From: Oligoflexia bacterium
Lineage (GTDB): Bacteria; Bdellovibrionota; UBA1018
Length of the DNA: 35,757 bases
Direction: 5' to 3'
NCBI GenBank assembly: GCA_023700925.1
Contig: JAMPXZ010000007.1
Span: 1 to 35,757 of the forward strand
How positions within the stretch are numbered: the stretch's first letter is position 1; every line of letters begins with the position of its first letter. The notes under the pieces were generated by a model. The model worked only from the letters and a program-made list of their open reading frames with translations. It did not search any database and was not told the DNA's origin. This document shows, piece after piece, positions 1 through 35,757 of the stretch. A program made the position numbers and the translations under genes.

Positions 1-96
1 AGGGTTACCATAAATGGCAGGGGGGTAGAAGCGGGGCAAAATTCTCTGGCCCTCGGCCTGGAAATCGGCTAGAAATTCGAAGTACCAAGTTTTTTC

Positions 97-172
97 GGGG
101 CTATAGCTCAGTTGGTAGAGCGCTGCAATCGCACTGCAGAGGCCAGCGGTTCGAATCCGCTTAGCTCCACCA
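97..172 (+). tRNA. tRNA-Ala (anticodon CGC)
   Basis: A full cloverleaf can be folded: 7-bp acceptor stem GGGGCTA/TAGCTCC, D stem GCTC/GAGC, anticodon stem CTGCA/TGCAG with the loop ATCGCAC (anticodon CGC, reading GCG), T stem AGCGG/CCGCT with loop TTCGAAT, then A73 and an encoded CCA. The acceptor stem carries the G3:U70 wobble pair that is the classic alanine identity element, which confirms the assignment. The sequence downstream becomes more AT-rich and contains a transposase remnant, so the 3' end may have served as an insertion site; no attachment-site duplication was found. Confidence 0.97.
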
Positions 173-207
173 TTTTCTTTCGGATGCGATTTTGCGGCTC
201 TTCCCCA

Positions 208-441
208 TTACGTGGGGCACTTCTTGCATTGAAGTTGATTTCTGATCGCAAATACGCCATCCCACCCACACAGCGAAGTCACTCTGGGTCGGTAGTTCTT
301 AAAATTCCTGAAGCCATAGGCTCGCCTTGAGATCATTTCCATCTTCCTATGGAGGTCCTCGGTAATGCGGTTGTTTTTGGAATCCATCTGGTGTCTCGCT
401 TTGCGTCTCAGTTGGTCCCCTGGAGCCAATTGAGCTAGCAT
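208..441 (-). pseudogene. C-terminal remnant of an ISL3-like transposase
   Basis: The minus-strand frame contains a stretch beginning NNRITEDLHRKMEMISRRAY and continuing with GFRNFKNYRPRV and a CGW motif. This resembles the C-terminal end of DDE transposases of the ISL3 type, whose usual form is a helix ending in GFRNFxNYRLRV. Only about 60 residues are recognisable; the catalytic DDE part is absent and no terminal inverted repeats were seen. It is therefore a decayed fragment, not a mobile element. It lies 36 bases after a tRNA gene. Family assignment is from motif memory, not a search. Confidence 0.6.
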
Positions 442-729
442 TGATGCGGATGGGATTTCTCGGGCTCCTCAGCTTGCTCGGACTTCACGGCGTGGCCTAG
501 ACTACGAGTCCGTCATGACCAATGAGCTCAAGGAGAAATTGCCGCCGTCTCCGCCGCCGCCAATTCCTGGCAGTCCCTGCTCGAAATGGTTTTAGCGGCT
601 CATTAGTTGACTGCCCGCGCGATGCAGTAGTCATAATCCTGTAACGCGTCGCATTATTTATTTCACTCCTATCCATTTGAAATATAACGATAATTTCCGT
701 TCTTTGGTGCCTAGGAGTGGACAAGTCGC
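442..729. other. Gene-free, AT-richer spacer
   Basis: No frame here has convincing coding character: short open frames lack ribosome binding sites and recognisable motifs. Composition is visibly more AT-rich than the main genes, especially 600-780. It may be the eroded remainder of whatever carried the neighbouring transposase fragment. Confidence 0.5.
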
Positions 730-758
730 TTCGGATCGTTTAGTGTTATTCATATAGT
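730..758 (+). promoter_or_regulatory. Candidate sigma70-type promoter for the repeat lipoprotein gene
   Basis: TTCGGA (730-735) and TATAGT (753-758) are separated by 17 bases. The -10 matches 5 of 6 consensus bases but the -35 only 3 of 6. It would give a leader of about 25 bases ending in the GGAGG at 778-782. Confidence 0.35.
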
Positions 759-787
759 TAAGATTAGTTAAAACTTTGGAGGCTGTC

Positions 788-2122
788 ATGAAACGCATTC
801 TCTTCCCTCTGACCATCGGAATGATGCTGATGGGATGTGAAACCCGGGAAAGCATGATGCGCTCTGAGGGCGAGCTGAATTTCCGAGGAGACCATTTCGC
901 GGAGGCCAGCAGCTTCCGGGGGGCTGCGCTCGAAGGTCGCGCCTGCTCGGCGGCGGACGCTTCGCTGATCGGGCTTTCGGGCAGCTCCGTTGAGATCTCG
1001 GGCAACGCCAAGGTCGAAGGAAAAGTGATTCTGCTGGATCGCTCCAAGCTGCGCCTCTCGGGGAATGTGCAGCTCCCGGGCGGGATACTGCGAGACGCTA
1101 GTGTAGAGATCAAGCAGAGCGGGCATCCTCAGGTCGGTGCCATCACGACGGCTGACCTTTCGGCCGTCGAGCGCGAAGCGGAGGCGCTTGCCGCTTTCGC
1201 GAGCTCCCAGACTCCTTCTCAGCGGCTCGAGAAGATTCAAGGCTCGCTCGTGATCGAAGGCGCGCCGGGGCTCAATGTCATTTCGGTGGACCGCGATCTT
1301 CAGCTTTCCGGTTTGGAGTCGCTGGTTCTTCGCGGGAGCTCCGCATCGGTTTTCGTTTTCAATGTCGAAGGGGATCTCCGGATCTCCGGCCTCGCCTCGA
1401 TCTCGGTGCAGGGTGGGGCGCTGGCGTCCAACGTGCTTTTCAATTTCGTCGGCCGCGGTCGTGATCTGGCTTTGAGCGGGCAGGGGAAGGTCGCCGGCAG
1501 CTTCGTAGCGCTGGAGCGCGGCGCTGCGATCAGCGGTGGCGGTGAGTTCTCGGGGCTTGTGATCGCCGGTCATGGCTTGAAGTTGTCCGGCAACGGCAAG
1601 GTCCTGCATGCTGCGGGGTTCTGCGTGGAGGAGCCTGCGCCGGAGCCCACGCCGACGGTAACGCCGGAACCTACGCCTACGGTAACGCCGGAACCTACGC
1701 CTACGGTAACGCCGGAACCTACGCCTACGGTAACGCCGGAACCTACGCCTACGGTAACGCCGGAACCTACGCCTACGGTAACGCCGGAGCCTACGCCGAC
1801 GGTAACGCCGGAACCCACGCCGACGGTAACGCCGGAACCTACGCCGACGGTAACGCCGGAGCCTACGCCGACGGTAACGCCGGAGCCTACACCGACGGTA
1901 ACGCCGGAACCCACGCCGACGGTGACGCCGGAGCCTACGCCGACGGTGACGCCGGAACCTACGCCCACGGTGACGCCGGAACCTACGCCCACGGTGACGC
2001 CGGAACCTACGCCTACTGAAACTGTCACTCCTGATGACAGCGAGAATCCCACTCCCGAGCCGTCGCCGACCCCCACTCCTTGCGTGGGTCTCACCTGCGG
2101 CGGTGGCGTGATCGGGATTTAA
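788..2122 (+). CDS. Lipoprotein with choice-of-anchor-A-like domain and Pro/Thr repeat stalk
   Basis: About 444 residues. The start at 788 is chosen because GGAGG (778-782) sits 5 bases upstream; an in-frame TTG at 776 would overlap that site. Residues 1-17 form a lipoprotein signal with lipobox LMGC, so the mature protein should be lipid-anchored at Cys17. Residues about 45-275 are beta-rich with recurring LSGN/ISG turns and the pattern NVLFNF (about 215-220), [20 protein letters not shown], which resembles choice-of-anchor A family domains of surface proteins. From residue 286 there are 15 exact EPTPTVTP octapeptides plus a degenerate copy, then a short Pro-rich tail ending [13 protein letters not shown]. 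The stalk is likely an extended spacer. Odd point: the repeat lies C-terminal to the globular domain, while the lipid anchor is N-terminal, so the stalk may project outward or contact the cell wall. Function unknown. Confidence 0.85.
1643..2032 (+). repeat. 24-bp in-frame minisatellite (15 exact octapeptide units plus one degenerate)
   Basis: The array encodes EPTPTVTP in each 24-base unit from 1643 to 2002, followed by [10 protein letters not shown] (2003-2032). Units differ only by synonymous third-position changes (gaa/gag, cct/ccc, gcc/gct, gta/gtg) that run in blocks along the array: a GTA-rich 5' part and a GTG-rich 3' part. This is what slippage or unequal exchange produces. Copy number is probably variable between strains. 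Confidence 0.95.
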
Positions 2123-2350
2123 TTTGGGGACTTAGCCTAAACGCGACACTGCGCGCCGGTCTTTGGTGCCCTCAGTTTGTTTGACTGTCTGCCCGTCAGC
2201 ACCGAGATAGGGGCTCAGCGGCCGTCTGAGTCGGAAGCGTTGATCAGCGAGAGTCGGCGTTTGGCTAGCGTTCCATGGTACCGCAGGAGCCGCCAAGCCA
2301 ACCGGAGCACGGACGCCAGGTCGAAGCCTCTACGTTGGACTCCCTAAATA

Positions 2351-3059
2351 CTATTTCGCAGCCGCCGCTGCCGAGGGTTCGGATTCGCTGCTTCCGCCCG
2401 TTCCATTCACTTCCGGGGAGGCGACATTCTTATCTTTCATTTCACTTTGGGCTTCGCGTCTAAGCCCTTTCCTCGGCGAATTTTTTTGTGCCGCCTCTTC
2501 AAGTCTTTGACGGATTTCGTCCTGGTCGTTCAAATCGATGGCGTCGCGGGGATAGGACGCCAATAGGCGCCCACCGTATGGAGCCTCTTGAACCACCACG
2601 ATGTCACCTTTTTTTCCGCTGATCCCATTGCCGGGTCCAATATAGATTCGAGTCCAGCCGTCCTTGTTTCCTGGGGCCGAGCTAGGACCATGTGGAAGTT
2701 CAAGGAGCTTTCTTCCTCCGCCAGGAAATGCTTGGACTATGGCGATATTTCCCTTTTTTCCTGATAACCCGTTGCTCTTGCTAATCTGGAGCTGGACATA
2801 TTTATTTGGGGGAAGCTTTGTCTCGGTCGAATGGAACTTACCGAGAGGTGTTCCTCCGGGGGGATCATTCGCATTAATAGACGCCTTCATGACGATGACA
2901 TCGCCCGATCGCCCAATAAGTCCATTGCTCGACCCGATATCAATTCTCAAAGTTTGAGGATTGAATTCATCGGGAGCATCCTTAAGGCGTCTCGCCAGCA
3001 TATGCGGTTGCCATTGCGACAACAGCTAGAGCGAAGCCTCCAGAATGGTTCCACCTCAT
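2351..3059 (-). CDS. Secreted protein with three internal repeats, interrupted by a frameshift
   Basis: The start at 3059 has an AGGAGG 4 bases upstream (3064-3069) and opens a good signal peptide (MRWNHSGG, hydrophobic core, ATAYA|G cleavage), but that frame stops after 25 codons at a TAA. The body continues in the +1 frame from about position 3000 to 2351. Skipping one base right after the cleavage site fuses the two into one exported protein of about 235 residues, so this is one gene with a 1-base insertion (or 2-base loss), a sequencing error, or a programmed shift. The body has three related segments about 50 residues apart with the core SNGLIGRSGDVIVM, SNGLSGKKGNIAIV and GNGISGKKGDIVVV, then a charged, low-complexity tail (SSESEPSAAAAAK). 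DNA is AT-richer than its neighbours. Family not recognised; one beta-strand-rich unit per repeat is likely. Confidence 0.65.
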
Positions 3060-3271
3060 AGTGCCTCCTATCAAAGTCCTTTTGGAAATCTTTAAAGAAT
3101 ACTTGAAGCACAATGTCCCACGCGATGTCCCCCGCGATCTGCGCGAGCTTCAGCTGCCCGCCCACGCCAGCTCAGAGAGGCCCTTTTCCTGACGTTCAGC
3201 AACCAAAGCGTCATCGTTCGGCCTCGATGGCTTTCTTCGGTCAGGGTAAGTCTCCGGTAGGAGAAAACCCT

Positions 3272-3766
3272 ATGTTTCATCGCTATCTGGTTCCGACTTT
3301 TGCCATTCTCATCGCGTCACAGGCCGCCCTCGCCCAAGGCCCCTGCGACACGCTCCTGGAGCGTCTGGCTGCGAACTGGGATACGCGCGATGCGCGGATT
3401 GACCAGGTCTTCGCTTGCGGGCCGGAGTTCGAGGGGCTCAAGGGCAGGATCAAGCCCGTTGACGCGTGCGTGGCGCTCTATCGGCTTTCGGGCGATCCTG
3501 AGTTCCAGCTCGTCGCCTATCATGACGCCGCCAACGGGCTGTCGGTGGATCGCGCGATCGTCCGCGGCAACTGGGCGTCGGGCTGGGAGTCGTCGGGGAG
3601 CTATCTCTGGGGCGATGTGAAAACCTATCTCGATATCGAGCAGGTGGATCTCGAGCTGAGGATTACTGTGAGTCGCGAGACCGCGCGCGACATGCTCTTC
3701 GGACCTCCGCAGCGGGTCTTCAAGGCTTACGAGACGGTTTGTCCGATACCCGCTTTGGGGAGATGA
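3272..3766 (+). CDS. Small exported protein of unknown function
   Basis: 164 residues. The start at 3272 is preferred because AGGAG (3259-3263) lies 8 bases upstream and the N-terminus becomes a clean signal peptide (MFHRYLVPTFAILIASQAALA|Q). The mature protein has four cysteines (after QGP, in VFACGP, in DACVALY and near the C-terminus in ETVCPIP), which could form two disulfides in the periplasm. No known family recognised. It is followed after 25 bases by the next gene on the same strand and may be cotranscribed with it. Confidence 0.8.
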   Translation: MFHRYLVPTFAILIASQAALAQGPCDTLLERLAANWDTRDARIDQVFACGPEFEGLKGRIKPVDACVALYRLSGDPEFQLVAYHDAANGLSVDRAIVRGNWASGWESSGSYLWGDVKTYLDIEQVDLELRITVSRETARDMLFGPPQRVFKAYETVCPIPALGR

Positions 3767-3791
3767 GGGGGCCGCGAGAGCGGTTTCTCTC

Positions 3792-4583
3792 TTGCATCCG
3801 CCGCGCAGGGTGACACCTCCGGGAATTTTTTCGTTCATTCTCTGGGTTCTGCTTTTCGGCGCCACGGCTTGCCGGGAGCCCGATCCGGCTTTGGGTACCG
3901 CGTTGATTTTCGCGGGGGAGGGGACCAACCTTTCGAACGCCGACGCGCTGACTGAGCTCGCGCAGTCTCATTTTCTGGCTTATCGCTTCGTCACCTCCAG
4001 TGAGCTTGACGCCATGAGCACCGAGGAGCTCAAGCAGTATCGCCTCCTGGTCTGGCCCGGGGGCGAAAGCAGCGAGATGAACGACAGCCTTCGTGAGGAG
4101 ACCCGGACGCGCGTGCGCGACGCCGTGCGGGAGTCGGGCCTGGGTTATGTCGGTTTTTGCGCCGGCGCCTGGCTGGCGGTGGGGCCTCCCGCGCCATTCG
4201 GGCATCCTCCTTATTGGGGTTTCGGTATCGTGCCGGCTCCGTTCTTGGAGGAATATGATCCCAATGGGGAGGCTCCCAATCCGATAGGGGCGATAGTGAA
4301 AATCTTTTTTCCGGGCGGGAAGAGTCGCCATCTGGTCTGGTGGGGTGGTCCATTCTTTACGGAGTTTCCTGCCGGAGTCCTGGCGCGCTATCCCGACGGG
4401 ACCGCGGCAATCACGCAGGTCGAGGCGGGAGCGGGTTTCGTTACCCTTTCAGGTCTTCACCCCGAAGCGCCGCAGAGCTGGCGCGACGGCGAAAGGCTTC
4501 ACGATCCGGATGGCCTGGATCTGGATCTCGCCTGGCGCCTGATCGAGTCGACGGTCAAGCGCGAGCGGCTTGCGGCTTTTTAA
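3792..4583 (+). CDS. BPL_N / class I glutamine-amidotransferase-like protein, probably membrane-anchored
   Basis: About 263 residues from a TTG at 3792; a GTG at 3810 is the alternative, and neither has a strong ribosome site (GAGAG at 3776-3780 is the best). The N-terminus is hydrophobic (FSFILWVLLFGATAC) with a weak lipobox at Cys27, so export as a lipoprotein is plausible. The core reads LLVWPGGESSEM (about 86-97) and YVGFCAGAW (about 119-127), the nucleophile-elbow Cys of class I amidotransferase folds, then GFVTLSGLHPEAPQSW with a His. This pattern matches the BPL_N family (named from the N-terminal part of eukaryotic biotin-protein ligase), whose bacterial members are uncharacterised and often exported. 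It carries no ligase domain. The reaction is unknown. Confidence 0.75.
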   Translation: MHPPRRVTPPGIFSFILWVLLFGATACREPDPALGTALIFAGEGTNLSNADALTELAQSHFLAYRFVTSSELDAMSTEELKQYRLLVWPGGESSEMNDSLREETRTRVRDAVRESGLGYVGFCAGAWLAVGPPAPFGHPPYWGFGIVPAPFLEEYDPNGEAPNPIGAIVKIFFPGGKSRHLVWWGGPFFTEFPAGVLARYPDGTAAITQVEAGAGFVTLSGLHPEAPQSWRDGERLHDPDGLDLDLAWRLIESTVKRERLAAF

Positions 4584-5029
4584 GCTTGGGCGATCCATTC
4601 GGAAGCACACCTGGTTCGAGGTTATCTGCAGGACGGCGCTGCCAAGCCGGACTCCTGTGTCGGACGAGGTTCCGCGCGACTGGATCAGCGTGGCCCCGAA
4701 CAGCCGAATCGCGGAGGATATGGCGAGTGGCAGGCGAAGCTGCCCACGGATTGAGTACTGACGGAACGTCGCGGTGGCCCCTGTGGGCCGGAGTTCCGGC
4801 AGCTTATCGGGTCTTCAAGGCGGGCTCGAGAAGCTTCCGCTCCACAAGGCTTCCCCAAAGAGCGTCGCGATCTTGTCCAGCGGGCGGCGCCTTCCAAGGA
4901 AGAGACGGTCTACGCGCTTGGGCTCGACTATTTCGAGCTCTGAAATTGGCGGCTCAGACCCCTTCTTTACCTCGGCTCCGGCGCTTTGAGCTTTTCGCCA
5001 GTCAGAGTCCGTGGCAGATTTCTGAAGTG
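4584..5029. other. Spacer with fragmentary coding signal, possibly a decayed gene
   Basis: No single intact frame explains this stretch. One plus-strand frame ends convincingly at 4943 with KEETVYALGLDYFEL before TGA, while other frames carry protein-like pieces upstream (EVPRDWISVAPNSRIAED near 4660-4715; WPLWAGVPAAYRVFKAG near 4780-4830). This looks like a gene broken by several frameshifts, but the pieces could also be chance in GC-rich DNA. A long open frame that runs from the previous gene through here into the transporter is a compositional artefact. Confidence 0.3.
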
Positions 5030-5809
5030 ATGGAATCCCAGCTTCCGCTCGCGCTTACGGGCGCCGCGGTGACGGCAGTGGCTACGGGCATCGGCGCGCT
5101 TCCCGCGCTGGCGGCTCATCGGATCTCGGAACGCGGGCGTGACAGCCTGATGGGCTTCAGCGCCGGGGTGATGCTCGCGGCCTCCGCCTTCGCGCTGATC
5201 GGTCCCGCGCTCGCGCTTGTCCTGCAAGGTCGGCCCGAGCGCTTCGCGGGGGCGTTGTCGGTCGGGTTGATGGTGCTTTGCGGAGCGGCCTTTCTGCATA
5301 TCTGTAACCAGTGGCTGCCGCATGAGCATTTTTTCACCGGGCGCGAGGGCGGGCTGTCCCAGACCCGGCTCAAGCGGATCTGGCTCTTCGTCTTCGCGAT
5401 CACGCTGCATAACTTTCCCGAGGGTCTCGCCGTCGGAAGCGGGACCGGAAGCCACAGCCTCGAGCTGGCGCTCCCGATTCTCTCGGGGATCGCCTTGCAG
5501 GATCTTCCCGAGGGTTTTGTCGTGGCGATGGCCCTGGTCGGCGCGGGCTATTCAGCGAGGCGCGCGCTCGGGGTCGCCATGATCACGGGCCTCGTCGAGG
5601 CGGCTTCGGCCATGGTGGGCTATTTTGCGACAGAGCAGGTGCGGGATCTTCTGCCGTGGGCGCTCGCGTTCGCGGGGGGCGCGATGCTTTATGTCGTCAG
5701 TGATGAGATGATTCCGGAAAGCCATCACAAGGAGCACGCGCCGCACGCGACCGCGGGCCTGATGATCGGGTTCGTGCTGATGCTCGTTCTTGATACGGCG
5801 CTGGGGTAG
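5030..5809 (+). CDS. ZIP family metal transporter, GufA-like
   Basis: 259 residues with about eight hydrophobic segments. TM4 carries HNFPEG (His127, Asn128, Glu131) and TM5 carries QDLPEG (Gln157, Asp158, Glu161), the paired metal-binding signatures of ZIP proteins; the Q-x-x-PEG form in TM5 is typical of the GufA branch rather than ZupT, which has His there. A hydrophilic loop between TM3 and TM4 (about 96-115) and a C-terminal His-rich patch (ESHHKEHAPH) may bind metal. It should move divalent cations such as zinc across the inner membrane. The start at 5030 fits the topology; the ribosome site is weak (GAAG at 5024-5027). The specific metal cannot be read from sequence. Confidence 0.88.
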   Translation: MESQLPLALTGAAVTAVATGIGALPALAAHRISERGRDSLMGFSAGVMLAASAFALIGPALALVLQGRPERFAGALSVGLMVLCGAAFLHICNQWLPHEHFFTGREGGLSQTRLKRIWLFVFAITLHNFPEGLAVGSGTGSHSLELALPILSGIALQDLPEGFVVAMALVGAGYSARRALGVAMITGLVEAASAMVGYFATEQVRDLLPWALAFAGGAMLYVVSDEMIPESHHKEHAPHATAGLMIGFVLMLVLDTALG

Positions 5810-5843
5810 GGTAATCCGAACACATGCAGGATGCCAACGGCTC

Positions 5844-6260
5844 TCAGCCAGGCACCCTTGCAAGTACCGCCTTCGCGAAGTCCCGGAAGGTATCCAGATG
5901 CCGATGACAAACGTCATGCACGATCTTCCAGTCGATTTTGGAGTATTCGTGCACCAACATGTTTCTGAGCCCGACGGATTTCCGTAGGGAAACCGCTAGC
6001 TCCGCCGAAATGACGCCTTCCTTGGCCAAAAGTTCAAAGCTTTCCGCCATGGTCGTGGGCGACGGACCGCTCCTTTCCGCAAGGATGCGAACAGCGATAT
6101 CCACGCAGACCTGGGTCGCGCGCTCAAGATTCACTGCAATGATGTCCTGCAGGTCGAAATTGCTCTCCAGCTCCTCGAGCCGGAAGGGAAGCTTGCTCTC
6201 GATTCTTCCAACGCAGTTCCTCAAGGCTTCGATTTTCCGGCTCAGGAGGTCTCGAGTCAT
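5844..6260 (-). CDS. hepT: HepT-like HEPN toxin (DUF86)
   Basis: 138 residues, all-helical, with the HEPN signature R99-NMLV-H104-E-Y106 (Rx4HxY). In characterised HepT proteins this is the ribonuclease site, and the Tyr is the residue AMPylated by the partner MntA. The gene overlaps the preceding nucleotidyltransferase by 4 bases (ATGA, 6257-6260), so the two are translationally coupled with the antitoxin first, as in known hepT-mntA pairs. Active-site residues are intact. The expected action is cleavage of RNA when not neutralised. It is last in a four-gene minus-strand block. Lower GC than the surrounding genes suggests acquisition by transfer. Confidence 0.88.
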   Translation of the reverse strand: MTRDLLSRKIEALRNCVGRIESKLPFRLEELESNFDLQDIIAVNLERATQVCVDIAVRILAERSGPSPTTMAESFELLAKEGVISAELAVSLRKSVGLRNMLVHEYSKIDWKIVHDVCHRHLDTFRDFAKAVLARVPG

Positions 6261-6706
6261 AGCTTCGTTTTCAGGAACCTTTCTCTTTTTTTCTCAAGCA
6301 CATAGTCGTGAAGCGGCCTGAAATCGGCCTCCTCGAAAAGCTGACGTTTGAGGATGGACACCAAGAGCTCGAGATCGCCCTTTTTGACCCACGCCGCATC
6401 CCGAATGATTTCTTTCAGGATCACCCCGTGAAGGATGCGAAGATCTACCAGATCCACTTCCTTCTTCAGATGAAGACTCAGGTCACCGGCAAGGGCGAGC
6501 TTTTCATCGGTCGACAGCGGTCGATCCCCGGCGATCGCTACATCCACATCACTCTGCGGAGTTGGTTTTCCCGCAGTCCAAGATCCGTAAACCGCCACAA
6601 CTTTGATCTCATCATGCTTGGCAAAGAAGCTGGAAACCTGGTTCAGAACTTGAGTGCGGTCCATGGATTGGGACTGGGACTGGCTCATCGAATTCAAGCG
6701 TATCAT
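6257..6706 (-). CDS. mntA: MntA-like minimal nucleotidyltransferase antitoxin
   Basis: About 149 residues. The nucleotidyltransferase signature GS-x10-DxD is complete (YGSWTAG... to SDVDVAI), and a third acidic residue is available in VDLVDL. In type VII systems MntA transfers AMP from ATP onto a Tyr of HepT and silences it. The start is uncertain: ATG codons at 6706, 6688 and 6664 are all in frame and none has a clear ribosome site; the Ser-Gln run between them (SQSQSQS) is unlike the family, so 6664 may be the true start. The stop overlaps the start of hepT. The next gene upstream is a second nucleotidyltransferase after a 71-base gap. Confidence 0.85.
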   Translation of the reverse strand: MIRLNSMSQSQSQSMDRTQVLNQVSSFFAKHDEIKVVAVYGSWTAGKPTPQSDVDVAIAGDRPLSTDEKLALAGDLSLHLKKEVDLVDLRILHGVILKEIIRDAAWVKKGDLELLVSILKRQLFEEADFRPLHDYVLEKKRERFLKTKL

Positions 6707-6777
6707 GTTCAATGCGAGTTCGGCAGGCGCTTCATGCCAAGGGCTTGCTGCCCTATGTCACGCATTAACGCTTGGGT

Positions 6778-7092
6778 CTATTTTCGCTTAAACAGGACTT
6801 TCCCCACCCGCTGGATATGATCAAGGAGCTCGGGGTCCTCGATCTGATGAAGTAGCGATAGATCGATCTGATAGGGAATAAGCGCCTCTTCCAGATCGGT
6901 TTCGAGTTTTAGAAGATCCGTCGTGGTGAGGCCAGGCCCGACCAAGACCAGGTCGATGTCGGAGCCCGGCTTGTAATTGCCTTTCGCCCTGGACCCATAA
7001 ACGAGAGCCTGCATGACCTTTGGATTCATCTTAAGGATGGCTAGGATCTTTTCGGTGGATTTTGCGGTCAAGCCGAAGGGTTCCGATGTCAT
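6778..7092 (-). CDS. MNT-family nucleotidyltransferase, HI0073-like
   Basis: 104 residues from the ATG at 7092, chosen because it overlaps the stop of the upstream gene as ATGA (7089-7092). The core GS-x10-DxD motif is intact (YGSRAKGNY... GSDIDLVL; Gly33-Ser34, Asp45, Asp47). Its layout matches HI0073-type minimal nucleotidyltransferases, which pair with an HI0074-type helical substrate-binding partner, and that partner is the gene just upstream. It is more canonical (GSRAKG) than the MntA-like gene next door (GSWTAG), so the two are not recent duplicates. Substrate unknown; AMP transfer to the partner is a reasonable guess. Confidence 0.85.
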   Translation of the reverse strand: MTSEPFGLTAKSTEKILAILKMNPKVMQALVYGSRAKGNYKPGSDIDLVLVGPGLTTTDLLKLETDLEEALIPYQIDLSLLHQIEDPELLDHIQRVGKVLFKRK

Positions 7093-7499
7093 TGCGAGCG
7101 GAGGCCTTCCATTTTGGTGAGAAACTCCTCGAAGCACGCCATATAGGAATTAACGGTTTTTTGGAAGATATCGTCAGCTACGGATGAGTTATAGGTATGG
7201 GACGTGTGGTTGCGGCTCTGAATCATTTCCATCCAGTCTTCGCCTCGGGTGATCAGCCCTCGACGAAACGCCTCCCGCGTGGCATCGCGAGATCCCGTGA
7301 CCTGCGACGCACCCTGAAACTCGAAATAATCCTTCATGACATTCCACGCCAGCTCATGGGTGAATTCAAAGGCTTGGATCAGCCCTTGCTTTTCGAGGTC
7401 ACTCAACGGGCGCTTTTTGGAAAGTTCAATGGCCGCGCGCAACTGAGGGAGGGCTCTTGCGTAGTTCTTGAGTCTTTGGTGCCAGCGGATATCTTGCAT
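7089..7499 (-). CDS. HI0074-family nucleotidyltransferase substrate-binding / HEPN protein
   Basis: 136 residues, helical. It carries RNHTSHTYN at about 96-104, which can be read as R96-NHTS-H101-T-Y103, the same Rx4HxY spacing as in HepT. The family was named as a substrate-binding partner of nucleotidyltransferases and belongs to the HEPN superfamily, so it is a probable toxin or target of the HI0073-like enzyme, with which it overlaps by 4 bases. Here the HEPN gene comes first and the enzyme second, the reverse of the downstream hepT-mntA pair. No clear ribosome site is seen; TATAGG lies about 15 bases before the start and could be a -10 box for a short-leader transcript. Confidence 0.85.
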   Translation of the reverse strand: MQDIRWHQRLKNYARALPQLRAAIELSKKRPLSDLEKQGLIQAFEFTHELAWNVMKDYFEFQGASQVTGSRDATREAFRRGLITRGEDWMEMIQSRNHTSHTYNSSVADDIFQKTVNSYMACFEEFLTKMEGLRSQ

Positions 7500-7540
7500 G
7501 AAATGAAAGCTACCCTATAGAGGGCTGACGTGGAAGAGGT

Positions 7541-8836
7541 TTACTCCGCCTTCCAATCCCAGGCGAAAGTATTGTAGAGGTCCTTCTTTTCACCATTCTC
7601 GATGAAGCTCACATGTACCGGGCCGAAGCCGCCGGTCGTGTTAACCTCAAGGGTTGCGGGGAAGTTCCGGCCCCGGGCGTCTTTCACCTGGACGATAGCG
7701 ATAAAGCCCGAGGTGCCTTCGTTCTGGACCTGATCTCTCGTGACTGCCTTGAAAACCGCGAGGGGACTATAAAATCCGGTCGAAACGGGCCTCTTTCCGC
7801 CCCGGCTCATAGGGAGCGCGAGTTTCGTGACGCCTTTCTTGTCTTTCAGGAGCAGGATGAGAGTACTCTGACTCTTCGGTTCATTCGAGAAAAGAAGCTC
7901 GGCCGAGACGGGCCCGGCGGGTCTTCGGCCAGTGAATTTCGTGAAGGTGGCGGCAGCTTCGGCGTTCTCCCCGGGGAAGCCGATTCCGCCCTTCGTGTTA
8001 GGAAAGGAATCCTTCGGAAGGGCCAGCATCTTGAGCCCGTCGATGCGACTCAGTGCTCCTTTGCTTCCGTGGGGAAAGAGGCGCTTCGAGAAGTCAGCCT
8101 CCATGATCGTACCTTCGATGTGTTCGGTGCCGGCCACGTGCCCGAGCTCATGCAGGAGCTGCGCGAAGAGGTGATTTTTTCCGGTCCAGTCGGGGACATT
8201 TTGCGCGGGATCGGCGGAGCCGGGAGGTGCGATCCAGATGAAGCCTTTGCCGCGCCCGGTTTGCGTGTCGTAGGTCGTCTTATGGGCGAAAGCGGTGGGG
8301 TTTTGATAGAGTTTGCGGATGCGTTCTGTTTCAGGAGTATTCACGCCGAAGCAGAACTTCAGATGCTCGCTCCCATCGCACTGAGGCATGAGCTCGTGAT
8401 TGAGATGGATCTGCAGCTCTTCGGGGCGGCGGAGGTTCACCTCGCGTTCGGCAATGTAGTCGCTCCAGGTCGTGAAGGCGCGCTCGAGCGTCCGAGCCAC
8501 CTCTTCGGCTGAGGGGCCGAAGCCGGGCGCGATCTCAAGGCAGGTGCGAATAGGGCTTCTTCCGAGGAACCACGCGGCATCGGTGTCGCTTCGGCGGATA
8601 TCGCCGCCTCCGCGCTCGGTGCCTTCGCTGGCCAAGCGGATGGGTTCTGCGTGCGGGACCTGGGTGCAGCTTCGGGGTTCGGGTCCGATCTTTTCTAGCG
8701 CTTCGTTCATCTGCTGCAAGGTAGCCACGGTGGCATTGAGCTGGGCGGGATCCCTGGCCTCGGCCGCGAATGCGGGGGTAGTGAGCAGAGACAGGCTCAG
8801 CAGGCCGTGGAGAAGCGCGATTCGCTTGGTCTTCAT
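7541..8836 (-). CDS. Exported metzincin-type zinc metalloprotease
   Basis: 431 residues from the ATG at 8836; a TTG at 8854 is the alternative. The N-terminus is a signal peptide ending AFA|AEA. The central part has HELGHVAGTEH (about 229-239), the HExxHxxGxxH zinc site of metzincins, followed by EGTIM, whose Met can serve as the Met-turn in the usual short spacing. The segment before it (FTTWSDYI, then a FIWIA strand) is like the edge strand of matrixin-type proteases. The last 140 residues look beta-rich and may be a separate C-terminal domain. Likely acts on proteins in the periplasm or outside the cell. It is not close enough to a named family to give a symbol. Confidence 0.85.
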   Translation of the reverse strand: MKTKRIALLHGLLSLSLLTTPAFAAEARDPAQLNATVATLQQMNEALEKIGPEPRSCTQVPHAEPIRLASEGTERGGGDIRRSDTDAAWFLGRSPIRTCLEIAPGFGPSAEEVARTLERAFTTWSDYIAEREVNLRRPEELQIHLNHELMPQCDGSEHLKFCFGVNTPETERIRKLYQNPTAFAHKTTYDTQTGRGKGFIWIAPPGSADPAQNVPDWTGKNHLFAQLLHELGHVAGTEHIEGTIMEADFSKRLFPHGSKGALSRIDGLKMLALPKDSFPNTKGGIGFPGENAEAAATFTKFTGRRPAGPVSAELLFSNEPKSQSTLILLLKDKKGVTKLALPMSRGGKRPVSTGFYSPLAVFKAVTRDQVQNEGTSGFIAIVQVKDARGRNFPATLEVNTTGGFGPVHVSFIENGEKKDLYNTFAWDWKAE

Positions 8837-8983
8837 GTCCTCTGGATATTGCAAAGGAAAAGCCAGAGGGGTTTTAAAAAAAGCCCGTAAGTTCCGGTGC
8901 TTTCGAGGGGTGATTTCAAGCTGCTGCCGGAAAGTGCTTAAGGAATCGACACCTGGTAACCTGGTTTCGTGCCCTCACGGTCA

Positions 8984-10465
8984 ATGGCCACGCTCCGCAA
9001 AGAAGTCGAATCCGCAGTCCAGCGCCGAGATCTTCCCGATGCGAGAAGGTTGATCACGCGTTTTCTTAAGGCCGGGCGAAACGACCTTGAATCCAGGTAC
9101 GAGGCTTCGGAATTCTATCGGAGGATCTCCGATTTCAGCTCCGCGCTTCGAGTGCTTCGCATCCAGCCTGATCTTCGCTCGTGGGCGAAGCTCAGCGAGA
9201 TTCAGCTCCGGCACCAGCTTCAGTCGGCCAGGATCCTCAATCTGCTCGGCGCCTCGTCGCGGGCGCTCAAGACGCTCTCGCAGCTGCCGGAGAAAACCAA
9301 GCGTGCGCTCTGGCCGCAGACCGGCGGAATCCTGGCCTCGAACTTTCAAAGCGTCGAGGCGCTGCCTTATTACGAGCCGCTCGAGAGTCTCCCGGAATCC
9401 GAGCTGGGCTATCTCGAGCGGTTGCAGTCGGTCACTTTGGCGGATTGCTGCTTTGGCGCGGGGAATTTCGAACGTGCGCGTGGCGTTTTGGAACGGGTGA
9501 TCAGGCTCAGCAAAGAGCCGCTGCTTCTCGGAATCGCTCATCAGGCGTTGGGCTCTTACGCCATTTTGCGGGGACAGCTGGCTGAGGGGGCGCAGGCGTT
9601 GGAGCGCTCGGAGCGCTTCTTTCCGGCAGCGGATACGACGCTCGATCGAGGTTTTCTCGAGAAATGGCGAGGGGCTTTGGCCGCGTCACGGGGGGATTTC
9701 GCGCAAGCGCGGGAGCGGCTCGCCAAGGCTTGGCAGCTGATCTACCGGCCGGGGACAAAGCCCGAGGCCTGGCTTGAGGTGCTTTACTGGGTCGGATTCT
9801 GCGATTTTCGGGAGCGACCGGGTGTTCTGCCCTTGCCGTGGGCGAGGCTGCTTTGTTTCCCGAGCCCGGGCCAGCGGATGATTTCGCGAATTGGCGAACA
9901 GATCGGCGAGCAGGAGCGGCTGCTCCTGAGTTTCCTCCGGCTTGAGCGCGATCCGGGCGCTTTGCACCTCGATCCGGGCGCGCAGGCCAAGGCTTTCGAT
10001 TCCCGGTATCGGCTGGGAATGACGGATCCTGAACGCCTGGCGGCGGCGCTCATCGCAGCTGGCCCCGAGGGTCTGCCTCAGTATCGCGCGTACGACGTGC
10101 TTTGGCCGGACGAGCCTTTTTCGTTTTCGCAGCATCAGAAAAGACTCGAGCAGCTTGTTCTGCGTAATCGCGCGACGGGGAGCGCGCTTGAGTGGCGCGA
10201 GTTGCATCTGACCTGGGCGGCGCCTCGCGACGGCGTGACTGTGCTCTGGACGCGCGCGGCGCGGGCCCGGGGGGCGCCGTTTCTGGAGTCGCGCGGGGAA
10301 GGCCTGTTTTCGCGGAAAGATGTCGAAAACTTCTTTGCCGTCTCCAAGTCGACGGCGTCGGAGCTTCTCAGGAAGTGGACGGAGTCGGGATCCTGTCAGG
10401 GCGTGAAAATCGGAAAAATTCAAGAATACCAAGTTATTGGTTCGTCCGCCCATTCTAGGAATTAA
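8984..10465 (+). CDS. TPR-like protein with C-terminal helix-turn-helix
   Basis: About 493 residues from ATG 8984; a GTG at 8969 is also in frame and neither has a good ribosome site. Residues 1-270 are Ala/Leu/Arg-rich helical hairpins in TPR style (SRALKTLSQLPE, FERARGVLERVIRLS, GQLAEGAQALERSERFF, GDFAQARERLAKAWQL). The last 55 residues form a probable winged helix: LFSRKDVENFFAVSKSTASE reads as helix-turn-recognition helix, then a short wing with IGKIQEYQV. No signal peptide, so cytoplasmic. The layout suggests a DNA-binding protein controlled by protein contacts through the TPR part. Regulated genes are unknown; it is divergent from the metalloprotease gene. Confidence 0.75.
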   Translation: MATLRKEVESAVQRRDLPDARRLITRFLKAGRNDLESRYEASEFYRRISDFSSALRVLRIQPDLRSWAKLSEIQLRHQLQSARILNLLGASSRALKTLSQLPEKTKRALWPQTGGILASNFQSVEALPYYEPLESLPESELGYLERLQSVTLADCCFGAGNFERARGVLERVIRLSKEPLLLGIAHQALGSYAILRGQLAEGAQALERSERFFPAADTTLDRGFLEKWRGALAASRGDFAQARERLAKAWQLIYRPGTKPEAWLEVLYWVGFCDFRERPGVLPLPWARLLCFPSPGQRMISRIGEQIGEQERLLLSFLRLERDPGALHLDPGAQAKAFDSRYRLGMTDPERLAAALIAAGPEGLPQYRAYDVLWPDEPFSFSQHQKRLEQLVLRNRATGSALEWRELHLTWAAPRDGVTVLWTRAARARGAPFLESRGEGLFSRKDVENFFAVSKSTASELLRKWTESGSCQGVKIGKIQEYQVIGSSAHSRN

Positions 10466-10587
10466 TTGACTCGGAGTGTTGTTATAACTGTTCTTGCCAG
10501 GCGCGAAGTGAAACGCGAGTCGCTGGAGAGAATGAGAGCGCCTGGTCGAGAACTCCAGCTTCTTCGCCTGATCTGAAGGAGCACAAA

Positions 10588-10884
10588 ATGAAAAAGCTGA
10601 TCTTGATTCTGGCCGGGACGATGGTCGCGATGGGAAGCCTGGCTTCGGCCAACCCGGAAACGCCGGCAAACAACGACATCGATACGCTTCGCCAATTCAC
10701 GGCTCCGTGCCAGGTGTCCCTCGAGCTCCATCCTTTCTATCGTGACACGGTGGTCCCCGAGATGAAGATGTACGTCGAGCAGGGTTTCAAGCTTGCGGGC
10801 GTAACGAAGCTCGATTCGGTGGATGGCACTCCAACCGCCGATCTTGTGCCGAACACCTGTGTTTTCACTTTCATCAAACAATGA
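10588..10884 (+). CDS. Small exported protein, unknown
   Basis: 98 residues. AAGGAG (10576-10581) is 6 bases before the start. The signal peptide (MKKLILILAGTMVAMGSLASA|N) leaves a mature protein of about 76 residues with two cysteines (TAPCQVS and PNTCVFTF) that could form one disulfide. No family recognised. It stands alone, convergent with the next gene. Confidence 0.82.
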   Translation: MKKLILILAGTMVAMGSLASANPETPANNDIDTLRQFTAPCQVSLELHPFYRDTVVPEMKMYVEQGFKLAGVTKLDSVDGTPTADLVPNTCVFTFIKQ

Positions 10885-10936
10885 TTTTTGACGGAAAGAA
10901 CGCTTGAAAGTGAAGAGAGCTCGGGTTTCCGAAACT

Positions 10937-11362
10937 TCAGTCGAGCTTCTTTCCGTCGATCTCTTTGAAGAAGTAGGTCCTTAAGCCGTGACGCATCGAC
11001 TGCCGCTGAGCGTAGGTCAACCGCATGGTCACGAGGCCTCCTTCGAGGAACGGCCCGATCTCGACCCGGGACAGATCCAGGCGGAAGGCGCTCAGGATAT
11101 TCCCATTGCAGGTGGGAGCTGAGAAGAGCGTCTGGTTATCGGAGTCGAATTCGACCTTGCCGGTGCAGTTCAGCTCGTTGCCGTTGATCTTGCCCGTAAA
11201 CTCGAAGTCGCGCGAAGCACTGATCTCGAGGATGCCTTGCGTGGCGGCGCTGGTTTGGTCCGTCAGCAGAGTCCTTCCGACCAGATCCGAGAACTCGAGT
11301 TTCGCGGCCGAGGCCGAGCTGGCGATCAATAAAATTCCAAGAGTTACCATTAGTTTATTCAT
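10937..11362 (-). CDS. Small exported protein, unknown
   Basis: 141 residues from ATG 11362, where AAGGAAGGA precedes by 5-6 bases; a longer frame upstream would spoil the signal peptide. The N-terminus MNKLMVTLGILLIASSASA|A is a good Sec signal. The mature part alternates polar and hydrophobic residues as in a beta-sandwich or lipocalin-like fold (LEISASRDFEFTGKINGN, GLVTMRLTYAQ) and has two cysteines (LNCTGK, APTCNG). No family assigned. It is divergent from the Gly-Pro-Leu repeat gene across a 140-base gap with repeated GTCAA half-sites. Confidence 0.82.
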   Translation of the reverse strand: MNKLMVTLGILLIASSASAAKLEFSDLVGRTLLTDQTSAATQGILEISASRDFEFTGKINGNELNCTGKVEFDSDNQTLFSAPTCNGNILSAFRLDLSRVEIGPFLEGGLVTMRLTYAQRQSMRHGLRTYFFKEIDGKKLD

Positions 11363-11409
11363 AAAAATCCTTCCTTCGGGTCCGAAACCTAGCATCACTT
11401 ATGCACCGA

Positions 11410-11436
11410 GTCAATGCAGTTGACACAATAAGTCAA
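11410..11436. promoter_or_regulatory. Alternating GTCAA/TTGAC half-sites between divergent genes
   Basis: GTCAA (11410-11414), TTGAC (11420-11424) and GTCAA (11432-11436) alternate in orientation, the last two forming a perfect inverted repeat with a 7-base spacer. The middle one also reads as a consensus -35 TTGACA on the plus strand, but the -10 17 bases on (TAAACC) is poor. Could be an operator for the divergent exported-protein genes. Confidence 0.3.
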
Positions 11437-11502
11437 CCAAGGTAAACCACGGGGGCGACGGGCCGCTGCCGCGGCAGGATGGTCCACGCGTGAGGTTTCC
11501 CT

Positions 11503-12624
11503 ATGAAGCGATCCATGAGCCTGCTCCTTTTCGTTGCGGTGAGCGCTCTTGCGCAGGTGGCGCTTGCGGCGCCGCGCGGGTGGGACGGCAGCTACGAGGC
11601 AGAAGATTTCACGTACGTGAGCGCGCGGACCGTCGCTGAATCGATCTCCGATCTTGGTTCGGTGACGCCTGAGATCGATCCGCGAAAGGTCCCGGGGCTC
11701 CGCCCCGAGCAGTACCTGCAGCCGTCGAGCTGCCTGGGTTACGCCGGCCCGCTCGGCCCTTTCGGGCCTTTGGGGACGCTGGGTCCGATGGGCATGGCGG
11801 ACGTGAACTCTTTGCGAAGAGTGTGGAAGCTCATGCCGCCGGACTCGTTTGAAGATTGGGTTGATTCCATCCGAATCCATCCGGAAGGACCCTTCTCGAT
11901 GAAAGGCCCCCTGGGCAAGGACGGACCGCTCGGAGCTGCCTACTTCGACGGCGACCTTCTTGACGTGAATGATTTTGCCGTGCAGCTCCGCGCGATGGGG
12001 CTTTGGACGGCGCTCGGGCCCATCGGTCCTCTCGGCCCGCTGGGGCCGCTCGGGCCGCTCGGGCCTTTGGGGATCGGCGCCCTCTATGAGACGGACCGCG
12101 ATGGCAACTACCGCGACCAGGGCCGCATCGTGCGAAGGGCGCTCGTGCCGTACTCGCGGGGGAAGGTTCGCGACTACGAGCTTGTCGAGCGTTACCGCGA
12201 GGATTATTTCGAGAAGAAGTCCTTCTCGCGCGATCCGCTCGAGAACCCGGCGACCGACGCCTCCTTCATGATCGACGGGACGATCGGCGCGCTTGACTGG
12301 GCGGGGGACAGTTTTTATTTCAGCTCCCATCGGGACCAGCTCGTCACGGTGACGCTTGTCCCGGAGCGCGTCTTCGATGACTTCGATCTGTTCATCACGG
12401 ACGAAAGCGGGCGCCTGATTGCCAGGTCCGACACTCTCACGTCCGGTTATGTCGAATGGATCCAGCTGAAAGTTCCCGCCGGGACGACGCTCAGGGCCGA
12501 GGTGAGGCTGCGGGCGTCGACGTTGAGGCTCGGCTGCACTTATCGGCTTATAGTGACCCCCTCGACCGAGTATCTGAACGCGACCAACGTCGATGGGCCG
12601 CATGTCCGTGCCTGGTATGAGTGA
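11503..12624 (+). CDS. Exported Gly-Pro-Leu repeat protein with C-terminal PPC-like domain
   Basis: 373 residues. GAGG lies 7 bases before the start. Signal peptide ends in ALA|A. Three separate tracts carry collagen-like G-x-y triplets: residues 82-97 (GPLGPFGPLGTLGPMG), 129-144 (GPFSMKGPLGKDGPLG) and 172-192 (GPI then five GPL). The y position is Leu rather than the Pro usual in collagen, so a collagen triple helix is uncertain. The last 100 residues (SFYFSSHRDQLVTVTLVPER, FDDFDLFITDESG, a final LIVTP strand) resemble a bacterial pre-peptidase C-terminal (PPC) beta-sandwich. Probably a cell-surface or secreted protein with fibrous tracts interrupted by globular segments. Function unknown. 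Confidence 0.82.
   Translation: MKRSMSLLLFVAVSALAQVALAAPRGWDGSYEAEDFTYVSARTVAESISDLGSVTPEIDPRKVPGLRPEQYLQPSSCLGYAGPLGPFGPLGTLGPMGMADVNSLRRVWKLMPPDSFEDWVDSIRIHPEGPFSMKGPLGKDGPLGAAYFDGDLLDVNDFAVQLRAMGLWTALGPIGPLGPLGPLGPLGPLGIGALYETDRDGNYRDQGRIVRRALVPYSRGKVRDYELVERYREDYFEKKSFSRDPLENPATDASFMIDGTIGALDWAGDSFYFSSHRDQLVTVTLVPERVFDDFDLFITDESGRLIARSDTLTSGYVEWIQLKVPAGTTLRAEVRLRASTLRLGCTYRLIVTPSTEYLNATNVDGPHVRAWYE
12016..12078 (+). repeat. In-frame 9-bp Gly-Pro-Leu repeat
   Basis: Units of ggNccNctN encode GPI followed by five GPL triplets and a final GIG. Codons vary synonymously (ggg/ggt/ggc, cct/ccg, ctc/ctg/ttg), so the peptide rather than the DNA sequence seems to be conserved. Shorter tracts are at about 11746-11793 and 11887-11934. 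Confidence 0.85.
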
Positions 12625-12665
12625 GGCCTGAACCTTCGCTGTCGGGCGGGCGATTTTTCTGGTAG

Positions 12666-12685
12666 ATATTAGAACATTCTAATAT
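12666..12685. promoter_or_regulatory. Perfect 9+9 palindrome, ArsR/SmtB-style operator
   Basis: ATATTAGAA (12666-12674) and TTCTAATAT (12677-12685) form an exact inverted repeat around CA, in strong AT contrast to GC-rich flanks. ArsR/SmtB family repressors, including sulfur-sensing members such as BigR, bind AT-rich palindromes of this sort, and the gene 10 bases downstream is a rhodanese. The repeat overlaps any -10 box (TAATAT or TATATA), so a bound protein would block transcription. The regulator is not in this window. Confidence 0.6.
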
Positions 12686-12695
12686 ATAAGTTCTC

Positions 12696-13046
12696 ATGGA
12701 CACCAACTCCGTTTTACTCGCCGTGGGGCTCCTCGTCGCTTATCAGGTCTATCGCTATGTTCGCGCGCGAGGCGTGCGCGCGAAACTGCCGGAGCTACGC
12801 GCCCGCGGCGCCGTGATCGTCGATGTGCGGAGCCCGGCGGAGTTCCGCATGGGCGGCAACCCCGAGAGCATCAATATCCCCCTGGCCGAGCTGGGCAGGC
12901 GCCTCGAAAGCCTGGATCGCGCGAAGCCCGTCGTCGTCTGCTGCGCCTCGGGCGGCCGGAGCGCGGTCGCGGCGGGCCTGCTGAAGAAAGCCGGTTTCCC
13001 GGATGTCCAAAACGCCGGTCCCTGGGTGAATACGCTCGAGCGCTAG
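12696..13046 (+). CDS. Membrane-anchored single-domain rhodanese
   Basis: 116 residues. An N-terminal hydrophobic helix (about 4-17) is followed by a basic stretch and a rhodanese domain: IVDVRSPAEF (Asp43, Arg45), ESINIPLAEL, and active-site loop C83-ASGG-R88 followed by SA. Such proteins carry a persulfide on the loop Cys and move sulfane sulfur. With the catalytic domain on the C-terminal side of a basic stretch it most likely faces the cytoplasm. There is no Shine-Dalgarno sequence: the start lies 10 bases after an AT-rich palindrome, so the message may be leaderless. The upstream operator and this activity suggest a role in sulfide or persulfide stress. Confidence 0.88.
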   Translation: MDTNSVLLAVGLLVAYQVYRYVRARGVRAKLPELRARGAVIVDVRSPAEFRMGGNPESINIPLAELGRRLESLDRAKPVVVCCASGGRSAVAAGLLKKAGFPDVQNAGPWVNTLER

Positions 13047-13355
13047 ACACCCCCTCGAGCGCTAAGAACGCAACGAAGACGTTGCGGATCAAATGGCCGG
13101 CAAGGCCCTCGCAGCCGGCGATCGTCCGGAGGCCGAGCCGCCTTCACGGGCGTGGCCTCGAACTTGAAATTCTTTTTGCGCTCATTTCAGCAAGATTTCC
13201 ACGACAATCAGTAAGTTTCTTGATTGCGCGGCTCGGGCGGCCCGGTTCCTTGCGGGTGCCTGCGCGATGGATTGGTACGCGCGTTGCTCTACTCGGCGTC
13301 AGCTCGACTAACCAGTCGCTCACGAGAGAGAGCGAGACCGAGAAGGGGAGAAAAG
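13047..13355. other. Gene-free spacer
   Basis: No supported gene. An 11-base direct repeat ctcgagcgcta spans the rhodanese stop and recurs about 20 bases later. From 13338 a purine-rich run leads into the AAGGGGAG ribosome site of the next gene. Nothing else stands out. Confidence 0.5.
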
Positions 13356-13937
13356 ATGAATTTCAGCAAATCGATGTTCCAGGGTGATTCCTTGTCATGG
13401 CCGGGGCTGGTGCTGGGCGTCCTGCTGGCCGCCGCGGCCACCGCCACCTCACACGCCGCCGAGGCAACCGCGGACGCGGACCCCAAGATAGCGCCGGTGC
13501 GAGTCAATCGCTCCTTTTTCGAGAGGACGCTCGAAAGTGAGCTTAAGGTCGTCGCCGCTCACCAGGCGCCCGCGGTCCTCGCGTCGAGGTCACAATGGGT
13601 GGAGTACCCCACCGAGCTCCCGCTCCCTGAGCCTACCGAGGAAACCGGGCCGGTGCTCGCCGACTTCCGCGACTTCAAGGCGTGTAATGAGCTGGAGCGT
13701 CCCGGCGACCTCAAGCTCTGCTTCAATGTGATGCCGGACGTCTCGAGCGTGGGCCTCAATGCTCGCGAAATGGCGCTTGAGGGCCTGGCGGCGTTGCTGC
13801 CTGCCCGTTGCGCCGAGGCCGCGAAGGACGCCAAGCTCGTCGCGGCGTCGCGGGACGAGGATCGTTTCAGCGTGAAATTCGCGCTTGAGGCCCAAGGCTG
13901 CCAAGCCCAGGTGGAGCTCACGGTCCGGTCGCTCTGA
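13356..13937 (+). CDS. Exported protein of unknown function
   Basis: 193 residues. The start at 13356 is fixed by AAGGGGAG (13342-13350) upstream. A long signal peptide (hydrophobic core LVLGVLLAAAATATS, cleavage near HAA|E) is followed by a mature protein of about 155 residues with four cysteines (FKACNE, LKLCFN, PARCAE, AQGCQA), likely two disulfides in the periplasm. The C-terminus alternates as beta strands (FSVKFALEAQGCQAQVELTV). No family recognised. Similar in style to the other Cys-containing small exported proteins in this window but not clearly homologous to them. Confidence 0.8.
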   Translation: MNFSKSMFQGDSLSWPGLVLGVLLAAAATATSHAAEATADADPKIAPVRVNRSFFERTLESELKVVAAHQAPAVLASRSQWVEYPTELPLPEPTEETGPVLADFRDFKACNELERPGDLKLCFNVMPDVSSVGLNAREMALEGLAALLPARCAEAAKDAKLVAASRDEDRFSVKFALEAQGCQAQVELTVRSL

Positions 13938-13991
13938 AGGTCTCAGTTTTGGTTTGCTTAGAGTCGCAGGGGGTGCGAAGAGCCTCTGGGC

Positions 13992-14669
13992 ATGTTTGAG
14001 TACCGATTGCAGACACGCGTGGAGCGGCTGGGCGCGCTGGAGCTTCAGCTTCAGTGCCTCGAGAGCCTCGACCGGACGATCGATGCGCTCTTTGAGTACC
14101 TGCAGAAGAGCGGTCAGGAGTCGCTTCTCGAAACCTGGTGCCCGTATTTTGGCGTCATCTGGCCTTCGGCCCGCGCGCTCTGCGGGCACCTCGCTGAAAA
14201 GGGACCGGCGGTTTTCACGGATCGCTCCGTTCTCGAGGTAGGCTGCGGCCTTGCGCTTCCGAGTCTGCTGCTCTCGAAGCTGGGGGCCTGTGTGACGGCG
14301 ACGGACTTTCATCCGGAGGTGCCCCGCTTTTTGGAGCGCAATATCGCGCTTAACGGACTCTCGGGACCGCATTACGTGGCGCTCGACTGGGCGACGGGAG
14401 CGGAGGCCCTTCGGGAGGCCCGCTATGACTGGATCGTCGGCAGTGATCTGCTTTATGAGCGCCAGCAGCCGGAGTTCCTGGCACGAGTGATCGAGGACCA
14501 CCTTGCCCCTGGCGGGCGCGCGGTCCTGGCGGATCCGGCGAGGCCGTACCTTCAGCCTTTTGTCGACGCGATGCGGGTGCGCGGTTTTGTCCAGGAAACG
14601 CGCGTGCGGACTGCCCCGGACGGAGCGGGGACGAAGGATGTCTTCATCGTTGAATTCTGGAAAGGCTAG
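13992..14669 (+). CDS. Class I SAM-dependent methyltransferase, METTL/Methyltransf_16-like
   Basis: 225 residues. Motif I is LEVGCGLALP (81-90) and the acidic residue after strand beta-2 is Asp105 in TATDFHPE. The preceding FGVIWPSARALCGHL and the later SDLLYE (151-156) are the arrangement seen in the METTL21/ETFB lysine-methyltransferase-like group (Methyltransf_16), where a hydrophobic W-P-x-x-x-x-L segment precedes motif I. Protein lysine methylation is therefore a fair guess, but small-molecule substrates cannot be excluded. Cytoplasmic. Its stop overlaps the convergent RNase HI gene by 4 bases. Confidence 0.82.
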   Translation: MFEYRLQTRVERLGALELQLQCLESLDRTIDALFEYLQKSGQESLLETWCPYFGVIWPSARALCGHLAEKGPAVFTDRSVLEVGCGLALPSLLLSKLGACVTATDFHPEVPRFLERNIALNGLSGPHYVALDWATGAEALREARYDWIVGSDLLYERQQPEFLARVIEDHLAPGGRAVLADPARPYLQPFVDAMRVRGFVQETRVRTAPDGAGTKDVFIVEFWKG

Positions 14670-15126
14670 ACGCGCTCTTTGAGCAGCGCCTTCGCCTCGC
14701 GAGCGCCCATTCCGGCAAGCTCATCCGCCCGCTGATTGCCGGGATTGTTCTTATGGCCCCGGACCCATTTCCATTCCACCGTCAGGCCCTCGAGGACGGC
14801 GCTGAGCTCCTGAAGCAGCGGATGGTGCCGCTCGTCCGGATTGCGCCAGCCGTTCTGGCGCCAGATCGGGATGCGTCGGGAGCACAGCTCGAGAGCGCCC
14901 CGCGAATCACAGAAGACCACGGCCTCTGCCCCGCGTGGAGCGCCTTGAGCGCCTCGCGGATCGCCGTCAGCTCCATCGTGGCGTTGTCAGTGTCGACCGC
15001 CCCCGCGTGACGCTCGAGCGTCGTCCCATCCGGGCAGCGGATGTGAAAGCCCCAGCCGCCGGGCGCGCCTTCGCCCTTTTTTGCGGAGCCATCGGTGTAG
15101 CAGAAATAGGGCGTAACGCCTTTCAC
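14666..15126 (-). CDS. rnhA: Ribonuclease HI, interrupted by a single-base frameshift
   Basis: Two frames together give a full RNase HI of about 154 residues. The first, from a GTG at 15126, has YTDGSAKKGEG (catalytic Asp12) and NATMELTAIREAL (Glu52). The second has VVFCDSRGALEL (third catalytic Asp) and WVRGHKNNPGNQRADELAG (the basic GH motif and the last catalytic Asp). The shift falls at the four-C run 14929-14932 (GGGG in the coding sense); five bases there would restore one uninterrupted frame. All four catalytic acids are kept, which argues for a recent mutation or a sequencing error. It removes RNA from RNA/DNA hybrids in the cytoplasm. GTG start overlaps the stop of the upstream gene (GTGA), so it is translationally coupled to the LplT-PlsC gene. 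Confidence 0.85.
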
Positions 15127-17006
15127 GCGTGCTCGCCCCGAAGCTCGGCAACTCGCACGCGAAGCGCTTCGACGTTGGCTTCCGTCGGCGGGAGCGCCGT
15201 TCCGATCGCCAGCCCTACGCGTGACCAGAAGCGCCGGGGCGGGCGGGACAGGGCTTTGCCGCCCTGGCGGCTGAAGATGCTTCCCCAGAATCCTTGAAGG
15301 GCCATCGGAATCACGGGCACCGGGGTGTCGGCGATCACGCGTTCGACTCCAGGCCGGAAGGCCGCGAGCTTGCCGTCATGGGTGATCCTGCCTTCGGGGA
15401 AGAGGCAGACCACGTTGCCGTCGCGCAGCTCGGCGGCGATCCCGCGGAAGGCCTGGAGCAGGACGCCGGTATCCTCTTTCGCCGTCGCGATCGGGATGAC
15501 CTTGGCGTGCCGGGTAAGGAAGCGACCGAGCGGCGAGGGGATGTAGTTGTAGTCCATGACGAAGCGCACCGGGCGCCGGACCATCGCGTAGATGATCAGC
15601 CAGTCGATGAAGCTGACGTGATTGCATACGAGGAGCGCCGGGCCGGTCGCCGGAATGTTCGCCGCGCCCGTCACGCGGACCCGGTACATGAGGTGCGCGA
15701 GGATCCAGGCGAGGAAGCGAAGAAGAAACTCGGGGATCACCGAATAGATGTAAAGGGCGACCGCGGCGTTGAGCCCGGCAAGCACGAGGAACATCTGCGG
15801 GTAGGTCAGCTTCGCGATCATCATGCCCATGAGGAGAAGTGAAGCCACGACCATGAAAAGCGAGTTCAGGATGTTGTTGGCGGCAACCACTCGCGAGCGC
15901 TTCGCCGGATCGGCGCGCTCCTGGATCAGGGTGTAGAGGGGCACGAAGTAGAAGCCGCCGAACACCGAGACCAAGAGCAGATCGAGGATGATCCGAAGTC
16001 CGCCCGGCGCCTGGAACAGCTCGCTCACGGTTCGCAGCGTCGCCGCCTCCGCGCCCGCCCACGGATGACCGGCCAAAAAGAGATCCGCCGCGAAGATCGA
16101 CATGCCGATCGAGCCGAAGGGCACCATCCCGAGCTCCAGGCGCTTGTTCGAAAGACGCTCGCAGAGCGAGGAGCCGATCGCGATTCCCACGGAGAAGAGC
16201 GTGAGGAAGAACGTGACGACGCTTTCGTTGGCCTGGAGGAATTCCTTGCAGTAGGGCGGGAAGAGCGACAAAAACGCGGCGCCGAAGAACCAGAACCAGG
16301 AGATCCCGAGCACCGAGAGAAAGACGGTGCGGTTGCTGCGGATCGAACGCGAAACGCTGAGCGTAGGGGGGATGGGATTCCACTCGACCTTCAGCTCCGG
16401 CGCCATCGCGGGGCAGCGCGGGATCGCGCGACTCGTAAGCCAGCCCGACGTGGCGACGATCAGAAGTCCCACGCTGACGGCGATGGGGCCGTAAGGCTCC
16501 TGCGTCACGAGGAGGCCGCCGAGGATCGTGCCGAAGAGGATCGCCAGGAAGGTGCCGGCGCCGACGAGCGCGTTCCCGGTGACAAGCTCCTCCTGGGGCA
16601 GAAGCTGCGGCAGGATGCTGTATTTCACCGGTCCGAAGAAGGTGGAATGAAGTCCCATGAGGAAGAGCACCACCAGCAGGTAGCCGAACTGGTGGAAAAC
16701 GAACCCCACGGTGGCTAGAGCCATGATCGCGATCTCCGCGAGCTTCACCCAACGGATGATGGTGGTTTTCTCGTACTTGTCGGCGAGCTGTCCGGAGGTC
16801 GCCGAGAAGAGGAAGAACGGCAGGATGAAGATCCCTCCCGCCACCGCCACCATCTGGCTCGAGGGAATCCCGAGGACGCTTGAAGCCTTGAAGGCGATCA
16901 GGATGATCAGCGCGTTTTTGAACAGGTTGTCGTTGAAAGCGCCGAGGAACTGGGTGCAGAAAAACGGCGCGAACCGTCGCGTGCGAAGGAGCTGAAGCTG
17001 AGCCAT
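15123..17006 (-). CDS. LplT-like MFS lysophospholipid transporter fused to PlsC acyltransferase
   Basis: 627 residues. Residues 1-430 are an MFS transporter with about 12 helices and the LplT-like opening TQFLGAFNDNLFKNALIILI; residues 445-627 are a glycerophospholipid acyltransferase with NHVSFID (His463-x4-Asp468) and FPEGR (536-540). This is the same order as the first two parts of Aas-type fusions, but the third part, the acyl-ACP synthetase, is missing. The predicted job is to flip lysophospholipids from the outer leaflet of the inner membrane and re-acylate them using acyl-ACP or acyl-CoA made elsewhere. Located in the inner membrane. It is followed by RNase HI with a 4-base overlap. 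Confidence 0.93.
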   Translation of the reverse strand: MAQLQLLRTRRFAPFFCTQFLGAFNDNLFKNALIILIAFKASSVLGIPSSQMVAVAGGIFILPFFLFSATSGQLADKYEKTTIIRWVKLAEIAIMALATVGFVFHQFGYLLVVLFLMGLHSTFFGPVKYSILPQLLPQEELVTGNALVGAGTFLAILFGTILGGLLVTQEPYGPIAVSVGLLIVATSGWLTSRAIPRCPAMAPELKVEWNPIPPTLSVSRSIRSNRTVFLSVLGISWFWFFGAAFLSLFPPYCKEFLQANESVVTFFLTLFSVGIAIGSSLCERLSNKRLELGMVPFGSIGMSIFAADLFLAGHPWAGAEAATLRTVSELFQAPGGLRIILDLLLVSVFGGFYFVPLYTLIQERADPAKRSRVVAANNILNSLFMVVASLLLMGMMIAKLTYPQMFLVLAGLNAAVALYIYSVIPEFLLRFLAWILAHLMYRVRVTGAANIPATGPALLVCNHVSFIDWLIIYAMVRRPVRFVMDYNYIPSPLGRFLTRHAKVIPIATAKEDTGVLLQAFRGIAAELRDGNVVCLFPEGRITHDGKLAAFRPGVERVIADTPVPVIPMALQGFWGSIFSRQGGKALSRPPRRFWSRVGLAIGTALPPTEANVEALRVRVAELRGEHA

Positions 17007-17115
17007 GCGGGGATCTTACCCAGGCCCCGGGCTGGATGCCAAGTCTTTAATAAGTAAGGGCTTTGCGGGCGCGTGCCTTTGCAATGATCGCGGGATGGTG
17101 CTAGCGTGAAACCCT

Positions 17116-18522
17116 ATGGTGCTCTCTCAGGAGTTTGTTTCTGAAATCGAACGCGCTTTTCCATCCGACTTCATGAGCCGCGATGCCGAGCTCCTGCCGG
17201 TTTACGGCAAGGACTGGACGAAACACCATGCGCCGAACCCGTCCGCTGTCGTTTTTCCGCGGACGACCGAGGAGGTTTCGCGTTTCCTGAAGCTCTGTTC
17301 GCGCCACCGGGTCCCGGTCGTGCCTTCGGGCGGTCGCACTGGGCTCGCGGGAGCGGCGGTGGCGGCCAAGGGCGAGGTGGTCTTGAGTCTCGACCGGATG
17401 AACAAGCTCGGTCCGGTGGATCCGCTCGCGCATACCGTGCGCGTTCAGGCTGGCGTCGTGACCGAGGCGGTCCATCAGCACTGTGCGCCTCACGGGCTTG
17501 TCTGGCCGGTCGATTTCGCCTCGAAAGGGTCCAGCCAGGTCGGTGGCAATATCGCGACGAACGCGGGTGGCGTGAAGGTGATTCATTACGGGATGACGCG
17601 CCAGTGGGTGCTCGGCCTTGAGGTCGTCACGATGGACGGGCAGATCCATGAGCTCAACGGCGCTCTGGAAAAGAACAATACCGGCGCCGATCTCAAGCAC
17701 CTGGTCATCGGCAGCGAAGGAACGCTCGGGGTGATCACCGAGGCGACGCTGAAGCTCACCCGCCTGCCCGGGCAGCTCGACGTGTTCTTCTTCGCCGTCG
17801 ACGACATGCGAGCCGTCCTGAGCCTCTTTCTCGAGGCGCGGCGTGCGCCGTTCCCGCTCATGGCGTTCGAGACGCTTTCGCACAACTGCCTGGAAGCCTC
17901 GACAGGCCACCTCAAGCTCAAGCCCCCTTTCGCGTCGGCTGCGGGCGCTTACGTGCTCATGGAAGTGCAGCGACCCCACTCGCCCGATGCACAGGAGGCG
18001 CTCGATGGCTGGCTCGCGGGGGTCTTCGAAAAGGGGCTCGTTCGCGACGGCGTGATCGCGCAGTCGCCGCGCGAGGCCCGCGAGCTTTGGATGATCCGCG
18101 AGGGGATCGCCGAGAGCCTCATGTCGGGAACCCGCTTCGTTCACAAGAACGATGTCTCGGTCCCCGTGGCTTCGCTCGAGGAGTTCGTGGCGCGGATGTA
18201 CGAGCTGTTTGAGAGCCGGCACGGGGAGCTCGAGGTCTATCTTTATGGTCACATCGGGGACGGCAATCTGCACCTCAACACGATGAAGCCCGAGGCGATG
18301 GATCGTGAGGAGTTTCTGGCGAAATGCGCCCGGGCGGACCGGGATCTCTTCGCGCTCGTGCAGCGCTATCGCGGAAGCGTTTCCGCCGAGCATGGTATCG
18401 GGCTTCTGAAGAAGGACGCGCTCCCGTACTCGCGCACTCCGGGTGAGATGGCGCTTCTGCGCGCGATCAAGGCCGCCTTTGATCCGCAAGGGCTGCTGAA
18501 CCCGGGCAAGATTTTTGACTGA
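17116..18522 (+). CDS. FAD-linked 2-hydroxyacid dehydrogenase, D-2-hydroxyglutarate / D-lactate type
   Basis: 468 residues. The N-terminal PCMH-type FAD domain (about 38-218) contains VPSGGRTGLAGAAVA and GGNIATNAGGVKVIHYG. The C-terminal domain has LYGHIGDGNLHLN and SAEHGIGLLK, whose His/Glu residues bind metal and the substrate carboxylate in D2HGDH and GlcD relatives, and ends in the family tail PQGLLNPGKIF. It oxidises a D-2-hydroxyacid and passes electrons to an acceptor. The convergent neighbour is SerA, which in other bacteria makes D-2-hydroxyglutarate from 2-oxoglutarate, so D-2-hydroxyglutarate is the favoured substrate. D-lactate or glycolate remain possible. The ribosome site is weak. 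Confidence 0.9.
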   Translation: MVLSQEFVSEIERAFPSDFMSRDAELLPVYGKDWTKHHAPNPSAVVFPRTTEEVSRFLKLCSRHRVPVVPSGGRTGLAGAAVAAKGEVVLSLDRMNKLGPVDPLAHTVRVQAGVVTEAVHQHCAPHGLVWPVDFASKGSSQVGGNIATNAGGVKVIHYGMTRQWVLGLEVVTMDGQIHELNGALEKNNTGADLKHLVIGSEGTLGVITEATLKLTRLPGQLDVFFFAVDDMRAVLSLFLEARRAPFPLMAFETLSHNCLEASTGHLKLKPPFASAAGAYVLMEVQRPHSPDAQEALDGWLAGVFEKGLVRDGVIAQSPREARELWMIREGIAESLMSGTRFVHKNDVSVPVASLEEFVARMYELFESRHGELEVYLYGHIGDGNLHLNTMKPEAMDREEFLAKCARADRDLFALVQRYRGSVSAEHGIGLLKKDALPYSRTPGEMALLRAIKAAFDPQGLLNPGKIFD

Positions 18523-18525
18523 GGA

Positions 18526-19746
18526 TCAGGCCAGGAGCCTGGTGCGGATCGACGCCTCGAGAGCCGCGATCACGGTCCGGACGGCGGACGACGTTTCGGG
18601 CGCGGTATCGAGGAGCAGGTAGCCGATCTCGTCTTCGGTGACGAGTGCCTGCGCGAGGATCCTTGCGCCGAGCCCGTGGAGGGCCCGGTGGATTTCGCTC
18701 AGCGCGCTCGGGTGGTTGCGGTGGATGTTGACGATCCGATGGCTGCCAGGGCTGGGTGGCAGCTCGATCGGGGGAAAGTTCACCGCTCCCGTCGTGGCCC
18801 CGCCCTTCAGGAAGCGGATCAGCGCCGTCGGAACTTCCTGAGCGATGGCGCTGTAGGCTTCCTGGGTCGCGCCGCCGATGTGAGGAGTGAGGATCACGTT
18901 GTCCAGGCCCTGCAGCTCGGAGCGAAAATCCTCGCTGTCCCGGTCCGGTTCGTCCGGAAAAACGTCGAGAGCGGCGCCGGCGAGCTTGCCGCTCTTAAGC
19001 GCGTCCGCGAGCGCGGAGACCTCGACCACCGAGCCACGGCTGGCGTTCAGGAGGTGGGCGCCTTTTTTCATCTCGGCGAGCTGGGGCCCGCCGATCATTC
19101 CGCGGGTGAGCGCGGTCTCGGGGACATGGAGGGTGACGAAGTCGCTCTCGCGGAGGACCTCACCGAGCGAGGCGCGGCTACGGGCTCCCCCGAGCGGCGC
19201 CTTGGGAAGAATGTCGAAGAACACGACCCGCATCCCCATGGCTTCGGCCAGGACGGAGACCTGTGAGCCGATATTGCCGTAGCCCACGATACCGAGCGTC
19301 TTGCCCCGCACCTCGCGCGCTCCTGCCGCGGTCCGGTGCCAGACTCCGCGGTGCAGCTCGCCGTTACGCTGCCCGAGTTGGCGCGAGAGCAGCACCAGCT
19401 CGGCGACGATGAGCTCGGCGACGCTTCGGGTATTGCCGAGCGGCGCATTGAAGACAGGAATGCCCAGCCGTCTCGCCGCGGCCAGGTCGACGTGGTCGGT
19501 TCCGATGCAGAAGCAGCCGACAGCGAGCAGGTCCTTCGCTTCTGAAAGCAGCTCCGCCGGGAGCCGGGTCTTGCTACGAACACCCAGGACCGTCGTGTCG
19601 GTGAGTCGGGCCCGAAGCTGATCGGGCAAGAGCGTTCCCGCCTGCTCCACCGCGCAGCCTTCGTCAGAAAAAAGCTCGCGGGCGAGCGGATGAATGCCCT
19701 CCAGGAGCAGGACCTTCAGCGGTTTTGGAAGCGGCTCCGGCCTCAT
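18526..19746 (-). CDS. serA: D-3-phosphoglycerate dehydrogenase with ACT domain
   Basis: 406 residues, close to the 410 of the E. coli enzyme and of the short (no intervening domain) type. NAD-binding GYGNIG at 155-160; catalytic Arg237 (NASRGSVVE), Glu266 (DVFPDEP) and His289 (TPHIGGAT). The C-terminal ACT domain (about 335-406, starting HRIVNIHRNHPSAL) is where serine binds for feedback inhibition in E. coli; the motif NIHRNxPG is present as NIHRNHPS. It catalyses the first step of serine synthesis. It ends 3 bases from the convergent flavoenzyme gene and is divergent from rsgA. Confidence 0.95.
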   Translation of the reverse strand: MRPEPLPKPLKVLLLEGIHPLARELFSDEGCAVEQAGTLLPDQLRARLTDTTVLGVRSKTRLPAELLSEAKDLLAVGCFCIGTDHVDLAAARRLGIPVFNAPLGNTRSVAELIVAELVLLSRQLGQRNGELHRGVWHRTAAGAREVRGKTLGIVGYGNIGSQVSVLAEAMGMRVVFFDILPKAPLGGARSRASLGEVLRESDFVTLHVPETALTRGMIGGPQLAEMKKGAHLLNASRGSVVEVSALADALKSGKLAGAALDVFPDEPDRDSEDFRSELQGLDNVILTPHIGGATQEAYSAIAQEVPTALIRFLKGGATTGAVNFPPIELPPSPGSHRIVNIHRNHPSALSEIHRALHGLGARILAQALVTEDEIGYLLLDTAPETSSAVRTVIAALEASIRTRLLA

Positions 19747-19760
19747 ACAGCTCGCTTATA

Positions 19761-19773
19761 TCCGAAAATCGGA
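19761..19773. promoter_or_regulatory. Short inverted repeat in the serA-rsgA intergenic gap
   Basis: TCCGA-AAA-TCGGA sits in the 50-base gap between the divergent genes, next to TATAAG reading toward serA, which could be its -10 box. Position suits an operator, but a 5-bp arm may be chance. Confidence 0.25.
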
Positions 19774-19796
19774 GACTCTGGTAAGTGTGAATTTCC

Positions 19797-20846
19797 ATGT
19801 GTCCCAAGTTCAAAGGTGATTCGGAAGACTGGCTGGATGACGAAGGTGACAGCGTCTCGGCCAAGGCTCGCGCGGCTGCGAGAAAGAGCTCCCATGCGCG
19901 CGCGACACCGCTGGCGCCGGAGAAGGCCAATGCGGTCGTCGCCGAAGTTTACCCGAACCAGTGTCGTGTGAAGCTTCTAGCGGACGATCGGGAGCTGCTG
20001 TGCGCGTTTCGGCGCGCGGGCGTGCTTCAAAAGGGTGAGATCCGCGAACGCAGCCCCGTGGCCGTCGGGGATCTCGTTTTCGTGAAGGAGCTGGGGACCC
20101 GGCACGCCGAAATGGATCAGGGACTGGTCGAGGGCGTCTGCGCCCGGAGCAATCGGCTCTATCGTCCGGCGCCCGGGCGCGAAGGCACGCAGATCCACCA
20201 CGTGATCGCGGCAAACATGGACCTGGTCGTGATCGTGGCCTCGGAGCGGGATCCGGATTTTTCGCCGGGGCTGGTGGATCGGTTCCTCGTGGCGGCCCAG
20301 GCGGCGAGGATCGATACGTTGATCTGCGCGACCAAATGTGACCTTTGGAGTGTGGACTCCCCGCAGCGGCTCGCGCCGCCGTGGAAGCTCTATTTGGAGC
20401 TCGGTTTCGAGATCGCCGAGGTGAGCGCGAAGCGCGGCGATGGCGTTGCGGCCTTGCGTGAGCGCCTCAAAGGCAAGAAAGCGCTGTTCTGCGGACACTC
20501 CGGAGTCGGGAAGACCTCCCTGCTGCGTGCCTTGCTGGGTACCGAGCTTGGCCGCGTTGGCGAGGTGAGCCAGGCGACTGGCAAAGGCCGCCATACGACC
20601 ACCGCAACGGTCCTGGTCGGCGGCCCCGACGGATCGCAGTGGATGGATTCTCCCGGCATTCGCGAGTTCGGACTGGCGGATATCGACGCTGAAAAGCTCG
20701 CGGAATTTTTTCCCGAGCTCGGGCGCGCGGGCTGCGCCAAGACCGGATGCCACCACGAGGGAGAGGAGGGGTGTGCCGCGGCGGCGACTCCGCGCTACTC
20801 GAGCTTCCGCCGTATTCTTCAATCGCTTCGCTCGGGCGAGAATTGA
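19797..20846 (+). CDS. rsgA: Ribosome small-subunit-dependent GTPase RsgA
   Basis: 349 residues. An OB-fold (about 45-110) precedes a circularly permuted GTPase, shown by G4 (TKCD, 179-182) coming before G1 (GHSGVGKT, 223-230), a Thr-rich G2 (GRHTTTA) and G3 (DSPG, 274-277). The C-terminal zinc knuckle C303-x4-C308-x-H310-x5-C316 is complete. RsgA helps the 30S subunit mature and releases RbfA. G4 is TKCD where many members have NKxD. A charged N-terminal extension of about 45 residues precedes the OB-fold. Confidence 0.96.
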   Translation: MCPKFKGDSEDWLDDEGDSVSAKARAAARKSSHARATPLAPEKANAVVAEVYPNQCRVKLLADDRELLCAFRRAGVLQKGEIRERSPVAVGDLVFVKELGTRHAEMDQGLVEGVCARSNRLYRPAPGREGTQIHHVIAANMDLVVIVASERDPDFSPGLVDRFLVAAQAARIDTLICATKCDLWSVDSPQRLAPPWKLYLELGFEIAEVSAKRGDGVAALRERLKGKKALFCGHSGVGKTSLLRALLGTELGRVGEVSQATGKGRHTTTATVLVGGPDGSQWMDSPGIREFGLADIDAEKLAEFFPELGRAGCAKTGCHHEGEEGCAAAATPRYSSFRRILQSLRSGEN

Positions 20847-20912
20847 TTTTGCGCGGGCGGCTTGCGCCGCCGGTCTTTGTTTTGCAGTAGTTTTCGGGAC
20901 TTGTTCGGGCGG

Positions 20913-21803
20913 ATGCGCAATGGCAAAGAAGACGCAGTTCGGGACGCGGCGACGCCGATCGTGAGGCACGGGTACAGCTTCGGGGATAGCTGCATCGAGG
21001 CATGGGAGCGTGCGCCGGTCGGCGACGGTGCCGCGACGCTTTTCTTTTTGCATGGCAGATTCGGCGACAGCGTGATCTGGGACGGCCTTTCGCAGAGGCT
21101 CTCTTCGAGCTTCCGCTGCGTCTGTCCGGACTTCGCCGGCTTCGGGCGCTCGTTTTCCTCGCGCGAACGCGGTCTTTCCCTTCTGGAGCACGCGGAGGTC
21201 TGTCAGCTCCTGATGGACCGGCTGCTTGCCCCTGGAGCGAAAGCCGTCCTTGTCGGCCACGACACTGGCGGCGCGGTCGCGGAGCTTTGCGCGGTTCGTG
21301 ACCCGGATCGGGTCGCGGGCCTGGTGCTCATCAACTCCTCCTGTGTCACCGGGTCCCCCGGGTTCAAGACCGGCTGGCTCGGAGTCGGAGCGCGGCTGAA
21401 GCTCCAGCGGCTTCTCAAGGAGGCCTCCGTCGATGGGGGGATTTCGCTGGAGAACGTTCGCGCGCCCTGGCGCAGGCACGCGAGCCGGCAGCCGCTGATC
21501 CGTGCGCTCAAGGCGATGGAGGAGACGTGGCCGGCCTTCTACGAGCGCGCCTTCTGGCGCCAGGAGCTCCGCAACCTGAAGTCACCTGTGCTTCTGCTTT
21601 GGGGCAAGTGGGACTCCCTGAATCCTCCGTCCCGGGCGCTGGAGCTGATGAAGCTCTTCCGCGAAGCGGACCTGTTCCAGGAGGACGCGTGCGGGCACTG
21701 GCCTTGTCTGGAAGACCCGGCCTGGGCGGCCATGAAGATCCGGGAATTCGTCTTTCGCCTCGGCTACGCGGTCAGCCCCGTTCGAAGAGCTCTTTCGCGA
21801 TGA
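20913..21803 (+). CDS. Alpha/beta hydrolase with Asp nucleophile elbow
   Basis: About 296 residues from ATG 20913; longer in-frame starts (TTG 20862) lack support. The fold signatures are [10 protein letters not shown] (oxyanion loop), PDFAGFGRS, the nucleophile elbow VGHDTGGA with Asp117, [12 protein letters not shown] (acid) and [10 protein letters not shown] (His). An Asp nucleophile is the mark of haloalkane dehalogenases and epoxide hydrolases, against Ser in most esterases, so one of those reactions or a related hydrolysis is likely. The cap region has no clear match. Its last 32 bases overlap the convergent acyl-CoA dehydrogenase gene. Confidence 0.8.
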
Positions 21804-22917
21804 TGAGGCGCTGGATCTGGCTGGTGCCTTCGTAAATCTGATAGATCTTCGCGTCGCGCATGAGCTTCTCGACGGGGTACTCGCTCGAGTAGCCGTAACC
21901 GCCGAGGACCTGGACCGCGTCCGTGGCGACCTTCATCGCCATGTCGGCGCAGAAGGCCTTCGCGAACGCCGCGAACTTGGTGTTGCGTTGGCCGTTATCG
22001 ATCAGCCAGGCCGCCTTGTAGACCAGCCCGCGCCCCGCCTCGATGTCCTTGGCCATGTCCGCGATCATGAAGCTGACCGCCTGATGGGCCGCGATCGGCA
22101 CACCGAAGCTCTTGCGGCTCTTCGCGTATTCGATCGCCTCGTCCATCGCCCGGCGCGCCAGTCCGACGGCGCCCGCCGCGACGGGAGGCCGGGTGTGATC
22201 GAAGGCCGACATCGCGATCCGGAAGCCGTCGCCCTCCTTGCCCAGCCGGTATTTCTCGGGAATCTTCACCTCCTCGAAGATCACCTCACGCGTGTCGCTC
22301 GCGTGCTGGCCCATGTTCCATTCCTTCTTCCCGACCTTCACGCCGGGCAGGTCGCGCGGAACGAGGAAGCCGCTCATCCCTTTGTGCTTGGCGGCCTGGT
22401 CGGTATACGCCAGGACGAAGTACCAGTTCGCCACGTTGGCGTTGGTGATCCACATCTTGGTGCCGTTGATGATGTACTCGGAGCCGACCTTCTTGGCGGT
22501 CGTGCGGATACCGACGACGTCGGAGCCCGCGCCGGGCTCGGTCACGCAGTAGGCGGCGTAGGAGGGCTTGCCGGTGAGCATTCCCAGGAACTCCTTTTTC
22601 TGCTCCTCGGTTCCCGCCACGATGATCGGAGCCGCCGCGAGGGTATTGGCCTCCATCGCCGTCGCGATGCCGGTGCAGCCGTAGGCGAACTCCTCGGTGA
22701 TGAGGCAGCCGTCGAGCACGCTCAGGCCGAGACCGCCGAACTCCTGCGGCACGTGGGTGTTCATCAGGCCCAGCTCCCAGGCTTTCTTCACGATGTCGTG
22801 CGGGTAGTCTCCCGTTTCATCGTAATGGGCGGCCTTCGGGATAATTTCCTCCCGGGTGAACTTGCGGGCGAGCTCCTGGAGCGACTGTTGGTCCTCGGTC
22901 AGCGAGAAATCGATCAT
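21772..22917 (-). CDS. Acyl-CoA dehydrogenase
   Basis: 381 residues from ATG 22917, preceded by AGGAGG with 9 bases spacing; the frame is open further upstream but that part has no family character. Both family signatures are present: [12 protein letters not shown] near residue 137 and [20 protein letters not shown] near 333. The catalytic base is Glu363 in [10 protein letters not shown], the position used by short- and medium-chain enzymes. It performs the first oxidation of beta-oxidation or a branched-chain acyl-CoA step with electrons going to ETF. Chain length cannot be told. No other beta-oxidation genes are adjacent. Confidence 0.95.
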
Positions 22918-23026
22918 GGTTCTTAGCCTCCTGTGCGTGAGATGAAAGTATACAGGATTCAAGCCTGGAAATCCGCGTCGAAGACTGACTGGGCTTTTGT
23001 GTTGCGATGCGATAGAAGGGGGCCGC

Positions 23027-24352
23027 ATGACTCGCAAGACTATTCGCAGACCCAAGGCATCATCTGAGGACTTCAGGCCCAAGGAAATTCCGGTGTCGCC
23101 GGTTCTGACGGCGTTTCAACGAATCTGGTCGAGACTTTTTGAGGAGCCGATCCACCTGGATTCCGCGCTCTCGAAGTTGCCGCCGTCGACCAAGAGTATT
23201 CTGGCGCAGATTCTTCCCGCGATCCTGCTGAGGCCCGCGTCACAGGCTGAAGCCATGGGAGTCGGGGTCCCGAGTGGCGAACCTTGGAAGCTGACGGCCC
23301 CGGAGCTGTCCCGCTGGAGGCCGGCAAGCTTCCTTTGCGAACGGATCCATGCCGGGATGGCGGGTGGAATCGCCTCCTCCACCCCGAACCGCGCGGACTT
23401 CCCTCCGCAGATGCTGGAAGAATGGGAGGCGTCCTTCGGCGCCGAAGGTTGCGCCGGTCTCGTCGAGGCTCTCGGCAAGGAGCCGCCGCTCGGAATGCGG
23501 GCTTCGCGCAGGGTGGGCCCGGCCGCGCTCCTTTCGGAGCTGAAAAAGGACAGCCCGCTTCCCGTGAGGAGCGAGCTCTCGGATCTGAGCCCGCTGGGCA
23601 TCCGGCTCTCGGGCTATGCGCCGGTACTCGGCACGAAGGCCTATGAGCGGGGCGACTTCGAGATCCAGGACGAGGGATCCCAGGTGATGGCGCTTTTCGC
23701 GCTCTGGCCCGAGCGGTTCGCGCCGCTTCTTCAGGAGTTTCCCGGCCCGGCCCGCGTTCCCCAGGGCGGGGCGGCCACCTGGTCGCTGCCCGAGGAGACG
23801 CCGGCCTGGACCGTCGTGGACGCCTGCGCCGGCGCCGGCGGCAAAAGCCTGGCGATCGCTGATGCGCTCAAGGGCAAAGGACGCGTTTTCTCCTACGATA
23901 CCTCTGAAAAGAAGCTTCAGGCGCTTCGCCGGCGCGCGACCCGCGGCGGCTACACCAATATCCAGGCGGTGGCCGTGAAGGAAGGGGCGGAAGAGGAGGT
24001 CGTGAGCCGGTTCAAGAGCCGCGCGAACGTCGTGCTCGTCGATGCGCCGTGTTCAGGCTGGGGCGTTCTTCGCCGCAACCCTGACATCAAATGGCGGCAG
24101 ACCCGCGAGGTCCTCGAGCGGATGCCGCGGATTCAGGCGCGGCTGCTCTCGCAGTACTCGAGCCTGGTGATGACGGGTGGAAGTCTGGTCTATGGAGTCT
24201 GCACGTTTCGTCCGGCCGAGACGCGCGCGGTTGTGAAGGAATTCCTGGCGGCCCATCCTGATTTTGTAGCCAAAGAAGGCGGTTTTCTGGGGCCTGGACC
24301 GTGTGATGGCTTTTTCATGCAGCGGTTCGAAAAGCGGAAATCGAACCCCTAA
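23027..24352 (+). CDS. RsmB/NOP2-family RNA (cytosine-5) methyltransferase
   Basis: 441 residues from ATG 23027 with AAGGGGG upstream. Motif [11 protein letters not shown] is near 265, motif [21 protein letters not shown] contains Cys342, and motif [12 protein letters not shown] contains Cys392. These two Cys are the release and nucleophile residues of the family. The N-terminal 230 residues are not a clear NusB-like domain as in RsmB; a segment [16 protein letters not shown] just before the catalytic domain is the usual family linker. Probably modifies rRNA or tRNA. The exact target base is not predictable, so no gene symbol is given. Confidence 0.9.
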
Positions 24353-24387
24353 AAATACAAAAGCCCCGGGCCGGAGCCCAGGGCCTT
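24351..24387 (-). terminator. Rho-independent terminator of the lysine-rich peptide gene
   Basis: The stretch 24361-24387 folds into a GC-rich hairpin (AAG-CCC-GGGC arms around a CGGA loop with small mismatches). Read on the minus strand it is followed by TTGTATTTTT (complement of 24351-24360), a U-rich tail. It starts about 22 bases after the peptide stop codon and abuts the stop of the convergent methyltransferase gene. Confidence 0.8.
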
Positions 24388-24409
24388 GATAAACCAAAGG
24401 CTGGAAGAA

Positions 24410-24484
24410 TTACTTCTTCGCTTTTTTCTTAGCGGGTTTCTTCTTCGCGACCTTTTTCTTGGTGGCTTTTTTCTTAGTGGCCAT
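24410..24484 (-). CDS. 24-residue lysine-rich peptide (AxKKK repeats)
   Basis: A complete small gene: ATG at 24482-24484, 24 codons, TAA at 24410-24412. GGAGG lies 9 bases before the start. The peptide begins MATKKKATKKKVAKKK and ends KPAKKKAKK: 14 Lys, 5 Ala, 2 Thr, with Val, Pro and Met once each, and no acidic or aromatic residue. It resembles the lysine/alanine-rich tails of histone H1-like bacterial proteins (Hc1, AlgP types), reduced to a tail alone. Such a peptide should bind DNA, RNA or other polyanions, so a nucleoid or ribosome role is a guess. Own promoter with A-tracts and own terminator indicate strong independent expression. It is easily missed by gene finders because of its size. 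Confidence 0.8.
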   Translation of the reverse strand: MATKKKATKKKVAKKKPAKKKAKK

Positions 24485-24541
24485 TTTGTGTTTCCTCCGT
24501 AAGAGCGAGTGCTTCGTTAACAACTGCATCGCTCAACTACG

Positions 24542-24600
24542 ATGTTACATTGATCCTTTCCGAGATCAAGAAGAGATCTCATTTTTTTCTATTTTTTTTC
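24542..24600 (-). promoter_or_regulatory. Promoter with A-tract UP-like element for the lysine-rich peptide gene
   Basis: On the minus strand: -35 TTGATC (24564-24569), 16-base spacer, -10 TAACAT (24542-24547). Upstream of the -35, at 24582-24599, run two A-tracts (AAAAAAAA and AAAAAAA), placed where an UP element would contact the alpha subunit. Predicted leader is about 50 bases. Confidence 0.55.
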
Positions 24601-24605
24601 AGGAA

Positions 24606-24646
24606 CGTGATCGCGGGAGAAGTGACCCGTGAGGGTCGCGATCACG
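24606..24646. repeat. Perfect 10-bp inverted repeat with nested hairpin
   Basis: CGTGATCGCG (24606-24615) and CGCGATCACG (24637-24646) are exact inverted copies around 21 bases, inside which ACCC-GTGA-GGGT can fold again. It lies between the stop of the glycine-rich protein gene and the promoter of the peptide gene. Neither strand has a U-tract directly after it, so it is not a standard terminator; it may stabilise the 3' end of the glycine-rich message or bind a protein. Confidence 0.7.
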
Positions 24647-24677
24647 AAAACCGCGCCCAAAATTCCAGAACGGATGT

Positions 24678-26420
24678 TTAGCACGGAGTGTTCGCGCGGC
24701 GATGCGGCCGTCGAACCATCAGATAGGCGATCACGAGCAGGAGCAGATCCCTCGCGAATGCAGCGGCGCCGCCCAAGGGGGGCGCGCTTCCGTCATCCTT
24801 TTGGAGCGTGGCGCAAGCGAGGCCGCCGGTGAAGCTCATCCGTGACAGGTTGCTGGGTCCGTACGGAATGGTGAGCGCCGAAAGGCAGGGAGTGGCGAAG
24901 GTGTCGGGAGGAGAGGGAGGGACGGAGGTGCTCGCCGGCACGGTGATCTCGACCTTGAAACGGAGATAGGCGGAGCCGCTCAGCTCTCCGATGCGGTCCG
25001 CGGTGACCGGAGTGCCGAACCGGATGCCGTCGTCGGACCCTTCATAGAGGATCGTGAGCTGGCCTGACGAGCCGCAGGTGCTCGTCGTCGCGAAGGGCGT
25101 TCCGGGGCTGAGATAGCCCGAAGTGAGGGAAATCGGCTTTGAAACGAAGCTGAAGGTCCGCTCCGCGGTGTCGCCGAGCGCGCCGATCTTCAGCGTCTCC
25201 AGCGCCGCTACCGCGGCATAGGACGGCATCGTCCCCGCCAGCGTGTCGACCCTGAAGATTCCACGGGAGCCGTTGCCGCCGACGAAGGTGCCGCCGCAGT
25301 CCAGCGCGCCGCCGCCGGCGCCGCCTCCGATATCAATGGAGCCGTCGATGGCGTCGACATTGTCCAAGCTCTGGAGCCAGATCGTGCCGCCCGCGCCGCC
25401 GCCCCCGCCGCCACCGCAGCCGTTGCCAGTGCCGCCGTCCGTGGTGTTTTCGCCGCCGTTGCCGCCATGGACGTTGACCTTTCCGCCCGGGGCAAGCGTG
25501 ATCCTGCCGAGCGAGACGATGCGGATGGCGCCGCCGCCGCCGCCGCCGCCCCCACCATTGTAATAGGCGGTTCCGGCGCTTGTATCTCTCACGCCGCCCC
25601 CACCGCCGCCTCCCGCTCCGCCGGCGAAGGTGGCTTCGAAGCTGGAGCCGATCTCATCAAAGCTCTTCGCGCAGCTCGCCGCGTTCGTCGAGGGAGCGAG
25701 GGAACCGCCCGCGCTCGCGTTATTGGGCGGTTCCGCGAGGAGCATGCCGTTGCAGCCGCCGCCGCCGCCGCTTTGATCGCCCGGGTTGGCCGGAAGTTCG
25801 CTGAGCGCGCCGGGGCCGCCGCCGATGCTGTCGGCGCTCGCCGAGGTGCCTGTCGCGCTAGCGACGAAGTTGAAGCTTCCCGCGCCCCCCGTGCCGCCGC
25901 CGCCGTTAGCCGCGCCTCCCGCGGCGACTGCTAGGCCATTCGCGTCGCCGCCCGGAGCGCCGCTCGCGCGGATCTCCCCTTCGATCGTCGTCGCGCCTTG
26001 CACGCGGAGCACCAGTGGTCGTGAACCGGTGACCGTCAGCAGCGTCCCGGCGGGAAGATGGAAGGAGGTGAAATGGAACTCGTTCTGCTGCAGCGGGCGC
26101 GCGTCGGTGTCGATGGTGATGTTGGGACCGGCGACGGTGATCCCGGGCTGCGACGTCAGGCCGTCAAAAGCACCGTCGGCGCCGGTGCCGAACTGCAAAG
26201 GGGCGCCGTTGACGGACATTGGCGTCCAGATCCGCCGGTTCAGCGTGTCCCACCACGCGGTATTCGCAGGATTCGCCGCATCGAAATACTGGCTGGAGGC
26301 GAAATCCACCACGATCTGCCCTGTCTCCGCGGTGGCCTGCGAGGCGCTCGGCCGCAGTGCCGCGGCCAACGCCAGCAGCAGCGGAAACAGAAGATCATCC
26401 TTTTGAGGCCGGAACGGCAT
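24678..26420 (-). CDS. Exported glycine-rich surface protein with C-terminal membrane/sorting tail
   Basis: 580 residues. An N-terminal signal (hydrophobic FPLLLALAAALRPS after a charged start) leads into a beta-rich segment (about 35-150), then a 230-residue region with many Gly runs (GGGGGGG, GGAGG) interspersed with beta strands such as AIRIVSLGRITLAPGGKVNV and GTIWLQSL, suggesting a beta-helix with Gly-rich turns. Another beta domain follows. The end is GG, a hydrophobic stretch DLLLLVIAYLMV and a basic tail RRPHRRANTPC, the tripartite form of protein-sorting tails such as GlyGly-CTERM; no sortase or rhombosortase is in view. Probably displayed at the cell surface. It follows the FecR-domain gene by about 80 bases and is likely in one operon with it. 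Confidence 0.8.
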   Translation of the reverse strand: MPFRPQKDDLLFPLLLALAAALRPSASQATAETGQIVVDFASSQYFDAANPANTAWWDTLNRRIWTPMSVNGAPLQFGTGADGAFDGLTSQPGITVAGPNITIDTDARPLQQNEFHFTSFHLPAGTLLTVTGSRPLVLRVQGATTIEGEIRASGAPGGDANGLAVAAGGAANGGGGTGGAGSFNFVASATGTSASADSIGGGPGALSELPANPGDQSGGGGGCNGMLLAEPPNNASAGGSLAPSTNAASCAKSFDEIGSSFEATFAGGAGGGGGGGVRDTSAGTAYYNGGGGGGGGGAIRIVSLGRITLAPGGKVNVHGGNGGENTTDGGTGNGCGGGGGGGAGGTIWLQSLDNVDAIDGSIDIGGGAGGGALDCGGTFVGGNGSRGIFRVDTLAGTMPSYAAVAALETLKIGALGDTAERTFSFVSKPISLTSGYLSPGTPFATTSTCGSSGQLTILYEGSDDGIRFGTPVTADRIGELSGSAYLRFKVEITVPASTSVPPSPPDTFATPCLSALTIPYGPSNLSRMSFTGGLACATLQKDDGSAPPLGGAAAFARDLLLLVIAYLMVRRPHRRANTPC

Positions 26421-26499
26421 GCCTTGTTATTTTCGCATGGAAATCAGGGGCGGGCCAAGTAGGCAGCCTCTGCCTAGTTGCCGCGGTAATAGCGTGACG

Positions 26500-29166
26500 T
26501 CAAGGCGCGGGCTGCCAGAAGGATTCGCCAAGGCGAAGCGTCGGTGCGAGCCATGCGACCCAGGTGGTGAGGGTGGTGCCTTCCGGACGGGACCAGCGTT
26601 GAAGGCTCGCTTCGAACTCGAACCGGATCCCGAGCGAGCCGAACTTTCCGAAGCTCCAGCCGCGCCACTCCGACCAGACGAGCGGATTGATGCCGATGAA
26701 GCCGCCGGTGACCAGCCCGGTGATCGGCAAGCCGAGGCCGATTCCGAGGTCGAGATCCGCGAAACCCCCGGCGCGGCCGCGGACCCGGTGCGCCAGCGTC
26801 CCCGCCGGCCCGAGCGAAATGGCGCCCTCCACGGTGGCCGCCTGCGGTCCGGCCTTTACGAAACGGTAAGGACGGTCCAGCGTCCCTCCGAGCGCCAGCG
26901 TCCACTCGCCTGAGGCGATTGCCGCGAGCCGGACCTGCCGGAGCACGTCCAGGCGGATGGACCACGCCTTGATGTCCGGCTGGTTCACGGGGCGCGCGGT
27001 CGGCACGGCGGCGAAGCGGGTGAACGAACCTTGGGCCTGCGCGCTCCAGGAGCTCTCCAGTCCCTCATCGGTTACGCGAAGCAGCGCGGTCGAGAGGCGG
27101 AGCTTCTGCTGCGCGTGCGGGTTGCGGATGTCCACCGACCGAAGCTCAGGATCGGTTCCGGCCTGGTTCTCGTTGCCGATGCCGGTGAAAAGCGCTGCCG
27201 AGGCGTTGAAGCGGTGGCGTGCGGGAACCGATGTCGGAGCCGGAACGGTGGGTGTCACGGAGGCACCGGTCGCAGCGGGAATCGCGGAGGCAACGCTCGC
27301 GGTGGGCATCGCGGCCACCGGGGCGACCACGGCTTCTCGCGCGGCTACCTTCGGAGCGGACGGCTTTTCGGCAAGGGTATGAAGATCGCCGCTTTCGGCG
27401 GCATCCGTAGGCGAGCTCTCGACGGCGTTCGCGTCGATGGCCGCGTAGGTTTCGTTGTTCGCGGCAGTGGGCGCTGTCTTTGGCGTCTTTTTCGCGGCGA
27501 CCGTCTCACGCAGCTGCACGGGCTTGGGCTCCGAGTAGGTGCCGGCGAGCCCGAGATTGCTCATGGATGCCACCCGGAAGAAGATCCTTCCCTTGCTGTT
27601 CTCCTGTCCCGGCAGGTAGCTCCAGACGTACTCAGGCGCGTCCGTGGTCGCCTCGGCGATGATGGTCTTGAAGCTGCGCTCGCGTCCGATCTGCACTTTA
27701 TACTTCCGGACGCCGGAGACGCGCTTCCATTTGAGCTTCACGCTCCAGCGGGAGCTCTCCGGCTCCGCTGCCCACGCGGAGGGCAGAAGGAGCCGCTGCA
27801 GCCAGCTCTGCTGGGGCGGCGGCAGTTTCTCCTCGTTGATCTCCGCATCGAGCAGCTCACCGGGAGGGGGCGGGAGCGCGGCACTGTCCGCGGCTTCTTG
27901 CACGGTGAAAGAGTGAGGCGCGCTCCAGGGTGTTTGAAGCTGGGACGGAAGCTGCGCGCGCACGCGCAGGCGGTAGTCGCCGGCACCGGAAGTCGGCACG
28001 CGCAAAGTCGTCGTGGTGACGGGAACCACGCGGGTTTGCTCACCGGCGCGGGAGATCTCGACCAGGTAACCGGTGGCGCCTTCAACCGCGCTCCAGAACA
28101 GATCGGGCCCTGAGGACTTCAGTCGCGGCACGGGAAGAGGCTGGATCCAGAAGCTTTCGGTGGCGCTCGGAGAAGCGTTTCGATCCAGCGGGCGAACGCG
28201 CCAGTACCAGCGAGTGGCCGTGGCGGCTCCGGTCGGGAGCTTCAAGGATGCCTGGACCGATTTGAGCGGCGGCTCAGTGGCCGGAATCCGAAGGCGGATG
28301 ACCTCGCCCTCGAAGGCGGGATCGGTGCCGGCCTCCAGGTCCATCGGCACCGCGGGGAGCGAGGTGAGGTTGTTTCTCCAGCGGAAATCCACGCTCGTCC
28401 TGGTCGCCAGCGGCAGGAGGTGCGTTCCCGCGCGGGGAGCGAGAAGAGTCAGCGGAATCTTTCTCGCCACCCGGGGAGAGCTTCCCTTGGCGTCGAGCGT
28501 GGCCTCTTCGCCCTCGGTGACGGTGATCTGTTTTTGCGGCGCGGAGAGTTCGACTTCGCCGCTATGAACCTCGACGCTCATCCGCTCGGGGAGCGCCGTG
28601 ACTGTGAGCTCGGTGGCGGAGTTCAGGATCGCGCGCGTATCACCGACCTGGATTTCCAGGGGCGGAGTCGTGCCCTTTTCGGTTTGCCGGCTGAGCAGCT
28701 GGGAGGCCTTTTTTGGGGCGCTCTTGTGCAGTTTACCGCGGAGGAGCTTCACGACGATCTTTTGATAATGGCTGGCATCGTCCGAGGGAGTTTTCTCGAG
28801 CTGGACCAGCGTGTTTTCGTCGAGGACGAGTCCAGTCCCATCCAGGAACGCGATCTCCGCCCGCGAACGCGCGAGGGTGAGGACGGATTCGCTTCGATGG
28901 AGAACCTGGCCCGGGGTGGTCTCCTCCCAGACGAGTCCGCCGGGCGCCTGGACTCGCACGATATTCCGCTGGGTCATCAGCTCCGCGACCGGGGCGGTGG
29001 TGGGGCCGCGCACGGGGGCGCCTTGCCCGGGCAGCAGAGGGACGTCGTTGAGCAGGAGGTACAGCTCCACGGCGAGAGCCGCCAACAGGCCCAGACTCGC
29101 CCACGGCCACGTACTTCGTGTTGCCGTGGGAGGATTCGCGGCTATAATGGTATTTTCCGTCACCAC
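26500..29166 (-). CDS. FecR-domain membrane protein with Fn3-like repeats and C-terminal beta-rich domain
   Basis: About 888 residues. The start is unsure: TTG 29187, GTG 29166 or GTG 29163; the GTGs avoid overlapping the divergent kinase gene. One TM helix (ASLGLLAALAVELYLLL) near the N-terminus is followed by a FecR-like domain: SRAEIAFLDGTGLVLDENT, a KLLRGKLHK strand, DTRAILNSATELTV and VEVHSGEVELS. Two or more Fn3-like units follow (YLVEISRAGEQT; WSVKLKWKRVSGVRKYKVQI). A low-complexity Ala/Pro/Thr linker then leads to about 200 residues of alternating strands ending GESFWQPAP, which resembles an outer-membrane barrel or autotransporter-like domain. So the protein may span from the inner membrane through the periplasm to the outer membrane. 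It is not next to a FecI sigma factor or FecA receptor, so the iron-signalling role of FecR is unlikely. Confidence 0.8.
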   Translation of the reverse strand: MVTENTIIAANPPTATRSTWPWASLGLLAALAVELYLLLNDVPLLPGQGAPVRGPTTAPVAELMTQRNIVRVQAPGGLVWEETTPGQVLHRSESVLTLARSRAEIAFLDGTGLVLDENTLVQLEKTPSDDASHYQKIVVKLLRGKLHKSAPKKASQLLSRQTEKGTTPPLEIQVGDTRAILNSATELTVTALPERMSVEVHSGEVELSAPQKQITVTEGEEATLDAKGSSPRVARKIPLTLLAPRAGTHLLPLATRTSVDFRWRNNLTSLPAVPMDLEAGTDPAFEGEVIRLRIPATEPPLKSVQASLKLPTGAATATRWYWRVRPLDRNASPSATESFWIQPLPVPRLKSSGPDLFWSAVEGATGYLVEISRAGEQTRVVPVTTTTLRVPTSGAGDYRLRVRAQLPSQLQTPWSAPHSFTVQEAADSAALPPPPGELLDAEINEEKLPPPQQSWLQRLLLPSAWAAEPESSRWSVKLKWKRVSGVRKYKVQIGRERSFKTIIAEATTDAPEYVWSYLPGQENSKGRIFFRVASMSNLGLAGTYSEPKPVQLRETVAAKKTPKTAPTAANNETYAAIDANAVESSPTDAAESGDLHTLAEKPSAPKVAAREAVVAPVAAMPTASVASAIPAATGASVTPTVPAPTSVPARHRFNASAALFTGIGNENQAGTDPELRSVDIRNPHAQQKLRLSTALLRVTDEGLESSWSAQAQGSFTRFAAVPTARPVNQPDIKAWSIRLDVLRQVRLAAIASGEWTLALGGTLDRPYRFVKAGPQAATVEGAISLGPAGTLAHRVRGRAGGFADLDLGIGLGLPITGLVTGGFIGINPLVWSEWRGWSFGKFGSLGIRFEFEASLQRWSRPEGTTLTTWVAWLAPTLRLGESFWQPAP
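29121..29148 (+). promoter_or_regulatory. Sigma70-type promoter for the signalling operon
   Basis: TTGCCG (29121-29126), 16-base spacer, TATAAT (29143-29148), a perfect -10. It gives a leader of about 25 bases before the ATG at 29180. It lies inside the N-terminal coding part of the minus-strand FecR-domain gene. Confidence 0.6.
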
Positions 29167-29174
29167 TTCTCTAT

Positions 29175-29204
29175 AGTTTATGGCCAATAAGGTGGAATTT
29201 CCAA
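29175..29204 (-). promoter_or_regulatory. Candidate promoter for the FecR-domain gene
   Basis: On the minus strand: TTGGAA (29199-29204), 18-base spacer, TAAACT (29175-29180). Transcription would start near 29168, almost at the GTG codons, making a leaderless or near-leaderless message. It overlaps the first codons of the divergent kinase. Confidence 0.4.
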
Positions 29205-31249
29205 TCAGGGTGAAGCTTCTTCTGCTGATTAGCGGCCTCGTGGTGGCCGCGACAGGGGCCTATTTGACGCTTGCCGTGACGCTCTTCAAGCAGGACAAGA
29301 CTGACCTGATCTACGAGCTGAACGCGAGCAACGTCAAAACGTTGTCGGCGGAGACCGAGGCGACGCTCTCGAAGGTCATCGACAAGGTCAAGCTTCTCAC
29401 TCGCGGGCACGCCGATGAGGCCTGGGCCCGGGCCGTCTTCGAGGCGGAGCCCGACCTGATCGCCTATACCTTGTACAAACCCGAAAAAAGCGGCTGGACG
29501 AGCGTCAGCTCCGTGCGGAACGCCGACTATCTGAAGCTTTATGGCCTCGCCCCCACTGAGGTGGATCGGATCCGGGAGAAATTCCCGGTACCGTTCGCCA
29601 AGGTTCTCACCCGGCGCACCTGGGCGGCGAATGCGACGCTCGAGGGCGGCGCACCGGTGCTGACGCTGGCTTTCGCGATCGAGATTCGCGACCAGGAGCG
29701 ATCCGAGGAGTATGTCGCGGTAACGGACCTGAGGATGGATCGGCTGCTCGCGCTTCTCTCGAATCGCGACACCGCCACCTCTTATCTCGTCGACGGCGAA
29801 GGGAAGATCGTCGCGCACCCCGATCCGGCCGTTCTGGTCTCCGGAGCTTCGGTCGCGGAGCTCCCCATCGTGCAGCAGGCGGTGCAGGCCCCGGTCGCGC
29901 TGCAGCTCCAGAAGTTCACCTGGAAAGGGCGCACCTGGCTGGGGGCCTACGCGTCGGTGGGCGTAGGCGGGTTGAGCGTGATTTCGCAGGTCGAGGAAGC
30001 TCAGGCCTTCCGGGCGGCGCGCAAGCTGATCCGGAAGTCCCTGCTTTTCGCCTTGGTTTTCATCACCGTCGCGTTGCTCCTCTCCGGCTGGTTCGCGCGT
30101 ACTCTTACGGGGCCGATCGAGAGACTCGTAGCCGCGACCGATCGGCTTTCGCGCTGGGACTTCGCCGAATCGTTGCACCTCAAGAGCCGCGATGAGATCG
30201 CCCGCCTCGCGCGTGCGTTCAACTCCATGGCCAGCGACCTTCGCAGCCAACGCGCCCAGCTCGACGAGAACCGCGCCGAGCTCGAGCTCAAGGTCAAGGA
30301 ACGCACGGCGGCGCTCGAGGCGCAGAAGACGCAGCTTGCCGACACGCAAGAGTCCCTGGTTCGCACGACACGGTTGGCTTCGCTCGGGGAGCTGGCCGGG
30401 GTCGCGGCCCACGAGGTCCTCAACCCCATCAACAACATGGGAATCCGGCTCGAGCGCATCCGTCGTGGGAGCTCCGAAGCCGAGGAAAACGATCTGAAGC
30501 TCCTCGAAGGGATCGTGAGCGCCTGGAAGAACGCCTACGTCGCCGGGGGCTGGAAAGGCCTCGAGGCCGAGCTGCTCAAGCCGGTCGAAGGGTCCTCGCG
30601 ACCATTGGCGGAGGAGGATCTGGAGAATCTTACGGGGATTTCCGCCGCCCTGGCGAAAGGGCGGAGCGAGCGCACCGCCGATCTCGAATTTCTCGCCCGT
30701 GAGATGGCGCGCGTCACCCGGATCGTCAACGGCATGCGGACGCTTTCCCGCGTCGGCGGCGAGCGCAAGCCCATGGATGTCCACGCCTCTCTCGAGGATA
30801 CGCAGGTCGCCCTGGCGGACGCCTTTGCGAAGCGGGGCGTGGCGCTGGTGAAGGAATATGGCGCCGAGGCTCGCGAGCAGTACACGGTGATCGGCGATCG
30901 CGACGAGCTGGTGCAGGTCTTCTCCAATCTGCTCCGCAACGCGTTGCAGGCGGTTTCGGCGGCCGACCGGCGCGCGGGCGAAATCCGGATCGCGACCCGA
31001 AGGGCGGCCCGGCCCGAAGGCGCGCGGATCGAGGTTCGAATTATCGATAACGGCACCGGCATCGCGCCGGAGAACCTGTCGCGGATCTTCGAGCCGGATT
31101 TCACCACGAAGACCCTCGAAGAGGGCACGGGCCTGGGCCTGAGCATCAGCCGTCGGCTCGTCCGCGCGTTCGGAGGGGACATCGAGGTCGAGAAGACCGA
31201 GGAAGGCGCGGGGACGACCTTTGTGGTCTGGCTTCCCGCCGCGACGTGA
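29180..31249 (+). CDS. Membrane sensor histidine kinase (dCache-like sensor, HAMP, HisKA, HATPase)
   Basis: 689 residues. TM1 about 11-36; periplasmic sensor about 37-280, with double-Cache features in its second half (TSYLVDGEGKIVAHPDPAVL); TM2 about 287-305; HAMP 305-358; coiled coil to about 400; phospho-acceptor His411 in AAHEVLNPINNM; N box near Asn587 (FSNLLRNALQ); DNGTG at 623-627 and GTGLGLSISRRL near 649-660. All catalytic motifs are intact. Between the His helix and the second helix of the dimerisation domain (about 430-500) there is an extra segment of about 70 residues rich in Glu, Lys and Gly, which is not usual in HisKA. It has no receiver of its own; the receivers follow in the next genes. 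First gene of a tight operon. Confidence 0.93.
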   Translation: MANKVEFPIRVKLLLLISGLVVAATGAYLTLAVTLFKQDKTDLIYELNASNVKTLSAETEATLSKVIDKVKLLTRGHADEAWARAVFEAEPDLIAYTLYKPEKSGWTSVSSVRNADYLKLYGLAPTEVDRIREKFPVPFAKVLTRRTWAANATLEGGAPVLTLAFAIEIRDQERSEEYVAVTDLRMDRLLALLSNRDTATSYLVDGEGKIVAHPDPAVLVSGASVAELPIVQQAVQAPVALQLQKFTWKGRTWLGAYASVGVGGLSVISQVEEAQAFRAARKLIRKSLLFALVFITVALLLSGWFARTLTGPIERLVAATDRLSRWDFAESLHLKSRDEIARLARAFNSMASDLRSQRAQLDENRAELELKVKERTAALEAQKTQLADTQESLVRTTRLASLGELAGVAAHEVLNPINNMGIRLERIRRGSSEAEENDLKLLEGIVSAWKNAYVAGGWKGLEAELLKPVEGSSRPLAEEDLENLTGISAALAKGRSERTADLEFLAREMARVTRIVNGMRTLSRVGGERKPMDVHASLEDTQVALADAFAKRGVALVKEYGAEAREQYTVIGDRDELVQVFSNLLRNALQAVSAADRRAGEIRIATRRAARPEGARIEVRIIDNGTGIAPENLSRIFEPDFTTKTLEEGTGLGLSISRRLVRAFGGDIEVEKTEEGAGTTFVVWLPAAT

Positions 31250-31269
31250 TACACTGGACTGGGAGAAAC

Positions 31270-32475
31270 ATGGAAGAAAACCGCACGATTATCATCGTGG
31301 ACGATGAAGCCGAGACCGTGAAAGGTTACGTCGATTTTCTTTCCCCGAAGGAGTCGGCCGCCGTGCGCCGGAGCTCCCGTCAGCCCGTTTCCTCCTCCGA
31401 AAAGATCCCCGGCCCAGGGCCCTCGGCCGCGGAGAAGTATCAGCTGCTTCTGGCCCATTCCGGCGAAGAGGCCGTGGCGATCGTGCAAAGCGAGCTCAAG
31501 GCGGACCGGCGAATCGCGGCGGGCTTTTTCGACGTCAAGCTCGAGGGCGGCATGGACGGCCTGGCCACCATTCAGGCGATCAAAGCGCTGGATCGCGACA
31601 TCCATTGTGTCGTCGTCACCGCCTATCAGGACCGTACCGTGGAGGAGATCCACCGGATCTTCGGTGAAGAGTTCAAGGACCAGTGGGATTACCTGAATAA
31701 GCCCTTCACTCAGGGCGAGATCGTCCAAAAGGCCCGTCAGATGACCGCGGCCTGGAATCGCAAGCGGCAGCTCGAGGAGATGAACCGCCAGCTGCTCCAG
31801 GCGGAGCGGATGGCCGCCGTGGGTCAGGTGGCCCGGGGGATCGGTCACGAGTTCGGAAACATTCTTCTTAGAATCATGGGAAAGACGGATCTCGCGCTTG
31901 CCACCCAGGATCCCGCGAAGATCCACGATCACCTCCAGGTGGTGATGAAGGCCGCCGAGCGGGCAGCCGTGATCGTGCGGAATCTCCAGTCCTTCTCGCG
32001 CAACGAGCCCAAGTTCCAGCAGGACGATCTTGCGGCCGCGCTCGAAGAGGCGCATTCGCTGGTGAACCATGAGCTGGTCAAGGCGTCGGTGACCTGGGAA
32101 AGCCAGGTTCGGCCGGCTCCGAAGGCGCGCCTGGATCGTGGCGCCCTGGCACAGGTTTTTCTCAATCTCGTGATCAACGCGATCCACGCGATGCCCAAGG
32201 GCGGCAAGATTACCGCGACGATCGAGGAGCGCCGCGGGACCGACGGTTCGCAGGGAGTCGCCGCGCGGATCGCGGACACGGGTACCGGAATCCCGGCGGA
32301 CGTGCTGCCCCGGATCTTCGATTTCGCCTTCACCACGAAAGGGGACCGCGGCAGCGGAATCGGGCTTTCGGTTTCCCGTCAGATCGTGGAGGCGCATGGG
32401 GGAACGCTGACAGTCGCCACGGAGGTGGGGCGGGGTACGGAGTTCACGCTCTGGTTGCCCGTTCGGAAGCCCTGA
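31270..32475 (+). CDS. Hybrid receiver-histidine kinase (REC-HisKA-HATPase), cytoplasmic
   Basis: 401 residues; ATG 31270 follows GGGAGA by 3 bases, and a GTG at 31246 overlapping the previous stop is the alternative. REC domain 6-155 with acidic DDE near residue 11, phospho-acceptor Asp88 (FFDVKLEGG), Thr117 and Lys144 (NKPF). About 35 extra residues, Ser/Pro-rich, sit between the first helix and second strand. The kinase half has His183 (GIGHEFGNILL), Asn303 (NLVINAIHA), DTGTG at 336-340 and GSGIGLSVSRQ. No transmembrane segment. It is built to receive phosphate on the receiver and then pass or gate its own kinase, so it is a likely middle step of a relay. Confidence 0.92.
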   Translation: MEENRTIIIVDDEAETVKGYVDFLSPKESAAVRRSSRQPVSSSEKIPGPGPSAAEKYQLLLAHSGEEAVAIVQSELKADRRIAAGFFDVKLEGGMDGLATIQAIKALDRDIHCVVVTAYQDRTVEEIHRIFGEEFKDQWDYLNKPFTQGEIVQKARQMTAAWNRKRQLEEMNRQLLQAERMAAVGQVARGIGHEFGNILLRIMGKTDLALATQDPAKIHDHLQVVMKAAERAAVIVRNLQSFSRNEPKFQQDDLAAALEEAHSLVNHELVKASVTWESQVRPAPKARLDRGALAQVFLNLVINAIHAMPKGGKITATIEERRGTDGSQGVAARIADTGTGIPADVLPRIFDFAFTTKGDRGSGIGLSVSRQIVEAHGGTLTVATEVGRGTEFTLWLPVRKP

Positions 32476-32484
32476 GCTTGAAGC

Positions 32485-33777
32485 ATGACGAAGCAAGACG
32501 AAACCCCTCAAACCGATTTTTCGCAGCTCCACTTCCTGGTCGTGGATGACGACGCGGACAGCCTCGCGACGATCGTCGAGTACCTTCAGTCGATGGGGGC
32601 CGGGAAGATCACCCGTTCCCGCGACGGCGCCGAGGCGATCCGCCTGCTGGAACGCGATCCCACGATCAACTTCGTGGTGTCGGACTGGGACATGCCCCTG
32701 ATGAACGGCATCTCCCTGCTGCAACGGGTCCGGTCACACCCGGCCCGCGCGCATATCCCTTTCATGATCGTCACGAGCCCGATCTCCCACGAATCGGAGA
32801 AGATCATCGTCGCCGCCGAGAGCATGGTGGACGCGTACCTCATCAAACCGTTCCGAGGCGAGGTTCTCAAGGAGAAGATCGACAAGGTTCTGTCCGCCGC
32901 CGTGCACGGGCCGCAGAAGGAGGTCGTCGTGATCGACGACGATCCGGACGCGCGCGAAATGGTGACGGAGTACCTTTCGGAGATGGGCTTCCGCGAGATC
33001 CGGGCGGTCGCCGACGGGAAGGTGGCGCTGGATTACCTTTCGAAAAACGCTTCGAAGATCGGGCTCATCATCTCGGACTGGGAGATGCCCGAAATGAGCG
33101 GCATGGATCTGCTTCAGGCCTGCAAGAACGCCAAGGCGCTCGCGGAGGTCCCCTTCCTGATGATCACCAGCCAGACCTCGCTCGAGCGGATCAAGGTGCT
33201 TCAGGCGGCCCGGGCAAGCGTCGACCAGTACCTGCTCAAGCCCTTCCGCGGCGATGAGCTCCGGTCACGGGTCGAGACGTTGCTGGAGCGCAACCGGGTG
33301 CGTGGCGAGGTTCGCCAGCTCACCCTGGATGGCCTGCGGGATCTGGAGCGGGGTTACCACAAGCCCGCGACGGAGAAGCTCGAGGCGGCGCTCAAGCTCG
33401 ATCCCGAGCACGATCTCGCCCTTCGGGGAATGGGGGATCTTCTCTCGAAGACCAAGGGCGTCGAGTCCGCGCTGCCGTATTACAAGAAGGCGCTCGAGTC
33501 CAATCCCAACAGCCCGAACGGCTACCTGCGGCTCGCGGCGGCCTACGAGCAGATCGGCTGGCTCGACCGGGCGATCCAGCTGCTCCAGATCGGCGTTCGC
33601 CAGATCGGGTTCCGTGCGGATCTGCACTATTCCCTAGGGCGCCTCTACAACAAGAAAGGCTATCTCCCGTTCGCGAAGTCCGAGTTCGAGCGCGCGATCG
33701 AGATCCAGCCCGACCATGCCGAAGCGAGGGCGATGCTGATGCTGATCGAGGAAGAGTTGGCCGGCAAGCCCAAATGA
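32485..33777 (+). CDS. Tandem receiver protein with TPR tail (REC-REC-TPR)
   Basis: 430 residues. REC1 about 14-135 (VVDDDADSL, Asp67 in VVSDWDMPLMNG, Lys121 in IKPF). REC2 about 146-268 (VIDDDPDARE, Asp198 in IISDWEMPEMSG, Lys252 in LKPF). Both receivers keep the acidic triad and Lys and are similar enough to have come from a duplication. Residues about 280-425 form four TPR-like hairpins (EKLEAALKLDPEHDLALRGM, YYKKALESNPNSPNGYLRLA, FAKSEFERAIEIQPDHAEAR). No output enzyme: the protein should act by binding a partner when phosphorylated. It begins 9 bases after the previous gene. Confidence 0.92.
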   Translation: MTKQDETPQTDFSQLHFLVVDDDADSLATIVEYLQSMGAGKITRSRDGAEAIRLLERDPTINFVVSDWDMPLMNGISLLQRVRSHPARAHIPFMIVTSPISHESEKIIVAAESMVDAYLIKPFRGEVLKEKIDKVLSAAVHGPQKEVVVIDDDPDAREMVTEYLSEMGFREIRAVADGKVALDYLSKNASKIGLIISDWEMPEMSGMDLLQACKNAKALAEVPFLMITSQTSLERIKVLQAARASVDQYLLKPFRGDELRSRVETLLERNRVRGEVRQLTLDGLRDLERGYHKPATEKLEAALKLDPEHDLALRGMGDLLSKTKGVESALPYYKKALESNPNSPNGYLRLAAAYEQIGWLDRAIQLLQIGVRQIGFRADLHYSLGRLYNKKGYLPFAKSEFERAIEIQPDHAEARAMLMLIEEELAGKPK

Positions 33778-33790
33778 ACAGGAGAGCCTC

Positions 33791-34726
33791 ATGGCCCGCG
33801 TACTGGTAGTGGATGACGACAAGGACAATGTGGAGCTGATCGGCCAGTTCCTCGCCCAGGAGGGGCATAGCATCCAGAACGCGTCGGATGCCGAGGGCGC
33901 GATGCACCGGGTCCGCGCGTGGAAACCCCATCTGCTGGTCCTCGACGTGAACCTCGGCGGTTCCTCCGGGCTGGACCTGATTTCCAAGATCCGCGCGGCG
34001 AGCCCTGACAGCTACGTATCGGTGGTTCTCGTCTCGGCGAACAACATGCTCGATGACGTGATGCGCGGCCTGGCCGCCGGAGCGGACGACTACCTGACCA
34101 AGCCTTTCCGCGCGCAGGAACTCGCCGCTCGCGTGCGCACCATGCTCAAGCTCAAGGAGGTCCAGGACTCTCTCCGGCGCGCCAACCACCGCATCGAGGA
34201 GCTGACCTCCCTGGACCCGGTAACCGGGTTGCTCGGCTTCCAGAGCTTTTATCGCAAGGCCGAGGAAGAGATCCTGCGGGCCCGGCGCTTCCGAAAGCCG
34301 GTTTCCCTGCTGGCGATCGACCTGGATGGCTTTGCCGAGGTGAACCGCGTCTCGGGATTCCCTTTCGGCAACTTCGTGCTTCGGGAGATGGGCAAGCGAA
34401 TCAGGTCCTGCGTCAGATCCATGGACTTCGTGGGACACGTGGCGGGGGACGAGTTTCTCGTGCTTCTGGTGGAAACTGACCTCGCGACGGCGGAGTACCT
34501 CGCCGAGAGGATTCGGGACTCGATCCGCTCGGCGCCCTGTCAGCTCGAGGGGGATCAGAAAAACGGCAGGCAGGTCGCTCAGTTGACATGCTCGGTCGGG
34601 GTTGCCGGGGTCCTCTATGAGCAGGAACAGCAGGGAATCCACGAGCTCCTGCGTTCCGGGCTCGAGGCCGTCCACTCGGCCAAGCAGGGGGGCCGGGACC
34701 GGGTCGAGGTGTATTCCTACGCCTGA
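33791..34726 (+). CDS. REC-GGDEF response regulator with degenerate substrate pocket
   Basis: 311 residues with AGGAG before the start. REC 1-120: DDD at 8-10, Asp52, Lys104. GGDEF domain about 138-311: metal-binding DLDGF (Asp177), but the usual F-K-x-x-N-D becomes FAEVNR and the G-H-x-x-G-D becomes GFPFGN, and the signature is AGDEF (218-222). The inhibitory site RxxD (RSMD, 209-212) sits exactly five residues before it and is intact. The domain may still make cyclic di-GMP, as AGDEF versions can, or may only bind it. The protein is the probable output of the upstream relay. Confidence 0.88.
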   Translation: MARVLVVDDDKDNVELIGQFLAQEGHSIQNASDAEGAMHRVRAWKPHLLVLDVNLGGSSGLDLISKIRAASPDSYVSVVLVSANNMLDDVMRGLAAGADDYLTKPFRAQELAARVRTMLKLKEVQDSLRRANHRIEELTSLDPVTGLLGFQSFYRKAEEEILRARRFRKPVSLLAIDLDGFAEVNRVSGFPFGNFVLREMGKRIRSCVRSMDFVGHVAGDEFLVLLVETDLATAEYLAERIRDSIRSAPCQLEGDQKNGRQVAQLTCSVGVAGVLYEQEQQGIHELLRSGLEAVHSAKQGGRDRVEVYSYA

Positions 34727-34763
34727 GGTTGAGGCTTGAGCCGGGTTGTGCGAGAAGAGGGAG

Positions 34764-35757
34764 ATGGTCGAGAATTTGAGCCTGACAGACCCTCCTTCGG
34801 CGACGACTCAGCCGTTGGATGTGCGTGAACGCCAGAAGCGCCGGCGCGAGCTCATCGCGATCGCGCTGCTCGCCATTCTCTTTGTCGTTCTCGGCATAGC
34901 CGAATTCCGCCTGACCCGGCTTTCGACCACCCTTCCGTTCGTCAACTCCATCTTTTTCTTCGGTCTGCTCAACATCAACATCATCCTGCTGATCGCGATG
35001 GTCTGGCTCGTCGCGCGAAACATCGGCAAGCTCTTCATCGAGCGGCGGCGCAAGGTCCTGGGCTCGCGCCTCAAGACGAAGCTGGTGATGGCGTTCCTCT
35101 CGTTCTCCATCATCCCGACCCTGGTTCTTTTCCTGATTTCAGCGCTCTACATCAACTCGAGCTTCGACAAATGGTTTTCGCTGAAGATCCAGAATACGCT
35201 CCAGGCCTCGCTGGAGATCACGCGGACCTACTATCGCAATACCGAGCAGACGGCGATGCACTTTGCCGAGCATCTCGCCAACGGGATCGGCAAGCGATTG
35301 ACCGCAGGCACGGATGAGGCGGCCGACGCCAAGGCGGATCAGCGCTGGATCAGCTCTTTTCTCACGTCTCAGCGGGAGCTGCTCGCGCTGGACGCGGTTG
35401 AATTCTACGCGGATCCCCTCGAGGAGCGGTTCTTGGATCGACGGGAACGCAAACCGGCGCGCGCGCTCGACGAGACCGACGCCGCGCCAGTGGGCGAACC
35501 CCCGCCTCCGCCGACGGCTCCCGCCTTTTTCCCCCGTTTGCCCCTGGATAAGCTTTCAGCCGCCTTCGCCGGCGAGCGCGTTCCCATTATCCAGCACATC
35601 GGCGCGGGTGATCTGATTCGCTGCCTGGTGCCGGTGCGCGCCGGCGCCAATCGCGGTGACCGGGTACTCGGCGTCGTGGTCGTGAATGCCTATATTCCGG
35701 TGAGCCTCGTCAACAAGGTTGACGAGATCGCCAGCGTTTTCGACGATTACAAGGACA
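34764..35757 (+). CDS. NtrY-like membrane sensor kinase, N-terminal part (runs off the window)
   Basis: The frame is open from ATG 34764 to the end of the window (331 residues visible, no stop). It starts with a basic cytoplasmic stretch (RERQKRRREL), then TM segments at about 30-46, 57-80 (FFFGLLNINIILLIAMVWLVA) and 108-130 (LVMAFLSFSIIPTLVLFLIS). It continues LYINSSFDKWFSLKIQNTLQ, the membrane-sensor pattern of NtrY kinases, and a long periplasmic region with a Pro-rich insert (GEPPPPPTAPAFF). The catalytic part would lie beyond 35757. It is 37 bases after the REC-GGDEF gene on the same strand, so it may share the transcript. Partial. Confidence 0.85.
   Translation, partial: MVENLSLTDPPSATTQPLDVRERQKRRRELIAIALLAILFVVLGIAEFRLTRLSTTLPFVNSIFFFGLLNINIILLIAMVWLVARNIGKLFIERRRKVLGSRLKTKLVMAFLSFSIIPTLVLFLISALYINSSFDKWFSLKIQNTLQASLEITRTYYRNTEQTAMHFAEHLANGIGKRLTAGTDEAADAKADQRWISSFLTSQRELLALDAVEFYADPLEERFLDRRERKPARALDETDAAPVGEPPPPPTAPAFFPRLPLDKLSAAFAGERVPIIQHIGAGDLIRCLVPVRAGANRGDRVLGVVVVNAYIPVSLVNKVDEIASVFDDYKD

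What the first reader, a model, noticed from the sequence alone, without database searches (positions are those of the whole stretch)
24351..24600. A self-contained gene for a 24-residue, 58 percent lysine peptide
Minus-strand GGAGG, ATG, 24 codons and TAA sit between an A-tract promoter and a hairpin plus U-rich tail. The peptide is AxKKK repeats with no acidic residue. Full-length H1-like bacterial proteins are known; a stand-alone 24-residue version with strong expression signals would be unusual and is below the usual gene-calling size.
Basis: partly seen in the sequence, partly recalled or inferred. Interest (0 to 1): 0.7.

Follow-up and report, generated by a model that had tools for sequence, protein, structure and literature searches.

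The report
Conserved stand-alone 24-residue polylysine gene
A tiny, unannotated bacterial gene encodes a 24-amino-acid peptide that is 58% lysine; it is conserved with its own promoter and control signals across a whole order of Bdellovibrio relatives, and probably coats DNA the way histone tails do.

Summary
Minus strand 24484-24410 encodes MATKKKATKKKVAKKKPAKKKAKK, with a strong ribosome site and an intrinsic terminator. It is a real, conserved gene. A stand-alone lysine-rich version (15-29 aa, median 23, no acidic residue in 50 copies read) was found in 48 of 55 genomes of the same order. Most sit at one syntenic locus, tail-to-tail with pyrD; in the window pyrD is gone and the 3' neighbour is an RsmB/F methyltransferase. 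Also shared: a gene-specific promoter (TTGATN-16-TAACAT; one copy in the 3.35-Mb genome), a leader hairpin before the ribosome site whose stem sequence changes while pairing persists, and the terminator. Substitutions are overwhelmingly synonymous. No Pfam, NCBIfam or Rfam family matches. Most likely function (inferred): an abundant polycation acting on the nucleoid, like an H1 or histone tail without a body. In another family of the phylum the same AxKKK motif is fused as the N-terminal tail of the bacterial histone, whereas the window's order has histones with short acidic tails plus this separate peptide. Expression and function are untested; RNA/ribosome binding is the main rival. Trypsin-based proteomics would miss it.

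The parts
24581..24600 (-). A-tract upstream of the promoter (UP-element-like)
   Evidence: read directly; A-rich tract upstream of the -35 in most relatives; role inferred
24564..24569 (-). -35 hexamer TTGATC
   Evidence: conserved TTGATN/TTGCAN at 16-nt spacing across the order; TTGATN...GTAACAT occurs once in the 3.35-Mb genome
24542..24547 (-). -10 hexamer TAACAT (preceded by G)
   Evidence: GTAACAT conserved across the order; start site inferred near 24535
24503..24534 (-). leader hairpin just upstream of the ribosome site
   Evidence: fold of 24537-24499 -11.9 kcal/mol, z -1.8; across 43 leaders mean z -2.7, 31 with p<0.05; 4 of 10 pairs with two-sided changes in a subset of 8
24494..24498 (-). 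Shine-Dalgarno GGAGG (in ACGGAGGA), 9 nt from ATG
24410..24484 (-). CDS, 24 aa MATKKKATKKKVAKKKPAKKKAKK plus TAA
   Evidence: found in 48/55 order genomes; mostly synonymous change
24352..24387 (-). intrinsic terminator: hairpin 24387-24360 plus U-rich tail
   Evidence: comparable hairpins in nearly all relatives
22997..24352 (+). convergent 3' neighbour: RsmB/F-type 16S rRNA methyltransferase; its stop touches the end of the terminator
   Evidence: PF01189 E 1.3e-32; synteny

Best explanation
A real, independently transcribed small gene makes a 24-residue disordered polycation (net charge about +14). Shown: conserved gene anatomy and purifying selection on a lysine-rich coding frame. Inferred: (1) strong expression from its own promoter and ribosome site, with the 5' hairpin stabilising the mRNA; (2) the peptide binds DNA electrostatically and neutralises or condenses the nucleoid, working like a detached H1 or histone tail in cells that also carry a bacterial histone whose own tail is acidic.
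For: Gene: 48/55 order genomes, reversed-pattern control 0; synteny over several families; promoter, leader hairpin, ribosome site and terminator kept while stem sequences drift; the promoter motif occurs once in its genome; 7015 synonymous versus 633 nonsynonymous single-base codon differences over 946 pairwise comparisons (pS 0.65, pN 0.013), and e.g. G028/G032 7:0. It survives absence of the neighbouring pyrD in the window and in genus g26. Function: no acidic residue in 50 copies, Lys 43-67%. The same AxKKK motif is the N-terminal tail of histone-fold and SWIB proteins elsewhere in the phylum. Order histones have acidic tails: all 33 with a clear start, including the window genome's own.
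Against: No expression, peptide or binding data. Lysine repeats arise easily, so similarity to tails and H1-like proteins may be convergent. AxKKK is also fused to a fumarase, so it is not specific to DNA proteins. Polycations bind RNA, ribosomes and polyphosphate as well. The protein-guided alignment of a lysine repeat lowers pN artificially. Not detected in 7 of 55 genomes, two of them rated at least 95% complete (G011, G013).
Confidence: 0.5

Rival explanations
1. The peptide is a ribosome- or RNA-binding polycation, comparable in size and charge to the small ribosomal protein bTHX or to ribosomal protein tails.
For: Size, charge and lack of hydrophobic residues fit; features of a highly expressed small gene (strong ribosome site, own promoter and terminator); the neighbourhood holds an rRNA methyltransferase and a gene I read as the ribosome assembly GTPase RsgA.
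Against: No match to any ribosomal-protein model in NCBIfam or Pfam. Length (15-29 aa) and repeat number vary freely, unlike a docked ribosomal peptide. Those neighbours are on the opposite strand and not co-transcribed.
Confidence: 0.2
2. A cytoplasmic or exported cationic peptide for another polyanion or for outside use: polyphosphate granule organiser (AlgP-like), envelope binding, or antimicrobial/predation factor.
For: Polylysine binds any polyanion; AlgP, an H1-like protein, helps space polyphosphate granules (PMC9239181, title).
Against: No signal peptide or hydrophobic face; no secretion genes recognised next to it.
Confidence: 0.12
3. The functional product is the RNA: a small RNA, or a translation-sensing leader peptide with the lysine run acting as ribosome brake or lysyl-tRNA sensor.
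For: Structured leader and terminator, ~180 nt.
Against: Change is concentrated at third codon positions (9322 of 13621 differences); leader stem sequences are not conserved; the downstream gene is convergent at the syntenic loci examined, so nothing lies downstream to regulate; no Rfam family reaches threshold.
Confidence: 0.05
4. Chance or non-coding artefact: an AAG-rich stretch with fortuitous signals.
For: A 24-codon ORF alone is weak evidence.
Against: Order-wide conservation of frame, start, ribosome site and promoter, with reversed-pattern control at zero.
Confidence: 0.02

Closest known systems
Bacterial H1-like lysine-rich proteins (chlamydial Hc2, AlgP)
   Same: AxKKK/pentamer-type lysine repeats, length variation by repeat number; Hc2 varies 165-237 aa by lysine-rich pentamers (PMC2848022)
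   Different: 5-10 times longer; no Pfam HC2 match for the 24-mer; this one is a single run of 4-5 units with a narrow length range
Coxiella burnetii ScvA
   Same: very small stand-alone basic protein; ScvA and Hq1 are described as small basic DNA-binding proteins enriched in the SCV, the form with a condensed nucleoid (PMC4766238); the 30-aa length is from memory
   Different: sequence not compared here; as I recall not a lysine-alanine repeat; different phylum
N-terminal tails of bacterial histones
   Same: AxKKK-like basic tails of 9-46 residues on histone-fold proteins of another family of the same phylum; positively charged tails are the majority in bacterial FtF histones (PMC11390915)
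   Different: here the tail-like sequence is a separate gene; the order's own histones have short acidic tails
Ribosomal protein bTHX
   Same: about 26-residue basic stand-alone peptide (from memory)
   Different: no NCBIfam match; bTHX contains Arg/Gly/aromatic residues (from memory), this is essentially Lys/Ala/Thr/Val

Membership tests
Chlamydial Hc2 / H1-like nucleoprotein (PF07382) | match to the curated profile | tested here: not met
   no Pfam family for the 24-mer; a SWIB protein with an AxKKK-type tail gives only E 0.0068, below the cut-off
Chlamydial Hc2 / H1-like nucleoprotein (PF07382) | lysine-rich short-period repeats | tested here: met
   50 copies, Lys 43-67%, no D/E
Chlamydial Hc2 / H1-like nucleoprotein (PF07382) | binds and condenses DNA | not testable with these tools
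   needs a binding assay
Bacterial histone (histone fold) | three-helix histone fold | tested here: not met
   24 residues of Lys/Ala/Thr/Val/Pro only, no room for the fold; no Pfam match
Ribosomal protein bTHX | profile match | tested here: not met
   NCBIfam, E up to 10: none
Attenuator leader peptide | regulated gene downstream on the same strand | tested here: not met
   3' neighbour convergent in the window, in f1 loci and at the f5 locus G043
Known structured RNA family | Rfam gathering threshold | tested here: not met
   only RsaJ, 15 bits versus 100 required, on the opposite strand
ScvA-type tiny basic chromatin protein | chromatin association in vivo | not testable with these tools
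   functional analogy only; sequence not compared

The most novel reading that the evidence does not exclude
A histone tail supplied in trans: in this order the bacterial histone keeps only a short acidic N-terminus and the lysine tail is a separate 23-residue gene that docks on histone-DNA complexes, whereas another family of the phylum carries the same AxKKK tail fused to its histone. Supporting pattern: acidic tails in all 33 order histones with a clear start, alongside the peptide in 48/55 order genomes, versus 29/30 basic histone tails and almost no stand-alone short gene in family f15.
Probability: 0.13. Interest if true: 0.88.

Novelty: new variant of a known kind. Interest (0 to 1): 0.64.

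Why it matters
It would be among the smallest conserved chromatin-type proteins in bacteria, missed by gene callers (below their usual length limit) and by trypsin-based proteomics, so nucleoid inventories of this phylum would be incomplete. Together with the histones of the same genomes it offers a natural comparison of cis versus trans lysine tails in bacterial chromatin.

Tried and rejected
Upstream in-frame start at 24529 (39 aa): rejected, as the extension runs through the leader hairpin and ribosome site, and relatives share only the downstream start. Antisense ORF 24386-24502 (+): rejected, since the frequent Lys third-base changes (AAA/AAG) become Phe/Leu replacements there. Leader peptide or attenuator: rejected by convergent neighbours. 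Terminator kept only for pyrD: rejected, because the gene persists where pyrD is absent. Rfam, Pfam, NCBIfam: nothing. Structure prediction was not run: a 24-residue lysine repeat would be disordered and uninformative. Literature searches found no description of this gene.

Full report
The feature. Reading the minus strand gives GGAGG at 24498-24494, ATG at 24484, 24 codons MATKKKATKKKVAKKKPAKKKAKK and TAA ending at 24410. Downstream is a 12-pair GC-rich hairpin with U-rich tail, 24387-24352. The 3' neighbour, an RsmB/F-type rRNA methyltransferase (PF01189), is convergent and its stop codon touches the end of the terminator.

Conservation. A protein search of 97 relatives gave short open frames in many genomes of the same family. 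A pattern requiring ribosome site, start and MATKKKA found 19 of 35 family genomes with none for the reversed control. A wider pattern, a profile, a pattern requiring a nearby stop, and inspection of the sequence next to pyrD raised this to 48 of 55 order genomes: f1 30/35, f5 12/13, f2 3/4, and the single genomes of f3, f4 and f6. Of the seven without it, several are incomplete or have pyrD at a contig end. Fifty copies read in full are 15-29 aa (median 23), 43-67% Lys, without acidic residues.

Synteny. The common order is RsgA - (alpha/beta hydrolase) - acyl-CoA dehydrogenase - RsmB/F - PyrD, convergent with the small gene, followed by a sensor kinase in much of f1. PyrD was recognised by reading its sequence and used as query; it was not run through Pfam. 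Convergence with PyrD is also seen in f5 (G043) and, at about 1.9 kb, in f3. The window and genus g26 have no PyrD between RsmB/F and the small gene, yet the small gene persists; the only PyrD hit in the window genome is a distant one (38%) on another contig. In f2 the gene is not next to PyrD, so orthology there rests on a promoter remnant and the peptide itself.

Control elements. TTGATN or TTGCAN, 16 nt, GTAACAT is kept in most copies. TTGATN...GTAACAT at this spacing (plus or minus one) occurs exactly once in the 3.35-Mb window genome, at this gene. Between the inferred start site and the ribosome site a hairpin recurs with different stem sequences: 31 of 43 leaders at p<0.05 against dinucleotide shuffles, mean z -2.7; in eight f5 leaders 4 of 10 pairs show two-sided compensated change. 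The window leader alone is moderate (z -1.8). Terminators are present in nearly all copies with divergent stems.

Selection. In a protein-guided codon alignment of 44 copies, differences fall 2444/1855/9322 on codon positions 1/2/3; single-base codon differences are 7015 synonymous and 633 nonsynonymous. The alignment method favours Lys-Lys matches, so the ratio of 0.02 is likely too low, and the pairs are not independent. Ungapped pairs point the same way: G028/G032 7 synonymous, 0 nonsynonymous; same-genus pair G000/G001 6 and 3, with all 14 lysines kept.

Taxonomy. The organism is therefore an uncultured relative of Bdellovibrio (inference).

Function. Elsewhere in the phylum AxKKK repeats form long H1-like proteins and N-terminal extensions of SWIB proteins, of histone-fold proteins and of a fumarase. 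The histone assignment rests on my reading of the sequence and its resemblance to published bacterial histones; Pfam gave no histone hit for it. In f15, 29 of 30 histones read have tails with more basic than acidic residues. In the window's order all 33 histones with a clear start have short acidic tails (two further entries lacked a convincing start and three could not be read), including the 73-aa histone of the window genome. Fusion in one lineage and separate genes in another suggests, but does not prove, a shared role in chromatin. In B. bacteriovorus a histone is the most abundant protein of the nucleoid fraction (PMC10627809). I therefore favour a nucleoid polycation (0.5), with RNA/ribosome binding as main rival (0.2).

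Limits. No expression data; homology among lysine repeats outside the syntenic group is not demonstrable; other phyla were not searched; the f15 histones read are those most similar to the query, so the contrast in tail charge is not an even sample.

Noticed in passing
G000:C29:15261-15482 (locus L305:562-783): The window genome encodes a bacterial histone of 73 aa with an acidic N-terminal tail (MENENQQTEGETTGGE...), next to an FKBP-type peptidyl-prolyl isomerase-like ORF.
   Followed up: partly
L345-L374 (family f15): Histone-fold proteins with lysine-rich AxKKK-like N-terminal tails of up to 46 residues, in contrast to the acidic tails in the window's order.
   Followed up: partly
L235 and L240: Class I fumarase-like protein with an N-terminal AxKKK repeat extension in two genomes.
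   Followed up: no
L282, L283, L285, L287, L291-L295: A second set of 23-33 aa stand-alone AxKKK genes in family f13, mostly with a different leader (CAACAACAAC...) and CTAGGAGG-type ribosome site, also with terminators.
   Followed up: partly
G010:C105, C110, C150 (L184-L186): Three near-identical extra copies of the short gene (MATKKKATKKAAPKKKTAKKK) in one genome, with another promoter region and AGGAGGCCTC upstream, besides the syntenic copy.
   Followed up: no
window 776-2122 (+): ORF with a long run of tandem PEPTPTVT repeats towards its C-terminal end after a secreted-looking domain.
   Followed up: no
window 11503-12624 (+): Secreted-looking ORF with GPLGPLGPLG collagen-like repeats.
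   Followed up: no
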